From: a virus
IMG/VR virus record: IMGVR_UViG_3300034062_006549
Coordinates: 1-58,071 of that record
Reading direction: 5' to 3' (one strand)
Length of the DNA: 58,071 bases
In this document: positions 1 through 58,071 of the stretch, piece by piece
How positions within the stretch are numbered: the first letter of the stretch is position 1
How the letters are laid out: the number at the start of each line of letters is the position of its first letter
Translations under genes and position numbers: made by a program
Notes under the pieces: generated by a model
The model's input: the letters and a program-made list of their open reading frames with translations, nothing else
Databases searched by the model: none
Told to the model about the DNA's origin: nothing

Positions 1-125
1 CCTTGGTTTGTGAAATTTTCCAAAATATCCAACGTTGAGACGAAGGTGTATTTGTTAGACATTTTAGGGTCAGCAGAAGTTGTGAATACTGCAGGGGCGA
101 TTTTTTTGATTTCTTGGATTGTCAT
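1..125 (-). CDS. DUF932-like phage protein, N-terminal fragment (runs off left edge)
   Basis: An ATG at 123-125 opens a minus-strand frame that stays open to the window edge, giving about 41 residues. The peptide starts MTIQEIKKIAPAVF and continues to NKYTFVSTLDILENF. This pattern (a short helix ending in IAPAVF, then YTFVSTLDIL) resembles the N-terminus of DUF932 / TIGR03299 phage-plasmid proteins, whose function is poorly known. A host-type promoter lies 36 bases upstream, so this is probably the first gene of a leftward operon. Only the N-terminus is present, so the family call rests on a short match and is tentative. Confidence 0.55.
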   Translation of the reverse strand, partial: MTIQEIKKIAPAVFTTSADPKMSNKYTFVSTLDILENFTNQ

Positions 126-160
126 ATCTTTAAGTTTTTAGTGGTGAGTAATTGATAAAT

Positions 161-191
161 CAAAGATACAACTAGATTTTCTTATTTCCAA
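161..191 (-). promoter_or_regulatory. Bacteroidota-type promoter for the DUF932-like gene
   Basis: On the minus strand TATCTTTG (168 down to 161) matches the Bacteroidota -7 element TAnnTTTG. TTGG at 191-188 could serve as the -33 element, with a 20-base spacer from TTG. The -7 element ends 36 bases before the ATG at 125, which leaves room for a short leader. The site fills the gap between two minus-strand genes. Confidence 0.6.
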
Positions 192-193
192 AT

Positions 194-478
194 CTAATTC
201 AAAGAAATTAATCCATATTTTGTTTTTTGAAAGACCCCATTGGTAAGTAGCACATTTATATCAGGTTTTCCTTTCTTAATCCCCACAACAATTTCAATTA
301 ATTGTTTTTGAGTTAAAACAATGTCCTCCCCATTATCAAAGTTCTTATAACATTGTTCTTCGACCTTTTTATAAAAAACTTCTTTGAGATCATTACCAAT
401 CAAATCAATTAATTCATTTGGATTATTCTCAAAGAAGTTTATAAAATTCTTAATGTATATTTCAACATCAACATTCAT
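194..478 (-). CDS. Hypothetical protein, 94 aa
   Basis: Complete small frame with an ATG start, in a tight minus-strand run and 10 bases after the stop of the leucine-rich-repeat gene. The protein is acidic and helical in its first two thirds (NFINFFENNPNELIDLIG). It ends in a short segment, VFQKTKYGLISLN, that looks like a beta-hairpin C-terminus. No catalytic motif, membrane segment or signal peptide is visible. I do not recognise a named family. Spacing suggests co-transcription with the upstream 457-aa gene. Confidence 0.6.
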   Translation of the reverse strand: MNVDVEIYIKNFINFFENNPNELIDLIGNDLKEVFYKKVEEQCYKNFDNGEDIVLTQKQLIEIVVGIKKGKPDINVLLTNGVFQKTKYGLISLN

Positions 479-488
479 AGTATATTAT

Positions 489-1862
489 TTAATTTATGTA
501 ATAAAATTGGTCACCTTGGTCTAACATTCTTTCCTTAAACTCTTCAGGAATTATAATGTTTGGATTTGTACCTTTCAAGTTAACAAAGGATAAAGATTCC
601 ATATTATTAATTGATTTTGGTAACTCTTTCAATTCTTTATTGGATGGTAAAGAAAGAATATTCAAATTTTGAAGGTTTCCAATACTCTCAGGTAATGTTT
701 TAACCATATTTTGTAATACTAATCCACTTAAGTCTTTAAATTGTCCGATACTTTCAGGAACATCTAAAGCAATTGTTTGATTTGATGTATTGTTAATGAT
801 TAAGTGTTCAATATCTTTTGGAAGATTTTCAAATAATTCAACAAAACCATATAGTGCCACATAATTACCCGCAGAACCACCAGGATAATTTATCTCAATT
901 TTTTTACCACCCTTAGTTGCCAAACCTTTAGCAAATTCAGATTTAAAGAAATCTTTTAACTCAGAACCTTTACCATTCAAAAATTCAACCAAATTAATTT
1001 GTCTATCATGTCTATCCATAAATTGACTTGATGGGAAATGGAATTGATATCTTTCTTCAGGTAATCCTGTTCTTTTACCTACCTTTCCACCATCATTCTG
1101 TGGGAATACAACGTACAAAGGACCATCTTTGATATATCTTTCAAACCAAGTCAAACCAGGTGCTGATGTACACCAATCAGATTCACCCTCTCTATAGTCT
1201 TTATACCCACCATAATATATTGCAGCATCTTTACTAGTTGCGTTGTTGCCCTCAACTTTTATTAAAACCCAATCTGAACCTTCATATATGATTTGGCCAC
1301 CAGCGTGTTTCAATCCTTCTCTAGTTTTCTTTGCTTGTTTTTTCTCTAGTTCTTTCTGTTTCTTTTCAGGTAACTTGAAATTAGCAAAGATATCTTTAAG
1401 TTGGACAGGTGTTAATTTGTTAATGTCTCTTTGTTCTTGTGGGAGATATTGTTTTACTTTTTCATAGAATTCAAGTTGTTCTCTCATCTTGAATAAGTCC
1501 TCTAAAAACAATTCTCTATATCTTTTTATAGTTTCTTTGAATTCCTTAGATTGTGGATCCATAGACTTCATTTCCTCAGTCATTGCGGGAGCAACAAAGT
1601 GTTTTAACATCCATTGTGTGAATTTACCAACTTTAACGTTATCCATATCCTCAATGGAAGCTCCATCAATATCAAAATTTTCAGGAGCTTTGCTATCAGG
1701 GTCAGCAAATATAATTTGTTTTAATATATCAAATGTCATTAACCCTTTAGCTTTAGGATTTTTTTCTAACGCTTTTTGTGATGGGGTTACCATTTTATCA
1801 TAAAGAACTTTGAATCTCGAATTTTCTACGATAAGTTTTTTAAGTACGGATGTAAATCTCAT
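489..1862 (-). CDS. Leucine-rich-repeat protein with a phage WCT-type central domain
   Basis: This 457-aa protein has three visible parts. Residues 1-190 are helical and charged, with the segment GKFTQWMLKHFVAP and a helix around LEDLFKMREQLEF. Residues about 195-310 hold a beta-rich region with SDWCTSAPGLTWFERYIK followed by GPLYVVFP, a pattern I associate with uncharacterised phage proteins. Residues about 340-440 are leucine-rich repeats (LPESIGNLQNLNILSLPS and similar units, about 23 residues each). LRRs usually bind proteins. The gene may encode a virion-associated or host-interacting protein, which is inference. A late-type motif lies 14 bases upstream and a weaker host-type -7 element further up. 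Confidence 0.65.
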   Translation of the reverse strand: MRFTSVLKKLIVENSRFKVLYDKMVTPSQKALEKNPKAKGLMTFDILKQIIFADPDSKAPENFDIDGASIEDMDNVKVGKFTQWMLKHFVAPAMTEEMKSMDPQSKEFKETIKRYRELFLEDLFKMREQLEFYEKVKQYLPQEQRDINKLTPVQLKDIFANFKLPEKKQKELEKKQAKKTREGLKHAGGQIIYEGSDWVLIKVEGNNATSKDAAIYYGGYKDYREGESDWCTSAPGLTWFERYIKDGPLYVVFPQNDGGKVGKRTGLPEERYQFHFPSSQFMDRHDRQINLVEFLNGKGSELKDFFKSEFAKGLATKGGKKIEINYPGGSAGNYVALYGFVELFENLPKDIEHLIINNTSNQTIALDVPESIGQFKDLSGLVLQNMVKTLPESIGNLQNLNILSLPSNKELKELPKSINNMESLSFVNLKGTNPNIIIPEEFKERMLDQGDQFYYIN

Positions 1863-1876
1863 TATTTTTTTATTTT

Positions 1877-1888
1877 TATAAATAAATA
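1877..1888 (-). promoter_or_regulatory. Candidate late promoter element (two overlapping copies)
   Basis: The minus strand reads TATTTATTTATA, so TATTTATT and TATTTATA overlap. The element ends 14 bases before the ATG at 1862 and is followed by an A-rich run. It belongs to the recurrent motif described in the findings. Confidence 0.4.
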
Positions 1889-1937
1889 TCTAATAATTAT
1901 GAAATTGTCTTATTAATTATAATATTGATTATAAACA

Positions 1938-1945
1938 CAAAGATA
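1938..1945 (-). promoter_or_regulatory. Possible host-type -7 element upstream of the LRR gene
   Basis: The minus strand reads TATCTTTG, matching TAnnTTTG exactly and identical to the elements at 161 and 11899. No good TTG -33 element lies at the expected distance (only a T-run), so this is weaker. It sits 75 bases before the LRR start codon. Confidence 0.35.
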
Positions 1946-1967
1946 GTATTTTTATTATTAAAAAACT

Positions 1968-2123
1968 ATGAAACAAGAAAAAGATTGCACAAGTTGTAAA
2001 AAAAAGGTCAAAACTATAAAACCATCACAAATGTTGATGATTGGTCTTTCTGTTTATATTTTTATAAGTGCATTGTATGGTACTTATAAATTAACATCAT
2101 ATCTAATATCTATGTTTTTTTAA
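1968..2123 (+). CDS. Small single-pass membrane protein with CxxC, 51 aa
   Basis: A 51-codon plus-strand frame starts with ATG at 1968 and stops with TAA at 2121-2123. The N-terminus is [15 protein letters not shown], with a CxxC pair flanked by lysines. It is followed by one hydrophobic helix ([19 protein letters not shown]) and a short hydrophobic tail. The positively charged cytoplasm-like N-terminus and single helix suggest an inner-membrane protein. It is divergent from the LRR gene and overlaps the 3' end of the convergent dnaJ gene by 14 bases. Function unknown. The clean architecture and fit in the gap support it being real. Confidence 0.5.
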
Positions 2124-3021
2124 ACTTAACAATTAAGTTAATAATTAAGTCTCCAACAATATTTTCAATCCTGAATCCCTTATTTTTAATTCTCAATGGT
2201 TTAGACGAATCAAATTCATTCGGAAACTTTACAGATAAAATTCCATCAGGATGAGGTACTTCAAAATTTTCCTTATTTAAATCTTCTTTAGTTAAAAAAC
2301 AATTATAAACTAAATCGGTCTCAATTTTGTCAAAGTTCTTTTCGGGTTTAACAATAATTCTAACAACTAGATTACCGAAACTACCATTACTGAAATCCCC
2401 TTTACCTTGCATTCTAAAGAATTGCCCATCACCAATTCCTTTTGGTAATTTTATTTTAATTGTCTCTGTAGTCGGCACAGCACCATTACCAAGACAATTA
2501 TTACATTTAGACTTAAATGTGAATCCTTGACCTCTACAATCATTACAAGGTTGTTTAAATATCTGTGTAAAAAATCCTGAACCCATAGTTACTGTTGTAT
2601 ATCCAACACCATTACATCTATGACAAGTTGATTTTTCACCACCTCTACCATCACATTTATTACAATTAGTAAATCTTTTATATGAAAAGGTTTTTTCTTG
2701 TCCAAAATACGATTCTAACGCACCAACTTCCAAATCAATTACTTTTTCAGGAACACTATTTCTTCTTTGGTTGAAAAAAGAGTTGTTGAATAGGTCTTCA
2801 AAAGTTGCACCTCCACCAAATGGGTTTTTTCTTTGTGTGTCATATTGTTGTCTTTTATTATTATCACTTAATATATCGTAAGCCTCAGATATTTTCTTAA
2901 ATTTTTCTTCATTCCCACCTTTATCTGGGTGATGTTCCATTGCTAACTTTCTATAACTTTTTTTAATCTCATCATTATTTGCTGTTTCTGGAACACCTAA
3001 AATTTCGTAATAATTTTCCAT
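2110..3021 (-). CDS. dnaJ: DnaJ (Hsp40) co-chaperone
   Basis: The 303-aa protein has a complete type A DnaJ layout. The J domain (residues 1-65) starts [15 protein letters not shown] and contains HHPDKGG, the HPD motif that stimulates DnaK ATPase. A Gly/Phe stretch follows ([13 protein letters not shown]). Four CxxCxGxG-type zinc motifs appear between about residues 115 and 180 ([32 protein letters not shown]). The C-terminal beta domain would bind substrate. It is shorter than cellular DnaJ (about 370 aa), mainly in the linker and tail. No dnaK or grpE is present, so it presumably recruits host DnaK for folding or for remodelling phage complexes. Confidence 0.93.
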
Positions 3022-3048
3022 TATTTATATTATGATTAATCAGTTTAT

Positions 3049-3056
3049 TATTTATT
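3049..3056 (+). promoter_or_regulatory. Late-type motif abutting a start codon
   Basis: TATTTATT on the plus strand ends one base before the ATG at 3058. If it is a -10 element, the transcript would be leaderless or nearly so. Support is weak because the DNA is AT-rich. Confidence 0.25.
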
Positions 3057-3057
3057 T

Positions 3058-3696
3058 ATGAATTATCTAGTTGTCTTATTTAAAAATAAAGAAAAAAGGA
3101 AAATAATCAACAAGTTCAAAACTAAGAAAAAAGCTTTGGACTTCTACAACAAACTTGTTTCTGAGAGTAACGATGTCGTTTTCAATAAAAGTACCGAAAA
3201 TGGTTTTGAATGTTTTTTTGAATTAGCTTTATTAGAGAAAAAAGAAATGAATCAAGATAAAGTTTACATTAAAGATGAATTGGGAAGAACCATATTAGTC
3301 AAAACTGACTCAGAGGACTATAATATATTAAAAATTTCTAACTATAATATTGAGGAAGATTTTGTTGATTATTCTACAAAACAGAAAATTACAAGTTTGG
3401 GTTTAGAAAAAAAATACCTGAGTAAATCAGGTATAAAACTTGTATCTAAATTAAACAACAAGATTGTTGTTCAGAATGATGAAAAAATAAATTTATTTAC
3501 TTTCAAAAATTCAGACGATGCTGATAGGTTTATTACTAGTTTTGAGAAATACTATACCACCAAAAAGAAAGATTGTATATTCGTGAAAGATTACTCATTT
3601 CCACAAAGGAAATATATGTATGAATTACTTACAAACTATGGTTTCCCTAAATCTTATCTTCAGCGATATTCAACAACTCATCCCGTAAAAAAATAA
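3058..3696 (+). CDS. Hypothetical protein, 212 aa
   Basis: Complete plus-strand gene, divergent from dnaJ and convergent with the 82-aa gene, whose 3' end it overlaps by 50 bases. The protein is lysine-rich with mixed alpha/beta character and no membrane segment or signal. The N-terminal 45 residues (NYLVVLFKNKEKRKIINKF, then KKKALDFYNKLV) look like a small strand-helix unit that recurs near residue 150 (INLFTFKNSDDADRFITSF). This suggests two copies of a RAMP-like or phage-type alpha/beta fold. That is inference from shape only and no catalytic motif is recognised. Confidence 0.6.
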   Translation: MNYLVVLFKNKEKRKIINKFKTKKKALDFYNKLVSESNDVVFNKSTENGFECFFELALLEKKEMNQDKVYIKDELGRTILVKTDSEDYNILKISNYNIEEDFVDYSTKQKITSLGLEKKYLSKSGIKLVSKLNNKIVVQNDEKINLFTFKNSDDADRFITSFEKYYTTKKKDCIFVKDYSFPQRKYMYELLTNYGFPKSYLQRYSTTHPVKK

Positions 3697-3895
3697 ATTC
3701 AATACCTGAGATATCAATTTTAAATTGATTGGTATTTGAAAAATTATCAACTTGTGTCTTACTAAAATCGAAATCTTTTTGGTTTAAAGAGAATACAACA
3801 ACAGATCTGCTCTCAGGAAATATTTTTCCTATTTCATCTGATACTAATGCAAGTTTTTCAATCAACCCATTAATACTTTCTTTATTCGTTGCCAT
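3647..3895 (-). CDS. Hypothetical protein, 82 aa
   Basis: Small minus-strand frame with an ATG start. Its 5' end overlaps the 3' end of the 62-aa coiled-coil gene by 34 bases, and its own 3' end overlaps the opposing 212-aa gene by 50 bases. Residues 1-30 are helical (KESINGLIEKLALVSDEIG). The rest alternates strands and helices (SRSVVVFSLNQKDFDF, IDISGIEFIFLRDELL). It starts a string of small overlapping genes between 3.6 and 4.8 kb. I recognise no family. The long convergent overlap lowers confidence slightly. Confidence 0.5.
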   Translation of the reverse strand: MATNKESINGLIEKLALVSDEIGKIFPESRSVVVFSLNQKDFDFSKTQVDNFSNTNQFKIDISGIEFIFLRDELLNIAEDKI

Positions 3896-4050
3896 ATTGT
3901 CAATTTTTTTGGTTTTGTGATTATATTTTCTTTTTTAGTTTTAAGGATTTCATTGATTAGTTTTTCTTTTTGGACTTTAACTTCCAAGCTATCCTTTTGT
4001 TTTTCTTTTTCTAACCAATCAAGTTGTTGTTCTAATTTGTTCTTCATCAT
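3862..4050 (-). CDS. Small basic coiled-coil protein, 62 aa
   Basis: The frame begins with two adjacent ATGs (4048 and 4045). It encodes a highly charged helical peptide (LEQQLDWLEKEKQKDSLEVK, then EKLINEILKTKKEN) with a basic, tryptophan-containing tail (LTIWQRIKKVLMG) that could lie on a membrane surface. It overlaps the genes on both sides, as is usual for this cluster. No family recognised. Confidence 0.5.
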   Translation of the reverse strand: MMKNKLEQQLDWLEKEKQKDSLEVKVQKEKLINEILKTKKENIITKPKKLTIWQRIKKVLMG

Positions 4051-4441
4051 CTTCTAATTGAATTTTTGTCGATTTTTCTACAATGTCAAATTGGAGACCT
4101 TTAAGTTTATCCAAATTTTGTTTTTCAAAAATTTGTTTAAGTTCCTCAACCTTACTTTCAAATAATCTATCTTTTTCTTCTCTTTCCAAATTATATTTAA
4201 TAATATTTTTGATGTTGATGTGTGCTTTTTGTACACCATCTTCAGTAATCTCGGTTACGTAAGAAAAAAGTCTTTCATTTTGTATTTGTGATGTTTGTTC
4301 CATAATTTTATCTTCTTCAACAAACTTCTTAGGTATTTTCCAAGTATTGGGGAAACTAACATCAAATGATAGATAATTTTTAAGTTTTCTTACCGATTGT
4401 AAGTATGGTAATAATGCTGAAAATTCTTGATATAAACTCAT
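4019..4441 (-). CDS. Hypothetical protein, 140 aa
   Basis: Complete frame from ATG at 4441. It overlaps the following gene by 32 bases and the preceding one by 4 bases (ATGA-type junction). The N-terminus (SLYQEFSALLPYLQSVRKLK) is amphipathic, then a region with SFDVSFPNTWKIPKKFVEE, then a long acidic-basic helix (REEKDRLFESKVEELKQIF). The pattern suggests a cytoplasmic protein that forms a coiled coil. I do not recognise the family. The adjacent membrane and DNA-binding genes give no clear functional hint. Confidence 0.6.
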   Translation of the reverse strand: MSLYQEFSALLPYLQSVRKLKNYLSFDVSFPNTWKIPKKFVEEDKIMEQTSQIQNERLFSYVTEITEDGVQKAHINIKNIIKYNLEREEKDRLFESKVEELKQIFEKQNLDKLKGLQFDIVEKSTKIQLEDDEEQIRTTT

Positions 4442-4626
4442 AATTTTATAAAATATGTTAATGTATAGGCTAATGACATTCCTAAGAATATGAGTTCCCT
4501 ATTACTCATAACCATTGGTACTGGTGGATTAGATAATAGAGTACTCATAAACCTATGGATTACTCTGAGGATAATTAATATAGAAAAAATATTCAAAAAT
4601 AGAAATAAACTATCTATATTATACAT
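4438..4626 (-). CDS. Small two-helix membrane protein, 62 aa
   Basis: The protein has two hydrophobic segments: SLFLFLNIFSILIILRVI near the N-terminus and LIFLGMSLAYTLTYFI at the C-terminus, joined by a loop with SNPPVPMVMSNRE. It is probably an inner-membrane hairpin. It overlaps the upstream Hc1 gene by 8 bases and the downstream gene by 4 bases, so it is translationally coupled. A holin-like role is possible from size and topology, but no lysis cassette surrounds it, so I leave the function open. Confidence 0.5.
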   Translation of the reverse strand: MYNIDSLFLFLNIFSILIILRVIHRFMSTLLSNPPVPMVMSNRELIFLGMSLAYTLTYFIKL

Positions 4627-4801
4627 TTTCCTCCTTTTTTCTTTCTTCGAGAATTTCTGTTCTCAGTTTTTGCAATAAATTTTTTAAATCTTGTGCAATT
4701 TTTCTTGCTCTTGTTCCAGCACTATTGTTGCCTTTGAAAAATTTTGTTGTGTCTACTGATAGTTCTTCTGTCAGGGTTTTAATTTTTTCAATTGTTTCCA
4801 T
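4619..4801 (-). CDS. Hc1-family histone H1-like DNA-binding protein
   Basis: This 60-aa protein matches the pattern of the Bacteroidota/Chlamydia Hc1 histone-like family. It has an N-terminal helix (METIEKIKTLTEELSVD), then TKFFKGNNSAGTRARK, then the helix QDLKNLLQKLRTEIL and a charged tail. The AGTRARK and QDLK signature in the middle is what I recognise from cellular homologues. Hc1 proteins bind DNA without much sequence specificity and compact it. In a phage, it could organise the replicating genome or silence host DNA, which is inference. The gene overlaps the next by 8 bases and heads a short cluster of small genes. Confidence 0.8.
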   Translation of the reverse strand: METIEKIKTLTEELSVDTTKFFKGNNSAGTRARKIAQDLKNLLQKLRTEILEERKKEENV

Positions 4802-4871
4802 TTTATGTTTTTTTTTAATTACTTAAAAAGTAAATTTTTTTGGGTTTATGTAAATAAAAAACGTGTTTTTT

Positions 4872-5339
4872 TTAAATTTTAAGACTTCTATCTAACAACT
4901 TATATAGCACAACTATCATATCTAAATCAGATTTTGTAAATGGTTTTTTTATATCAAATAGTTCGTCAAAAAAATTTTTTACAGATTTTTTTATTTTTTC
5001 CTCTTTTTGGTTATAGAATATATCTTCAAAGAATATTTTAAAATAATCAAAATGTTCTCCTTTCAAATCAAAATATAAACCTTCTTTTTTAAAATTTTCG
5101 ATTGTTTTATTCCAACACCATTCAAAATGTTTTTTGTTATCTTCTTTTGTTAAAGTTATTTTTGTTTCAATGGAATTAGTGTTTTCACCCAAATATGTCA
5201 TTTTAATCAGTTCATATAATGATTGACTGAAATCTGAAAATAACTCCATCTTTTCAGGAATTATATTATTCATTTTCAACCAAACATCAACTTCGTCAGG
5301 TGGCACAGGTTTGGATATATAATTAAAAAAATTCTCCAT
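4872..5339 (-). CDS. Hypothetical protein, 155 aa
   Basis: Complete gene with its ATG at 5337-5339 inside a perfect 12-bp hairpin. The protein is all-helical by appearance, rich in Phe, Lys and Glu. Segments include VPPDEVDVWLKMNNIIPEKM, HFEWCWNKTIENFKKEG and a C-terminal FTKSDLDMIVVLYKLLDRSL. No membrane segment or catalytic motif is visible. Codons 2-5 lie in the hairpin 3' arm and U-tract, so expression may depend on readthrough of, or folding in, that structure. Family unknown. Confidence 0.65.
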   Translation of the reverse strand: MENFFNYISKPVPPDEVDVWLKMNNIIPEKMELFSDFSQSLYELIKMTYLGENTNSIETKITLTKEDNKKHFEWCWNKTIENFKKEGLYFDLKGEHFDYFKIFFEDIFYNQKEEKIKKSVKNFFDELFDIKKPFTKSDLDMIVVLYKLLDRSLKI

Positions 5340-5362
5340 AAGAAATATAACTTATGGAGAAT
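5331..5362 (-). terminator. Perfect 12-bp hairpin with U-tract overlapping a start codon
   Basis: The stem is 5331-5342 (attctccataag) paired with 5351-5362 (cttatggagaat), with an 8-base loop. On the minus-strand transcript the 3' arm is followed by seven U residues, a classic intrinsic terminator after the 507-aa gene. The same 3' arm contains the ATG (5337-5339) of the 155-aa gene and the U-tract encodes its Phe-Phe. Confidence 0.65.
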
Positions 5363-5386
5363 ATAATAATTAATAGTAAAATGTAA

Positions 5387-6910
5387 TTACTGAGTTTTTC
5401 TATTGTAACTGAATAATTGTTTCATTCTTGAGAACTCTTCATTTAAAACTTTAACATTTTTTTCTTCAGTAGATTCTAATTTTAGATTTAATCCTTTTCC
5501 TTTTTCTGTTCCAGTCTTTTCGTTGAAAACAGGTTGGGGTACTCTATTATAAGATTGGTCTTTTAACTTCTTTAAAGTATTCTTCTTTCTCATCTTGTTA
5601 AATCTCTTATTTGTTTCAGAATCTAAAGCATTACCACCAGGTGCATTACCTGTCTTAGAGTCACCATCAAATAATTTATCCATCCAATCTTCATTATAGT
5701 TAATAGCATCAGGAATAGGGAAATTTTGACCAGCAATTTCATAATTGAAATCTTCCAAATCATCAGTCATTTTGTACGCTTTCTTATCCATTTTTGCTAA
5801 CTCACCATTACCCTTAGGGAACATCTTTGGATTCATATCAAATTTACCTTTAGACCCATCCTTTAGGTAATCTTTCATCTTCTTTTCTAATGACTTGAAG
5901 TATTCTTTGTTTTCTTTACCTGAACCTTTGTGGGCTTTCTCATAAACTGTAAGTCCTTTTGGTTTACCTATTGTTTTAAGTCCTAAAGCCTTTTGTTCAA
6001 TAACCAAATTTTCAATCAAATCAACCATTTCATTTTCTGAAAGTCTGATAGTGTCACCCATTCTATCTTTGATATGGTATTCAAGACTCTCTTTTTTCAA
6101 ATCGTAATTTGATTTGTCCTTAAATTTTTTTCCACCTAATTTAAATGTTCCACCTTTTTTAGTCTGAGCTAATTTAGCAGTAAAAGCATTACCTTCTTCT
6201 ACTTCCTCTTCTTCAACATTATGTTTTGATTTTTTACTTTTACGTAAAAGTTTAAAATCTTCAGCATCAATTTTATTGTTTTTGTTTTTATCTAACTTTT
6301 TTTGTTTTCCTTTTAATTCTTCATTTAACATACTTTGATGAATTTCACATCTTTCTTCATCGAATTTATCACTATTTTCATCACAATAGTCATTCAAAAC
6401 GTCCTCATCGGTTATATCTTCCTCATAGTCATCTTCATAGTCATCAAACTCCTCAATATAGTCAAATGATTGTTTTTTTGGAAATTTTCCAGCAACATCA
6501 TAGATTCCTTCATATTTCTCACCACATTCCATACATTCACCTTCTCTCATCATTCCACCACATTCGCACATTTCTCCTTCATTGATTGGTTCAATATCGT
6601 CTTCACCCTCAATATATGGGTCTAAATCATCATCATCACCATATAATTCGTCATCTAAATCAATGTCACGAATAAAATCTTCTTCAGGTGTCAAAGAATC
6701 TCTATCAATATCTCTGAACATATCTTTGAAGTTTACTTTTTTATAATCTCTTGGGTCAAAGTCACGACTATCACCTCTTGTGAATTCATCATCACCATAA
6801 GCTTCTTCTAAATCTTTGATTCTATTCATTAATTTATCGGCCTTGGATTCCAAAGTTTCATTAATGGCTCTTCTTAATAAGTTTTTGTAGTATCTTTCTG
6901 AGTTTTTCAT
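5387..6910 (-). CDS. Acidic low-complexity phage protein with zinc-ribbon and EF-hand-like loop
   Basis: The 507-aa protein starts MKNSERYYKNLLRRAIN and has a strongly acidic region (residues about 40-180, many Asp/Glu). Within it is a zinc-ribbon-like motif, CECGGMMREGECMECG. Around residue 200 lies an EF-hand-like loop, LDKNKNNKIDAEDFKLLR, with Asp/Asn at the expected calcium positions. A segment IRLSENEMVDLIENLVIEQ follows, then a basic region, and the tail ends EEFSRMKQLFSYNRKTQ. Such patchwork charged proteins are often minor virion or scaffold-associated proteins, which is inference. A late-type motif sits 13 bases upstream and a terminator hairpin follows the stop. Confidence 0.6.
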   Translation of the reverse strand: MKNSERYYKNLLRRAINETLESKADKLMNRIKDLEEAYGDDEFTRGDSRDFDPRDYKKVNFKDMFRDIDRDSLTPEEDFIRDIDLDDELYGDDDDLDPYIEGEDDIEPINEGEMCECGGMMREGECMECGEKYEGIYDVAGKFPKKQSFDYIEEFDDYEDDYEEDITDEDVLNDYCDENSDKFDEERCEIHQSMLNEELKGKQKKLDKNKNNKIDAEDFKLLRKSKKSKHNVEEEEVEEGNAFTAKLAQTKKGGTFKLGGKKFKDKSNYDLKKESLEYHIKDRMGDTIRLSENEMVDLIENLVIEQKALGLKTIGKPKGLTVYEKAHKGSGKENKEYFKSLEKKMKDYLKDGSKGKFDMNPKMFPKGNGELAKMDKKAYKMTDDLEDFNYEIAGQNFPIPDAINYNEDWMDKLFDGDSKTGNAPGGNALDSETNKRFNKMRKKNTLKKLKDQSYNRVPQPVFNEKTGTEKGKGLNLKLESTEEKNVKVLNEEFSRMKQLFSYNRKTQ

Positions 6911-6923
6911 TTTTGTTTTTTAA

Positions 6924-6931
6924 TATAAATA
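6924..6931 (-). promoter_or_regulatory. Candidate late promoter element
   Basis: The minus strand reads TATTTATA, 13 bases before the ATG at 6910, directly after the stop codon of the 283-aa gene. It is followed by TTAAAAAAC, in keeping with the A-rich downstream part of the motif. Confidence 0.4.
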
Positions 6932-7783
6932 TTATCTTTTTCCTTTGTGTAAATTTTGGATAAGTAATTTTTTAATGTATTGTTCACTAATGTTATATTT
7001 TTCACTTAATTCTGATACAATTTTATCAAGTTTTTGTTCATTAGTTAAATTAAGTGCATTAATATCACCCTGATTACAATAAGGGAATGTTTTACATTCC
7101 TTTTTAACTTGAACGAATTGTCCACCAGGAATCTGAGTTTTAGATTTACCTCTCCAATGTTTCTTTTTTGTTGATTTAGCCCAAGCCGCAGGTGTAACAT
7201 AAGCTCCTGCAGAACCTGAACCAGTTGCTTCTTTAGTTTCAACTTTTTTGGGTGTTTCCTTGAAACTATCTTTCACAAATTTAGAATTGGGGTTGAACCC
7301 AACAGGTGCAAGAAATCCACCAGCTGAACCTGAACCAGTCGCTTCTTTAGTCTCTTTTTTCTTTTTACCTTGACAATGTGCTCTTTGACTAAACCCTTTG
7401 GGGTGAGTACAATCTACACTATCTTTATATTTTTGACTCCATTTTTCTTCAACTTCTTTTTTTGTCATTTTGATGGAATCTTTCGTAGTCTTTTTATTCT
7501 CTTTAGTTTCTGTTTTTTTCATAGAGAAAACTTTACCAATAGGTAAATTCATTTTCTTATTACCCACCAAATCTTTGATTTGTGATTTTTTTATTTTTCT
7601 TTTAATTATGGGTGTTTTATCCTCATCTACAGCACGTTTGAATTTATCTTTAGTGTCACTCATATCTGATAAAGATGATGAGTCGTAATCAGATGGGTTC
7701 ATTAAATTACTTACTTTTGAAAATTCAGACCCCATTGTAGTTGATAAGTTTTTACCAAATTGACTTTCTTTAATTTCTCTCAT
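6932..7783 (-). CDS. Basic low-complexity phage protein with duplicated ATGSGSAG segments
   Basis: A 283-aa lysine-rich protein. Recognisable segments are DCTHPKGFSQRAHCQGKKKK (a Cys/His cluster seen in diverse phage proteins), two copies of KEATGSGSAG followed by related sequence, and KKHWRGKSKTQIPGGQFVQV leading to CKTFPYCNQGDINAL. The C-terminus resembles a small helix-turn-helix (EKYNISEQYIKKLLIQ). The Cys-containing segments could bind zinc. I associate these segments with uncharacterised proteins encoded in phage structural regions. The start overlaps the upstream gene by 14 bases. The function is unknown. Confidence 0.55.
   Translation of the reverse strand: MREIKESQFGKNLSTTMGSEFSKVSNLMNPSDYDSSSLSDMSDTKDKFKRAVDEDKTPIIKRKIKKSQIKDLVGNKKMNLPIGKVFSMKKTETKENKKTTKDSIKMTKKEVEEKWSQKYKDSVDCTHPKGFSQRAHCQGKKKKETKEATGSGSAGGFLAPVGFNPNSKFVKDSFKETPKKVETKEATGSGSAGAYVTPAAWAKSTKKKHWRGKSKTQIPGGQFVQVKKECKTFPYCNQGDINALNLTNEQKLDKIVSELSEKYNISEQYIKKLLIQNLHKGKR
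7206..7354 (-). repeat. Imperfect direct repeat within the 283-aa gene
   Basis: Two copies of a roughly 34-base unit (about 7206-7240 and 7321-7354) encode KETKEATGSGSAG-like peptides. They differ at a few positions. The spacing of about 115 bases covers one protein repeat unit. Confidence 0.6.
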
Positions 7784-8402
7784 CTGATATTTTTGTTGTT
7801 TTACGATTACCTAAAATTTTAGCCCATTTTGATTTAAATTTTTCATAGTACCCTTTTAATTTTTGTACTACTTCCATAAAATCATCTGACATAGTTATCA
7901 TCTCACCTTTCATATAAACACCATTTTCTTCACCAACTAAGTACATAAAATCAACATTAAACTCAATAAGTTTACCCGACCATTCAACAGAATTTGGATA
8001 TACATTTAGTTGATTAAATTCAACTAAGTCGGAAACTTCATTTACGAATTCTTCCATAGTTTCTTGGAATGCTGTTTTCTCGTCACTAGTGAGTTTCAAT
8101 TCTTTTTGGTCTTTACCATGAAAAACTAATAACCCACCTGAAATTCTATATGTTTCTCTTTTATCTCTTTTACTTTTTTTATCCATTCCTTCATCCTCAA
8201 GCTCATCATCTTCAATTTCAGTTTCAACTGATTTTGCAACATTTATTTTTTTTGTTGGATTGGATGAAGTTAAGTCATATTGTTCATTAAGAATTCCATA
8301 TTGTTTTTTTATACTTTGAAATTCTAACAAGGAATCTTTAGTTGATAGCATACTTCTTGATGCCTCCAATAATTTTTTTATTTCATCGTGTTTGTTATAC
8401 AT
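7770..8402 (-). CDS. Hypothetical protein, 210 aa
   Basis: An upstream ATG at 8435 exists, but I prefer ATG at 8400-8402 (MYNKHDEIKKLLEAS), because it overlaps the amidase-like gene by only 8 bases instead of 41. Residues 1-60 are helical, 65-95 are a charged linker (EIEDDELEDEGMDKKSKRDK), and residues 95-200 alternate strands (ISGGLLVFHGK, SVEWSGKLIEFNVDFMYLV) and end in a helix. The C-terminal region may be a compact alpha/beta domain. No known motif is visible. It sits between the amidase-like and the ATGSGSAG-repeat genes and overlaps the latter by 14 bases. Confidence 0.6.
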   Translation of the reverse strand: MYNKHDEIKKLLEASRSMLSTKDSLLEFQSIKKQYGILNEQYDLTSSNPTKKINVAKSVETEIEDDELEDEGMDKKSKRDKRETYRISGGLLVFHGKDQKELKLTSDEKTAFQETMEEFVNEVSDLVEFNQLNVYPNSVEWSGKLIEFNVDFMYLVGEENGVYMKGEMITMSDDFMEVVQKLKGYYEKFKSKWAKILGNRKTTKISDERN

Positions 8403-8991
8403 TTTCAATTTTGTTTCTAAAAATTTCAAAATCAAAGGCGGGACTTAAATCAGTAAAATTTGAATCAAAATTACTTCTCGTCACAATACCTTCAAATTTT
8501 TCAATACCATTTATTTTTGTGTTATGCTCAATTACTTCTTTTGACATTCGCATTTCTTTCACAATGTTCTTACAAAGTATAGATAAAGATTCTATTTGTA
8601 CTTCCTTGTATGGATCCCAAAAAAAATAATCACGCCATTTTCTTTCAAATGACTTACCTTTATAAATATCACCTATCCAATTAACGTATTGGTTTTCTAA
8701 TGGTTGTTTTTCTAACCATCCCAAATTTTCTAAACTTACAATTATTGAATTTCTATTTAAGTTTATTTCAGAAAAAAATTCTGTGTGTTCAATATTTTCC
8801 AATAATTGTAATACTTTACCTTCTTTTGTTATAATATAATTTGGAATTCTTTTATAAGTTCCATTATACCTATAACGTAAAGAAGCCAAATAATTCTCCA
8901 CATTTCTACTAGTGTGTGTAAGAATTATTTGACTCTTCTTTTTTTGTTTACCAAGAGGTTTAAAGTTACCATATTTGATTATGTCTATCAT
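8395..8991 (-). CDS. Amidase_2/PGRP-fold protein, probably catalytically altered
   Basis: The 198-aa protein shows the order of an N-acetylmuramoyl-L-alanine amidase (Amidase_2). These are SQIILTHTSRN (strand with the first zinc His), IPNYIITKEGKVLQLLENIE followed by HTEF, NRNSIIVSLENLGWL, and FEGIVTRSNFDSNFTDLSPAF near the end. In active enzymes the last segment reads roughly GHxD...DPGPxF, giving a second His. Here the His position carries Thr or Arg, while the Asp is kept. The fold is therefore likely but hydrolysis is doubtful. It may bind peptidoglycan instead. The stop of the upstream gene overlaps the ATG by 4 bases. Confidence 0.65.
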   Translation of the reverse strand: MIDIIKYGNFKPLGKQKKKSQIILTHTSRNVENYLASLRYRYNGTYKRIPNYIITKEGKVLQLLENIEHTEFFSEINLNRNSIIVSLENLGWLEKQPLENQYVNWIGDIYKGKSFERKWRDYFFWDPYKEVQIESLSILCKNIVKEMRMSKEVIEHNTKINGIEKFEGIVTRSNFDSNFTDLSPAFDFEIFRNKIENV

Positions 8992-9809
8992 AGTCTGTCT
9001 ATGGATACGTTTGACTTGGTGTATGTCAGTTTTGTTGGACGAGTTGGTGTTACTTTTGGTTCTTCTTTAACTTCAATTAATTCAGGTTTGAATTCGTTAG
9101 AATCTGAATATGGTTGTACCTCTATTTCAACTTCCTCACTTTCAATTTCAGAATCTATTGTAGTTAGTTCCCCTATTATAGTTTCAACTTTTTCATCAAT
9201 AGGTGATTCTACAACTTCTTTTTTCTTTCTACCTTTTTTAACTTTTGGTTTTTCAACCTCTTCTTTTTCCAATATTGTTTCCAAATCCATCAATGAAACA
9301 ATTTCTAAATCTCTATCGTTTTGGAAATCATTATTAATTGGTTTTTCAGGTTCTTCATACTTAACAAAGAAGTGTAATGATGTTAAGGATATTACAGGTA
9401 ATAAACCACCACCTAATATTGCTAACCATCTTTTATGTGCAATTATATCTGTTGGTTCTGTCCCAAATATTTCAAAAATTGGGGACGTAAGTTCAACCCA
9501 TGATGTGAACAATTCTCCTGTTGGGTCAATCTCTTTGTATGAGTAGAATATATTTCCCACCATTTGAACAAATGTTACCAAACCGAACATAAACCACACA
9601 CCACCTTTAATTCTTTGTGTTGCGGCAATCAGTGCGGTTATAGCCCCAATCTCAATTGCTATTGAAAGGTAGATTGCCCAACTAATCGGATTTGTAATAT
9701 CATACCACGCAACAACGTGAGATATAGATATACCAGCCACCAAAAAGATGGGAACTAAAAACATAGAACGGATGGGATTATTTTTAATCCAAGTAAATAA
9801 GTTATTCAT
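8988..9809 (-). CDS. Four-helix membrane protein with acidic cytoplasmic tail
   Basis: Residues 1-160 carry about four hydrophobic segments (SMFLVPIFLVAGISISHVV, AIYLSIAIEIGAITALIAA, GVWFMFGLVTFVQMVGNIF, AILGGGLLPVISLTSLHFF). The remaining 110 residues are hydrophilic, rich in Glu and Lys, with a KKGRKKK patch and a proline-containing tail (VKEEPKVTPTRPTK). The likely topology is an inner-membrane bundle with a cytoplasmic tail. It overlaps its neighbours at both ends (8 bases upstream, 4 downstream). I recognise no named family. A role in membrane remodelling, exclusion or lysis control is possible but unsupported. Confidence 0.65.
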   Translation of the reverse strand: MNNLFTWIKNNPIRSMFLVPIFLVAGISISHVVAWYDITNPISWAIYLSIAIEIGAITALIAATQRIKGGVWFMFGLVTFVQMVGNIFYSYKEIDPTGELFTSWVELTSPIFEIFGTEPTDIIAHKRWLAILGGGLLPVISLTSLHFFVKYEEPEKPINNDFQNDRDLEIVSLMDLETILEKEEVEKPKVKKGRKKKEVVESPIDEKVETIIGELTTIDSEIESEEVEIEVQPYSDSNEFKPELIEVKEEPKVTPTRPTKLTYTKSNVSIDRL

Positions 9810-10260
9810 TATTTTGTTTTTTCATTTCAATATACATTATATAACCATCATTATCAATGTATCCATAATCAATTATATCCATATCAAACTCATCTGCTAT
9901 CCTTGGAAACCTTTCTTCAATTATTTTATTAATAACTTCCGATTTTTTTAATCCTTTATATTGTTCTTTCTTAAATGCAGCATCCCAACAACTCTTAACC
10001 CAACCTTCCCAAAACACAATTGAGTCATCTTTATTTTGAATATATACCTGGTCATCATACCCATCCCAATCATCTAATAACATATCATAATCAGGGTCTT
10101 CAGTATTATATTCAGGATTGTCTTCAACTTTTTTTAGGAAGTTATCAATCAACTCCATTCTGGTTAGGTCAGACATAAGACAACCCCTATATTTGGGGGT
10201 GTCTCTAAGTTCAAATCTATTTAATTCTTCTAATTGTCTTTCGGTGATTACTATTTTCAT
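9802..10260 (-). CDS. Hypothetical acidic protein, 152 aa
   Basis: A complete gene with a 4-base ATGA overlap with the preceding stop. The N-terminus, MKIVITERQLEEL, is a phage-type opening. The middle is strongly acidic (NPEYNTEDPDYDMLLDDWDG) and aromatic, then the helix KGLKKSEVINKIIEERF, and a C-terminal strand pair (IIDYGYIDNDGYIMYIEMKK). No catalytic motif is obvious. The acidity could mean DNA mimicry or simply solubility. Not assigned. Confidence 0.6.
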   Translation of the reverse strand: MKIVITERQLEELNRFELRDTPKYRGCLMSDLTRMELIDNFLKKVEDNPEYNTEDPDYDMLLDDWDGYDDQVYIQNKDDSIVFWEGWVKSCWDAAFKKEQYKGLKKSEVINKIIEERFPRIADEFDMDIIDYGYIDNDGYIMYIEMKKQNNE

Positions 10261-10538
10261 TTTTCAAGTTGCTGAAGTTCTTTGTCTATTTCAGCTTGTC
10301 TATTTACATCAAGGATTTTTCTGTCTGTTGACTGAATCATCCTTTTCTCAGATTTCAATCCTTCAACTTTGATTTCTTTCTGGAGGTGTTTAATTTCCAC
10401 TTTGATTGAATCTAATTGGTTTAAAAATTTCTTTTCTGATGCCCTTTTAGCAGCACTTGATGTACAAGTTTGTAGTACAATCAATAAAACTAAAATACCA
10501 AGTCCATACTTTTCAACAAATTCTAAAATTTTTTTCAT
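10257..10538 (-). CDS. Single-pass membrane coiled-coil protein, 93 aa
   Basis: The protein starts MKKILEFVEKYGLGILVLLI, with one transmembrane helix ending at a Cys (VLQTC), and continues as a charged coiled coil (QLDSIKVEIKHLQKEIK and so on). The Cys is not in a canonical lipobox. The shape resembles an inner-membrane spanin, but no outer-membrane partner is visible nearby, so this is only a possibility. A late-type motif lies 12 bases upstream. Confidence 0.55.
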   Translation of the reverse strand: MKKILEFVEKYGLGILVLLIVLQTCTSSAAKRASEKKFLNQLDSIKVEIKHLQKEIKVEGLKSEKRMIQSTDRKILDVNRQAEIDKELQQLEK

Positions 10539-10550
10539 ACTAGTTTTTTT

Positions 10551-10558
10551 TATAAATA
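10551..10558 (-). promoter_or_regulatory. Candidate late promoter element
   Basis: The minus strand reads TATTTATA followed by AAAAAAA, 12 bases before the ATG at 10538. It is among the best matches to the recurrent motif and lies between the sigma-factor stop and the coiled-coil gene. Confidence 0.45.
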
Positions 10559-10573
10559 TTAATTAATGTTTTA

Positions 10574-11374
10574 TTACATCCACTCAAATAAATCACCTGA
10601 TAGATTTCTTAGTTTTCTAAGTGATTTTTCCTTTATCTGACGTACCCTCTCTTTAGTTAGATTGAAATCTCCACCAATATCTTCTAATGTTCTTGGAGAA
10701 CCCGATAACCCAAAGTAGTCCTCAACAATCACTCGTTCTCTTTCATCCAAACAAGTCAATAATCCCAATAGTTTCGTTTTAAGAATATCTTTAGTGTGAA
10801 AAGCTTCATCAGGCATATCCGCAGCATCATTCTTTAGAACATCAAATAAAGTATCACCTTCTTCATTGATATCCATATCCAAGTCAATCATAGATGGTAA
10901 GGTTGTAAATTTAGCATCTAATTCACCACCTTTAGAGTCAACTTCTTTTTTTGCACGTTGTAAATCTTGAACCACATTTACTGGGAGACGAATGGTTCTC
11001 GCATTATCATTTAAACTTTGGAGAATTGATTGTTTAACCCACCATACCGCATAAGATATAAATCTTAAGTCTTTGTTCCAATCAAAGTTTTTGATAGCTT
11101 TCATTAAACCAAAATTACCTTCAGCAATAAGGTCACCTAAATCTAATCCCTGATTTTGATATTGTTTTGCAACAGTTATTACAAATCTTAGATTACCCTC
11201 TAATAACTCTTTGTGGACTTTTTCAATGTCTTTTTGTGATAAAGTACCTGATTTCATCAAGACAGCTAATTCTTTCTCTCTCTCAGGTGTCATTACTTTT
11301 TTCTTTCTAATGTCTTTTAAGTAAGACTGAATTTCTTCTTGATTAATTGGAATACCAGAATTTTTCTCTTTCAT
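10574..11374 (-). CDS. RNA polymerase sigma-70 family factor
   Basis: A 266-aa sigma factor. Region 1.2 is visible (EEIQSYLKDIRKKKVMTPER). Region 2 contains AEGNFGLMKAIKNFDWNKDL and FISYAVWWVKQSILQSLND, the promoter-melting and -10 recognition helices. Region 3 starts near TIRLPVNVVQDL. Region 4 ends with RTLEDIGGDFNLTKERVRQI and KSLRKLRNL, the -35 helix-turn-helix. I chose the ATG at 11372-11374, one base after the upstream stop, the junction style of this genome. ATGs at 11413 and 11410 would add 12-13 residues. It is closer to bacterial primary sigma factors than to T4 gp55. It may direct middle or late transcription. Confidence 0.93.
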   Translation of the reverse strand: MKEKNSGIPINQEEIQSYLKDIRKKKVMTPEREKELAVLMKSGTLSQKDIEKVHKELLEGNLRFVITVAKQYQNQGLDLGDLIAEGNFGLMKAIKNFDWNKDLRFISYAVWWVKQSILQSLNDNARTIRLPVNVVQDLQRAKKEVDSKGGELDAKFTTLPSMIDLDMDINEEGDTLFDVLKNDAADMPDEAFHTKDILKTKLLGLLTCLDERERVIVEDYFGLSGSPRTLEDIGGDFNLTKERVRQIKEKSLRKLRNLSGDLFEWM

Positions 11375-11375
11375 A

Positions 11376-11870
11376 TTAGTTTGAATATTGTTTAAGTAAA
11401 TTTTTTTCATCATTAGTTAATGAACTCATACCACTAACGTTTATTTTGTCCAAAAGTTCATCTAAAGTAGGAATTATTTTTTTGGGTTTATAATCTTTCA
11501 TTTCATCAATATTAGCAATCATTGAGTCTCTCAATTCCTCTTGTTCTTCTCTTGAGAATACTTCATTTTCCTTACAAATATTCGTGCCAAATAATAACTC
11601 TTCATACTCTTTTTCAAACCAATATGACATTTTGTCAGTTTTTATTGGTACTAAAATGTGTGTAATTGATAAATCACCCAAAATTGTGTCAAAGAAATTT
11701 TTTGTATCAGCAAAAGAATTTTTTGTTTCAAATGTTAAAATGGCCGATTGTTCACCAAAAAAATACTTAACACCTGTTTTGTTACAAATCAAACTAATTT
11801 CGTGAGCAACGGATTTTACAAATAACTCTTGTTCATTGTGGGCAATAAAAATCGTGAGTAAGTACTTCAT
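11376..11870 (-). CDS. Hypothetical protein with C-terminal LDKI-SLT-EEK tail motif, 164 aa
   Basis: I place the start at ATG 11868-11870 (MKYLLTIFIAHNEQELF). The longer frame to 11936 would run back through the promoter and terminator stem. Residues 1-95 look alpha/beta (YLLTIFIAH, SAILTFETK, SITHILVPIKTDKMSYWF). The tail, LDELLDKINVSGMSSLTNDE followed by KNLLKQYS, matches the short motif at the C-termini of many Bacteroidota proteins (DUF6576-like), where it follows unrelated domains. The gene is preceded by a strong host-type promoter and sits one base upstream of the sigma gene, so both are probably made early. Confidence 0.6.
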   Translation of the reverse strand: MKYLLTIFIAHNEQELFVKSVAHEISLICNKTGVKYFFGEQSAILTFETKNSFADTKNFFDTILGDLSITHILVPIKTDKMSYWFEKEYEELLFGTNICKENEVFSREEQEELRDSMIANIDEMKDYKPKKIIPTLDELLDKINVSGMSSLTNDEKNLLKQYSN

Positions 11871-11898
11871 ATTTTTTGTATTTTTTTTTTGATGTTCA

Positions 11899-11928
11899 CA
11901 AAGATATAAAAGATTTCTATAAAACAAA
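11899..11928 (-). promoter_or_regulatory. Bacteroidota-type promoter for the sigma-factor operon
   Basis: On the minus strand TTTG (11928-11925), an 18-base spacer and TATCTTTG (11906-11899) give a full match to the host TTTG/TAnnTTTG form. The -7 element ends 28 bases before the ATG at 11870. Its -33 element lies against the stem of the terminator that ends the upstream gene. Confidence 0.75.
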
Positions 11929-11959
11929 AATCCCACTCAAAATATTTTAGTGGGATTTT
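11927..11959 (-). terminator. Intrinsic terminator after the 191-aa GIY-YIG-like gene
   Basis: An 11-bp stem (aaaatcccact at 11927-11937 with agtgggatttt at 11949-11959) encloses an 11-base loop. The A/T-flanked arms would let it work in both directions. It begins 6 bases past the upstream stop. Confidence 0.75.
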
Positions 11960-11965
11960 AAATTT

Positions 11966-12541
11966 TTAATTTGAACGACCTTTTCCGCGTTGATTTACAT
12001 ATTCACCAAATGCTGAAGTAATTTCAGATGGGAGGGCTCTTCGACTTTCTTGGTAATTCCATTCAGGATAACATCCTTCACGTTGAAGATATTGTTTTAA
12101 ACATAATTCTTCCATTTTTTTGGCACTAATTGCAACTTCATCTATTTCATTTTCAAAAAGACCTGGAACTTCTGTTTCTATTAAATCCTTGTAAATCATA
12201 AAAACTTCAACCTTATTACCTTTTTTGATTTCATCTCTAATAAACCAATTGATTGCGAATCTATTGATACCAGGGTCATCTTGTCCGGATTTTAAATAAC
12301 ATCCAACACAACTAGATATACCTGTTTTACAAGAAGATTGACCGATTTTGTAAATAATACCATTTACAACAAATATATAAACTAAAGCAACATACTTGTT
12401 TTTCAATTTTTTAGGGAAATTTTCATCGTAGATAAACCCTAATGCTATATCATAGAAAACATAATTATTTCCATTATATTTTTTAGAACCAAGAACAATT
12501 TCACCAACTCTTATTACTTTTTTTACTTCAGAGATATTCAT
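11966..12541 (-). CDS. GIY-YIG-like nuclease-fold protein, 191 aa
   Basis: The central segment ALVYIFVVNGIIYKIGQSS resembles the two opening strands of GIY-YIG domains (YIF...YKIG). A Cys-rich loop (CKTGISSCVGC) follows, then a helix with Arg (INRFAINWFIRDE), the VFMIY strand, and a late Glu-containing helix (KMEELCLKQYLQREG) with PEWNYQESRR. The order matches GIY-YIG restriction-type enzymes, but the YIG is YKIG and the fit is partial. If active it would cut DNA, perhaps host DNA. It ends at a strong terminator and lies downstream of gp46. Confidence 0.5.
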   Translation of the reverse strand: MNISEVKKVIRVGEIVLGSKKYNGNNYVFYDIALGFIYDENFPKKLKNKYVALVYIFVVNGIIYKIGQSSCKTGISSCVGCYLKSGQDDPGINRFAINWFIRDEIKKGNKVEVFMIYKDLIETEVPGLFENEIDEVAISAKKMEELCLKQYLQREGCYPEWNYQESRRALPSEITSAFGEYVNQRGKGRSN

Positions 12542-12574
12542 AGTTTTTCAATTTTTTTGTAAGATAATAATTTT

Positions 12575-14947
12575 CTATTGTTTTACACTACTAATGTTAT
12601 TTTCTTTAGAAATTTTAACAATGTTGTCGGCCCAATTACTTACTAATGGATTGTGAGTAATAACGAATATCTTTTCAAAATAGTTTTTAATCTTAGTAAA
12701 AAATTCACCAACCATCTCCAAGTTTTCATTTGATATTTTACCAAATACTTCGTCAAATACTATTATATTTGGTTTTGGTAATGAACATATCTTACTTAAA
12801 ACAGCTCTTAACGCCAATGATGCTATAGTTCTTTCATAACCGGATCCTGATGACATCAATTTCTCAACTTGAGTATTGTTATCTATCATCACAAATTCAA
12901 CTTCATTCTTATCATTAATATTGATTTCCAACCTAAAATGAGAACTATCTTCCAATAATCTTTGTAACTCAGAGTTTAACATTGGAATCATTGTTTTCAT
13001 TATCATTTTGGATATACCATTCTTACCAAAGATTTCCAAATATACTTTATAGATTCTTTCTTTCTTAGATTCAACTTTAATTTTCTCAATCGTTTGAATA
13101 TTTTGTTCAATCTTATCCTTTAAACTTTGGATTTGATAATTATTTGAATCAAATATTCTTTGAACCGATGTTTTTTCTCTATCTAATTCATCTAATCTCA
13201 AGTTGGCTTTGATAAGTTGGGTTTCAATCTTGTTATTTGTGGATATTTTATCTTGTAACAAATTAAACTTTTCCAACTTATCTTCCAATCCTTTGATTTT
13301 CATCATATAACCCTCAATTGTAAGTTCATATTTTTCTTTGATAAGTTTGTTTTTCTCATACTCATCAAACTCTTTTTTTAATAGAACATACTTAGCTTCT
13401 CTGATTATTATATTATTCATTTCCCCCTCGAATTGGTTCTTTTGTATAATATAATTGTCAAGTTCTGCAATCTTAGATTGGGTTATTGAGGCCATCATTA
13501 ATTCAATACCACAATGTTCACACTTAATCCCACCATCAACTGAAGATTTTAAACTTTCAATAGATTTGATATTTTGTTCAAGTTGGACAATCTTTTTGTA
13601 GTAATGTTTGTGTTCATCTTTCAACCAATCGTGTTCTTGTTCTGAATAAAACTCTGTTGGTTCAACAACCTTGAGTTCTTTTAATTGTCTTTCAACACTT
13701 TGTTTTTGGGTTTTAATTCCGATGATTTCACTTTCAATACGTTCAGGAATAATATTGGAGATTTCAATATCAATATCCGTGTGTTTGGATTTTAATAATG
13801 TATCTCTATATTCTTGTCCTTTGATTATTCTGTTTTGAACATCAATAAGATTTGATTGCTGAATTGTATTATCATTTAGTAATTGTTCAATCTTGATATT
13901 ATATCCATCATTATCCGATTTCAACTTTTCACTAGAATATACATTAGATATCATTGATTTGGAAAATTCAGAATATATCTCTTTACATGTATCTTCTTTC
14001 TTCTTAATAAAGTCTAACCCCATAAATCTAGACAATACTTGTCCTCTTGCTGTAGGTTTGGAATCAATTAACTCCTCAAGATTTGTTGCAGTTGTTAAGA
14101 TTGTCATCAAGAAATCTTCTTTTGTCCCAATGGAAGATTTGATAAAACTCTCGGTCTCTCTTCTTTGTTCTCCTGTGAAGTTCTGTAATGAACCATCACT
14201 CAATTTCTTAAAGAAATCCAACTCAGTTTTTACATTCCAATCCCCATCTTTTTTCTTCTTTCTTTCAATGTTTCTAACAATAACATATTCATCCCCATCA
14301 ATAATAATTTCACCCTTTACGTGAACTTTATCTTTGTTGGAAAATCTGTTAAAGATTTCTTCAGCTTTTGATGTTTTGGTTGTTTCATTGAAAAATAAAA
14401 ACAATAATAAATCCACACTAAGAACTGTCTTACCACCGAAATTAGGTGGATTTGATTCCACCACCGAAATACCATTACATTTGTCAAAATCAATCTTTTG
14501 ATTTTCACCATAAGATAAGAAATTGGAAAATTCAATGTTTTTAATATACCATCGTTTGAATGGTGAAATTTCATTATCATTCAACAATAATCTATTGTCA
14601 ACAGCTTTGTCTAAACTCAATATATCATCAGTAAGATTTGTTATATTTTTATTGTCCAAATATGATTTTACCAATTCATATTGATAGTTTTTATCTAAGA
14701 TATTGAATGAGACATCAATTGTTTGTGTTGTGACATCTGAAGATTTGGTTTTGGTTATTACGTTAACATTTGCCGAGTTATACTTCTTTTGGAAATAATG
14801 TCTAACACTTTTAATTTTTTCTTGTGTAAAGTTTTCAGGATAGTCTTCCCATACAACTTGTATATATGGGTTATCAAACTTATTAAAATCAATATCTTTA
14901 ATCATAAAATTATAATTGAATTCAAGGGGTGGATTAAATAAATCCAT
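12575..14947 (-). CDS. 46: SbcC/Rad50-like recombination ATPase (T4 gp46-like) with extra N-terminal domain
   Basis: This 790-aa SMC-type protein pairs with gp47. The ATPase head starts near residue 133 (WYIKNIEFSNFLSYGENQKI). The P-loop region is SNPPNFGGKT (about 165-174), altered from the usual GxNGxGKS. Coiled coils flank a zinc hook at about 477 (CEHCGIEL). The signature is SSGSGYERTIASLALR (about 700) and Walker B is NIIVFDEVF (about 725). The complex would process DNA ends for recombination-dependent replication. Residues 1-130 form an unusual extension (VVWEDYPENFTQEKIKSVRH and so on). It lies nine bases after the 83-aa gene. Confidence 0.88.
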   Translation of the reverse strand: MDLFNPPLEFNYNFMIKDIDFNKFDNPYIQVVWEDYPENFTQEKIKSVRHYFQKKYNSANVNVITKTKSSDVTTQTIDVSFNILDKNYQYELVKSYLDNKNITNLTDDILSLDKAVDNRLLLNDNEISPFKRWYIKNIEFSNFLSYGENQKIDFDKCNGISVVESNPPNFGGKTVLSVDLLLFLFFNETTKTSKAEEIFNRFSNKDKVHVKGEIIIDGDEYVIVRNIERKKKKDGDWNVKTELDFFKKLSDGSLQNFTGEQRRETESFIKSSIGTKEDFLMTILTTATNLEELIDSKPTARGQVLSRFMGLDFIKKKEDTCKEIYSEFSKSMISNVYSSEKLKSDNDGYNIKIEQLLNDNTIQQSNLIDVQNRIIKGQEYRDTLLKSKHTDIDIEISNIIPERIESEIIGIKTQKQSVERQLKELKVVEPTEFYSEQEHDWLKDEHKHYYKKIVQLEQNIKSIESLKSSVDGGIKCEHCGIELMMASITQSKIAELDNYIIQKNQFEGEMNNIIIREAKYVLLKKEFDEYEKNKLIKEKYELTIEGYMMKIKGLEDKLEKFNLLQDKISTNNKIETQLIKANLRLDELDREKTSVQRIFDSNNYQIQSLKDKIEQNIQTIEKIKVESKKERIYKVYLEIFGKNGISKMIMKTMIPMLNSELQRLLEDSSHFRLEININDKNEVEFVMIDNNTQVEKLMSSGSGYERTIASLALRAVLSKICSLPKPNIIVFDEVFGKISNENLEMVGEFFTKIKNYFEKIFVITHNPLVSNWADNIVKISKENNISSVKQ

Positions 14948-14955
14948 AAGATTTG

Positions 14956-15207
14956 TTACTGGTTTTCTTCTGTTATTGGTGTTTCCAATTCACTTGGGTC
15001 AAAAACTGAGAAATTTAAATCTTGCCCACCTAATGTGACTTTCATTTCATTTTCCAATTGTTCTTTTTCTGTTAATTTGGATTGGTATTCTTTTAATTTT
15101 TGTTCCAACATTTGAGTGTATTGTTTTTGGAATCTTTTCTTTTCTTCAGCAATTTTTGCATTTCTTTTTGCAACTTTTTTGTTGTGTTCTTTTGTTTTCT
15201 TTCCCAT
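14956..15207 (-). CDS. Small lysine-rich coiled-coil protein, 83 aa
   Basis: I place the start at ATG 15205-15207 (MGKKTKEHNKKVAKRNAKIA), one base after the stop of the 70-aa gene. An upstream ATG would add 13 residues that overlap it. The first 50 residues form a basic helix (EEKKRFQKQYTQMLEQKLKE), then a short acidic tail (LNFSVFDPSELETPITEE). It lies 8 bases upstream of gp46, so it may be co-translated. A nucleic-acid-binding or bridging role is plausible from charge only. Confidence 0.6.
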   Translation of the reverse strand: MGKKTKEHNKKVAKRNAKIAEEKKRFQKQYTQMLEQKLKEYQSKLTEKEQLENEMKVTLGGQDLNFSVFDPSELETPITEENQ

Positions 15208-15208
15208 T

Positions 15209-15421
15209 TTAATTATTAGTTGTTTTTTTATATGTTTTAAATCCACAATAAGTTCTTAAATCCATCAAAACATCTTCAATGTTTTGATTTAAATTGTAAA
15301 ACTCATTGTAATTAACTGTTGTAATTTCAGTTCTCCCATCAGGTTTTTCACTTACTGAAACAATCTTATCAGGATTGATGAAAACTGAACTATTTTCTAA
15401 TTTAAACTCGATTAGTTTCAT
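15209..15421 (-). CDS. Hypothetical FlbD-like small protein, 70 aa
   Basis: A compact beta-rich opening (MKLIEFKLENSSVFINPDKI) is followed by VSVSEKPDGRTEITTV and a helix (NIEDVLMDLRTYCG). The pattern of strand, FINPDKIVSV and a short helix resembles small FlbD-like or KTSC-like proteins, but the match is only by shape. It is the first gene of a probable 70-aa / 83-aa / gp46 unit, after the thioesterase terminator. Confidence 0.55.
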   Translation of the reverse strand: MKLIEFKLENSSVFINPDKIVSVSEKPDGRTEITTVNYNEFYNLNQNIEDVLMDLRTYCGFKTYKKTTNN

Positions 15422-15470
15422 TTTGTTTTTTTATTAAATATATTTTTTTAAAATTGGATTGTCAAATTAA

Positions 15471-15494
15471 AATCCCCCAATAATGTGGGGGATT
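15471..15494 (-). terminator. Intrinsic terminator after the thioesterase gene
   Basis: An 8-bp stem (aatccccc at 15471-15478 with gggggatt at 15487-15494) and 8-base loop. The minus-strand transcript continues into a U-rich stretch. It starts 4 bases past the stop of the thioesterase gene. Confidence 0.7.
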
Positions 15495-15497
15495 AAA

Positions 15498-15935
15498 TTA
15501 TTTGTCTCGTTCATTTGGATCTAATAATCCCTTTCCATATTTTTTAATCCGTTCATCATATCTTATCTTTACTCGTTCTGAGATGGGTATTGGATACCCT
15601 TCTTCGTCAATTCTAACAAATTTAATATTGGTGGATACAACCACTTCTTGTCTGCCAGTATGGACATTGTGTTTTCTAACCTCAACATATAATGTTACTG
15701 AACTATTACCGAATTCATGAATAGTTCCATATATCTTAATAATATTGTTAACCTTTACTGGATTTTTAAATACTAGTTCATCAATCTTTATTGTTACCAT
15801 TCTTGGGGTGTCACATATCTGAGCAGCATATGCCGCAGCACATTGGTCAATTAACCCCAATAAAACACCACCAAAAATATTATCATGTGCACCAACATCG
15901 GAAGTTTTACAGATATACGTTGTAATTAATTCCAT
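15498..15935 (-). CDS. Hot-dog fold acyl-CoA thioesterase (YciA-like)
   Basis: Start at ATG 15933-15935, one base after the preceding stop. Upstream ATGs would overlap the neighbour. The 145-aa protein shows the acyl-CoA thioesterase pattern: HDNIFGGVLLGLIDQCAAAY (the long hot-dog helix with the Asn/Asp-containing turn), RMVTIKIDELVFKNPVKVNN, GNSSVTLYVEVRKHN and INFVRIDEEGYPIP-like strands. Cellular YciA enzymes hydrolyse acyl-CoA thioesters. Here it is embedded in a phage recombination operon. It could alter membrane lipid metabolism or free CoA, which is inference. It ends at a terminator. Confidence 0.85.
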   Translation of the reverse strand: MELITTYICKTSDVGAHDNIFGGVLLGLIDQCAAAYAAQICDTPRMVTIKIDELVFKNPVKVNNIIKIYGTIHEFGNSSVTLYVEVRKHNVHTGRQEVVVSTNIKFVRIDEEGYPIPISERVKIRYDERIKKYGKGLLDPNERDK

Positions 15936-15936
15936 A

Positions 15937-16287
15937 TTATTTCTGAGGTCTATTTTCTTCATAATATTCAACTATTGCGTTAATTCCCCATACAGCACCA
16001 GATGCCATTAATCCATCAAAAAACCAAGAATAAAAAATAGGTAACCCAAAAATGTGACTACAAGGTGACCATAATGTTAGTCCAATAAAAAATCCAATCC
16101 AGGTAGAGCAACACATCATACAAGATAAAATACCATCAATAAAGTGAAAGAGGTATTGAAATGGTGTCAATGGGTTACTCCCCAATCTTTTAAAAAAATT
16201 TCTAATCCCTTGGAATATACTTCCATAAACCATAATGTTTGTAAAACCATAAGCTAAAACAAACCAAGCTATTAAATGTGTAATCAT
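15937..16287 (-). CDS. Cys-containing integral membrane protein, 116 aa
   Basis: Three or four hydrophobic segments are visible: THLIAWFVLAYGFTNIMVYG, FHFIDGILSCMMCCSTWIGF, and WFFDGLMASGAVWGINAIVE. The CMMCCSTWIGF segment recalls DUF1360-like membrane proteins in which cysteines precede a W. The protein is probably in the inner membrane. It overlaps the start of the next gene upstream by 4 bases and is one base from the thioesterase, so the three are likely one transcript. A link to lipids through the adjacent thioesterase is speculation. Confidence 0.6.
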   Translation of the reverse strand: MITHLIAWFVLAYGFTNIMVYGSIFQGIRNFFKRLGSNPLTPFQYLFHFIDGILSCMMCCSTWIGFFIGLTLWSPCSHIFGLPIFYSWFFDGLMASGAVWGINAIVEYYEENRPQK

Positions 16288-16580
16288 AATATATTATTTT
16301 TGTTTTTTATTATACAAATTGATTCGTCCAACTTTTCACATATTTCCTTTAATTCATCAATACTGAAATGTTCAATATTAAACCATTCCCTTTCAATATT
16401 ATATTGTTTGAATCTGAAATGTAATGCTTTTTCTAGTTGTGTTGGGTATTTTGTTTCATAAATAAGAATAGGAATTAAATTTGGGGAATTCAATTCTTTT
16501 ATCCTTTTTTTTATATCTCTTTTTGTGAAACCTATCTTTATTTGATTTGCGTTGTCTTTGACAAAGTAAACAAAACCCAC
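16284..16580 (-). CDS. T5orf172/MUG113-type GIY-YIG nuclease-like protein, 98 aa
   Basis: The protein opens MGFVYFVKDNANQIKIGFTK, followed by DIKKRIKELN, YETKYPTQLEKALHFRFKQY and REWFNIE. This is the pattern of the T5orf172 (MUG113) branch of the GIY-YIG fold: YxYF, KIG, an Arg helix, an LH-F stretch and EWF. Start is GTG at 16578-16580, with an in-frame TAG directly upstream, so no other start exists. The GTG lies in a terminator-like hairpin. Possible roles are DNA cutting or repair, but such phage copies have no settled function. Confidence 0.75.
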   Translation of the reverse strand: MGFVYFVKDNANQIKIGFTKRDIKKRIKELNSPNLIPILIYETKYPTQLEKALHFRFKQYNIEREWFNIEHFSIDELKEICEKLDESICIIKNKNNIL

Positions 16581-16605
16581 TACTTTTTTATATTAAAATA
16601 GTGGG
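16576..16605 (-). terminator. Terminator-like hairpin overlapping a GTG start
   Basis: The stem is 16576-16582 (cccacta) with 16599-16605 (tagtggg). On the minus transcript its 3' arm is followed by TTTTGTTT. It lies 13 bases after the 195-aa gene stop and holds the GTG start of the T5orf172-type gene in its 3' arm. Confidence 0.55.
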
Positions 16606-16617
16606 ATTATATAAAAG

Positions 16618-17205
16618 TTAAAGATTATGACTAATATTTGAACCTTTCATATATACAGCACCAGTATTTGATACCAGTTTTTCCAATTGTTCAATCTTAT
16701 TATTCAATTCGGATATTACCTTATCCTTATCCCCAATTTCCCTTCTTAATTTCATTAAAGTTTCTTGGAGCATTCCCATTTTTTCATTTGGTTTTTCAAC
16801 CTCCTTGATAACCTCAACTTCTTTAATTATTTCAACAATTTTTTCGATGATTTGAGTGTCACCTGAAATATAGATTGGAACTTCTTTGATAACTTCAACT
16901 ATCTTTTCAATCGGCACTTCTTTCTCAACGTACAAGGTTTTAATGACTTCCTTTTCAACCTCTTTAATAACCTCGACTGGGACCTCTCTAATCTTTTCTT
17001 TCTCCACATATTTAATAACCTCAATCGGAATTTCTTTATCAACATATTCTATAATTTTTTCTGTATTATCACCAATTAAACCATATTTTTTAATATCAAA
17101 TCCTTGTTTAAAACAATCTTGAATAAATTTATTTATATCCGTAATACCATTTAGCATACAGAAATCATAAATTTCTTTTTTATCTTTTATTTCTACTGAA
17201 TACAT
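16618..17205 (-). CDS. Repetitive VEKEVP-type protein, 195 aa
   Basis: Residues 1-55 form a mixed alpha/beta opening (VEIKDKKEIYDFCMLNGITD). Residues 60-140 are a degenerate repeat of VEKEVPIEVIKEVEK-like units, alternating charged and Val/Ile residues. A coiled coil follows (LQETLMKLRREIGDKDK, ELNNKIEQLEKLV) and the end is GSNISHNL. The repeat suggests an extended rod or spacer that could join two binding modules. Its start overlaps the preceding stop by one base (TAATG), so it is coupled to the 68-aa gene downstream of gp47. Confidence 0.6.
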   Translation of the reverse strand: MYSVEIKDKKEIYDFCMLNGITDINKFIQDCFKQGFDIKKYGLIGDNTEKIIEYVDKEIPIEVIKYVEKEKIREVPVEVIKEVEKEVIKTLYVEKEVPIEKIVEVIKEVPIYISGDTQIIEKIVEIIKEVEVIKEVEKPNEKMGMLQETLMKLRREIGDKDKVISELNNKIEQLEKLVSNTGAVYMKGSNISHNL

Positions 17206-17411
17206 TATTTACCAAGATTATATCTATCACAAACATCTTGTAATTCCTTTGAACGAACTTCAGTTCCAAGATGCCATTTACCACATAACAAACAAGGATT
17301 ATCACTTATAGGGTTTCTATAAATCTTAGTTTTGTTATATTCATCATTGGCTTTCTGAGCCTCTTCTTTGGTTTCGAATCTAGTGGGTCTACCACAAACA
17401 ATATCTTCCAT
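17205..17411 (-). CDS. Small putative zinc-binding protein, 68 aa
   Basis: The ATG at 17409-17411 overlaps the TGA of gp47 by one base (TGATG), so it beats the TTG one codon upstream. The sequence starts MEDIVCGRPTRFETKEEAQK and has a central NPCLLCGKWHLGTEV, where Cys-x-x-Cys plus His could form half of a zinc site. Similar CxxCGxWH pieces occur in small phage proteins. Coupling to gp47 hints at a helper role in DNA metabolism, but no direct evidence exists. Confidence 0.6.
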   Translation of the reverse strand: MEDIVCGRPTRFETKEEAQKANDEYNKTKIYRNPISDNPCLLCGKWHLGTEVRSKELQDVCDRYNLGK

Positions 17412-18190
17412 CAAACATTAATAAGTTTTTCCTTTCCATTTATGATATCATCATACGAACTCATTTCAAATTTAAGAAAAGGCCTATGATTATTCAAATC
17501 AACAAATTTATATTCATTTTCAACAACATCATAAATACCAAATCCGTGTTTTTTAACAGTTTCACCATAGTTTTGTTGTATTGTCGATCCCACCATATAC
17601 GCTTTCTTACCACCAAGAATATCAAATATCTGTCTTTTGTGAATATCCCCACATAGAACGATATCACATCCTTCAAACTTACTAACCTCATATCCTATTT
17701 CAAACTTGTATCCAATGTCTGTATATAAACCAACAATAGGTCCGTGAAACAATCCAATCTTCAATCTGTCAGATTTCTCTATGATTGGTGGGATGTTATG
17801 TTCAAATAAGGAATAAACAACCCAATCAATGTTATCATCCTGATATACACCTCTATCCTTGTAATAAACAATATTGTTATTGTCCATTGATTGAATGATG
17901 GGGGTTAGTGTGTCTAATCTAGACAAATTATTTTCAAGCATATCGTGATTACCTACAATAATAATTGTTTTAGCAATCTTTGAACACTCATCCAATACCC
18001 ACCTTACCATTTCAATAAGTTCAGGACTGACTTGGTTTTTACTATGGACTAAATCTCCAGTGAATACCACTCTATCAGGTTGTGTCTCCTTGAATTGATT
18101 AAACATATCCGTGAGGATTGTTTTGTATAGGTCGTGGTCTTTTATTAATCTCAAATGTAAATCTGAGAAATGGACTAACTTTTTTATCAT
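17411..18190 (-). CDS. 47: SbcD/Mre11-like nuclease (T4 gp47-like)
   Basis: The 259-aa metallophosphoesterase has the five expected motifs: HFSDLHLR near the start, FTGDLVHSKNQ, IIVGNHDMLENN, FHGPIVG and CGDIHKRQ. These provide the two-metal centre for 3'-5' exonuclease and endonuclease activity. T4 gp47 is about 339 aa, so the C-terminal cap that contacts the ATPase is shorter here. Its partner, the gp46-like ATPase, is encoded on the same strand about 2.5 kb downstream, with seven small genes between them. Start is ATG at 18190, two bases after the zinc-ribbon gene. Confidence 0.9.
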   Translation of the reverse strand: MIKKLVHFSDLHLRLIKDHDLYKTILTDMFNQFKETQPDRVVFTGDLVHSKNQVSPELIEMVRWVLDECSKIAKTIIIVGNHDMLENNLSRLDTLTPIIQSMDNNNIVYYKDRGVYQDDNIDWVVYSLFEHNIPPIIEKSDRLKIGLFHGPIVGLYTDIGYKFEIGYEVSKFEGCDIVLCGDIHKRQIFDILGGKKAYMVGSTIQQNYGETVKKHGFGIYDVVENEYKFVDLNNHRPFLKFEMSSYDDIINGKEKLINV

Positions 18191-18192
18191 AT

Positions 18193-18417
18193 TTAAAATA
18201 ATTCGAATTGTTCATTAACGTGTCCACAATCATCACAACGATAAGTTGGGAATGGTACTAAGGTATCTTCAAAACTACCCGTTAACATTTTAGAAACTTT
18301 TTTGATAAGAACAACTTCTTTGAAATATTTTGAACCACACTCTTCGCAAGTGATAGTTGGTTGTTCTTTAAGGTCAATTTTTGGTAGGTTTTGTTCTGTA
18401 TTAATTAAGTTGTCCAT
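18193..18417 (-). CDS. Zinc-ribbon protein, 74 aa
   Basis: Two CxxC knuckles, TCEECGSKYF (about residue 24) and YRCDDCGHVNEQF (about residue 60), frame a strand-rich core (KEVVLIKKVSKMLTG). This is a classic two-knuckle zinc ribbon. Similar small phage proteins occur next to replication and transcription genes. A nucleic-acid or RNA-polymerase contact is plausible but not shown. It is two bases upstream of gp47 and one base downstream of the 90-aa gene. Confidence 0.7.
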   Translation of the reverse strand: MDNLINTEQNLPKIDLKEQPTITCEECGSKYFKEVVLIKKVSKMLTGSFEDTLVPFPTYRCDDCGHVNEQFELF

Positions 18418-18418
18418 A

Positions 18419-18691
18419 TTATTCTACAATTATATTATAATCTTCATTATCAATTTTATCCCACTCAATATCTTGGTTATTTAATTCTTCCATTAAATTT
18501 TCATAAATGTCACCATCCATAGGTTTCATATCCCTTCCATTTTCTAAAATATATGATTGGATTTCATCTTCACTCATACCTGCCAATTCAGGATAATCTG
18601 AGATGTTTATAACCAATGGTTTTTTTCTAATGTAAGTTGTATAAGATTCAAAAACTGAAACTTCAACTGATTTTAATTCTTGATTTTCCAT
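18419..18691 (-). CDS. Acidic hypothetical protein, 90 aa
   Basis: A complete acidic frame (MENQELKSVEVSVFESYTTY) with a short helical middle (YPELAGMSEDEIQSYILENG) and an acidic tail. No motif recognised. Its stop is followed after one base by the zinc-ribbon ATG, and its ATG lies 2 bases after the stop of the 59-aa gene, so it sits in a tightly coupled operon from primase to gp47. Confidence 0.6.
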   Translation of the reverse strand: MENQELKSVEVSVFESYTTYIRKKPLVINISDYPELAGMSEDEIQSYILENGRDMKPMDGDIYENLMEELNNQDIEWDKIDNEDYNIIVE

Positions 18692-18693
18692 TT

Positions 18694-18873
18694 TTAATTG
18701 TTTTTTTTATAAATTAATTTAAACGTATCAGGTTCTATACCTATAATTTCCTTGTCTGACACAAATTTGACTCCATTGTATTCAAATACGTGTTTCTTTT
18801 GTAATCGTTTCATTACAAGTTTAAACTCATCAAAATAATCCTTTTCTTTTTCTTTCTTTAGCTCTAGTTCCAT
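18694..18873 (-). CDS. Small hypothetical protein, 59 aa
   Basis: ATG at 18871-18873, three bases after the stop of the PD-(D/E)XK gene, and TAA at 18694-18696, two bases before the next ATG. The frame fills the gap exactly, which supports it. The protein is charged (MELELKKEKEKDYFDEFKLV), then basic (MKRLQKKHVFEYNGVKFVSD), and ends IIGIEPDTFKLIYKKNN. The middle resembles a short beta-hairpin. Function unknown. Confidence 0.6.
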   Translation of the reverse strand: MELELKKEKEKDYFDEFKLVMKRLQKKHVFEYNGVKFVSDKEIIGIEPDTFKLIYKKNN

Positions 18874-18876
18874 TTG

Positions 18877-19722
18877 TTAAAAAATTTTAAGATTCATTAC
18901 TTGATTAATAACCGACATTGGTATTCTAAATTCTTCGAATGTTCCATCGTCTTTCAACAATACTATAATTGCCCCAAAAAGTCCAATTTTTTCATATTTA
19001 CTTTTTTTCAACATTTTAAACAATAATCTTAAATATAGTGGAAGTTGAATATAATAGTGTCCTAAAGCATTATTTGGTAATTTATTGAAGGGATGTTTCA
19101 TTGGTTTTGTGAATTGATTGGACTCAAAGTTCTTACTTTTATTTGTTTTCCAGTCTGTACAAAAAATACCAATTTGATTTTTTTCTTTATTTTCAATCAA
19201 CCACATTTTATCTGGTTGTCCAACATAACTTAACTCATTATCACCCAATACCATTTCAGTATCAAGTAGAACAGCACCTCGTTCTTTCATTAATTCCAAA
19301 CATTTGATTCCACCACTTACCATTCTATCACTCTTTAATATTTGTTCAAAATCACAATCAAATATTGGTTGTCTAACATCCTTTTTTATGTCAAACATAT
19401 CTAATGATTTTTGCTCTAATAAGTAGTGAGTTCTACTACCTAGATTAGTTGAGTATGTTCCAGCATCAGACCATTCTTTTAATAATTTTTGTTGTTCTTC
19501 AACATCCCCCTTTGCTTTCTTTAATGCAATTTCCTCAGCGGGAAACTCATCATAATATTTTTTTATTATTTTAGATACAGATTTCCAATCATCTCTTAAT
19601 TCACCATTTACATCCATCATTGTGTATTGGTGTTTTTCTTCCTCAAAAGTTAATTGTAATTCTTGTTGTCTATTTCTTACAATTTCTAATATCTCATCTC
19701 TAACTTTATATAAATCTGTCAT
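18877..19722 (-). CDS. PD-(D/E)XK superfamily nuclease
   Basis: ATG at 19720-19722 follows the primase stop by one base. The 281-aa protein has LGSRTHYLLEQKSLDMF (a RecB-type early helix with His), then DTEMVLGDNELSYVGQPDKM, and IFCTDWKTNKSK, giving the order E...VGxxD...DWKT that marks the metal site of PD-(D/E)XK nucleases. A helical tail includes HYYIQLPLYLRLLF, the usual QxxxY-like segment. It is probably a DNA exonuclease or recombination nuclease, consistent with the primase upstream and gp47 downstream. Specific polarity cannot be read from the sequence. Confidence 0.8.
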   Translation of the reverse strand: MTDLYKVRDEILEIVRNRQQELQLTFEEEKHQYTMMDVNGELRDDWKSVSKIIKKYYDEFPAEEIALKKAKGDVEEQQKLLKEWSDAGTYSTNLGSRTHYLLEQKSLDMFDIKKDVRQPIFDCDFEQILKSDRMVSGGIKCLELMKERGAVLLDTEMVLGDNELSYVGQPDKMWLIENKEKNQIGIFCTDWKTNKSKNFESNQFTKPMKHPFNKLPNNALGHYYIQLPLYLRLLFKMLKKSKYEKIGLFGAIIVLLKDDGTFEEFRIPMSVINQVMNLKIF

Positions 19723-19723
19723 T

Positions 19724-20626
19724 TTATTTAATTTCAATATAATAATTTTTTATGTCGCCCCTCAAGTCAGCAATATCTTTATCTAAAGGTAATTTAACAA
19801 TTTTAATTCTTCCATATAACTCACCACCATTTAATTCGTGGTATAAACTTACTGCATTATCATAAGCATCACCATCCAATGCAATTGTTATATTTCCTTT
19901 GGCCTTATCATATAAGGTGTTGAATAACAATGAACTCATATGTTTTCCTAACATTGGAATACTATTCGGAATAAAAATGGCATCAAATGCTCCTTCAACC
20001 AAGGTAATATCTTTTTCCCAATCAATCAAATTTTCAAAGAAGATAATTTTATCTTTTTCGGCTTCAGGATTTTTATATTTGGCTTTGGTATGTAAATCCC
20101 AACTTCTTGCAATATAATAATTTAATTCACCTTTTTTATTATATGATGGTATTACAATTCTACCTGAGTGACTTCCATTATCGCAAAAACCAATACCATA
20201 CCTTTCGATAATATCATCATTAATACCCCTATTCCTCAAATAGTTATATGCTTGTCTTCTTACAGGATAAACTGAAGAGACTTCATTAAATTTTTTAAAA
20301 TTTTCAGGTAACTTTAGTTTGTTATATTGTTTTTTTTCTTTTGGTTGGTTTTCTTCAGGGGCAATAACACAATATGTCTTATAATGGGATTTTTTTCCAT
20401 ATTTCTTTATCAACTTACCTAATGATCCGTGCATATCATTAGTATCACCGCAACTCCAGCATTTATACACGTGTTGAAAGTAGTTTACTTCCATATTACC
20501 TTTGTGTCTATCGTCATCACAAATTGGGCAATCCAAGGCAATTTGACCCTTAGATTCGTAGTGTTGTTTTTCCTTACCAAAGATATCTCTCAGTAAATCA
20601 ACTATTATTTCATTATCGTCTGACAT
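19724..20626 (-). CDS. DnaG-type primase with CHC2-like zinc finger and toprim domain
   Basis: The 300-aa protein starts at ATG 20624-20626 (MSDDNEIIVDLLRDIFGKE). A GTG nine bases upstream is possible but less likely. A zinc finger at residues about 33-60 has DCPICDDD and YKCWSCGD pairs. The middle includes YLRNRGINDDIIERYGIGFC. The toprim core is ITLVEGAFDAIFIPNSIPML (Glu metal ligand) and ITIALDGDAYDNAVSLYHEL (DxD). It lacks the long DnaG C-terminal helicase-binding region, as expected for a T4 gp61-like primase that would work with the helicase at 55 kb. Confidence 0.88.
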   Translation of the reverse strand: MSDDNEIIVDLLRDIFGKEKQHYESKGQIALDCPICDDDRHKGNMEVNYFQHVYKCWSCGDTNDMHGSLGKLIKKYGKKSHYKTYCVIAPEENQPKEKKQYNKLKLPENFKKFNEVSSVYPVRRQAYNYLRNRGINDDIIERYGIGFCDNGSHSGRIVIPSYNKKGELNYYIARSWDLHTKAKYKNPEAEKDKIIFFENLIDWEKDITLVEGAFDAIFIPNSIPMLGKHMSSLLFNTLYDKAKGNITIALDGDAYDNAVSLYHELNGGELYGRIKIVKLPLDKDIADLRGDIKNYYIEIK

Positions 20627-20654
20627 ATTATTCACAAAGTTTTACTACCTAATA

Positions 20655-20662
20655 TATTTATT
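20655..20662 (+). promoter_or_regulatory. Candidate late promoter element for the plus-strand adhesin block
   Basis: TATTTATT followed by AAAAA, 17 bases before the ATG at 20680. It lies in the divergent gap between primase and the first plus-strand gene, where a rightward promoter is needed. Confidence 0.45.
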
Positions 20663-20679
20663 AAAAACAATTTTGTCAA

Positions 20680-20895
20680 ATGCCAACAACAATAACAATA
20701 AATGGAGTTTCAGGTGCAACACCTTTTGACATTTATCTTTGTGATGACCCTCTTACCACTTGTGTCTATGTTGATACAATTACTGGGGGTACTTATTCTT
20801 TTGATGTTCCATTAATTATGGATGGTCAACTTTCTTATAATCTTAAAGTAATTGATGACAATAATTGTGAAATAATCTCAAATCTAGTAGTTTAA
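20680..20895 (+). CDS. Small beta-rich structural protein, 71 aa
   Basis: The 71-aa protein (MPTTITINGVSGATPFDIYL, then CDDPLTTCVYVDTITGG) is beta-rich with a pattern of short strands and Cys residues. It resembles the 99-aa protein at 23011, which also opens with an IYVC-type strand after the same kind of first strand. Both could be small tail-fibre caps, accessory subunits or Ig-like domains. The gene opens the plus-strand fibre block, is preceded by a late-type motif and lies 3 bases before the 687-aa adhesin gene. Confidence 0.6.
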   Translation: MPTTITINGVSGATPFDIYLCDDPLTTCVYVDTITGGTYSFDVPLIMDGQLSYNLKVIDDNNCEIISNLVV

Positions 20896-20898
20896 TAA

Positions 20899-22962
20899 AT
20901 GAGTTGTTTTTGTCCATCGGGTTATACCCCAACCATAGATTCAGATGATTGTATATATACAATAACTGCCGCAACAAGTGGTGGTACATATTTTTATACT
21001 GGTGTCGCTGCGGTTGATGTAAGTGTTTATTGTAAGTTTGGTGTTTTTTTCTATGAAGATATTACAAACTTATCATTTCCAATAACCACTTCAGGCACAA
21101 CCGGAACAACAACAACTGAAAATGGTACTTCATTATTTAGCACCCAATTTATGGTTGATAATAGTGGAAGAATTTTAAATATTCAAGCCGGTGGTAATGG
21201 TGCTCCATATGGACCAACATCAATACAAAATAGTTTATGGGGAACAGGAATTGGTACTAGTACTGGTAGATTAAATAACGCAGGTATTTGGGCAACATCA
21301 GTCGTTCCTGGTGACCCAATAGATGAATGGTTAGGATTTTCATATTGTTTAGATATAGTTTCTGGTGGAACTTATTTTATTGGTGTCGCTTCAGATAATC
21401 TTTTCAAATTAACATTAAACAATCAATTATTAGTTCAAAGTAATACAACAAATTTTGATTATAGTGCTCCTTTAGGTATGCCTGGTACATATATTGGGTT
21501 TAATAGTTGGAGTGTTTTCCCAATTACTCTAAGTTCAGGTCTTAACATAATCCAAATGGAATCCTTGAATTTAACAGGTAATCCTTTATCAAATTATGCG
21601 GCCTTTGCTGCGGAAATATATTCAGGTTCAGTTTCTACATTGAGTGGTTATACAAGTTATTCTCAATTAAGTGCTGATACTATTTTTACAACATTAGATT
21701 TTATTGGCCAAGATATTCCGTTATCATCAAGTGGCGCAACAACAAATACGGGTTATACTTGTCCTGATGGGTATTCATTATATACTTGTAGTGGAACACC
21801 ATATTGTATTTTTATAGATAAGGTAGGATTAATTAGTTTTTGTATAAGTGACACTGGATTAGGTTATGATGATAACTTTACACTTTCAGGGACTTATAAT
21901 TCAGAACCATATTGGAGTGGTAGTTCAACTAGTAGAGTTATCTATTTAACTTCAGGTGGGATGTGGTGTTTATCTGATACTTTGGGTGGAACTTGTCTTT
22001 TGGAAGGTGCTTACCCTTGTACTTCAACTTGTCCTGATTTGTGTGATACATATTTTAGTGAGGGAGTTTGTCCGACACCAACACCAACACCTACAATTAA
22101 TTGTTCAGTATTAGATTTTACCGCAATATTTGATTGCGAAGTAACACCAACACCATCTATTACCCCAACATCAACCACTACTCCAACACCTACCCCAACA
22201 CCAACACCAAGTGATCCTTGTGGTGGTAGAGCGGTAGATGTGACAATAACTGGATATACACCAACTCCAACACCTACAATTTCAGTGACACCAACAATGA
22301 CACCTGAAATAACAAGACCTTGTAATGTTAATGGAAATGTTACATTTAATATTATTGACGCTTACATAGAATGTCCAAGTAGTAAACAATTCCAAGATTG
22401 TGAGACTGGTAAAATGTATTATACTACTAAAAAGTTAATAGTTCCTTCAGGTGATGTTTTAGCCCCATTTATGGTTTTCAAAGCTGATGTAAATGGTGTA
22501 TCAAAATGTATTTCGTTTGTTGGTATCAATATGTTAATAATTGGTGTTGATGATATTGTTTTAGTTGATGGTGTTTTAGGATACTCAAACTTAGGTGAAT
22601 GTTCTTTATGTACACCAGATATTCCTCCAACACCAACTCCAACAATGACACCTACAATAAGTCTAACACCTTCGGTAACACCAACTATTTCAGCACCTAT
22701 GGGTTATTATGTTTATAGAAATTGTAATACTTTAGTTTATTTAATTCAAACATCTCCAGGTCCTTCTATAGTACCAGGTCAAACATTCTCAAATCCTTCA
22801 TCAGAATCATTTGGTGATTGTTGGTCGTTTGAATTCTATTCGGCAACTTATCCAACGTTATCACCTAAGGCAAGTTATACTTACTTATCAGGAAATAATT
22901 TTACAAATTTAGGTACAACAATTTATTCAGATTGTGTCTCTTGTAATGCAAGTTCAGGATAA
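20899..22962 (+). CDS. Large Thr-Pro-linked adhesin or tail-fibre protein, 687 aa
   Basis: Residues 1-265 form a PA14/GLEYA-like beta domain. Markers are FGVFFYEDITNL, GRLNNAGIW, GGTYFIGVASDNLFKLTLNN, QLLVQ and WSVFPITLSSGLNIIQMES. Three later Cys-containing beta modules are separated by Thr-Pro linkers ([10 protein letters not shown]-type). Such PA14-like domains bind carbohydrates. No signal peptide is present, as expected for a phage virion protein. It is a paralogue of the protein at 26229. The likely role is a fibre or decorating adhesin, which is inference. Confidence 0.75.
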   Translation: MSCFCPSGYTPTIDSDDCIYTITAATSGGTYFYTGVAAVDVSVYCKFGVFFYEDITNLSFPITTSGTTGTTTTENGTSLFSTQFMVDNSGRILNIQAGGNGAPYGPTSIQNSLWGTGIGTSTGRLNNAGIWATSVVPGDPIDEWLGFSYCLDIVSGGTYFIGVASDNLFKLTLNNQLLVQSNTTNFDYSAPLGMPGTYIGFNSWSVFPITLSSGLNIIQMESLNLTGNPLSNYAAFAAEIYSGSVSTLSGYTSYSQLSADTIFTTLDFIGQDIPLSSSGATTNTGYTCPDGYSLYTCSGTPYCIFIDKVGLISFCISDTGLGYDDNFTLSGTYNSEPYWSGSSTSRVIYLTSGGMWCLSDTLGGTCLLEGAYPCTSTCPDLCDTYFSEGVCPTPTPTPTINCSVLDFTAIFDCEVTPTPSITPTSTTTPTPTPTPTPSDPCGGRAVDVTITGYTPTPTPTISVTPTMTPEITRPCNVNGNVTFNIIDAYIECPSSKQFQDCETGKMYYTTKKLIVPSGDVLAPFMVFKADVNGVSKCISFVGINMLIIGVDDIVLVDGVLGYSNLGECSLCTPDIPPTPTPTMTPTISLTPSVTPTISAPMGYYVYRNCNTLVYLIQTSPGPSIVPGQTFSNPSSESFGDCWSFEFYSATYPTLSPKASYTYLSGNNFTNLGTTIYSDCVSCNASSG
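22073..22690 (+). repeat. Thr-Pro codon repeats (ccaacacc-type) in the first adhesin gene
   Basis: Short tracts of CCAACACC(A/T) repeats at about 22073-22096, 22142-22211, 22259-22310 and 22626-22690 encode Thr-Pro linkers. The same DNA repeat occurs in the genes at 26229 and 29001. Confidence 0.8.
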
Positions 22963-22989
22963 TAAAAGATATGTAAATTTCTTTTGTTG

Positions 22990-22997
22990 TATTTATA
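22990..22997 (+). promoter_or_regulatory. Candidate late promoter element
   Basis: TATTTATA followed by GAAAAATTAAAGG, 13 bases before the ATG at 23011. It falls in the 48-base gap after the 687-aa gene. Confidence 0.45.
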
Positions 22998-23010
22998 GAA
23001 AAATTAAAGG

Positions 23011-23310
23011 ATGCGTACTTTAGAATTTACAAGTGTCACTGGGTTGAACCAACCTTATACTATATACGTTTGTAATGTATTTGGTGGGGATTGTGTATTA
23101 GTCGCATATTTTTCAACGAATGTACCTCCAAACAATTTATTTGTCTTACCACCAGTTTTTGATACAGCCCCAGCAATTGGGGTTAAAGTAATTACAAGTG
23201 ATGGGTGTGAAAGATTTAAGATTTTATATTGTAGTGAAGATATTAAAGAATTTATGGATTTAGATGATTTCTTTTTTATGGATGGAATTGGTTATTTCTT
23301 TATGTCTTAA
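23011..23310 (+). CDS. Small beta-rich structural protein, 99 aa
   Basis: The first 70 residues (MRTLEFTSVTGLNQPYTIYV, CNVFGGDCVLVAYF) match the pattern of the 71-aa protein at 20680: a first strand, an IYVC strand, and a Cys-x-V strand. The C-terminus (DDFFFMDGIGYFFM) is an extra aromatic tail. It is likely a small structural or accessory subunit of the fibre cluster. It is preceded by a late-type motif and separated from the next gene by only 21 bases. Confidence 0.6.
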   Translation: MRTLEFTSVTGLNQPYTIYVCNVFGGDCVLVAYFSTNVPPNNLFVLPPVFDTAPAIGVKVITSDGCERFKILYCSEDIKEFMDLDDFFFMDGIGYFFMS

Positions 23311-23311
23311 G

Positions 23312-23319
23312 TATTTATA
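23312..23319 (+). promoter_or_regulatory. Candidate late promoter element
   Basis: TATTTATA followed by AATAAAAATAG, 12 bases before the ATG at 23332 and one base after the upstream stop. Confidence 0.45.
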
Positions 23320-23331
23320 AATAAAAATAGA

Positions 23332-23979
23332 ATGGCATTTCTTACTGATAGAACTTTAGCAACAGGTGTTACCCCAAATGATTTAATTCATATTGTTATT
23401 ACAGGTGACACTTCTCAAAATCCAGCTGGTTCATCATATAAAGCGACAATGGGTCAAGTAATTGACTTGATAAATCCAACTACTTTGACTGGAGGTACTT
23501 ATGATTCAGTCACAGGTTCAATTACTTTTTATGATGACACTGGTGGGAGTTTTATTGTTACTGGTTTAGTCACAGGATTTTCGGATACTTTTGTAACAGC
23601 TTTTACTTATAATAACGCGAATACATTTACAATAACTGAAAATGATGGGTCAACTTTTAGTGCTACTATAGATTCAATTACTGGTATTACATATTATGAA
23701 GCGACAACAGGTATTACTACTTCAGCAACAACTTTAGTATCGGGTTATAGTTATAATGGAATTAATTATTTGGGGAATGTGGACTTAACTTTATTTTCAC
23801 CAAACTCCTTAGATGGTTTAAAAATTATAGTCAAAGATGAAGGTGGAAATGCTGGTTCAAACAGAATACGAATAGCTCCATCAAGTGGAACAATAGATGG
23901 AAACTCTTACATTGATATGAACATAAACTATATGTCACTTACATTTGTGGCAAGAAATAATAATTGGTGGTTAATATAA
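23332..23979 (+). CDS. Phage tail-fibre-like protein, 215 aa
   Basis: The protein has an N-terminal head (MAFLTDRTLATGVTPNDLIH, VVITGDTSQNPAGSSYK), then a Thr/Gly-rich beta body (TLTGGTYDSVTGSITFYDD, then TGFSDTFVTAFTYN) and a compact tip (TIDGNSYIDMNINYMSLTF, ARNNNWWLI). The repetitive GTYD/ITF pattern and the tip are typical of Bacteroidota-phage fibres. It is likely a distal fibre protein. A one-base gap separates its stop from the following virion gene, so both are co-translated. Confidence 0.65.
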   Translation: MAFLTDRTLATGVTPNDLIHIVITGDTSQNPAGSSYKATMGQVIDLINPTTLTGGTYDSVTGSITFYDDTGGSFIVTGLVTGFSDTFVTAFTYNNANTFTITENDGSTFSATIDSITGITYYEATTGITTSATTLVSGYSYNGINYLGNVDLTLFSPNSLDGLKIIVKDEGGNAGSNRIRIAPSSGTIDGNSYIDMNINYMSLTFVARNNNWWLI

Positions 23980-23980
23980 T

Positions 23981-25195
23981 ATGGCATACATTTTTAATAA
24001 TTCAGTAAAGTATTCGGATGGTCCTAACTTAGACGCTTTTGGTCGTTTAAGAACTGCCGCAGTACAAAATCTTTTGGATATCAAACATACATTTGATAAA
24101 AACCCACTTCAAATTAGTGAGGTTACGGCTGGTACTGCTACATCAATATTTGACCAACAATACGCAAGAGTGAGAATGTCAACCTCAGCTAACAATGACT
24201 TGGTTATTCGTAAGACTAAAACACATCCAATTTATCAACCAGGTAAAAGTCAATTATTTGAAGGTAGTTTTAGTAATTTTCAAATAGAACCTAATGTAAT
24301 TAAAAGAGTTGGGTGTTTTCAATCAACAACGGGTTCACCTTATAATTCGGTATTTGATGGTTACTTTTTGGAAAGTAATGGTGTTACTAGTGCAATAACA
24401 TTTAATATATTCTTAAGTGGTTCTTGTACTTTTAGTGCTGACTCAACAACTTGGAACTCAACCGAATTCGACCCAAATAATTTTGATTGGGCAGAAACAA
24501 ATCTAATGACAGTAGATTATCAATGGTTAGGTGTAGGTAGAGTGAGATTTGGTATGGTTTTATCAGGTCAAACATTCTATTTTTTAGATTATACCGCAGC
24601 AAACAATATACCAACTGTTTATATGTCCTCACCGAATCAACCAATTAGATACGAAATTAGACAAGTTGGTGTTGGTTCAGGTTATTTTGATATGATTTGT
24701 TCTCAAACTTCAACAGAAGGTGCCCTAAATGGTTTATATTCAACAGTTTCAATTCCTTACACCGCAACAACCACGATGGCTACCTCAGGTACAAAATATC
24801 CATATATTGGATATAGATTAAAAGAAAATTACATTGGTGTAACATCTCAGTTTGACACAATCAGTATCTTAAACACTTCAAACGATAATTACTTGTTGAC
24901 AATGGAATTCAATCCAACATTATCTTCAACACCAACTTGGACTGATATTCCAAATTCACCTTTTCAATATTCTTTAAGTGATGGAACTCCAACAATAACA
25001 ACACCAGGACACGTAATGACATCTCTAATTGGTGAGGCTGGTACATCTGCTTTAACAACCACCAAATTAGATGACAATCAAATAAGAGTTGGTTCAAATG
25101 TTAATGGTACTAGAGATGAAATGTGGTTATGTATAACACCATTAAGTAATAGTGCCACATTCATTGGTGCTGCTGATGTTTTATATTATTTATAA
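23981..25195 (+). CDS. Virion structural protein of the DAFGRLR type, 404 aa
   Basis: The N-terminus contains NSVKYSDGPNLDAFGRLRTA, a DAFGRLR motif that I recognise from large-phage structural proteins. The rest is beta-rich with little low-complexity content (for example YQWLGVGRVRFGMVLSGQTF) and ends with an ADVLYYL strand. It is probably a decoration or tail component, and its exact position in the particle is unknown. It is tightly coupled to the fibre gene upstream and followed by the glycosyltransferase gene after 29 bases. Confidence 0.65.
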   Translation: MAYIFNNSVKYSDGPNLDAFGRLRTAAVQNLLDIKHTFDKNPLQISEVTAGTATSIFDQQYARVRMSTSANNDLVIRKTKTHPIYQPGKSQLFEGSFSNFQIEPNVIKRVGCFQSTTGSPYNSVFDGYFLESNGVTSAITFNIFLSGSCTFSADSTTWNSTEFDPNNFDWAETNLMTVDYQWLGVGRVRFGMVLSGQTFYFLDYTAANNIPTVYMSSPNQPIRYEIRQVGVGSGYFDMICSQTSTEGALNGLYSTVSIPYTATTTMATSGTKYPYIGYRLKENYIGVTSQFDTISILNTSNDNYLLTMEFNPTLSSTPTWTDIPNSPFQYSLSDGTPTITTPGHVMTSLIGEAGTSALTTTKLDDNQIRVGSNVNGTRDEMWLCITPLSNSATFIGAADVLYYL

Positions 25196-25224
25196 AGTCA
25201 AATAATCCTCTATATTTTTTTAAT

Positions 25225-26202
25225 ATGGAGGATTTAATTTTTGTAACCGCACAACCTGACGTACCTTACTTCCATTGGCAAGTTAGAGTTTATGTCCACA
25301 ACTTTATTGAGATGGGGATTAACCCAAACCAAATACACGTAATATTTGGGATTATGAATCAACAAACAGACCCAAGTTATGATTCATTAAAATTAAAAGA
25401 ATTGGGGATTAATATCCATTATTATAAAGATGAAAGAAAATTCAAACATTATATACCTAGTATAAAACCTTTTTTAATCTACAAGTGGTTGGAAGAATAT
25501 CCTTCATATGGTAAACTAATATTCTTACATGATGCGGACATTGTTTTTAGAAAACTTCCTAACTTTGAAAGTTTAATAAAAGATGATATTAATTATTTAT
25601 CTGACACCATTGGTTATATTGGTTATAACTACATAATTGATTGTTGCAATCGTTATGAGAAAAGCCATCCAAATTGTTCAAAACAAAAACTTTTGGATAA
25701 TATGTGTGATGTTATTGGAATTGATAAAGAAGTTGTTAAATCAAATCAAAATAATTCTGGTGGTGGACAATATTTGATTAAAAATTCTGATTTCAAACTT
25801 TGGGAGAAAATATACATAAATTCTACCGAATTGTACGATAAGATATGGGATTATCACACCAAATATCCAATAAAACCAGGTGAAATTCAATCTTGGACTG
25901 CCGAAATGTGGTCATTACTTTGGAATTTATGGTATTATGGTTTTGAAACAAAAATTTCAGATGAATTAGATTTTTCTTGGGCTACTGATAGTATTGATGT
26001 TTATAATAATAAAAACATTCTCCATATGGCTGGTGTTACTGAGAATCTAAAAACAAAAAAATTCTTTAAGGGGGATTTTATTAATGTGAATCCATTAAAC
26101 AAACTAAAGGAAAATATTGGTTTTTTTGATTATATCGATAAAAATAGTTCAACGACCGAATATATAAAAATAATGAAAACTATTGTTGAAAATGGTTTCT
26201 AA
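25225..26202 (+). CDS. GT-A fold glycosyltransferase-like protein, 325 aa
   Basis: Residues 1-80 have a nucleotide-binding start (DLIFVTAQPDVPYFHWQVRV). Next come KLIFLHDADIVFRKLPN, with a DAD (DxD-type) metal motif for sugar-nucleotide binding, SGGGQYLIKNSDFKLWE and the acceptor-side helix TAEMWSLLWNLWYYG. The order fits a GT-A enzyme and the GGG...EMW pattern recalls plant-type peptidyl glycosyltransferases. No membrane segment is present, so it acts in the cytoplasm. It lies between two Thr-Pro-rich adhesin genes, so those proteins are the natural candidates for its substrate. That is inference. Confidence 0.75.
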   Translation: MEDLIFVTAQPDVPYFHWQVRVYVHNFIEMGINPNQIHVIFGIMNQQTDPSYDSLKLKELGINIHYYKDERKFKHYIPSIKPFLIYKWLEEYPSYGKLIFLHDADIVFRKLPNFESLIKDDINYLSDTIGYIGYNYIIDCCNRYEKSHPNCSKQKLLDNMCDVIGIDKEVVKSNQNNSGGGQYLIKNSDFKLWEKIYINSTELYDKIWDYHTKYPIKPGEIQSWTAEMWSLLWNLWYYGFETKISDELDFSWATDSIDVYNNKNILHMAGVTENLKTKKFFKGDFINVNPLNKLKENIGFFDYIDKNSSTTEYIKIMKTIVENGF

Positions 26203-26205
26203 ATC

Positions 26206-26213
26206 TATTTATT
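26206..26213 (+). promoter_or_regulatory. Candidate late promoter element
   Basis: TATTTATT followed by AAAAAAATAATA, 15 bases before the ATG at 26229, in the gap after the glycosyltransferase gene. Confidence 0.45.
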
Positions 26214-26228
26214 AAAAAAATAATATAA

Positions 26229-28244
26229 ATGAGTTGTAATTGTATTCTACCATTTATGGTAAATGCTGCCGGTAATGGTTGTGAACAAATAACTATAACC
26301 TCAGCAACTATACCACCAATTTTAAGTACTGCAGTATTTCCAACCACAACAAGTGGTAGGTGGGGTACTATGGGTATTGTAGTATATGAAGATATTACCA
26401 ATTTACCAAAACCAATAATATTATCATCAGATATAAGTAATGGTGGTGTATCAACTAGATCAAACCAATCACTAAAAAAATGTACTTTTTTCAGACATAG
26501 TGGTAACCCTTTACAAGGATTCCAAACTAACATTTTAAGTTTACAAGTTGGTGGTCCTGGTTATGGATTTGCTCAAGATTTAATAAATCCTCCAACTTTT
26601 TATGGTCCTGCTATTGAACGGGGAGTTATTGATACTACAGCTGCTGGTTGTAATACGAGTTGTTATCCATCGTATGCACGTACTTGGGGAAATCAATATG
26701 GATGGAATTCAAGTGGTGCAATATGTGGTCCGACATGTAGAGCAGGAAGATTGGGTAAAGCAGGTATATGGGGATCGGGTTTAGGTTTAAACAATTGGGT
26801 TGGTTTTGTTAGTTGTATTACTTTAGCTTCTACTCAAACAATATACATTGGTATGGCCGCTGATGATGATTTTAGATTTTATTTAAATAGTCAATTATTG
26901 GTTGAGGGTGTTTCACCATCATCTATTGCAGGTTTAACCGCCTATGGATTGACCCAAGTTATAGGTGTTTCAACTTCCTTAAATTGGAACGTATTTCCAA
27001 TTACTCTACAAGCGGGTACTTACACATTTTCACTTGAAGCAAGAAATCTTGCTTCTGATGGTATATTAGGTGCCGAAATATATACTAATGTTAATGATGT
27101 TCAGGATTTCAGAACTATGACTGTTCAGGCAGGACCGAATTCTATTTCAAATTATTTAGCTTTTTCAACATTAAATAGAATTGGCCTACCATTTCAATCA
27201 GGCCAAATAACTTGTCCTAATGGATTCTTCCTAACTAATTGTGGTGGTGAAATAAGATGTCAAAGAATTACGACAACAGCTTGTGCTGCTCCACCACCAT
27301 CACCTTCACCAACGCCAACAATAACACCAACACCTACTAAGACACCAACAAGAACACCAACTCCAACACCCACTAAAACTATAACACCAACGCCTACTCA
27401 AACACCTGGTGCTTCGCCAACGCCTACACCATCCATAACACCAACGATAACACCAACAATTACACCAACGATTACACCAACGTCATCTGCAACTCCAACT
27501 CCAACACCGACACCAGTGTATGATTATTTGCAATTTGGTTATGTTCAGGCAAATGAATGTGATGTTATTACAATTTACCCTATGGGTGTAAGTTGTATTA
27601 CAACACCTGTTACAGGAAAACCAGGTAATTCAAATGGTATTATTGAGTTATCAATAACTGGGGGTACTTTACCATATACCATAACTATGACCGATTCAAA
27701 TGGTGTATCATCATTAGTTGGTCAAGTCGTTTATAATTTACCTGCAGGTACGTATAGTTTTGTTATTGTTGATTATTTCAGTGATTTTACTGCAACAACA
27801 ACTTGCACAATTGAAGCTCCAACTCTTCCACCAACTCCAACACCTACACCATCAAATGTACCTGTAACTTGTTTCTGTATGAAATTTAATATATGGACTT
27901 GTTCTAAGACAGCTTCGGATTCTGTTGTTCTTACAAGAACATTCTGTCAGACTATTGATGTATTTGGAGAACCTGCTTGGTTATCAAATACTGGAACTGA
28001 ATTAATATATTTTGATAGTACTGATAATAGATATGAAATGTCGGGTTCAACATCAAGTATTATAAATAGTACACCATTTTTAAGTACGGTAGGTATTCCT
28101 TGTAATAGTATATTTAATACTATTGCTCAACCAAATTCACCAACATTATTTGACGAAATAACCACACAAAGTAATTGGTCTTTAATAAATAATGTTGCAG
28201 GAAATAAATCTCTGAATTGTAAAATAAACTCAGGTAGTTGTTAA
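26229..28244 (+). CDS. Large Thr-Pro-linked adhesin or tail-fibre protein, 671 aa
   Basis: A paralogue of the 687-aa protein. Shared markers include an MSC-x-C start, [48 protein letters not shown] and [20 protein letters not shown], which fit a PA14/GLEYA-like domain. It has an extra Cys-rich insertion ([25 protein letters not shown]). A long Thr-Pro linker covers about residues 355-430. A SprB-like unit ([20 protein letters not shown]) and a Cys-rich C-terminal module follow. The protein probably binds host surface glycans. Confidence 0.75.
27291..27518 (+). repeat. Long Thr-Pro codon repeat in the second adhesin gene
   Basis: About 228 bases of CCAACxCC-type repeats encode the longest Thr-Pro linker of the block. 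A shorter copy is at about 27829-27858. Confidence 0.8.
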
Positions 28245-28248
28245 TATT

Positions 28249-28974
28249 ATGCCTATATTCAATACTATAACTCTTAATCAAACAAATTGTTCTTGTGATG
28301 CAGGAATAACAATTAACACAAGTGGTGGAAATCCACCTTACTCATATTCAATTGATGGTGGTATATCCTTTAGAAATTCCCCAATATTTACAAATATGTG
28401 TTCGGGAAATTACGTTGTAATTGTAAAAGATGTGAGTGGAGAAACATCAAATAATTTTATAACAATCAATCCACCACAAGATAAGATTGCATATAATGTT
28501 TATTTATCAACTTCAGAAAAAATAACACAAGAATCAAATAATTTTGTTTCAAAACAATACATAACAACATTAAATTTCTTTCCAACATTACCTGATAATG
28601 TTTCAGTAACTTTTGATTTAATACATTCAAATATTCAAAAGTCAGGACCTAATGATTACTCATTCTCATCAACAACAACATCAGTTTTGGATATCAATAT
28701 GGTAACAACCTCAAATTCATATTCAGGTTCAACAACTGGTTTGACAAATAATTTGAATAGTGGTTGTCAGAGTGAAAATGTATATATAACAACATTTATG
28801 GAGGGTTGGAATTCATTAACGATGACGAATAGTGATTCATTTGTATTATCAACAACAACAAATCTATATAAAAACGAAACTATACTATGTTACATTGGTA
28901 CAAGTGATGAATATTTTTCAATTTCGAATTTAAGTATAAGTGGTTGTACTTGTTGTACAATTGTGACATCATAA
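28249..28974 (+). CDS. SprB-repeat containing protein, 241 aa
   Basis: The N-terminal unit (NCSCDAGITINTSGGNPPYS, then YSIDGGISF and GNYVVIVKDVSG) is a SprB-type repeat, as found in Flavobacterium gliding adhesins. The C-terminal 150 residues are a second beta domain (NVSVTFDLIHSNIQ, TTFMEGWNSLTMTNSDSF) ending in a Cys pair, GCTCCTIV. No signal peptide is visible. The gene starts 4 bases after the paralogous adhesin stop. A role in host attachment is likely from domain content. Confidence 0.65.
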   Translation: MPIFNTITLNQTNCSCDAGITINTSGGNPPYSYSIDGGISFRNSPIFTNMCSGNYVVIVKDVSGETSNNFITINPPQDKIAYNVYLSTSEKITQESNNFVSKQYITTLNFFPTLPDNVSVTFDLIHSNIQKSGPNDYSFSSTTTSVLDINMVTTSNSYSGSTTGLTNNLNSGCQSENVYITTFMEGWNSLTMTNSDSFVLSTTTNLYKNETILCYIGTSDEYFSISNLSISGCTCCTIVTS

Positions 28975-28989
28975 AAAAACAAGACTATA

Positions 28990-28997
28990 TATTTATA
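28990..28997 (+). promoter_or_regulatory. Late-type motif adjacent to a start codon
   Basis: TATTTATA ends three bases before the ATG at 29001. The arrangement suggests a leaderless or nearly leaderless message if the site is active. Confidence 0.3.
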
Positions 28998-29000
28998 GGC

Positions 29001-32000
29001 ATGGGATATATTATAAAAAATACGGCAGGACTTATAAATACCAGGATGACAGATGCTGGTAGACAAAAATTATCACAAGGAAATTTTAACATTACTTATT
29101 TCCAAGTTGGTGATAGTGAAGTAACATATACAGCAATACCAAACTATAATCCAACAAACTTTTTTGTGTTAGAACCAAGTTTTAATGCCCAAAATACCTC
29201 AGGTGCTCCACAATCCAACAAACAAAATGTAAAATATCCTTTTTATGTTGATGGGGATAAAGGTAACACTTATGGTATTGCGAATATGAACTCAATAGTT
29301 AGTCCAATTTATAATACTGCAGCTGAAAGAGGTTTTTTCCAAGGTACAAGTATAAAAGGAACTAATGATTACAATTGGAGTGCTTTAACTAATAATTTGT
29401 ATGCTATAAATTCAAATTATGTAGTTCAAATGAACACCTTAACTGGTGGTACAACTATCGATATTATATTTGATAGTTGTAATCCATCTTCTGTTAGAAA
29501 TATTGCTGTTGGTGATTTGATTACAATATATTACGATGGTAATGGTCTTTATGATTGTAATTGTTCAAATTTTCCAACACCAACTCCTACGCCAACAATA
29601 AGTGTTACACCAACAAGTTCTCCATTAGTACCTGTTAGTCCAACACCAACTCCATCAACAACGAACACAAATCCTTGTGCTTCTCCAACACCTACACCAA
29701 CACCATCAGCAACTTTTTGTCCAACACCTACACCAAGTAATCCTTGTCCTCAACCACCACCACCTGATTGTGTTGTGAGTATGAGTAGTTGTTATCCTAT
29801 TTTGACATATAAAGTTGTTAATGTTTGTTTTAATACAATAACATTAGACAGAGTAACTCCTGATTATTCTTATTTGAGCGGTAATTGTTATGGTAGATTA
29901 ATTGTATATCCACCTAATATGACATCATTGTATGATAGTATTACACCATCTAATCATTGGAGTGATAGTGTTATAAATTTTGAGTCGGTTTGTTATACTG
30001 ACCAATTCAATGTTAATATTTGGAATATGAATATTCCTTGGTCTGAAAATCCAGCAGGATTAGACCCATCTACATATAAAGATTATACAACTTTTGGTTC
30101 AAGAAATTACTTGGGTTCAAAAGAATATTTTGGTTATGCTTCAAGTTCAGGACAAACTGATACCGATTCAACATATTATTTCAATTCATTTGATGAGAAA
30201 ATTGTAGTTAGCCCTGAAGACCAAAAAGCTATTGCAATAATTCATTATACAAATCAAACGATTGATTTATTCTATGGTGAAAAATTTGCATTGGAACCAT
30301 TTGATATCTCAGTTGATGACACCACAGGTCAAGCAAGAAACTTTAAATTACATATTCCTTGGATAATGTGGCATAAGAATCCTGAATGTTGTTATGGTCA
30401 AACATTTTGGGTTGATCCCCCAGGTTTTGATGGTTTAAATTTATTTCAAGTTCATTATTTGAAATCATCCAAAAATGGAGATATGAATGACCCTGGTATA
30501 AGATATTATCATCTTTGGGATACAAATCCAAATGAAAATGCAAGTGGTTTTGGGTTAAAAGCAAGTCAAAGTCAAGTTGCAATTGGTACACCAAATAGAG
30601 TTGGTAAGGTATTCCCAGATTCTCATTTGATTGTAATTGATGATGAAGAATTAATTGCTGCGTTATCTTATAAATCAAATAGAAACTGGACATTACCCGC
30701 ACCACAAGTTTCGTTAATAACACCAAATACTTGTGGTATTGATAATACTTCAACTATTGGGGTTTTGACTAGTTCAACTGAATATATGTATGTTACATAT
30801 AGATTATCAAATAGTACAATATTTACAGATTATCTTCATTGTAATTATTATAGCCCTATTCAAGGTCCTAATATTACTTGTACTCCATTAACTTCTCAAA
30901 ATGTTGCAATAAGATTTGGGGATGAATTTAGATGTTTAGGTTATCCTGAAACACCGATAGTACCATATGATACTTGTTATTTAACAGGTTTTACTATGTA
31001 TGTTGTTCAAGCCCCTGAGGTGTACATTGGAGCTTTCTTTGTGCCAACAGGTAATTTTTTAAATGGTCAACCAATTTTCTATAGTCCAATATTTTCACTT
31101 AATATATATTATGATGGTAGTCAATGGTTATTAAATCAAACAACTCAAATTGATGATTTAGTAATTTTTAATACACCATCACCTATTGGTGACTTTGATT
31201 TAGGAGACGCCTCAACAGGTTTTACTATTTGTGAATCAGGTTCACCGATATGTGTTGAGACTTGTTTCCAAAATGAGTCTTGTACTCAAGAAATTTTACC
31301 AAAATATTTAGTGTATGGTGATACGATTTATAATAATGGATTTTTTGGTACAATAGAGTATAGTGCCTCAACATCTGAATGGGTTGTTGTTTCATCTGAT
31401 ACTATTACAATCTTAGCCACATTAGCAGGTTTAACCGAAAATGATGTACCTTCATCAAGTAGTTGGACGATAATTGAACCAACTCTTACTGGTATTACAA
31501 CGACAGAAGGTTATTGTAGTATTGGTTGTCAATGTGTTAGTTATACGGGTGATAATGCTACTAATATATTAAAATATATGGATTGTAATGGGGTTATAAG
31601 TGATGAAATTCCATTATCAATTGGTGAAGTTTATAGTGCTTGTACATTAGAAATACTCGATTCATATTTTTTCAGTAATCCAATTGGTTCAACTAGTTTT
31701 TCCGCTTGTGCTGAAACTTGTCCAACAACTACAACAACAACAACTTGTCCTCCAGCTTGTGACTTAACTTCAAAATATTACGCAGACACATTTGAAATTA
31801 TTTGTCAGAAAGTAGGTCCTAATGAAAGACCAAATTCCAGTGAATGGAGAGTTATTGATTTTACTAATCAATTAAGTGCTTCAACCATTAATGGTTTTAT
31901 TACACCCGAATCATTATCTGCAACTACGTTTGTAATAACAAATGATGATTATGAAAATGCACCTAACTATAGTTTGAATTATTTAGGTTTACCTTCTGCT

Positions 32001-32282
32001 GGTTCAACTGGAACAAGTCTGAATTTTGGTGATGAATATTATTTCTATGGTAATTTAGAAACTGATATTCAAGCTACAATTTATGAAATGAGATATAAAG
32101 TAAATTTAGGTGCAACTGAATTCTTAGCATCATCTAATCCAACTTGGTCTTCAGGTATTCAACCACACGTTAGCGAAATAGGACTTTACGATTCTGATAA
32201 AAATCTTATGATTATATCAAAATTGCAATCACCATATCCAAGAACTGGTGTACAACAATTTTTAATAAAATTCGATTTTTAA
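29001..32282 (+). CDS. Large virion structural protein with Thr-Pro linkers, 1093 aa
   Basis: The start is ATG 29001 (MGYIIKNTAGLINTRMTDAG), which gives the conserved opening. The longer frame from 28944 would read through the motif and the preceding gene. Residues 1-190 form a head domain (NFNITYFQVGDSEVTY and so on). A Thr-Pro linker (about 192-245) follows, then a large beta-rich body with two or three modules, a TTTTTTT spacer near residue 915 and a C-terminal domain of about 170 residues. The N-terminus probably anchors to the tail or baseplate. It is the largest plus-strand gene, and RuvC follows after 6 bases. Confidence 0.7.
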   Translation: MGYIIKNTAGLINTRMTDAGRQKLSQGNFNITYFQVGDSEVTYTAIPNYNPTNFFVLEPSFNAQNTSGAPQSNKQNVKYPFYVDGDKGNTYGIANMNSIVSPIYNTAAERGFFQGTSIKGTNDYNWSALTNNLYAINSNYVVQMNTLTGGTTIDIIFDSCNPSSVRNIAVGDLITIYYDGNGLYDCNCSNFPTPTPTPTISVTPTSSPLVPVSPTPTPSTTNTNPCASPTPTPTPSATFCPTPTPSNPCPQPPPPDCVVSMSSCYPILTYKVVNVCFNTITLDRVTPDYSYLSGNCYGRLIVYPPNMTSLYDSITPSNHWSDSVINFESVCYTDQFNVNIWNMNIPWSENPAGLDPSTYKDYTTFGSRNYLGSKEYFGYASSSGQTDTDSTYYFNSFDEKIVVSPEDQKAIAIIHYTNQTIDLFYGEKFALEPFDISVDDTTGQARNFKLHIPWIMWHKNPECCYGQTFWVDPPGFDGLNLFQVHYLKSSKNGDMNDPGIRYYHLWDTNPNENASGFGLKASQSQVAIGTPNRVGKVFPDSHLIVIDDEELIAALSYKSNRNWTLPAPQVSLITPNTCGIDNTSTIGVLTSSTEYMYVTYRLSNSTIFTDYLHCNYYSPIQGPNITCTPLTSQNVAIRFGDEFRCLGYPETPIVPYDTCYLTGFTMYVVQAPEVYIGAFFVPTGNFLNGQPIFYSPIFSLNIYYDGSQWLLNQTTQIDDLVIFNTPSPIGDFDLGDASTGFTICESGSPICVETCFQNESCTQEILPKYLVYGDTIYNNGFFGTIEYSASTSEWVVVSSDTITILATLAGLTENDVPSSSSWTIIEPTLTGITTTEGYCSIGCQCVSYTGDNATNILKYMDCNGVISDEIPLSIGEVYSACTLEILDSYFFSNPIGSTSFSACAETCPTTTTTTTCPPACDLTSKYYADTFEIICQKVGPNERPNSSEWRVIDFTNQLSASTINGFITPESLSATTFVITNDDYENAPNYSLNYLGLPSAGSTGTSLNFGDEYYFYGNLETDIQATIYEMRYKVNLGATEFLASSNPTWSSGIQPHVSEIGLYDSDKNLMIISKLQSPYPRTGVQQFLIKFDF
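29573..29741 (+). repeat. Thr-Pro codon repeat in the 1093-aa gene
   Basis: CCAACACC-type tracts between 29573 and 29741 encode the linker after the N-terminal domain. Confidence 0.8.
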
Positions 32283-32288
32283 TCATAT

Positions 32289-32888
32289 ATGAAAAACGAC
32301 TTACAAGAAAGCCCGAAAATTTTAGGGTTAGATGTTTCAACTAAAACAATTGGTTGGGCATTATTTGATGTTAATAGTAAAGAACTATTAGAACTTACTC
32401 ATATTTCACCAATATCAAAAAATAAAACTCTAAATAAAATGGAGGATTTATTTTTGAAAACTGAAATTTTTAGGACTAAACTTGAAAAGTATGATGAATT
32501 AAATATTACTAAAGTTATTATAGAAGAACCACTACTTAATAGTAATAATGTTCATACAATACAAATTTTGATGCGATATAATACTTTAATTTCAAAAGAA
32601 GTTTATGATGTTTTGGGAATTGTACCTGAATACATTTCAACGTATAATTCAAGAAAAAATGCTTTCCCTTGGTTAGTAAAAGATAATGGGAAAGGAAAAT
32701 TTGTTCTGTTTGGGGGATTTCCAAAAGATTGTGATAAAAAACAAATTATTTGGGAACAAGTTGCAAAAAGAGAACCTCAAATAAATTGGACTTACACAAG
32801 GAATAACACACTAAAAAAAGAAAATTTTGATATGACTGATGCCTATTGTTGTGTATTAGGATATATGAAACAAGAAAACTTATGGTAA
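32289..32888 (+). CDS. ruvC: RuvC-like Holliday junction resolvase
   Basis: The 199-aa protein has the RNase H-fold order of RuvC: LGLDVSTKTIGWALFDV (first Asp), TKVIIEEPLL (Glu pair), and DMTDAYCCVLGYM (C-terminal Asp). T4 itself uses endonuclease VII, so this phage relies on a RuvC-type enzyme for branched DNA before packaging. It is the last gene of the plus-strand block, directly followed by a bidirectional terminator. The catalytic residues are present, so activity is expected. Confidence 0.88.
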   Translation: MKNDLQESPKILGLDVSTKTIGWALFDVNSKELLELTHISPISKNKTLNKMEDLFLKTEIFRTKLEKYDELNITKVIIEEPLLNSNNVHTIQILMRYNTLISKEVYDVLGIVPEYISTYNSRKNAFPWLVKDNGKGKFVLFGGFPKDCDKKQIIWEQVAKREPQINWTYTRNNTLKKENFDMTDAYCCVLGYMKQENLW

Positions 32889-32892
32889 AATT

Positions 32893-32917
32893 AAACCCCA
32901 CTTTTTAGGTGGGGTTT
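32893..32917. terminator. Bidirectional intrinsic terminator
   Basis: A 9-bp stem (aaaccccac at 32893-32901 with gtggggttt at 32909-32917) with a 7-base loop sits between converging genes. A T-run follows on the plus strand and AAA/TTT on the other, so it can serve both directions. Confidence 0.85.
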
Positions 32918-32923
32918 TTTCTT

Positions 32924-35900
32924 TTATGGTACGGCAATATCTCCAACAAATGTCCAAGTATAACTTGCAATTATATTAGACCTTGCTACGTCTGCTGTAC
33001 TACCTATCTGATATTGTAATCCATTAACACCAAGAATAACATTTGGTTGTAATGATGGTAATGAATTCCAACCAATAAGAAGATTTTCGTAATTAGTTTG
33101 ACTCATATTACATCCATCAAACATAAAACCACCACCTTGTAACGCAGATACATTCCAAGTACTTAAGTCTTGGTCAAAAGAAGTTGCATTATTGAACATT
33201 CCTGGAGCTGAGATAAGATTAATAACATTCCAATTGTTCAATGTTTGATTGAATGACGTTGCTCCATTAAACATATCATTTGAACTTGTCACATTTGATA
33301 CATTCCAACTATTTAATGGTTGATTAAAGGATGTTGCCCCTTGGAACATAGCACCAATTTGTGTATTATTTCCCATATCCCAATTACTAATATCTTGGTT
33401 GAATGTCGTTGCAAATATAAACATTCTTGTTGTATCTGTGACTGAAGAAGTGTTCCAATTATTTAATGGTTGATTATACAATGTACATCCTCTGAACATA
33501 CTATTGATAGTAGTTACGTTTTCCATATTCCAACTTTCAATATTATCATCAAATGAAGTAGCATCTCTAAAAGTTGCAAACATATTTGTTATAGTTGATG
33601 TGTCCCAATATTCAACATTATTGATTGTTGTTAATAATGAACACCCTCTGAAAGTATTTAATAAAGTGGTACAATTTGTTAAATCCAAAAAGTCAGTTAC
33701 ACCTGATAAATTCAAATTATAACATCCATAAAAATGACCACCAGTATTACCTAATTCCAAAATACCCCATTGTATAACATCGGTCATTTTTTCTTCATCC
33801 CCACTATTATTGAATGTCCAACCTGATAATTGACCATTAATTTGAATTACATATTTGTCATTTACACTATAGGTATGAGTTGTCAATGGATCATTCCAAG
33901 TATTAATTATATCAATATTTCCATCTCCCCAATCAACTTCAAAATCGTAAACTCCTCCAGATTCTAATGGAAGGGTAAAGTTACCAATTCCTGACACCCC
34001 AGCGAAATTTACATCAACTTCAAAAATAAATGGTACAACAACAGGACTTCCACATTCTTCACAACTAATATCATAATTTATTATCAGATTAACCGTTAGA
34101 TTTGCATCAATAATAAAAATTTCAGGATTACAAATTGTACTTACACTTATTGTGTTTGTGGCAGGATTTACAATAACACTTTCAATCTCAGTATATGATT
34201 CTAATACAGTTTTAAGTGTTTCATAAAAATATTCATCTGATGGAAAATCAGTAATACCTGAACTGATATAAATTCCTAATCCTTGTACATTTCCATTGAG
34301 ATTCGCTTCTAAATAAAATGATGCCAAATTTATAACACAATTGGTATCACCTGATGTTAAATCGTGAAAACCTTCAATTAACATTTGTTCAGGACCTCTT
34401 CGTATCAATGTTCCATCACTTGAAAGTTGATTCTCACAAAGTGTGAATAATTCAAATGAAGATATTTTATTATATCCCAATAATGTTGTAGTTCTACTTC
34501 TAACACATCCATTATCATCAGTTATTGATAAAGAATATGTTCCTGCTGTTAAACCACTTATTGTAGAACCAGTTTGACCACCAACGTTAGAACTCCAATT
34601 TAAAATAAATGGTGGCTCTCCTGCAGTTATAAATGCAGTAATTTCACCATCATTACCATTTTCTACATTTGTGGATGATAAATAAAAATCAATTGTATTT
34701 GATGGGTCTATTACAAATCCAACAGATTGTTGACATAAATTAGTATCTGTAACACTTGCCGTATAATTTCCTGATGGTAAATTTGTAAAAGTAAATGAAG
34801 TACCAGTAACCCCAAAGATAATACTTGAGTCTATTTCAAATTTATACGGTGGTGTTCCACCTGATGTAATCGTTAAGGTAACTGAACCGTTTGTATTATC
34901 ACAAGTAGTACCAGTTGTTGATGTTGATAATGTAAATAAACTTGTATTTGATATTGTAACTGATTGTGTGAAAACACAAGGTCCTCCATCAGATATTGTT
35001 AAAGTGTATGTTCCTGATGGTAGATTATTAAAACTATAACTTTTAATGGTACCAGGTGTTGTATCAGTAATTGTCTGAGTATTACCTGAAGAGTCTACTA
35101 ATGTATAGATAAAAGGACCACTACCACCTAAAAAGTTGAAATTAATTGTACCACTACTATTATTACAAGTTGAGTTAGTAGTCGATACTAATATTGTTGA
35201 AAATGAATTAGGTGTATTTAAAAATGTTGATCCGTTAACTGTACATAAACCAGCATCAGTAACCAATACCGAAAAAGCACCTGCTGCTAAACCTGTAAAA
35301 GTATGAGAAGTACTAAATGTAATTTCAACAGCACCATTTGAACCTGAATAATAATAAGGGGCTGTTCCACCAGTAACAATAATAGTTATCTCACCATCAG
35401 AGGCGAAACAAGTTGGGTTGACTGCGGTAAAGGTACCTATTCCAAAATCTTGAGCTGAAATAATATTTGTTCCCAAACTTTGTACACAACCCGAACCATC
35501 TGTAACATTTACACTATAAAATCCATCAGTCAAACCAGTAATAAATGATGTTGTTTCACCATTTGGTGACCAAGAATATGTATATGGTGGTGTACCTGTT
35601 AATCCTGTAATATATATAGCACCTGAATTAAAAGCACAAGCTGCGTTGTTAATAGTGTAAAAACCAAAATTTAATGTTGATGAACTTTTAATTATACAAC
35701 TTTCAGTTTTACCAGTACACCCTCCACCATCATCTGCTATAACATAATAAGTTCCTGCGGATAAATTAGTAAATGTAATACTATAATCTAATACAGAACC
35801 TGAAGTAACTAAACCACTATTAAGTTCGTATAAATAAAATTCATTTACATCATAATAGTTTGTTGTTGTTGCGGTAATACTTCCGTTTACTTGATTACAA

Positions 35901-36205
35901 GTAGTATTTTCAATGTCCGTTATAGATACACAAGTTCCCGAAGAAATATAAATACTAATAGGTTGAATTGTGTTAAATGGGACACAGCTATCGATTATTT
36001 CAAATTGATACGTACCTGCACTCAAACTATCAAGTGAGTAAGTTGTTGATGAACCTAAAGCGACCGCAGTTCCACCTGAAGGACTAACCCAATAAATTAA
36101 GTATGAGGGTGCTGAACCTGTGAATTGGAGTTCAAACGCCCCTGAACTGGTATTGGAACAATCACCAGTAATACTTATTGATTCTATATTTAAATAACAA
36201 GACAT
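32924..36205 (-). CDS. SprB-repeat and DUF285 tail-fibre protein, 1093 aa
   Basis: Residues 1-560 hold about seven tandem SprB-type units (for example VNPTCFASDGEITIIVTGGT, TGTTCDNTNGSVTLTITSGG), each 75-80 residues. A linking domain (about 580-730) follows, then a PKD-like stretch (YDFEVDWGDGNIDI) and a BspA/DUF285-like repeat region (about 830-1040), with units such as ATSFNQPLNSWNVSNVT and GMFNNATSFDQDLSTWNVS. SprB is the gliding adhesin of Flavobacterium and DUF285 is common on bacterial surface proteins. It likely forms a distal receptor-binding fibre. Its start overlaps the stop of the 1024-aa gene by one base. Confidence 0.8.
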   Translation of the reverse strand: MSCYLNIESISITGDCSNTSSGAFELQFTGSAPSYLIYWVSPSGGTAVALGSSTTYSLDSLSAGTYQFEIIDSCVPFNTIQPISIYISSGTCVSITDIENTTCNQVNGSITATTTNYYDVNEFYLYELNSGLVTSGSVLDYSITFTNLSAGTYYVIADDGGGCTGKTESCIIKSSSTLNFGFYTINNAACAFNSGAIYITGLTGTPPYTYSWSPNGETTSFITGLTDGFYSVNVTDGSGCVQSLGTNIISAQDFGIGTFTAVNPTCFASDGEITIIVTGGTAPYYYSGSNGAVEITFSTSHTFTGLAAGAFSVLVTDAGLCTVNGSTFLNTPNSFSTILVSTTNSTCNNSSGTINFNFLGGSGPFIYTLVDSSGNTQTITDTTPGTIKSYSFNNLPSGTYTLTISDGGPCVFTQSVTISNTSLFTLSTSTTGTTCDNTNGSVTLTITSGGTPPYKFEIDSSIIFGVTGTSFTFTNLPSGNYTASVTDTNLCQQSVGFVIDPSNTIDFYLSSTNVENGNDGEITAFITAGEPPFILNWSSNVGGQTGSTISGLTAGTYSLSITDDNGCVRSRTTTLLGYNKISSFELFTLCENQLSSDGTLIRRGPEQMLIEGFHDLTSGDTNCVINLASFYLEANLNGNVQGLGIYISSGITDFPSDEYFYETLKTVLESYTEIESVIVNPATNTISVSTICNPEIFIIDANLTVNLIINYDISCEECGSPVVVPFIFEVDVNFAGVSGIGNFTLPLESGGVYDFEVDWGDGNIDIINTWNDPLTTHTYSVNDKYVIQINGQLSGWTFNNSGDEEKMTDVIQWGILELGNTGGHFYGCYNLNLSGVTDFLDLTNCTTLLNTFRGCSLLTTINNVEYWDTSTITNMFATFRDATSFDDNIESWNMENVTTINSMFRGCTLYNQPLNNWNTSSVTDTTRMFIFATTFNQDISNWDMGNNTQIGAMFQGATSFNQPLNSWNVSNVTSSNDMFNGATSFNQTLNNWNVINLISAPGMFNNATSFDQDLSTWNVSALQGGGFMFDGCNMSQTNYENLLIGWNSLPSLQPNVILGVNGLQYQIGSTADVARSNIIASYTWTFVGDIAVP

Positions 36206-39200
36206 TAACTACAAAATATTTCAAAGTTTATCCCTATACTTATTTTAAAATCCAATCCACTATCATTTTCTTGACAAATTTGATTGAATACAATGATATT
36301 ATTATCGTCAGTCAAATAATAATCATATCCAAAGTAAATTAAACTATCTAAAGCATTTATTAGGGCTGTATCGTATTGAGATACATTTGGTGCATTATAT
36401 GGATTGAATGCGTATGTGTATCCATTAAAGAATGGGTAATTAACTAATGTGTTACCACTAACTTGTATATTTATATACCATTCAGTTACTAATCCATCTA
36501 AAATACAATCATTCAATTCATAACCATTACTTGTTAAGTAAGTACTCAATAAGTTACCCAATACCCCTTCTAATGATAAAATTTCAGGATTCTCCAACCA
36601 AGGATATTTTGGACAAGTTATTGATTGAATTGGACAATCGTAATTAAATATATTTGTATATGATTGACAAGGGCGACATAATGGTGGTACTCTACCTAAG
36701 AAAGTTTCTCCACCACCAGGTGCAATACCGCCTCCTTCATTACCTTTTATTAATTGACAACCTCTTTGTCTTCTCCAACTAAACTTTTGTCTATGGAAAA
36801 TTGAGTTTTCCATTTTAACACCAGTGTTCCAAATTGTACTTGCGGGTATCATTTGTTCTACCAATCTTACCCAATAATCCCCCATACCATTTACATACTG
36901 AATCATATTGTCATATGTAAAATTATTGTTTGGTAGATTTGCTATTGATTCTGATTGTAGATACTTCCAATATATTGATTCTAATGTAGGATAACCACCA
37001 GTTTTACCATTGTTGGCATACTGACGATTTCTTACATTAATCATATTCTTCCAAAATGTCTGAGCAAACTCAAAGAAAGTTTTTCTCTTTGGTTGTGGGT
37101 TAATAATTGTCCAATCAACACCCCCTCTATCGGGGTAAATTGAATTTGGGTTTGGATTACAATAAGTTGGTCGTATATAATTTAGTCCTTCATTTGGTAT
37201 TGGGTAATTAAGTTGTCTTGACATTGACCAAACATCATAAACCAAACCTTGTGCTGGATTTAAAAATAAATCAACATTTTTAACGTTCAAAACCAACTTA
37301 TCACTTTCAGTGAAATATCTTGCATTAAAATTACCATCTAAATTACTTCTAAGATTAACTTCTTCAGCAAACCAACTCTTATTATTGTCAATTTGTGGTG
37401 TTAATCTATAACCCAAAGTCATAAATGGAAAATCTCTAAATCTATTCAAATAAACTTGTCCATAAGTGTATGGAATTAAAGATGTTTGGAAATTTGGATT
37501 ATTTCCAAAGAATACACTTAAAGTTGGGTCAACTTCTTCAGGTGCTCTATGTTGTGGAGTTTGTTCAAACCAACCACTTCCTATTTGGAAGTAATAACTT
37601 TCATTATCTATTGGTGCTTGAGGGTATCCAAATTTATCCATCGGGAAATCATCCAATGTTACGTTAACATCTTTAATATTAGCAATTGTTGTGAAACCAG
37701 TATATGTTATATTCATAATGGTTCTCACCTCAGCGGTATCTAATATAGGTATTTGTTCAACATAAGTACCCCCTGATATTTGAGCATACTGAGTATCAAA
37801 TTCACTTAGATTAATTCTTTGGTCAGCAAGATATACATATTCATTGAATTCAACTAAAGCATCTGGTGCTCCAATCAATTTTAGTAGTATTTCAATAGAT
37901 TTTCTTGTACCTTTAGATTTGAAAAGATATGCTGAGTTTAAAATTAAATTTCTATAATATTGATAATTAAGTTCATCAGGTGTTTGTACAATCGCAGTGC
38001 CAGTATAATTAGGTTTACCTTGATTCTTTTGACCAAATACTGATGCCAAAAAATCATCATTTGTTATTGGACTAATATTTGTTGACCATCCGAGTGTTAA
38101 AGCCAAATTTTTAAGTAACTGAGATGGTATATCATTTCCAACATTATAGTTAACCGATGTCATAAATGACAAAGCGTTTATATATTTTTTTACTTCATCA
38201 AAACTTCTACCATAAAGTTGTAAAACTTTTTCAGCTTTTTGTCCTATTGTATCAAATTCTTTAAATGCACCAGTTGTTAAAAATCTTGAAACTAAATTTG
38301 ATTGGTATGAATCAAAATTCTCACTCACACCATTCAGAGTAACTAAATAATTCTTAAAACCTTGACTTACAATGTCTAAGTTCCAAGAACCATAAAGAGG
38401 CCAAGTTAATAAAACGTTACCAATTGAATATGTACCATCGTCATTTTCGGTAGGTACAGAAAAATTAGCAGTATATTTTGGTTTAACATTTCTATTTAAA
38501 AGGAAATTTTCAACTTGGTCTAAATTCTCATTAAAGACCTTATTAACTTCATAATCATTTGGTCTAATGATGAGATTATCATAAGTAAAACTTTGACCTG
38601 AAAATGGATTTCCTTCAGTATAAAGAATAAGTGTTCCACTTGATAAACTACTCGTTGGGACAATACCTGTTATACCATAACCCTCACCATTTATATAAAG
38701 TGAATAACTTGTAAATCCAGTTGTTAAATTTCTTAATTGAGAAACTTCAATTTCTCTTAATTGTAAATTTCTTGTAGCATTTGTTGTAAAATCAATATTG
38801 AATGGGTTTCTAATTCTTGTAACATCAAGGGAAAAAGTAGTCTCATCATTAATTTCACTATAACTTATATTAAATGCCGTTACATCACTAGTGTAGTTAA
38901 TACCAATTTTATTAGATTCAATTGCCGCAGGGAAATAACTAATTATCTTAGTTACCGCTGCAGACATTCTTTTAACCATTGAACCATACTGAACAAAGTT
39001 TGTAATCTCAGACAAATCATAATTAGGATAAACTTTGAAGTTTTTTTCAATAATTAACCTTGATTGGTTCACATCACTAACATTCAATGAATCCAAATTT
39101 ATTGGATTCGAAAATGTACCAGTGGTAAAATTTCTATTAACTTTTTCGTTAGCCGAAGTAGTAAATTCAAAATTACCTTGTGTCAAACCACCACCATTTA

Positions 39201-39279
39201 CTAATTGTAAACCAACTAGATTATCTGAGAAAGTACCAAAACCTGATGCTGTTTGTGGTGGACAAGTATATTTAGCCAT
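36205..39279 (-). CDS. Large baseplate or tail protein, 1024 aa
   Basis: A large minus-strand structural gene in the baseplate cluster. The N-terminal third is beta-rich (NLVGLQLVNGGGLTQGNFEF). Around residue 445 is NLILNSAYLFKSKGTRKSIE followed by ILLKLIGAPDA, a segment that recalls P2 gpI / T4 gp7-type baseplate proteins. The C-terminal 250 residues contain a Cys-rich stretch (RVPPLCRPCQSYTNIFNYDC) and a Phe-rich end. Size and gene order suggest a gp7-like wedge protein, but the identity is not certain. It is translationally coupled to both neighbours (TAATG junctions). Confidence 0.65.
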   Translation of the reverse strand: MAKYTCPPQTASGFGTFSDNLVGLQLVNGGGLTQGNFEFTTSANEKVNRNFTTGTFSNPINLDSLNVSDVNQSRLIIEKNFKVYPNYDLSEITNFVQYGSMVKRMSAAVTKIISYFPAAIESNKIGINYTSDVTAFNISYSEINDETTFSLDVTRIRNPFNIDFTTNATRNLQLREIEVSQLRNLTTGFTSYSLYINGEGYGITGIVPTSSLSSGTLILYTEGNPFSGQSFTYDNLIIRPNDYEVNKVFNENLDQVENFLLNRNVKPKYTANFSVPTENDDGTYSIGNVLLTWPLYGSWNLDIVSQGFKNYLVTLNGVSENFDSYQSNLVSRFLTTGAFKEFDTIGQKAEKVLQLYGRSFDEVKKYINALSFMTSVNYNVGNDIPSQLLKNLALTLGWSTNISPITNDDFLASVFGQKNQGKPNYTGTAIVQTPDELNYQYYRNLILNSAYLFKSKGTRKSIEILLKLIGAPDALVEFNEYVYLADQRINLSEFDTQYAQISGGTYVEQIPILDTAEVRTIMNITYTGFTTIANIKDVNVTLDDFPMDKFGYPQAPIDNESYYFQIGSGWFEQTPQHRAPEEVDPTLSVFFGNNPNFQTSLIPYTYGQVYLNRFRDFPFMTLGYRLTPQIDNNKSWFAEEVNLRSNLDGNFNARYFTESDKLVLNVKNVDLFLNPAQGLVYDVWSMSRQLNYPIPNEGLNYIRPTYCNPNPNSIYPDRGGVDWTIINPQPKRKTFFEFAQTFWKNMINVRNRQYANNGKTGGYPTLESIYWKYLQSESIANLPNNNFTYDNMIQYVNGMGDYWVRLVEQMIPASTIWNTGVKMENSIFHRQKFSWRRQRGCQLIKGNEGGGIAPGGGETFLGRVPPLCRPCQSYTNIFNYDCPIQSITCPKYPWLENPEILSLEGVLGNLLSTYLTSNGYELNDCILDGLVTEWYINIQVSGNTLVNYPFFNGYTYAFNPYNAPNVSQYDTALINALDSLIYFGYDYYLTDDNNIIVFNQICQENDSGLDFKISIGINFEIFCS

Positions 39280-40187
39280 TATTGTGTTATGTTAGTAAAG
39301 TTTTTACTGAAATCGATGTTATTACCCCTATCTTGTCTAACTTCATAAAGAAGTTCATTAAATTGGTCTCTGATTTCGTATAAGTTATATTGTTTGTAAA
39401 TATTATTTGTTGTATCGTATAATGTGTAAATTCCATCCTCCATTGATTTGGATTGATTACCAAATAAACCAATAGCCAATGTTGAAAAGTCGTGTTCAGC
39501 AATTTCAATATCCAAAGTAATCGGATTGAAAAAGGTGTTTGTAATTATTATATTTTGATTTGGTTGACCAATAAATGGTGTGGCATTTGGTTTGTTAGAT
39601 GGTGATGATGAAGGTGATAATGTACAAAAAATTAAATTTGTATTATTATCAGTATATCTATATCTTACAGCCTTTTGTGATGTATTTGTAAGGTTAGTTA
39701 CAACTGGTTCACAGAAGAAGGATGATGTTATAATTCTAAAGAAATTTGGTATCTTTGAACCATCAGTATTCAAATATTCAACTCTAAAACCAACTAAACC
39801 CTGATTTGTAAATTTATTTCTATAGATTGATGGGACTGCGTTCAAGTCAATTATAATACCTTTTACATTTGGTAAAGCTGATAAAACACCACAATCCAAA
39901 ATAGTTGTTCTGATTTGTGCTGGTCTTATATATAAGGTATATATTCCGATTCTATTAAATTGTTGTGCAGGTAATGTTAGATTATATAACCCACCCAAGA
40001 TTTCAATATTTGCATTACCACCAGTACTACCATTATTAAAGTAAGGTCTAAGAATAGATGTTGCATCCAACTTAGTTAATGTAAAATTTTGTGTTTCATC
40101 CCTAGAAGGTGTATAATTTAAAATTATTTCTACATCTTCAGGTGATACATCCGCTGGTCTTATAGTACCATAACTTCCAATTGCCAT
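39279..40187 (-). CDS. Baseplate or tail protein, 302 aa
   Basis: A beta-rich protein starting MAIGSYGTIRPADVSPEDVE with a Ser-Pro spacer (CTLSPSSSPSNKPNATPF) about residue 195. The first 170 residues include LQPYF-type and GIYTLYIRPAQIRTT strands. The C-terminal 70 residues (TLDIEIAEHDFSTLAIGLFG and so on) resemble a small baseplate joint. It overlaps the 1024-aa gene by one base (TAATG). A late-type motif lies 13 bases upstream, so it begins a structural transcript. Confidence 0.6.
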   Translation of the reverse strand: MAIGSYGTIRPADVSPEDVEIILNYTPSRDETQNFTLTKLDATSILRPYFNNGSTGGNANIEILGGLYNLTLPAQQFNRIGIYTLYIRPAQIRTTILDCGVLSALPNVKGIIIDLNAVPSIYRNKFTNQGLVGFRVEYLNTDGSKIPNFFRIITSSFFCEPVVTNLTNTSQKAVRYRYTDNNTNLIFCTLSPSSSPSNKPNATPFIGQPNQNIIITNTFFNPITLDIEIAEHDFSTLAIGLFGNQSKSMEDGIYTLYDTTNNIYKQYNLYEIRDQFNELLYEVRQDRGNNIDFSKNFTNITQ

Positions 40188-40200
40188 TTTATTCTTTTTT

Positions 40201-40208
40201 TATAAATA
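40201..40208 (-). promoter_or_regulatory. Candidate late promoter element
   Basis: The minus strand reads TATTTATA followed by AAAAAAAGAAT, 13 bases before the ATG at 40187. It is one of the clearest copies of the motif and lies in a short gap in the baseplate cluster. Confidence 0.5.
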
Positions 40209-40214
40209 TTTGTC

Positions 40215-41372
40215 TTATGTATTTGTAACTTCAAAAAAACCATATCCGTATTTAGTTAAATCACCCACGTTATCAACTTCACCCAATCTAATGATTCTTT
40301 CCAATGCCGAATTTTTCCCCCTTTCAACAAAGACCTCAGATTGGACTTCAGGTTCATCAACAACGTTAATTAAATATTCTTCTTTAATTAAAGGTTCGCA
40401 AACTACATCAATTGGTGTAACTCCCGAAACAATGAAAAGTGTTGTACCATCTTCATAATCATAGTAATCAATTCCATTTATTGTATATCCAGTTGCTAAA
40501 CCATCAGGTGTTGGTCCTTTATATATTCCAACAACTCCCGAACTACCAGTAACCACATATCCCAATTTAAACTTATTAACTCCGAACTGAGCCAAATCAT
40601 TCAAAGATGATTTAGTATAACCTGTAATTATTATATCACTTGTCAAATATGGATTAATTCCACTTTGGTAAATTTCACACGTTGAGTCTCCACTAAAAAT
40701 AAAGTCGTATGAAATTGGTGTGTCAGCCCAACTACCACCAAACGATTGAAAGAATACTTCACCATTCGGATTATCTATTGTAACACCAGTGAATGGTACA
40801 TATACTTTCTTTTGAATTATATTATACCCCCAAGGACTCATACCTGACATCGTAATTGTGTATTCCCCACTTGAAACATATGTATGAGTATATGGTGTTG
40901 ATGTGTATGGTGATACACCAGTTACGTTACCATCACCCCAACTTATTTGGTAATTTGAAAAACTAAGATATTTTTTAAATTCATTTTCTGAGGTGTTATA
41001 TAAAAATATTGTTTTAGCGGGTAGGACTGGATTTCCACTAAAAACAAAATTATTTAAAACATCCTTTTGTGAAATTAAACCATCAAATACTGAATAATAT
41101 CCAACATCAATTGCTGATTGTGTCAACATTATTGGTACACTCAAATCAGTCAATAAAGAACTACCATTTGTTCCACCTGACAAAATTTGTGTCATTGAGG
41201 AATAAGTGTAGGTTAAACCTGTAATCTTAGTTGTTGTGGTTGTTGTTGTTACATCACAACAAGGATCCGCACTGAATGGTTGTGAAAAAAAACCTCTAGT
41301 GTAATCAACTAAAAACTTTTTATTGTTAATTACCTCAGGTGATATTCTTATATGAAAAGTTCTATCTTGCAT
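40215..41372 (-). CDS. PKD-domain tail protein, 385 aa
   Basis: The N-terminus has a Cys pair followed by a TTTTTTT spacer (SADPCCDVTTTTTTTKITG). Residues about 140-195 hold a PKD-type domain: SNYQISWGDGNVTGVSPYTS followed by YTHTYVSSGEYTITMSG. More beta strands and a charged C-terminus (ERIIRLGEVDNVGDLTKYG, YGFFEVTNT) follow. PKD domains are common in phage and surface adhesins. It overlaps the preceding gene by one base and belongs to the same operon. Confidence 0.65.
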   Translation of the reverse strand: MQDRTFHIRISPEVINNKKFLVDYTRGFFSQPFSADPCCDVTTTTTTTKITGLTYTYSSMTQILSGGTNGSSLLTDLSVPIMLTQSAIDVGYYSVFDGLISQKDVLNNFVFSGNPVLPAKTIFLYNTSENEFKKYLSFSNYQISWGDGNVTGVSPYTSTPYTHTYVSSGEYTITMSGMSPWGYNIIQKKVYVPFTGVTIDNPNGEVFFQSFGGSWADTPISYDFIFSGDSTCEIYQSGINPYLTSDIIITGYTKSSLNDLAQFGVNKFKLGYVVTGSSGVVGIYKGPTPDGLATGYTINGIDYYDYEDGTTLFIVSGVTPIDVVCEPLIKEEYLINVVDEPEVQSEVFVERGKNSALERIIRLGEVDNVGDLTKYGYGFFEVTNT

Positions 41373-42202
41373 TATTGAATCAATATTGGGTTTACATATT
41401 CATACCATTTTATTGGATTTGTTATAGTCCCTATTCTTTGATTGTTCAGACCATCAAATATTTTGAAGGTATAATTTGAAAAATCTAAAATTACCTTATT
41501 ATAAAAATAAGTTGACCCCGAAAAATTATATCTGTTTGGTGCTGGAAATATTGATTGTGGTCTATTCATCATTTTTACAAAAACACCTATTTTTGCATCA
41601 AAAAACTTTGCTGACATATAGAATGTGTCCAAGTCAATATATGACCTATCAGTTAACCAATAGATGAAGAATCCCTCTTTATCACCAATAAAATCCAACT
41701 TGTATTTTGGTTTTCTAATTAGAACTTGTCTTAATGATTGTGAAATTAATGCGGGTTCAAATTCACCTTGTTGTACAGGAATTATTATTGTAAAATATAT
41801 TGTTTGATTTTTATCATCATTAGAACTATAAAAATCTAATTTGAAGAAAGAATTCGTGAAAGGTTTACGATAAAAGTAAACTTCAGATGTTTCAAATCCT
41901 TCAGGTAAATATGAATTAACCCAATCAATACTATTCAAAGTACTTGCTGTTACATTCACTGGTTGACCACTATAAAAGTAAAATTCATAGTTTAATGATG
42001 TTCTTGTATCCGTTGGAGAATATTCACTATGTGAATATCTTGCAACTTCAAAGTCAACACCAATACCCAAAATTTCAGTCAAAACATCGGACTCCCATTT
42101 TTCAATATCGTCAGTTCTACCAACAAAATCCCAATTTATTTCAATTGGGATATTAATTGTTTTGTCTGAAACAGGTAATGTAAAATAAAAATTATTATTC
42201 AC
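41372..42202 (-). CDS. Hypothetical tail protein, 276 aa
   Basis: No ATG is available at the 5' end. I prefer GTG at 42200-42202 (M)NNNFYFTLPVSDKTINIP over TTG at 42211, because it overlaps the upstream gene by 8 bases. The protein is beta-rich with aromatic strands (LNYEFYFYSGQPVNVTAST, KYKLDFIGDKEGFFIYWLTD) and ends KWYEYVNPILIQ. It has no recognised domain. It is coupled to the PKD gene by a one-base overlap. The structural role is inferred from position only. Confidence 0.55.
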   Translation of the reverse strand: MNNNFYFTLPVSDKTINIPIEINWDFVGRTDDIEKWESDVLTEILGIGVDFEVARYSHSEYSPTDTRTSLNYEFYFYSGQPVNVTASTLNSIDWVNSYLPEGFETSEVYFYRKPFTNSFFKLDFYSSNDDKNQTIYFTIIIPVQQGEFEPALISQSLRQVLIRKPKYKLDFIGDKEGFFIYWLTDRSYIDLDTFYMSAKFFDAKIGVFVKMMNRPQSIFPAPNRYNFSGSTYFYNKVILDFSNYTFKIFDGLNNQRIGTITNPIKWYEYVNPILIQ

Positions 42203-43970
42203 AATTATCAATTATTGGTTCTGCGATTATGGTCTGTATATTATAATTAGTACCCTCTGGTATTATTCTAAAAAAATAATTTTCGTGTGGATAATGAACA
42301 TTATTTAAAAATGGATAATCAACCCCCAAACCACTTGTGTCCACAAACCCATAAGGATATAAATCTCTCCAAATAAAAGAATTTTTAGTTGTTGAGAAAT
42401 AAGAATAACTTGGTATGTCATCCACAAATTTTGGGTCACCTTCTTCAATATAATCAGAAAATACTCTTGTCGTTAATTTCCAATGGGGTTTATAGTAATA
42501 TCCAAAAGGATTTGTATTTACCCCACCAATGTTGAAGTTATTTGGGTTATACTTGAATTTATGATGTATTTCAGAAATTACTCTTTCTTTTTGTTCGTAA
42601 TCATTCCATTCACAAAAATCACCATCAATTATATCACCCTCTTTTGGAGAATTAACATAATAAAAATTATAAGTTGTTCCATTTTGAGTTCTAGTATATG
42701 AACCAAGTGTGTTAAGTGGTGATGGACAATTTGATAAGTTTTGTGATGAAGACCACCAAATATTTGGTTGACCTTGATATAAAGGTAGATTGAAATCCCA
42801 TCCTTGTTTTAATCCAAAACCAGGTATTTGACTTGAACAAGTCCATCCGAAATATCCTTTCCATATTATGGAAAAAAATAATTCACTGATTGGTCTTTTT
42901 TGATTATCCAATAATGGTGATATTCTGAATTTTTTATCAAATGATAAATTATATGATGGATTACCTTCCAAAATAGATACACGAGCAATACCATTTGGGG
43001 TTAATCCACTACTTTCATACTTTCGTTTTTGTCCAAAAATACCTTGTTCAAAACCTGATTTTGTCAAAGTAGCATCTTCAGGGTTCGTTAATATTTTATT
43101 TCTCCTTATATAATATTTTGATTTGGTATCTGCCGAATTTGAATCTAAAATAACTCTTTTGAATGTACCAAATTGACCTTGATTGAAAGTGCTACCAGTG
43201 TAACCAACATCTATAAAATTAAAGATATATTCGTCACTACCATAGTTTTCATCACCTAAAGAGTAAACCTGAAATAGATTTGTACCATTGTATGTGAAAT
43301 TAGAACTTAACTCAACAAACTCACCAGCACTCAATCCGTGTCTCATTCCACATCTAAAACTTACCAAAGGTCTTCCATTAAACTTACTTCTTTTTGCGAT
43401 TACAAATGGAATACCAGTAGAAGCCGACCACAATATTGTTTGTCCTGAGATATCAATGTATTGTAAATTTTTATCTACATTATCATAAGCATATGACAAA
43501 AAGAAATTCCAATTGTATGATGTCGCACTTTTAGCGGTAAATAAAATATGTTCATTAGGTGGTTGAGTATAACCACTAACATTATAATCATTTCTAATAA
43601 AATCGAACTCGTGAAATTGAGGTAAACCAGTCCAAGAAATACTATTTGGATTGTTATTTGGACTACATTCTAATATCTTTGCTTCACGAGCATTCAAATA
43701 ATACATATTATTCTCAAATGGAATATAATTTGTTGCACCACTATATCCGTTTTGAAAAAGAATTGTAAATTTTGCGGTTGGTCTAAACTCGTCAGAACGT
43801 TGTCTTTCATCATCAAAAACTTGTTCTAATCCAACATTAAAACTTCTATCGTATTCTGTTAATTGTTTCTCATTTTGTACTAATGGAACTTGGAAAAACA
43901 AATTAGTATCTGAAGCGGATTTGAACCTCAACGAACCTAAAACTACTCTTATGTCATTTTGATTTCCCAT
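42195..43970 (-). CDS. Virion structural protein, 591 aa
   Basis: A beta- and Tyr/Phe-rich protein with no repeats. Examples are MGNQNDIRVVLGSLRFKSAS near the start and WKGYFGWTCSSQIPGF about residue 370. No catalytic motif, signal or membrane segment is visible. Gene order (between the 1713-aa gene and the tail genes) implies a tail or baseplate component. The start follows the 1713-aa gene stop by three bases. The family is not recognised. Confidence 0.6.
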   Translation of the reverse strand: MGNQNDIRVVLGSLRFKSASDTNLFFQVPLVQNEKQLTEYDRSFNVGLEQVFDDERQRSDEFRPTAKFTILFQNGYSGATNYIPFENNMYYLNAREAKILECSPNNNPNSISWTGLPQFHEFDFIRNDYNVSGYTQPPNEHILFTAKSATSYNWNFFLSYAYDNVDKNLQYIDISGQTILWSASTGIPFVIAKRSKFNGRPLVSFRCGMRHGLSAGEFVELSSNFTYNGTNLFQVYSLGDENYGSDEYIFNFIDVGYTGSTFNQGQFGTFKRVILDSNSADTKSKYYIRRNKILTNPEDATLTKSGFEQGIFGQKRKYESSGLTPNGIARVSILEGNPSYNLSFDKKFRISPLLDNQKRPISELFFSIIWKGYFGWTCSSQIPGFGLKQGWDFNLPLYQGQPNIWWSSSQNLSNCPSPLNTLGSYTRTQNGTTYNFYYVNSPKEGDIIDGDFCEWNDYEQKERVISEIHHKFKYNPNNFNIGGVNTNPFGYYYKPHWKLTTRVFSDYIEEGDPKFVDDIPSYSYFSTTKNSFIWRDLYPYGFVDTSGLGVDYPFLNNVHYPHENYFFRIIPEGTNYNIQTIIAEPIIDNCE

Positions 43971-43973
43971 ATT

Positions 43974-46900
43974 TTATATTGCATTTGTATTTACCCATTT
44001 AGTGACAAATCTGTCCCAAGCACTTTTCCCTTTTTTAAGTCCAAAGTAAAAATAAAATGGTGCACCAACAGTAATAGCATTTTGTTTATCAGTATTTTGT
44101 TCTCTTGAACCAGGTAATGGATTATATTCAAAAGCTGATGATGATGTAGCACTAACTGAGTATATATATCCACGTCTATCTCTAAAATATGGACTACTAT
44201 TAGTTCTAAAATATCTTGAATTTATACTAACTCTATCGAGTGATTGATATTTGAAGTCAAAGAATTGATTTGAGGTAATTCCTTGTGTCCACCATTCATT
44301 TTTCTGAGAGCCAAAAATAGAGTCATAAATACCACCTTGTTGATTTTGTTTAATTTCCCATTGATAAACTGGTACTCTCTGTGAAAAGATTGGGAAATCA
44401 TTAAATGCACAATTAGATTGTGTTATAGTTGCTAAAGGGTTAATTATATCTCTCTTAGGTGAAATATAATCTCTAATTTGTGTGTCAGAAGAGAAGAAAA
44501 TACCAAATATTGCATCATTAGCATCACCACCATTAAAATAAATTGGGTCTTGAGAGTTTGGTATTTCCACGTATGTATCAGCATCAAACTCATCTACACC
44601 AAGTTCTGAATTAATTGATATCATTTGAGCATAGTCAGCATCAACAGTTACTCTTGGTCTACTGAAATATTCAAATATATTTGCACCATCACCACCTAAA
44701 ATTAAATTTATTAAAGAAGTATTTGCTAATCTTGTGATTATAAAAATATTTAATATGTCTGAAACATTTTTGAATGTAGATGATTGTAAATCATTAACAA
44801 CATAACCATCATACTCATCAGAATATACAATTTCTTGTATGTAATTACTTCTAGGTCCCAAATCCATAATTGTTGTTGGGAATAAAAGATTTCTATCGTT
44901 TTTAAACTTAAGTGAAGTTATTGGTCTTCCAACAAAATATTGTGACGTACCAGAATAGTATGGGCTACTTCGATAATAAAAATTATTTGTTGGTGTATCA
45001 AAATATATTGTTTCAGTACAGAATTCACTAAATGGTTGATTATTTTCATCAAAGAATCTGTTGTTTTTAAAACTAAAAGCATACAATGTACCATTAATCC
45101 AGTTGTTTGTAAAATGATGTGAAAACACATTTCTACAAGCACCAAATATTATATTTGTTCTTGATATCCATTCACCTAACAATGCCACATCTTTAGGTAT
45201 TGATAAGAATAACGTTGTTATTAATATATAACATCCGTTATCAAATACTGTTTGACCTAAATATTCTTTACAACTTCCATCTTGTACTTCAAACTCGCCA
45301 CCACCTGATGGTAATCTATTGAATTTGTAACAATCTAATGGTACAGAATCTTTACAAGAATTAATACTTTGAACTAATTGATTTGTAAAATTTTGTGGTG
45401 TATCATTATCTGATGCACCAGTACTATAAGATGCTATATTTATACCTTGATCTTCCATTTGGAAGATTCCTTCATCAGGAATCGTGTAAATACCTAAATA
45501 TAGGTTCTGTTGTAAAACAAAACTTCTTTTACAATTATCTTGTAAAACATCAGATGTTGGTAGTCTATCTGACCTCATTACTAATTTTCTCTGTGGTGCA
45601 CCTGTACCAAATGTAATAGTTGTACCACTAGGATATTTAAACGAGTAATAAGCCGAATTATAATTATATTGATAACCATCGTTTGGTCTTATTATACCAT
45701 CTCTAATTGATGGTAGAGATAAACTCAAACCCATAAATGAACCACCCTCCACAATTTCACATCTGTTAGAGGTTGTAGGATTTGCAAAATAACCTCTATT
45801 CATTGATGGTACACTACCATTAGCTCTACGATAATAGTTAGCACCAAAACTTTGATCAGGATTTGGACAAGGGAACAAATTATTTGGTGGGGTAGCTAAT
45901 GGATTACACGTTGAAAATTCGTATCCAAATTGATTTGTAATACTAATTCTTCTACCATATGTTGAATCAGTACTTGATTGATTAGTCATTGATAATGTAC
46001 AAAAACATCTTTCATCAATAGGTGTTGTAGGGGTAACTGAAGATATTGTTGGTTGTATTGTATTATTATCTAAATTCGAATAATACTGAATCAAGTTTGA
46101 TGTATATCCACTAAAATCAGTTGGTAAGTAATTAAATGTTGGATAAAATAATGGTGTATTAGAATAGGTACTATTGGTAGTTGGGGTAATACCTGAATGT
46201 TGAACATTTTTAAACCTCCCTTGTATAGGAATATTTAATTTATAATCACCATTTACAACACAACCTGATTGATTTTCATTATTATAACCAAATAATCGAC
46301 CTAATTCATATCTTACTGGTATTCTACTTGAATAAGGGTCAACACCACGAACCATAATAACCAATATATTGTCCTCATAGTTATCTAGAACAACCATTGG
46401 GTTTTTATAAAATTCTTGATATCTTCCCCAAGTTGTGTTCTCATCAGTTTCAATCCTTAATATCCTCATATTATTATTCAATATTCTTGAATATAATGAG
46501 TTTGGTAATTGATTACTACTTTTTGAGAAATATTCACTAATTGTTAGTCCAGTTATCACTTGAAAATATTCAATATCTGTTGGGAATTTGTGATAATTAG
46601 TATCTCCTGATTCAGGTAATGGAATGGAATAATTTATAGGTGGAAAAAAGTTACCTGTACCATCTAATTTTGCATAGCTTATTGATATTGATGTTGTATT
46701 AAGACCATTACCTGAAATTGCATTATTTCCATATATGTTTGTTGCTCCACTAAAACAATTTTTATCATTAGATGAAAGTGGATTAACAAATGTTATCATC
46801 TGGCCTGCAACTATATTTTGTGCGGATTCAGGTGTGCACATCATTACAACAACATTATCAAAATGACTTAATGAACTACTTGGTTGAAACGAAACTTTTA

Positions 46901-49115
46901 TTCTATTAACTCCCCCACCAGGATTATTAGGCGATGAATTGAAATATTTAGCTTTTGTATTAAAAAGATTTATTCGTTCAGGTAATGTGATATTTGATGT
47001 TAAAAATATTACATCTTCAATACCATTAGTACTTGGATTATTTTCAGTACCCTCAACAACTATTGGTGTTCTTGTATTACAATTAGATATTTTATTATTT
47101 GATGGATATACTAATGGAGCTCCCGCTAATATCGAAGTCATTTGTAATTCATCAGTATTACTTGATCCTGCAAAATATTGACCAGGACTTAATGGTGTTA
47201 AATTCATTCCTGATGGATTAGCTGATGGTAACGGAATCGGACTATTTTCAGTAGGATTTTGAGTTTCAGGTGTGTAATTTTCACTAACAGATTTACCATC
47301 CTCACAATCACAAAATTCACATTGGTCATATAACATTATAGGTAAATTAATACCTTTTATTTCAAGTTTAAGTAATTCAGTCCAAACCCATGTGATAAAA
47401 GCAGATAAAAGTAAAAATAAACCACCATTAATAAAAAATTGTACTGAACCTCCAGGGTTTGGAAATGGAGGTAATAATACAGAAACAGCTATTACAAATT
47501 GTTGTATAGCTAAAGCGAAAATATAAAGAGCAAACCCAAAAAGAAATATTTTTAATAAAAATAAAATGAATAATAATACGTGTAAAACATAAATTAGAGC
47601 ATATAAAATTGGTCTAAATATAAACATCACAAATGTGAATAATAAAAATATAATATCCCACTTAAATGAAGAATCATTAGTAGGAAATTTGTTGTTGTCA
47701 CTTTCACAACTTGGGTCTAAAATATTTTTAACTGAAATAAATCTATTAGGTAACGTACCTTTACCATATTGGTCAATCAATTGAGATACAGTATAAACTT
47801 TATTGAAAGCCATATTATAGAATGTATCCTCACAATCTATAGCAGCTTGTGGATCAGCATAATCATCCCAATCTAAACTGAACGCATATGATTTGGCTCT
47901 TTGTGATTGGGATATTATATTATTACCATTAGCATTCCATCCGTACTCTCTAACATTTGGTACTAAGAAGTATGCTCGTTTGATATTTTCAGATAAATTT
48001 GGTGATTGATTCCACTTAATTTTGAATCTATATTTACCCTTTGTTGGGATACCAATTGATGGGTCATCAGATATTATCCTTTCACCAAATTCATTTGTAG
48101 TTACATAATCTAAATTCATTGGTACATCAATCAACCAAGTCCCATTGTCATCAATAACTTGACCACCTTGTTCCAAGGCAAATACTTCTAGGATTGGTTT
48201 TCCTGTATTATCTAAACTTGTTGTTTGTCTAATTGCTAATATCTCACCAGGACCAGCAATCAAACTACAAAGTTCACCTTGTTTGAATTTAGGTTTACAA
48301 TTTTGTTTTAATGATAGGTCATCAACATTTGAAAATATTGACCCCATAAATATGGCCGTTGGTTGGATGGTAATATTGGCCTCACCAGTCAAATCAAAGT
48401 CAGTTCTTGTTATACCAATATTACATATCTCAGGTTGACCCCATAAAGGTTCAACATTAATGATTCTATTAATTGTAACGATTTGTGGTAATTCATTTAA
48501 ATTTGTTGATGATTTAAATTTAGTACCAGCAACTTGAGCATCAGTTGCCCTACCCATCCTAATAAGATCTTGTGGTGACAATGAAAATTCACCAATATCA
48601 GATAGGTCAATATCAATATGTAATGTCTGAGTCCCTCTTGGAACTCCAAAAATCATAAAGTCGCCACTCTCATTTGTTACTGCAGTATATCTAAAATATT
48701 TGTCAAAGACTTCAATGTAACTTGGGTTAGTTAAAATATCTTCTTTTTCAAAGAATGTACCAGTTGGGGAGTGGTTACTATAAGATTTTGTATAAGGTAA
48801 TAAGTTATATCTATAACCATCTTCATTTGTATCTGAAACAGATTTATAAGGGTATAAATCAGTTATGATTGGGTTATTTTCATCTTCATTTGACAATGGT
48901 ATGAAAATTGAAACTTTACAATTAGGTAAACCAAATCCTTGGTTAGCGGTAACTCTACCTATGACAACACCATAGTCGGAGCATTGTCTTGTATAAATTT
49001 GACTTTGTGTTATTTTAAGTGATAATACTTCTAAGAACTCAAAATCTTGGTCTAATAGTACTTTAATTGACTTATCTACACCTACTTGGGTTCTTAATCT
49101 ATAAGAATTTGACAT
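43974..49115 (-). CDS. Giant structural protein with an internal membrane-helix cluster, 1713 aa
   Basis: The first 300 residues include a carboxypeptidase-regulatory-like fold (YGVVIGRVTANQGFGLPNCK, ESGDFMIFGVPRGTQTLHID). Residues about 485-595 hold a cluster of hydrophobic helices (WDIIFLLFTFVMFIFRPILY, ALIYVLHVLLFILFLLKIFL, FALYIFALAIQQFVIAVSVL, INGGLFLLLSAFITWVWTEL), which is rare in virion proteins. A Cys motif, YDQCEFCDCEDG, follows directly. The rest is beta-rich. It is the largest gene here and is preceded by a late-type motif. A baseplate hub or a membrane-penetrating tail protein is the inferred role. Confidence 0.6.
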   Translation of the reverse strand: MSNSYRLRTQVGVDKSIKVLLDQDFEFLEVLSLKITQSQIYTRQCSDYGVVIGRVTANQGFGLPNCKVSIFIPLSNEDENNPIITDLYPYKSVSDTNEDGYRYNLLPYTKSYSNHSPTGTFFEKEDILTNPSYIEVFDKYFRYTAVTNESGDFMIFGVPRGTQTLHIDIDLSDIGEFSLSPQDLIRMGRATDAQVAGTKFKSSTNLNELPQIVTINRIINVEPLWGQPEICNIGITRTDFDLTGEANITIQPTAIFMGSIFSNVDDLSLKQNCKPKFKQGELCSLIAGPGEILAIRQTTSLDNTGKPILEVFALEQGGQVIDDNGTWLIDVPMNLDYVTTNEFGERIISDDPSIGIPTKGKYRFKIKWNQSPNLSENIKRAYFLVPNVREYGWNANGNNIISQSQRAKSYAFSLDWDDYADPQAAIDCEDTFYNMAFNKVYTVSQLIDQYGKGTLPNRFISVKNILDPSCESDNNKFPTNDSSFKWDIIFLLFTFVMFIFRPILYALIYVLHVLLFILFLLKIFLFGFALYIFALAIQQFVIAVSVLLPPFPNPGGSVQFFINGGLFLLLSAFITWVWTELLKLEIKGINLPIMLYDQCEFCDCEDGKSVSENYTPETQNPTENSPIPLPSANPSGMNLTPLSPGQYFAGSSNTDELQMTSILAGAPLVYPSNNKISNCNTRTPIVVEGTENNPSTNGIEDVIFLTSNITLPERINLFNTKAKYFNSSPNNPGGGVNRIKVSFQPSSSLSHFDNVVVMMCTPESAQNIVAGQMITFVNPLSSNDKNCFSGATNIYGNNAISGNGLNTTSISISYAKLDGTGNFFPPINYSIPLPESGDTNYHKFPTDIEYFQVITGLTISEYFSKSSNQLPNSLYSRILNNNMRILRIETDENTTWGRYQEFYKNPMVVLDNYEDNILVIMVRGVDPYSSRIPVRYELGRLFGYNNENQSGCVVNGDYKLNIPIQGRFKNVQHSGITPTTNSTYSNTPLFYPTFNYLPTDFSGYTSNLIQYYSNLDNNTIQPTISSVTPTTPIDERCFCTLSMTNQSSTDSTYGRRISITNQFGYEFSTCNPLATPPNNLFPCPNPDQSFGANYYRRANGSVPSMNRGYFANPTTSNRCEIVEGGSFMGLSLSLPSIRDGIIRPNDGYQYNYNSAYYSFKYPSGTTITFGTGAPQRKLVMRSDRLPTSDVLQDNCKRSFVLQQNLYLGIYTIPDEGIFQMEDQGINIASYSTGASDNDTPQNFTNQLVQSINSCKDSVPLDCYKFNRLPSGGGEFEVQDGSCKEYLGQTVFDNGCYILITTLFLSIPKDVALLGEWISRTNIIFGACRNVFSHHFTNNWINGTLYAFSFKNNRFFDENNQPFSEFCTETIYFDTPTNNFYYRSSPYYSGTSQYFVGRPITSLKFKNDRNLLFPTTIMDLGPRSNYIQEIVYSDEYDGYVVNDLQSSTFKNVSDILNIFIITRLANTSLINLILGGDGANIFEYFSRPRVTVDADYAQMISINSELGVDEFDADTYVEIPNSQDPIYFNGGDANDAIFGIFFSSDTQIRDYISPKRDIINPLATITQSNCAFNDFPIFSQRVPVYQWEIKQNQQGGIYDSIFGSQKNEWWTQGITSNQFFDFKYQSLDRVSINSRYFRTNSSPYFRDRRGYIYSVSATSSSAFEYNPLPGSREQNTDKQNAITVGAPFYFYFGLKKGKSAWDRFVTKWVNTNAI

Positions 49116-49131
49116 CTAATTTTACTTTTTT

Positions 49132-49139
49132 GATAAATA
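49132..49139 (-). promoter_or_regulatory. Candidate late promoter element
   Basis: The minus strand reads TATTTATC followed by AAAAAAG, 16 bases before the ATG at 49115. It sits in the 75-base gap after the gp6 gene and differs by one base from the usual motif. Confidence 0.4.
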
Positions 49140-49190
49140 GTTTATAAACCATTTTCAAAATGATAAGTCAATTATTGTTAAAATAAATTA

Positions 49191-51029
49191 TCAAGAAAAA
49201 TTAACGGTCTTAAGATTCTTAACTCTGACATTAATATCCTTGTTAGAAAATCTAATTTGATACATTTGTGTTGGTTCGGCAAATATGGTATCATCAATTA
49301 ACTCAATTTGTCTTGTCGTGCTATCAATGTATCTTTGTGATGTCTGTGATGAGGAATACTGACCACCAACTCTATTAAATGCTTGGATTTCTGAGACTGA
49401 TATTACACCATTTTCTGATTGAATAATTCTTCTGATTTCAGACACGTTTACATTTTGTCCCATTTGTCTGTTTGCGGGGTCAAAATAAGTTGTAACAGAA
49501 TCAATAATCTTAGTAACAAAAACACCTTGGTTCTGACTATTATCTAATACAACATCAATGTTGATTGCCAAATCAACAACATTCGCAGATTCTATTGAGA
49601 TATAATCATTAATCATTCGATAGTTTGATAAATAATTTGCAATATTATTTTTTAAAGTATTTGATGTAATTTCAGTTAATTTACCTGAATCATCGTATGA
49701 AAGAATTTTTACTTTTATCTTATTATTTTCTTCAGTTATTGATACCTTTGCTGGTGCTCCAAACTGAGATGGCATTGTTCTTAGAATTGATTCATAGTCA
49801 TTGATAGTTACGGCTCTGTTCTGAGCTGAAAAGTTAAATGCTACCAAATTTCTTACTTCTTCAGTTGATGGGAATCCTGCACCACCGATTGCTGCAACAA
49901 CATTATTACAACTTAATGAATTAATTACACTTGTATTTACGGAATCAGAAGGACCATTAACAAAAAATGAAACAGTACCAACTTGATTTATAACTCCAAC
50001 ACCCAAATTTGACCCAAGACCACCACCAACTCTATATTGTACAAACAAAGTTGTATTTGCCTTTAAAGTACTTCCCAATGCTAAATTGTTTGAATATTTG
50101 TACAAATCTAACTTAAATCCATTTCTTGCGAATTCCGCAAGTTGTTCATCAGCGGATTGACTTCCACCACCAAATGTTAATTTCATAAATCCTTCAGCGG
50201 TATATTCACTAATGAATTTTGTACTTGTTGTAATATACCTACCAACTTTAATACCAGGTTGATCAGATACTTTGGTTGGGTCTTCAACAAATACCCTATC
50301 TTCAGCTAAAGCTTTTACTTCGTACCAACGATTATCTAATCCTTGAAATTCTTGTTCTGATGGAATGTTAGCATATTGAGTACCATCTTTTAAAAGGACA
50401 CTTGTAATGCCTAATACGTTTCGTTCAGGTAAAAAAAGTTCAAAAAATGGTTTTACATCATTTGGAGTTATAACTCTTTTGAAAACTTTAGTTAAACCAT
50501 TTACGACTGTTTCTCTTTTAACAATAGTATAATTTAATAACTTATTGTTGGCATCAAAGTTTGGAATTTTTAATCTATTTGGGTAACCTTCAGCACTTAA
50601 ACCTGATGCAAAATCAATGTCATAAACAGTTTCAAATATTTGTCCAGCACCATTTACTTGAGCACCTCTTCGTAAAATACCACAATATCTTAAATCTTCT
50701 CTATCACCAAATGCGGGAACTGTTATTGAGAAATCCACTAAACTGACTGATGGTCTAAGTCCTGGTATTTTTAAACCATACGTTCTTGCAATATTAAAAA
50801 TAGATGAACGTTGTTGGGCATATTGAAGGACTGTTTCTTGTACACTTCTATCTATATTGAATTGTAAGTTATCTGAAACAGCAGCATTTAAATCTAATAA
50901 AGCTGAGAATACAGAAGCATCATTAAAGTTTTCAATCAATTCAGGATAATAGGTTCTTGTAAAATTAATAAGTTCCGTTCTTATTGATTGAAAATCTCTG
51001 GTTGTATATGATATTTTTTTGTTTGCCAT
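49191..51029 (-). CDS. 6: Baseplate wedge protein, T4 gp6-like
   Basis: The 612-aa protein matches the T4 gp6 / baseplate J family. The N-terminus is KKISYTTRDFQSIRTELINF and NDASVFSALLDLNAAVSDN, followed by NLQFNIDRSVQETVLQYAQQ. A middle beta region and a C-terminal part follow: SAQNRAVTINDYESILRTMP near residue 400, and FDPANRQMGQNVNVSEIRRI near 525. gp6 forms the ring of wedge dimers around the hub and contacts gp25 and gp53. It is followed by a gap and the 1713-aa gene, and preceded by gp25 with a 2-base spacing, matching T4 order of baseplate genes. Confidence 0.9.
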   Translation of the reverse strand: MANKKISYTTRDFQSIRTELINFTRTYYPELIENFNDASVFSALLDLNAAVSDNLQFNIDRSVQETVLQYAQQRSSIFNIARTYGLKIPGLRPSVSLVDFSITVPAFGDREDLRYCGILRRGAQVNGAGQIFETVYDIDFASGLSAEGYPNRLKIPNFDANNKLLNYTIVKRETVVNGLTKVFKRVITPNDVKPFFELFLPERNVLGITSVLLKDGTQYANIPSEQEFQGLDNRWYEVKALAEDRVFVEDPTKVSDQPGIKVGRYITTSTKFISEYTAEGFMKLTFGGGSQSADEQLAEFARNGFKLDLYKYSNNLALGSTLKANTTLFVQYRVGGGLGSNLGVGVINQVGTVSFFVNGPSDSVNTSVINSLSCNNVVAAIGGAGFPSTEEVRNLVAFNFSAQNRAVTINDYESILRTMPSQFGAPAKVSITEENNKIKVKILSYDDSGKLTEITSNTLKNNIANYLSNYRMINDYISIESANVVDLAINIDVVLDNSQNQGVFVTKIIDSVTTYFDPANRQMGQNVNVSEIRRIIQSENGVISVSEIQAFNRVGGQYSSSQTSQRYIDSTTRQIELIDDTIFAEPTQMYQIRFSNKDINVRVKNLKTVNFS

Positions 51030-51031
51030 AA

Positions 51032-51490
51032 TTAAATGTTAATTATAACGAAATCACTACTATTAAAAGCAGTATCAGTTATTGTGTAATCTATTTTTAT
51101 TTTTGCGGTATGTTCTTTCTCTGAAATACCAGGTACTCGATATTCTCTTTCATTATTCTCATTGATATATGTACCTTTATCTTCCTCACCCATAGAGGCT
51201 GGATTTATTGATATGTTATTAATAATGATACCTGGTAAATATTCAGATACAGAATCCCTTATTTCGGCTTCGATGTCAGAAAATGTAGGACCATCTAATG
51301 GTTCAAAAATATATTCGTATAATCTTGTACCAAAATCAGGAAGATAATATCTTGTTCCCTTTCTTGTTAACAACAAGTGTATCAAATTACTTCTAATTTC
51401 TTCATCTGATGTTTGTGATAAAGAAAGATAATCCCCTTGATAAGAATCTCTAAAAGGAAAATTTATACCATATGTTGTTCCATTAGCCAT
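51032..51490 (-). CDS. 25: Baseplate wedge protein, T4 gp25-like
   Basis: The start at ATG 51488-51490 (MANGTTYGINFPFRDSYQGD) is chosen over a longer frame because only it gives the family start and it follows the promoter motif. The 152-aa protein contains EEIRSNLIHLLLTRKGTRYY, LPDFGTRLYEYIFEP, and IEAEIRDSVSEYLPGI, the GPW/gp25 pattern found in contractile tails, which attaches the sheath to the baseplate. It is two bases from gp6. A pair of late-type motifs lies upstream. Confidence 0.92.
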   Translation of the reverse strand: MANGTTYGINFPFRDSYQGDYLSLSQTSDEEIRSNLIHLLLTRKGTRYYLPDFGTRLYEYIFEPLDGPTFSDIEAEIRDSVSEYLPGIIINNISINPASMGEEDKGTYINENNEREYRVPGISEKEHTAKIKIDYTITDTAFNSSDFVIINI

Positions 51491-51493
51491 AAA

Positions 51494-51527
51494 TATAAAT
51501 ATACATTTAATAATATTTCTATAAATA
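51494..51527 (-). promoter_or_regulatory. Two candidate late promoter elements
   Basis: Minus-strand TATTTATA occurs at 51527-51520 (29 bases before the ATG at 51490, followed by GAAATATT) and again at 51501-51494 (three bases before it). The distal copy is the better match and would give a leader. Confidence 0.4.
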
Positions 51528-51539
51528 CCATAAAACAAA

Positions 51540-51564
51540 AAATCACGACATTAAGTCGTGATTT
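51540..51564 (-). terminator. Intrinsic terminator after nrdA
   Basis: A 10-bp stem (51540-51549, aaatcacgac; 51555-51564, gtcgtgattt) with a 5-base loop lies five bases past the nrdA stop on the minus strand. A T-rich stretch follows on the transcript. Confidence 0.8.
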
Positions 51565-51569
51565 ATATT

Positions 51570-53987
51570 TTAAGCTGAACAACCAAAACATTCAAATGGT
51601 GAATCCGTTGGTTTGTTAGTTGTTGGCTCAACGTGTGGTAATGTAGGTGTTGTTCTTGGTTTATCCATTTTTGATATATCCATTGCCAAATGTTTTGCAC
51701 CAGTTGATATCGCTTTAGTTCTTACATAATAACAAAGAGTTTTCAATCCTTTTTGCCAAGCGTGGAAATGTGATGATGTAATCTTTGACAAAGTTGGGTT
51801 ACCCATATAAATGTTCATAGATTGTGATTGGTCAATAAAGGGACCTCTATCTGCTGCCATATCAATCAATTCCCTTTGTGATATTTCCCATATTGTTTTG
51901 TACTTCTTAATTAAGTGTTCAATACGTTTAACCTTTTGGTTGTATTTCTTATCTTCAGGATCTAAGTAGTTGTTAAAGTTAATATTTTGAATTGACCCTT
52001 CGTTATAAATTATTTCGTTTTTAAGGTCTTCTCCCCATATTCCAAGTTTCTCAAAATCACTTATTAGATACTTGTTAACAATCATAATTTCACCACCAAC
52101 AACTCTTCTATTAAAGATTGCGGAATGAGCTGGTTCAGTCATTTCATAACTTCCTGTTATCTTAGCAGAGCTTGCAACTGGCATCTGTGCAGTAAATAAT
52201 GAATTACAAACACCAAAGTTCATTACATTCTTTTTTAACGAATCCCAATCCCATCTACCTGATAATTCAGATTCTTTAAATCCCCACATATCAAATTGGA
52301 ATATTCCTTGTGACATTGGTGAACCATCAAAGTGGGCATATTTACTATAATCACCATCATATACCATCTTGTTACTTTCAACAATAGCCGCATAATAAAT
52401 TGTCTCAAAGATATCTTTGTTTAATTGTTTTGCTTCAGTAGATGTGAACTCATAATCCATAAGATAGAATACATCAGCTAAACCTTGTGTTCCAATAGCT
52501 ATTGCTCTTTGTTCTCTTCCACCCTTTTCACCTTTTGAAGTTGAATAATTGTTAATATCAATAACCTTATTTAGTGCTCTTACTACTTTTCTTGTTTCAT
52601 CAAACAATAATTCAAAATCAAATTCACCATCTTGTACAAAGTTTTTCAATACCATTGAAGATAGGGTACAGATTGCTGTAGTTTTTTCATCAGTAAATTG
52701 GTAAATCTCGTTACAAAGATTTGATTGTTTAATAACCCCGATGTTTTGGTGGTTAGTTTTATTATTAGCGTTATCTTTTGAACATAGATAAGGAACACCA
52801 GTTTCAATTTGAGATTCAATTACTTTTGTCCAAACATCTTGTGCTTTTACTTTTTTACCAATACCCATACTTACAGCTTGTTCATAAACACTTTCGTATT
52901 CATTACCAAAACATTCTTGTAATGGTTTTAGTCCCGCTTTCTTAATGTCATTTGGACAGAATAAATACCAATCTCCACCATCTTTCACGGCTCTCATAAA
53001 GTTATCAGGTATCCATAGAGCTGTGAATAAATCTCTTGCTCTTAATTCTTCAGCTCCAGTATTCTTTTTAATATCCAACAAATCAAAGATATCTTTGTGC
53101 CAAGGTTCAAGATATATTGCTGCAGAACCAGGTCTTCTACCTTGTTGGTTAAAGAATCTTAATGATTCATTTGCAATTTTAAGGTATTTCAATAACCCAC
53201 CAGCAAATCCACCTGAGGTGCTTAATCTACTCTCCTTACTTCTAATATTTGACATACATAGTCCAATACCTGCAGCATCAGCAGAATAAGTAGAGATGTC
53301 GTTCATTGTCGCTAACAAACCCTCTCTAGAGTCATCGTTGTTATAATGTAATACACAAGATGCCAATTGTGGAATCTTCGTACCCGCATTAATCATAATC
53401 GGTGTTGCAGGTGAGATAAGTTGATTTGATAACGACTTATAATATTCTACGGCTTCATCAAATGATTTAGTTACCCATAGAGCAACTCTCATATACATAT
53501 GTTGGGGTCTTTCAATGGTAACACCTTCTGGTGTTTTTAACAAATACATTTCAAATAATGAACGCCAAGCAAAGTAATCAAAGTTATAATCGTTCTCATG
53601 ATTTATAACTTCATCAATGTTTAAATCACCATAAGAATCAATCATATTGATTAATTCTTGATTAATAATACCAAGGTCGGCTAATGACTTCATTGTTTCA
53701 CAAAAACTTTCATTAGTTTCTTTGTGATATGAAGATATTGCAACAGAAGAAGCCAACCTCGAATAATCGTGGTGGCTACCAGTATATGATGCGGCAATCT
53801 CATAAATCAATTTATCCAATTGTTTTGTTGAAATCACACCCTCTGTTGGTACTGAAGTAATAACTTTAATAAAGATTTGATCTGAATTAACACTTAAGTT
53901 TTTACTTGCTTTTTTAATTCTATTTTGAATTTTTGTGGGGTTAAAGGCAACAACCTCCCCATTTCTTTTTTGAATTCTTAATGACAT
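51570..53987 (-). CDS. nrdA: Ribonucleotide reductase class Ia large subunit
   Basis: The 805-aa protein starts with an ATP-cone (MSLRIQKRNGEVVAFNPTKI). Catalytic residues visible include the Cys in IPQLASCVLHYNN, the N-x-C-x-E set in KQSNLCNEIYQF, and TAICTLSSM. It ends with the redox pair ECFGCSA. It reduces ribonucleoside diphosphates with NrdB to supply dNTPs for phage DNA synthesis. The type resembles eukaryotic-like class Ia enzymes, common in Bacteroidota. No intein or intron interrupts it. It precedes a terminator and follows nrdB by nine bases. Confidence 0.97.
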   Translation of the reverse strand: MSLRIQKRNGEVVAFNPTKIQNRIKKASKNLSVNSDQIFIKVITSVPTEGVISTKQLDKLIYEIAASYTGSHHDYSRLASSVAISSYHKETNESFCETMKSLADLGIINQELINMIDSYGDLNIDEVINHENDYNFDYFAWRSLFEMYLLKTPEGVTIERPQHMYMRVALWVTKSFDEAVEYYKSLSNQLISPATPIMINAGTKIPQLASCVLHYNNDDSREGLLATMNDISTYSADAAGIGLCMSNIRSKESRLSTSGGFAGGLLKYLKIANESLRFFNQQGRRPGSAAIYLEPWHKDIFDLLDIKKNTGAEELRARDLFTALWIPDNFMRAVKDGGDWYLFCPNDIKKAGLKPLQECFGNEYESVYEQAVSMGIGKKVKAQDVWTKVIESQIETGVPYLCSKDNANNKTNHQNIGVIKQSNLCNEIYQFTDEKTTAICTLSSMVLKNFVQDGEFDFELLFDETRKVVRALNKVIDINNYSTSKGEKGGREQRAIAIGTQGLADVFYLMDYEFTSTEAKQLNKDIFETIYYAAIVESNKMVYDGDYSKYAHFDGSPMSQGIFQFDMWGFKESELSGRWDWDSLKKNVMNFGVCNSLFTAQMPVASSAKITGSYEMTEPAHSAIFNRRVVGGEIMIVNKYLISDFEKLGIWGEDLKNEIIYNEGSIQNINFNNYLDPEDKKYNQKVKRIEHLIKKYKTIWEISQRELIDMAADRGPFIDQSQSMNIYMGNPTLSKITSSHFHAWQKGLKTLCYYVRTKAISTGAKHLAMDISKMDKPRTTPTLPHVEPTTNKPTDSPFECFGCSA

Positions 53988-53996
53988 AATTAATTT

Positions 53997-54947
53997 TTAA
54001 AAATCGTCTGTGAATGAAATAGTTTCGTTAAGTTTTGCTTTTTGATACTCCATAGTTCTTGATTCAAAGAAGTTACCTTTAGTTTCAATTGCAATTTGTT
54101 CCATAAATTTGAATGGTTGTTCTACATTGAATTGTTTACTACATCCAAACTTAACCAACAAACCATCAACAACAAACTCCAAATATTGTTTCATAAGGTT
54201 AGAGTTCATACCAATTAAAGACACCGGTAGTGACTCTGTGATAAACTCTTTCTCAATTTCCAAAGCTGAAAGTAATATTTCTTTAATTCTTTTTTCACTT
54301 GGTTTATTCTCAATATGATTATTCAACAAGTGAATTGCGAAATCACAATGTAGGTTTTCATCTTTAAAAATCAAGGAGTTTGCATTACAAAGTCCTTGCA
54401 TAATACCTCTAGATTTTAACCAAAAAATAGAACAGAAAGAACCTGAAAAGAAAATACCTTCAACCGCAGCAAATGCTACCAATCGTTCTTGGAATGATGC
54501 TTTCTCAATCCAATCTAACGCCCATTTAGCTTTTTTCTGAACCGCAGGTAATCTGTCAATAGCATTGAAGCACTCATCTTTTTCTTGTGGATTTGAGATG
54601 TAAGTATCAATTAGTAAAGAATACATTAAAGAGTGGATATTTTCCATCATTAATTGAAATCCGTAAAAGAATTTTGCTTCAGGATATTGTACTTCCCTAT
54701 AAAAGTTTTCAGCCAAGTTTTCATTTACAATTCCATCAGATGCCGCAAAGAATGACAATACGTTTTTAACGAAGTATTGTTCGTTCTCAGACAAGTTCTG
54801 CCAATCTCTGATGTCGTTGGTCAAATCAACTTCTTCTGCTGTCCAAAAGGCCGCTTGGTGTTGTTTATAGTATTCCCAAATATCGTGATATTGTATGGGG
54901 AAAATTACAAAACGATTTGGATTTTCTGTTAATATTTTTTCTGTCAT
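53997..54947 (-). CDS. nrdB: Ribonucleotide reductase class Ia small subunit
   Basis: The 316-aa protein has the di-iron and radical motifs: [17 protein letters not shown] (Asp and Glu), [17 protein letters not shown] (Glu and His) followed by [10 protein letters not shown] (the radical Tyr), SFCSIFWLK, and [11 protein letters not shown] (Glu and His). It generates the tyrosyl radical used by NrdA. The C-terminal tail (ETISFTDDF) is the NrdA-binding end. It lies between the helicase (two bases) and nrdA, so nucleotide supply and replication are co-regulated. Confidence 0.97.
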
Positions 54948-54949
54948 AA

Positions 54950-56329
54950 TTAATTGGTGTTTTCTCTTTGTTTTCTTTTTTCTAGTAAATCTTTAATTCT
55001 TTGTCTATTGTTTTCTTCTTTTTGTTCTTCGTGTCCTAAGAATGTAACTGAAGCCTCAGTATCAATTTCTAACATACTATTGTCAAACTTACAATTCTCG
55101 AAGATAATTCCATCATCACCAATCCTTGATTTTGTAATCGCAATTGTTGCCAACTTCATTTCCTTTTGTTGTAATGTTTTTGCAACTGAAATGATTACGT
55201 GTCCAACTTGAGCCTTCTTGATTGACCCACCCATTTGGTCTGTTGTTACAACTTCAGATGAAATTGAACTTCTATTACCTTGGGTTGCAGTCCAACCTAC
55301 CAAGTTTAACTCGTGACACATAGCTTCAAATGCTCTCATTACCGAACCCTCTGACTTCCATTCGTCACCCAAGTTTTTCTCAGGAACAACACAATCGATG
55401 TAATCTAATAAAATCATATCAATTTTACACCCATCAGCAATCTTTTTTCTTACAAGATTTTTAATTTGTGTCATTGTCATTGTATCAGATGGTAGTTTTT
55501 CAAGTATTAATTGATTGTCCATTTTTTGTTCAATCTCTTTTACTTTTATAATAACTTCATCCTTCTTATTAGACATATCATCAGGATGTATTTTTGTCCA
55601 CAAAGTAAAATGTTTTCTTTGAATTACTTTTGGATTATCCTCGAAAAATACTTGTAGAACATTATAACCTAAGTTAAATGCGTGATTTGATATTTTAGTA
55701 AGTAATGTTGATTTACCCACACCTGTTGGTGCTAAGATAACACCAATTTCTCCTTTTGCTAAACCACCTTTAAGTAATCTATCAATACCAGGAATACCCA
55801 TAGGAATTGGGTGTCTATAATCATCATTTAATACATCATCCAAGTTAGAAAAAACATTTAACATTCCATCTTCAACTAAACCTACTTGAAGGGCTTCACG
55901 TATCATTTCCTCAAGGGCATCATAGTTTTCAAATTCACCACCATCAATTACCTTTTGTGCTTTTGTAATTGCTTTTTGAAGTTCTTGTTGTTTACAAAAC
56001 TTCAATGCTTTTTCTTGTACAAATTCACCACCAGATATTGGTGCATCTTTTACCTTTTTGATTGTATCAATAACAACCTTGGCAATATTTTCTTGTTGAA
56101 ATTCTGATTTGGTGATTTGTTCTAATGTGTCAAAAGTGGGAACACTCTCCCACTTTTTATAGTACTCCTTAATCATTTGAATGATTAGTTTGAAGTATTT
56201 GTTTTCAAAATAAGTAGGTTCAATAACATCCAAAATTGACCTTGAAAAATTATTGTCTACCACAATTTGATTAAGTAGTTGTATCTGAAAACCACTTCCT
56301 AAATAATCAAAATTTTTATTAGATGACAT
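54950..56329 (-). CDS. 41: Replicative helicase, T4 gp41/DnaB-like
   Basis: The 459-aa protein has an N-terminal helical domain ([20 protein letters not shown]) and a RecA-type C-terminal domain. Walker A is [18 protein letters not shown] (about 190-207). Walker B is [11 protein letters not shown] (about 305-315). The segment [12 protein letters not shown] (H3/arginine-finger region) and [13 protein letters not shown] follow. It would form a 5'-3' hexameric ring at the fork and pair with the primase. A late-type motif 19 bases upstream is unusual for a replication gene. It overlaps no neighbour and is followed after two bases by nrdB. Confidence 0.93.
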
Positions 56330-56348
56330 ACGTTTGAATTGTTGTATG

Positions 56349-56356
56349 AATAAATA
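56349..56356 (-). promoter_or_regulatory. Candidate late-type promoter element upstream of the helicase
   Basis: The minus strand reads TATTTATT, 19 bases before the ATG at 56329, directly after the stop of the 150-aa gene. The following sequence is less A-rich than at other sites, so this is a weaker copy. Confidence 0.3.
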
Positions 56357-56809
56357 TTACACTCTAGTACTAAGTCCCAAATAATCAAAAGAAAGATCTT
56401 TAGATGAAAAAAGACCACTCAAATCTTGTAAAATTGTTTTGATTGTTTGTCTAATGTCAACTGTGTATCTAATCTTCGGGGGGTAGATTTTAGCGTCAAA
56501 TCTTCTGTGACAAAGTAACTTTTCCCCTTGTTTTAAATAAATGTTAAAGTATTCAGGACCATCAACATATGATGTATTCAACAAAGATGGATTGTTTTGA
56601 ATATCATATTGATTCTCCAATAGATAAGAAACTGCCTTCATCTTAAGTTGATAATTTAATGATGCTATCATATCATCCATATACTCTTTGAAGTCCATAG
56701 AATTTCTTGCATCAGAATTGTACTCTCTTACATTGAAATATCTTTGAACGATTATATTATCATTCACCATCATTAAGAATTCCAATTTTGTAATGTCTTG
56801 TTCTCTCAT
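56357..56809 (-). CDS. Hypothetical protein, 150 aa
   Basis: A soluble alpha/beta protein: REQDITKLEFLMMVNDNIIV then QRYFNVREYNSDARNSMDFK, then a helix (LKMKAVSYLLENQYDIQNNP) and strands (PEYFNIYLKQGEKLLCHRRF). No motif recognised. Position between the exonuclease and helicase genes, with 7 and 27 base gaps, suggests a role in replication. Similar small proteins next to gp41 in T4-like phages exist, but I cannot name one here. Confidence 0.6.
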   Translation of the reverse strand: MREQDITKLEFLMMVNDNIIVQRYFNVREYNSDARNSMDFKEYMDDMIASLNYQLKMKAVSYLLENQYDIQNNPSLLNTSYVDGPEYFNIYLKQGEKLLCHRRFDAKIYPPKIRYTVDIRQTIKTILQDLSGLFSSKDLSFDYLGLSTRV

Positions 56810-56816
56810 TGTTTTG

Positions 56817-57824
56817 TTACTTTTTTGTTTTAAAATTTTGTTTTTCTTTTCTTGTTAGTTTTAAAAATGGTTTTACAAAGTTTACCCAAGCGTCATCACC
56901 TTTAGGTAAGAATTTAAAGAATCCATCTTCCATCATCATTCTTATCAGGTTTCTATGTCCTCTACCATCAGGGTCTAAAGTTTCCTTATAATAAAGTTCA
57001 ACCATATTTTTACCTTCATCATCAATCAATGGCTCAGACAAATCTACAATCTTTTTATTAATTTCAAAAAATTCATCACCATAAATTCCTGTTTTGGTCT
57101 TACCTGTAAGAAGATTTTTTAAAGCGGTATTATTTTTATCTTCTTTTAAGAGTATTTCTGCTTTAGATAAAATATCAACAATTGTTTGTTCTTGTTCAAG
57201 TAATTCTGGAAATAATTTAAATAAAGTTTTATCACCCAAATAATAAATTCCATCAATATTATCAGATTTATCACCAGCCAATATCTTGTAAATCAAAATA
57301 TTGTTATGCGGAATCTCGTGTTCTTTAAGTTTAATTTTATCACCAAAACTATACAATTGTTTGGCTGATGGTGAATAAATGGATACATTTTTTGATATAA
57401 GTTGGGTTAAGTCTTTATCTGATGAAAAAATGGTAATCTTTTCGTCAGATGCTATCTGACAATAATACGCAATTAAATCATCAGCTTCATTATTTTCTAT
57501 GTTCACTTGGCGAATGAACATCTCTTCTAAGTATTGTTTAACCCTCTCCTTTTGATGGGTGAATGATTGAACTTTAAACTCATTTTGTTCTTGGATTCTG
57601 TTTTCTTTGTATTGGGGGTAAATTATTTTTCTTTTACTTGAATTCCCTTCACCATCCCAGAAAACAACTATTTTATCAAAATTGTATTCTTCAATGAATC
57701 TTCTAGTTGTATTTAGGAAATGCCATAAACCCCCAATATGATTACCATTATGGTAATAATCTTTCACACCATGATAGCCAATTTTAAGTAAATTGTTTCC
57801 ATCGATTAATAGTGTTTTAGTCAT
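56817..57824 (-). CDS. rnh: 5'-3' exonuclease / RNase H of the T4 rnh (FEN) family
   Basis: The 335-aa protein shows the FEN/PIN order of metal ligands: TLLIDGNNLLKIG, VVFWDGEGNSSKRKIIYPQY, NEADDLIAYYCQIA, ITIFSSDKDLTQLIS, and ILAGDKSDNIDGIYYLGDKT (the HhH part). It would remove RNA primers and process 5' flaps on the lagging strand, like T4 rnh. The C-terminal region (LTGKTKTGIYGDEFFEIN) is specific to this branch. It follows the methyltransferase gene with the stop codon touching the ATG (TAAATG). Confidence 0.92.
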   Translation of the reverse strand: MTKTLLIDGNNLLKIGYHGVKDYYHNGNHIGGLWHFLNTTRRFIEEYNFDKIVVFWDGEGNSSKRKIIYPQYKENRIQEQNEFKVQSFTHQKERVKQYLEEMFIRQVNIENNEADDLIAYYCQIASDEKITIFSSDKDLTQLISKNVSIYSPSAKQLYSFGDKIKLKEHEIPHNNILIYKILAGDKSDNIDGIYYLGDKTLFKLFPELLEQEQTIVDILSKAEILLKEDKNNTALKNLLTGKTKTGIYGDEFFEINKKIVDLSEPLIDDEGKNMVELYYKETLDPDGRGHRNLIRMMMEDGFFKFLPKGDDAWVNFVKPFLKLTRKEKQNFKTKK

Positions 57825-58071
57825 TTAAAATAAAGTTAATTGTGTGAACGATTTTTTTTCTGTTTTTTCTATCATATACTCATTCAAGAACTCCGTGAAA
57901 ATAGCTTCCATTACAGGAACACATATGGAGTTACCAGCTAAAGCTACGTGGTTCTTAGTTGTTAAACTTGTTGATAATAATTTATCAATATCTTCTTCTC
58001 TAACACCCATAAATCTATAGGCTTCTCTTCCTGTTATAGTTCTTATTCTTCCATCAACCATAATCTGTGGT
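57825..58071 (-). CDS. C-5 cytosine DNA methyltransferase, C-terminal fragment
   Basis: The frame continues past the right edge in the same reading frame (PQIM before VDGRIRTITG), so the first Met at 58061 is not the real start. The fragment shows IRTITGREAYRFMGVREEDI and VALAGNSICVPVMEAIF, the C-terminal target-recognition end and motif X of C5-MTases. The catalytic PC and ENV motifs lie outside the window. It could protect phage DNA from host restriction. The gene joins the exonuclease with no spacer. Confidence 0.85.
   Translation of the reverse strand, partial: PQIMVDGRIRTITGREAYRFMGVREEDIDKLLSTSLTTKNHVALAGNSICVPVMEAIFTEFLNEYMIEKTEKKSFTQLTLF

Follow-up and report, generated by a model that had tools for sequence, protein, structure and literature searches.

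The analysed stretch of DNA (hereafter the window) is IMG/VR virus record IMGVR_UViG_3300034062_006549, 58,071 nucleotides long. This fragment carries neither a capsid gene nor a family B polymerase (PolB) gene; it encodes a DnaB-like helicase, primase, sigma factor, SbcC-like nuclease subunit, ribonucleotide reductase, baseplate wedge and RuvC-like resolvase. A short open reading frame on its minus strand begins with ATG and codes for a protein of 60 amino acids, METIEKIKTLTEELSVDTTKFFKGNNSAGTRARKIAQDLKNLLQKLRTEILEERKKEENV (Table 1). Pfam HMM search assigned this product to the Hc1 family (PF07432.18, E 7.1e-19) with 67.9 bits against a gathering score of 23.5 bits, the alignment covering residues 1-56 of the product and positions 1-57 of the 57-position model. 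All rival coiled-coil families scored below 18 bits in the Pfam search, under their own cut-offs, and PHROGs contained no Hc1 family match for the protein. The window protein is thus a bona fide member of the Hc1 family, as the initial annotation had proposed, and both motifs cited there are present. Chance origin of the reading frame can be ruled out by its HMM score and because median dN/dS is about 0.19 (NG86; 58 loci and the window), indicative of purifying selection, ten residues are invariant in phages and bacteria alike, and the gene neighbourhood is syntenic in all 75 distinct loci. The claim that the gene is phage-encoded is equally supported. Only one copy of hc1 is present in the window and in each large relative.

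Table 1. Features of the hc1 neighbourhood in the window.
Feature	Position	Strand	Evidence and conservation
DnaJ co-chaperone	2110..3021	minus	PF00226, PF01556 and PF00684 above cut-off; 73/75 loci
Conserved 212-aa protein	3058..3696	plus	75/75 loci; strand opposite to Hc1
Conserved 82-aa protein	3647..3895	minus	71/75 loci
Conserved 62-aa protein	3862..4050	minus	68/75 loci
Conserved 140-aa protein	4019..4441	minus	75/75 loci
Hydrophobic 62-aa protein, probably two membrane helices	4438..4626	minus	Position +1 in 70/75 loci
Hc1-domain protein, 60 aa	4619..4801	minus	PF07432 score, AlphaFold hairpin, dN/dS
Hc1 promoter-like element	4826..4854	minus	TTTACA (4849-4854), 16-base gap, TACTTTT (TAnnTTT type)
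155-aa protein, directly upstream of Hc1	4872..5339	minus	74/75 loci
Acidic 507-aa protein	5387..6910	minus	EF-hand-like stretch below cut-off; 71/75 loci
283-aa protein	6932..7783	minus	Weak Gp23 capsid N-terminal match, 21.7 vs 24.4-bit cut-off; 69/75 loci
N-acetylmuramoyl-L-alanine amidase (probable endolysin)	8395..8991	minus	PF01510, 31.3 vs 26 bits; 68/75 loci

Gene order around hc1 is the same in 75 distinct loci of the T4-type jumbo phage lineage to which the window belongs: amidase, 221-aa, 283-aa, 507-aa and 155-aa proteins, Hc1, the 62-aa membrane protein (its gene shares 8 bases with the end of hc1), then 140-aa, 62-aa and 82-aa proteins, the 212-aa protein on the opposite strand and DnaJ. 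Since these 75 loci had been found by Hc1 itself, the 155-aa gene was also used as bait; hc1 lies directly downstream of it in 80 of 80 loci (the best 80 of 382, some of them near-copies). Neighbours are unchanged even where Hc1 itself is divergent (L486, L489-L500). A search with the capsid gene as bait returned mainly fragments shorter than 180 kb without the hc1 region. Hc1 is a core gene of this lineage. The cluster had been described as otherwise unknown; this holds for the immediate neighbours, which lack an assigned family, but not for the whole, which is an old conserved cluster flanked by dnaJ and amidase genes. The 155-aa protein is predicted by AlphaFold to be all-helical (pLDDT 88), and fold search with it gave zero matches.

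Several neighbours have features of their own. The phage DnaJ likewise belongs to the lineage core. The 507-aa protein is very acidic, its EF-hand-like stretch reads DKNKNNKIDAEDF, and its gene is also preceded by an element resembling the hc1 promoter (11.4 bits). Repeated EATGSGSAGG-type motifs occur in the 283-aa protein along with a KxCKxFPYCNQGDI stretch, in which PYC is found in 66 of 66 homologues; judged by its sequence, this protein is possibly scaffold- or capsid-related.

Of 14 large relatives of the window, 11 encode a T4-type major capsid protein and 13 a family B polymerase. Among records with a named isolate, the capsid protein comes closest to those of Microcystis phage Mel-JY01 and Flavobacterium phage immuto (40-43% identity), and the host of this giant phage is probably a member of Bacteroidota. 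Going by description, the lineage is like the recently reported "moraphages" (Perez-Hernandez et al. 2025, PMC12619734) in jumbo size, T4-type capsid and PolB. Moraphages are mostly from fresh water, have predicted Bacteroidota hosts and in some cases DnaJ, and PF07432 is recorded in four complete jumbo genomes. Lysine-tRNA ligase is given there for 24 of 28 moraphages; its domain (PF00152) occurs in only 5 of 17 records. Presence of Hc1 in such phages is therefore already known. The text consulted describes neither synteny nor a tree nor a promoter of the PF07432 gene; core status, fixed synteny, the single old origin and the putative own promoter are new.

Phages had been thought to carry Hc1 only rarely, a notion that is corrected here. 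A first search of IMG/VR retrieved 44 close relatives, and profile search extended these to at least 384 stretches on contigs of up to 322 kb. Rarity is also contradicted by 443 further stretches with Hc1 of cyanophage type and 52 with a Bacteroidota-like type, some of the latter coming from the window's own syntenic lineage, as well as by the moraphage genomes. Flavobacterium phage immuto was considered as an isolate with Hc1 and rejected, its match being sub-threshold and lacking the GNxxAGTR motif. The gene in question (57 aa; L594 3217-3390, MW353176.1 42216-42389) scores 21 bits and is located after GroEL, with a chitinase-holin pair following about 2 kb further on; it may be a diverged Hc1 relative.

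To estimate relationships between these proteins, a phylogenetic tree was constructed from 68 rows and 62 columns, in which deep branching is weak. The window protein groups with cellular homologues and not as an unrelated coiled coil. All jumbo-phage copies form one clade with a long stem (support 99/95), and this clade falls on the side of Bacteroidota and huge phages with weak support (92/79), Bacteroidota being sampled by four megaplasmid copies. Bacteroidota origin of phage Hc1 is possible on this topology. Recent capture of a host gene is unsupported, as the copies fall into one old clade that has a synteny of its own. Hc1 proteins of huge phages (462-642 kb) are placed near Bacteroidota, and that of Synechococcus phage S-SRM01, a T4-type cyanophage, clusters with sequences from proteobacterial metagenome-assembled genomes (MAGs). 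The S-SRM01 protein, annotated as "Histone H1", has the same domain as the window protein; its type represents a separate acquisition with different neighbours (tail lysozyme and a 134-aa membrane protein). Since S-SRM01 and huge-phage copies group apart, phages gained Hc1 more than once, and the jumbo clade descends from one old acquisition, independent of at least two others. In addition, Hc1 genes of alphaproteobacterial and rickettsial MAGs (L137, L148) group with the cyanophage copy; they may be genuine bacterial genes or stem from phage contigs that ended up in the bins.

In bacteria, a search around one Fibrobacterota genome found stand-alone Hc1 in 51 of the 61 genomes it covered, and PF07432 is also found in the control genome of Bacteroides ihuae and in Bacteroidota plasmids. 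As in the phage, stand-alone proteins from Fibrobacterota and Bacteroidota are mostly 53-69 aa long, contain GNxxAGTRxR, have a net charge of about +2 and lack a lysine-rich tail. Phage proteins nevertheless share only 37-45% identity with Fibrobacterota and other aligned bacterial members, and the four Bacteroidota (Cytophagales) copies have one additional residue ahead of the GN motif. Literature search found no function for the short Hc1 proteins of Fibrobacterota and Bacteroidota. A phage core gene with its putative own promoter, together with independent uptakes, would make this function testable in infection.

The AlphaFold model of the window protein is a two-helix hairpin (mean pLDDT 96; the modelled chain lacks the initiator methionine, the reference beginning at codon 2), which differs from both the histone fold and the winged helix of eukaryotic H1. 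Fold search of PDB gave no match at E <= 0.001, and among solved structures none is significantly related by sequence. Ten residues are invariant in phages and bacteria: K20, G24, N25, S27, A28, G29, R31, R33, R47 and I50. They concentrate at the turn and the beginning of helix 2, followed by R47 and I50; four are basic (K20, R31, R33, R47) and none is acidic. The turn carries the GNx[SA]AGTRxR motif with basic flanks, and the tip of the hairpin is basic and invariant (K..GNxSAGTRARK). Median net charge of the turn segment is +5 in phages and +4 in bacteria, compared to +2 for the whole protein.

The N-terminal domain of chlamydial Hc1 (HctA) is homologous to the phage protein (Pfam family) and mediates dimerisation, the other domain binding DNA (PMC2848022). 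The phage protein is about half as long; it ends at residue 60, without the lysine-rich C-terminal DNA-binding half of HctA, and the domain occupies the entire 56-64 aa of nearly all phage copies. Like stand-alone bacterial forms, phage Hc1 thus consists of the dimerisation-type domain alone, and by analogy it probably dimerises. Given that it has no lysine-rich tail and a net charge of only +2, its designation as a DNA-compacting histone is unproven. The same division of labour in the chlamydial protein could mean that phage Hc1 does not bind DNA at all and is a helical dimerisation module regulating a partner, e.g. the 155-aa protein or lysis or membrane proteins. The nearly constant adjacency of the 155-aa and 62-aa membrane genes fits such a role. 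We consider it unlikely, given that the basic tip is invariant in phage and bacterial stand-alone Hc1 and that other phage lineages have Hc1 without these neighbours. In the predicted structure, the basic tip may contact nucleic acid.

Upstream regions of hc1 contain a conserved element. Motif sampling in 53 distinct upstream sequences detected TTTAC about 60-70 bases ahead of the start codon, with log-likelihood of 650 compared to 309 in shuffled sequence. TTTACW is followed by TAnnTTT after a gap of 16 bases in 21 upstreams and of 17 bases in 4, where about 0.5 would be expected for each. Primary promoters of Bacteroidota are of the TTG / TAnnTTTG type, and the sequence of the hc1 element fits this type. 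Since the bare pattern is no rarer than chance in the 58-kb window, evidence for a promoter consists in its conservation at hc1. When a 322-kb relative was scanned, the site at hc1 reached 22.9 bits, that of one other gene 16.0 and all remaining ones stayed below 11; the motif is thus nearly private to hc1, which is therefore probably a separate, specially transcribed unit. A shared phage promoter class was dismissed as a guide to timing for the same reason, and timing of expression cannot be deduced from the promoter.

A promoter of the host's primary type could equally drive early expression. Hc1 might then take part in host takeover, binding or competing on the host nucleoid and shutting down or re-routing host transcription, perhaps in mixed dimers with Hc1 from the host. 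Occurrence of PF07432 in Bacteroides ihuae and Bacteroidota plasmids means that a host target could exist, the near-exclusive use of a Bacteroidota-type promoter in the scanned relative suits this role, and chlamydial Hc1 reduces protein and DNA synthesis in E. coli, according to work cited in the moraphage report (PMC12619734). This chlamydial effect, however, may require the C-terminal domain that phage Hc1 lacks, the phage's own RpoD-like sigma factor may read the same promoter, and a cluster holding amidase and capsid-like genes is not obviously early. Early action on the host is therefore somewhat doubtful.

Late expression is favoured by the amidase and the Gp23-like gene within the cluster. 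In three phage lineages that acquired it independently, hc1 has lysis genes close by. The amidase of the window lineage lies 3.6-4.6 kb from hc1 (3.6 kb upstream in the window, 4.4-4.6 kb in G005 and G018), tail lysozyme (PF18013) and phage lysozyme (PF00959) are near it in the cyanophage lineage (L509-L588), and a holin (PF23987) is near it in L474-L483. Such proximity suggests late expression, although it is not general: in huge phages LR745206 and LR756502 the nearest amidase is 90 kb and 31 kb away, respectively. The major capsid gene is also far from hc1 (about 186 kb in the G005 record and 163 kb in G001). Extended to large phages in general, stand-alone Hc1 might be a late tool, captured at least three times and kept beside lysis genes, that acts on DNA inside the cell as packaging gives way to lysis; we regard this generalization as rather improbable.

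Our preferred explanation, put forward tentatively, is that Hc1 acts on phage DNA as a small dimeric nucleoid-associated protein, expressed from its own promoter, probably late, and ordering DNA for packaging. We infer that the hairpin would dimerise in the manner of its homologous chlamydial N-terminus and touch nucleic acid through the basic tip (K20, K23, R31, R33 and K34 around the GNxSAG turn). The protein would be abundant, with a strong Bacteroidota-type promoter of its own that is probably active in the late phase, and would coat phage DNA or order it, either ahead of packaging or while this proceeds. Hc1 might also be part of the virion, entering the capsid along with the genome and being injected to neutralise DNA charge or protect entering DNA. 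Authors of the moraphage report propose genome compaction during packaging (PMC12619734). A virion role also agrees with the jumbo genome size of about 320 kb, with the core status of hc1 and with the presence, in its cluster, of a protein weakly matching the Gp23 N-terminal region. A role inside the virion is nonetheless quite unlikely, as a net charge of +2 is too low to neutralise much DNA and the 56-64 aa copies have no recognisable head-targeting extension.

Elsewhere in the window, a 457-aa protein (489-1862, minus strand) contains C-terminal leucine-rich repeats, which are unusual for a phage.

Follow-up and report, generated by a model that had tools for sequence, protein, structure and literature searches.

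What a phage-encoded glycosyltransferase (GT) modifies when its gene lies among genes rich in Thr-Pro (TP) dipeptides is the question raised by the open reading frame (ORF) at 25225-26202 of a viral DNA of 58,071 nucleotides (IMG/VR record IMGVR_UViG_3300034062_006549; the whole stretch is referred to here as the window). The first-pass annotation of this DNA had read the ORF as a GT-A enzyme with a DxD motif and no membrane anchor, situated between two paralogous genes with TP-rich linkers, and had proposed that the phage glycosylates its own fibres on those linkers.

The enzyme encoded by ORF 25225-26202

The ORF is intact, begins with ATG, and encodes 325 amino acids. It is a full-length match to phrog_4417 (E = 2.7e-71; profile positions 3 to 291 of 293), a family without an assigned function. 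In an alignment of 40 homologues, D103 and D105 of the DxD motif (H102-D103-A104-D105) were invariant and the C-terminal H267 was nearly so (at least 90%); by analogy with known GT-A enzymes, H267 is a putative metal-ligand histidine. An AlphaFold2 (AF2) model generated from the 40 sequences (pLDDT 96.6; pTM 0.93) has a GT-A fold of the Rossmann-like, nucleotide-binding type, and together with the invariant aspartates it bears out the original assignment. The N-terminus, MEDLIFVTAQ, leads directly into the first GT-A strand (residues 5 to 11 in the model); for this reason the protein reads as soluble and unanchored, as had been claimed.

Using Foldseek, 213 matches to the model were identified in the PDB at E ≤ 1e-3, and the best 50 of the 213 were all of the GT-A type. 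The structural neighbours include UGGT (GT24), glycogenin and XXYLT1 (GT8), ABO transferases (GT6), LARGE1, and the PBCV-1 capsid glycosyltransferase (PDB 2p6w), with TM-scores of approximately 0.4 to 0.5. The structural comparison that the first-pass annotation had recommended thus places GT-A enzymes acting on proteins or protein-linked sugars among the best matches. The GT shares the GT-A fold and DxD motif with the GT8/GT24 enzymes (glycogenin, XXYLT1, and the UGGT catalytic domain; best E approximately 1e-7 to 1e-5), several of which act on such substrates, but the TM-scores are just 0.4 to 0.5, identity is approximately 10%, and there is no match to PF01501. The PBCV-1 enzyme is likewise a viral GT-A enzyme, with a part in glycosylating a major capsid protein according to its PDB title (structural E = 1.7e-5); however, its source is a chlorella virus whose capsid is unrelated, and the resemblance is limited to a TM-score of 0.35 to 0.50 and 12% identity.

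Sequence profiles did not place the protein in a described family. No Pfam match (PF01501 included) was obtained for any of 20 family members, NCBIfam gave nothing convincing, and a PDB sequence search with the GT profile returned no match; TALE-repeat matches in a single-sequence PDB search were spurious. Membership of CAZy family GT8 by sequence was rejected, as there was no Pfam match and hhalign to bacterial GT8 proteins gave a probability of 1.3%, and GT2 (PF00535, Glycos_transf_2) had 0 matches in the window. PADLOC found nothing.

Genomic neighbourhoods of the family

The features of the window are listed in Table 1. The two flanking TP-repeat genes are paralogous, as had been stated (28% identity over 321 amino acids, E = 6e-22), and carry nearly equal numbers of TP dipeptides, but only the downstream one adjoins the GT gene; three ORFs (23011, 23332, and 23981) separate it from the upstream one. 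A third TP gene, 28944-32282, lies two genes downstream of the GT gene and probably starts at the in-frame ATG near 29001 (MGYIIKN...).

Table 1. Coordinates of the GT gene, its neighbours, and candidate acceptor sites in the window
Feature	Coordinates	Strand	Evidence or remarks
TP-repeat gene, weak PA14-like N-terminal region	20899..22962	+	24 TP dipeptides; no Thr run of at least 5
Virion structural protein, phrog_1645 (E = 8e-48), adjoining the GT gene on the 5' side	23981..25195	+	
GT-A-fold glycosyltransferase, phrog_4417 family	25225..26202	+	ORF, profile, 40-sequence alignment, AF2, Foldseek
TP-repeat paralogue directly 3' of the GT gene	26229..28244	+	25 TP dipeptides; no Thr run of at least 4 in the window
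TP-linker virion or adhesin gene	29001..32282 (listed from TTG 28944)	+	19 TP dipeptides; Thr runs of orthologues track GT
Proposed acceptor site: seven-Thr run, residues 928-934 of ORF 28944-32282, context ETCPTTTTTTTCPPACD	31725..31745	+	
Possible second acceptor site: seven-Thr run, residues 42-48 of ORF 40215-41372	41229..41249	-	

On the opposite strand, 32924-36205 encodes an adhesin-like protein of 1,093 amino acids that matches SprB repeats five times and also contains DUF285 repeats, which hints at a Bacteroidota host. Contigs related to the window reach 200 to 320 kb, so the window probably represents just part of a far larger phage genome.

Relatives of the GT at 25 to 36% identity were identified in 74 cultured phage records, with hosts in Lactobacillus, Enterococcus, Staphylococcus, Lactococcus, and Arcanobacterium and one Chryseobacterium phage. 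The GT is also present in at least 504 viral contigs and at 36 loci of bacterial genome assemblies, nearly all from Firmicutes; several relatives are prophages. Where annotated, the neighbouring genes are mostly virion structural genes. In phages phiFL2B, SA2, VPE25, 1706, TPWB06, iLp84, and bIL285 head and tail genes surround the GT gene, and the usual site of the GT gene in annotated phages is right after the major tail protein (MTP) or major capsid protein (MCP) gene, or after a small gene behind either. Relatives in the Herelleviridae carry it in a different late region. The enzyme is therefore phage encoded and near virion genes, as would be expected of a virion glycosylation system, and its location is alike in strictly lytic and temperate phages. 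In phiFL2B, gp49 (L023:9995-10903) is the GT but is labelled "major tail protein" in GenBank; the true tail protein is encoded by the preceding gene.

Many phage GTs alter host surface glycans, and activity of this kind, in superinfection exclusion or seroconversion and with the late-operon site incidental, would also suit the occurrence of several relatives in prophages. We regard it as very unlikely here: no flippase or membrane partner adjoins the GT gene in the annotated neighbourhoods, the protein is predicted to be soluble, the site among head and tail genes is common to strictly lytic and temperate phages, and Thr tails gained on MTP and MCP along with the GT (see below) would be left unexplained. 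Glucosylation of phage DNA bases, for which the T4 glucosyltransferases offer a precedent, is extremely improbable given the location in a late structural operon and the coupling to Thr runs; no association with modified-base genes was noted, and no DNA glucosyltransferase family was matched.

Threonine runs and the presence of the GT

Orthologues of gene 28944-32282 were gathered without regard to the GT and then clustered, giving 37 GT-positive (GT+) and 20 GT-negative (GT-) clusters. It was found that 30 of the 37 GT+ clusters, against 1 of the 20 GT- clusters, carried a run of at least five Thr in this protein (P = 1.7e-8). In the same orthologues, at least 10 TP dipeptides were present in 31/37 GT+ and 17/20 GT- clusters (P = 1.0), with a median of 16 in both groups. 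The sole GT- cluster with a Thr run is a short contig (L407) whose sister (L396) has the GT. When the whole available records, which may be fragments, were checked, the GT was found in 0 of the 34 GT- records. The two nearest kin of the window by this gene, L362 (GT+) and L363 (GT-), both have an orthologue without runs. GT state changes eight times on the gene tree, and there are four supported independent pairs; random pairings averaged 1.8 concordant and 0.2 opposite. Counterparts of 26229-28244 also bear Thr runs in many GT+ relatives, and for orthologues of ORF 40215-41372 the link between Thr runs and the GT was not significant (5/15 versus 1/14, P = 0.17).

These comparisons do not favour the TP-repeat linkers of the flanking genes as the substrate of the GT. 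The genes are adjacent in the window and TP stretches are plausible O-glycosylation substrates, but TP frequency is equal with and without the enzyme, and the co-occurrence in related phages that had been offered as a check was not seen, as 25 of 26 kin records have TPTPTPT codons and only 7 records have the GT. In addition, cultured GT+ phages mostly show Thr-run tails and not TP repeats. With no covariation between linker and enzyme, the TP linkers were rejected as the target, and this reading is now unlikely. What stands of the original proposal is self-glycosylation, with the acceptor corrected from TP linkers to the Thr-rich virion segments that are coupled to the GT.

Across the family, Thr runs, mostly C-terminal, were found near the GT on the MTP and MCP of phiFL2B, the MTP and protease-capsid gene of 1706, the MTPs of VPE25 and bIL285, and gp8 and the MCP of iLp84, as well as in Bacchae and MA9V-3. 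When GT loci were clustered at 80% identity, a run of at least five Thr lay within 8 kb in 96 of 98 clusters; GT homologues lacking a Thr-rich gene nearby, named at the outset as evidence that would count against the proposal, are thus essentially limited to the other two. A run of at least six Thr was present in 95/98 clusters and in 10/134 GT- comparison loci (P = 4e-49, for loci that are not fully independent). Of 42 loci from Firmicutes or cultured phages, 38 have the gene with the Thr run directly before the GT gene, and in 40 the run falls within the final 20% of the protein. The tagged genes vary by lineage and include MTP, MCP, a small upstream gene, and adhesins.

A search in the reverse direction, from viral contigs with ten-Thr codon runs (L146 to L265), identified a phrog_4417 GT in approximately 14 of 120; the GT was enriched in this set but far from exclusive to it, and many of the matches were false reading frames. 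As most of these contigs do not have this GT, oligo-Thr alone is no proof of its presence. GT2 genes were found in 9 of 30 other Thr-run contig records and perhaps represent other enzyme-tag pairs.

A second comparison used 90 Firmicutes loci with a homologous MTP, 79 of them distinct. All 17 distinct GT+ loci had a Thr-run tail on the MTP, compared with 1 of the 62 GT- loci (P = 2e-16). The exception is the 5.5-kb contig L480. It begins 448 nt ahead of the tail gene, which places the usual GT site off the contig, and its tail is identical to that of the GT+ locus L486. On the MTP tree the GT and the Thr tail each undergo three changes, in step, and there are two supported independent pairs. 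As supported independent pairs are few in both comparisons, the tree-corrected tests are not significant by themselves. Within the genus Coetzeevirus, R3.3 has the GT and a Thr tail on the MCP as well as on the MTP, whereas Bassarid and phiJL-1, whose MCP and MTP are 67 to 76% identical to those of R3.3, have neither GT nor tails; the GT was not found in the whole records of either phage. In two structural protein families that are unrelated to each other, GT presence is therefore coupled to Thr runs, and it varies together with a segment of virion proteins that is a candidate acceptor.

Linkage could generate part of this association, since the two genes are often adjacent and might move as one cassette by modular exchange while being functionally unlinked, with the GT acting, for example, on another virion site; the small number of supported pairs is compatible with such exchange. 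This explanation has a very low probability in our estimation, because the two tailed proteins of R3.3 and phiFL2B, MCP and MTP, are encoded kilobases apart and the MCPs of the two phages are unrelated (23% identity), and because the tagged genes differ between lineages. An enzyme and a tag that occur together on differing virion proteins across lineages are the pattern predicted by dedicated virion O-glycosylation.

In the Enterococcus phages phiFL2A and phiFL1C (L522 and L523), which are otherwise identical to phiFL2B, one extra T in a homopolymer breaks the GT frame, and the Thr tails are kept. Natural loss, phase variation, and sequencing error are all possible sources of the insertion. 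Unless it is a sequencing error, the tails can persist once the enzyme is lost, or the phage may not need the enzyme.

Proposed virion O-glycosylation and related systems

Taking the GT-A fold, the location in structural regions, and the Thr-run coupling together, virion self-glycosylation is the best reading, and we put at roughly three in four the probability that the phage encodes a system that O-glycosylates its virion proteins at oligo-Thr tags dedicated to this purpose. A soluble, metal-dependent GT-A enzyme would act in the host cytoplasm with a nucleotide-sugar as donor (by fold analogy probably a UDP-hexose), and would transfer the sugar to the hydroxyls of consecutive Thr in oligo-Thr runs that the phage carries on its virion proteins. 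Among Firmicutes phages these runs would be the C-terminal tails of MTP and MCP; in the clade of the window they would be short runs within adhesin or linker proteins, including the T7 run of ORF 28944-32282. The runs would serve as dedicated acceptor tags, gained and lost together with the enzyme. Modification would precede assembly, and its benefit may be shielding, stability, or receptor tuning. We infer from sequence and model that the enzyme is catalytically active, and likewise its donor sugar, the O-Thr linkage, its action ahead of assembly, and the benefit to the phage.

A broader version, which we hold somewhat less firmly but still consider rather probable, is a two-part "glycotag" system widespread in tailed phages. 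In this system phrog_4417 enzymes would be paired with portable oligo-Thr tags, fitted repeatedly and independently on MTP, MCP, small decoration-like proteins, and adhesins, partly by +1 frameshifting, to give mucin-like glycosylated tails on the virion surface of Bacteroidota-type and Firmicutes phages.

The premise that known phage GTs usually modify DNA or host O-antigen was a fair statement that left out published work on virions. Virion glycosylation by phage GTs is already known from mycobacteriophages: in Che8 and others, GTs encoded by the phage place glycans on its virion (capsid) proteins (Freeman et al. 2023, Cell Host Microbe, as cited in PMC10955285 and PMC11256854), and in F1 mycobacteriophages the virion GT genes are near the 3' end of the genome, according to PMC11256854. 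The likeness is that the GT is phage encoded and the proposed product is a glycan on the phage's own virion, here on the basis of genomics and a predicted fold. Unlike those systems, the present one couples a single distinct GT family with oligo-Thr tags, and it occurs in phages of Firmicutes and of the Bacteroidota type. The recurring enzyme-plus-tag pair across these phages appears undescribed in the literature searched; a search for reports of a GT together with phage tails of poly-Thr or Thr-rich sequence found nothing, with subscription papers largely outside its scope.

If correct, this reading would assign both a function and an acceptor to phage proteins that form a large orphan family, and virion glycosylation would reach beyond mycobacteriophages. 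Sequence alone would then predict which virions are glycosylated and at which residues, including those of long-cultured phages such as bIL285, 1706, phiFL1A, and VPE25, and the tags would supply a simple short-peptide acceptor for protein O-glycosylation.

Two variants of the tag were also observed. In the Staphylococcus phage SA2 (L024:11640-11924) and the Arcanobacterium phage TPWB06 (L028:9680-9920), CCC-TAA closes the major tail gene, and a long Thr-rich +1 frame follows directly 3' of it. A +1 shift would append approximately 60 to 75 Thr-rich residues, and the arrangement suggests a programmed frameshift that would tag just part of the tail subunits. Listeria phage PSA uses +1 frameshifting on its structural genes; SA2 and TPWB06 resemble it in having CCC-TAA and a +1-frame extension but differ in that they are GT+ phages and that what is added is a Thr-run tail. 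The most divergent relatives, in LP65 (orf50 and orf51; L524:5052-5934) and SAC12B (L526:3410-3967), are not accompanied by plain Thr-run tails. The tails beside them carry TTTETQTQTQ and PTTVKPTTVAP repeats in place of such runs, which suggests that the tag sequence may evolve along with the enzyme.
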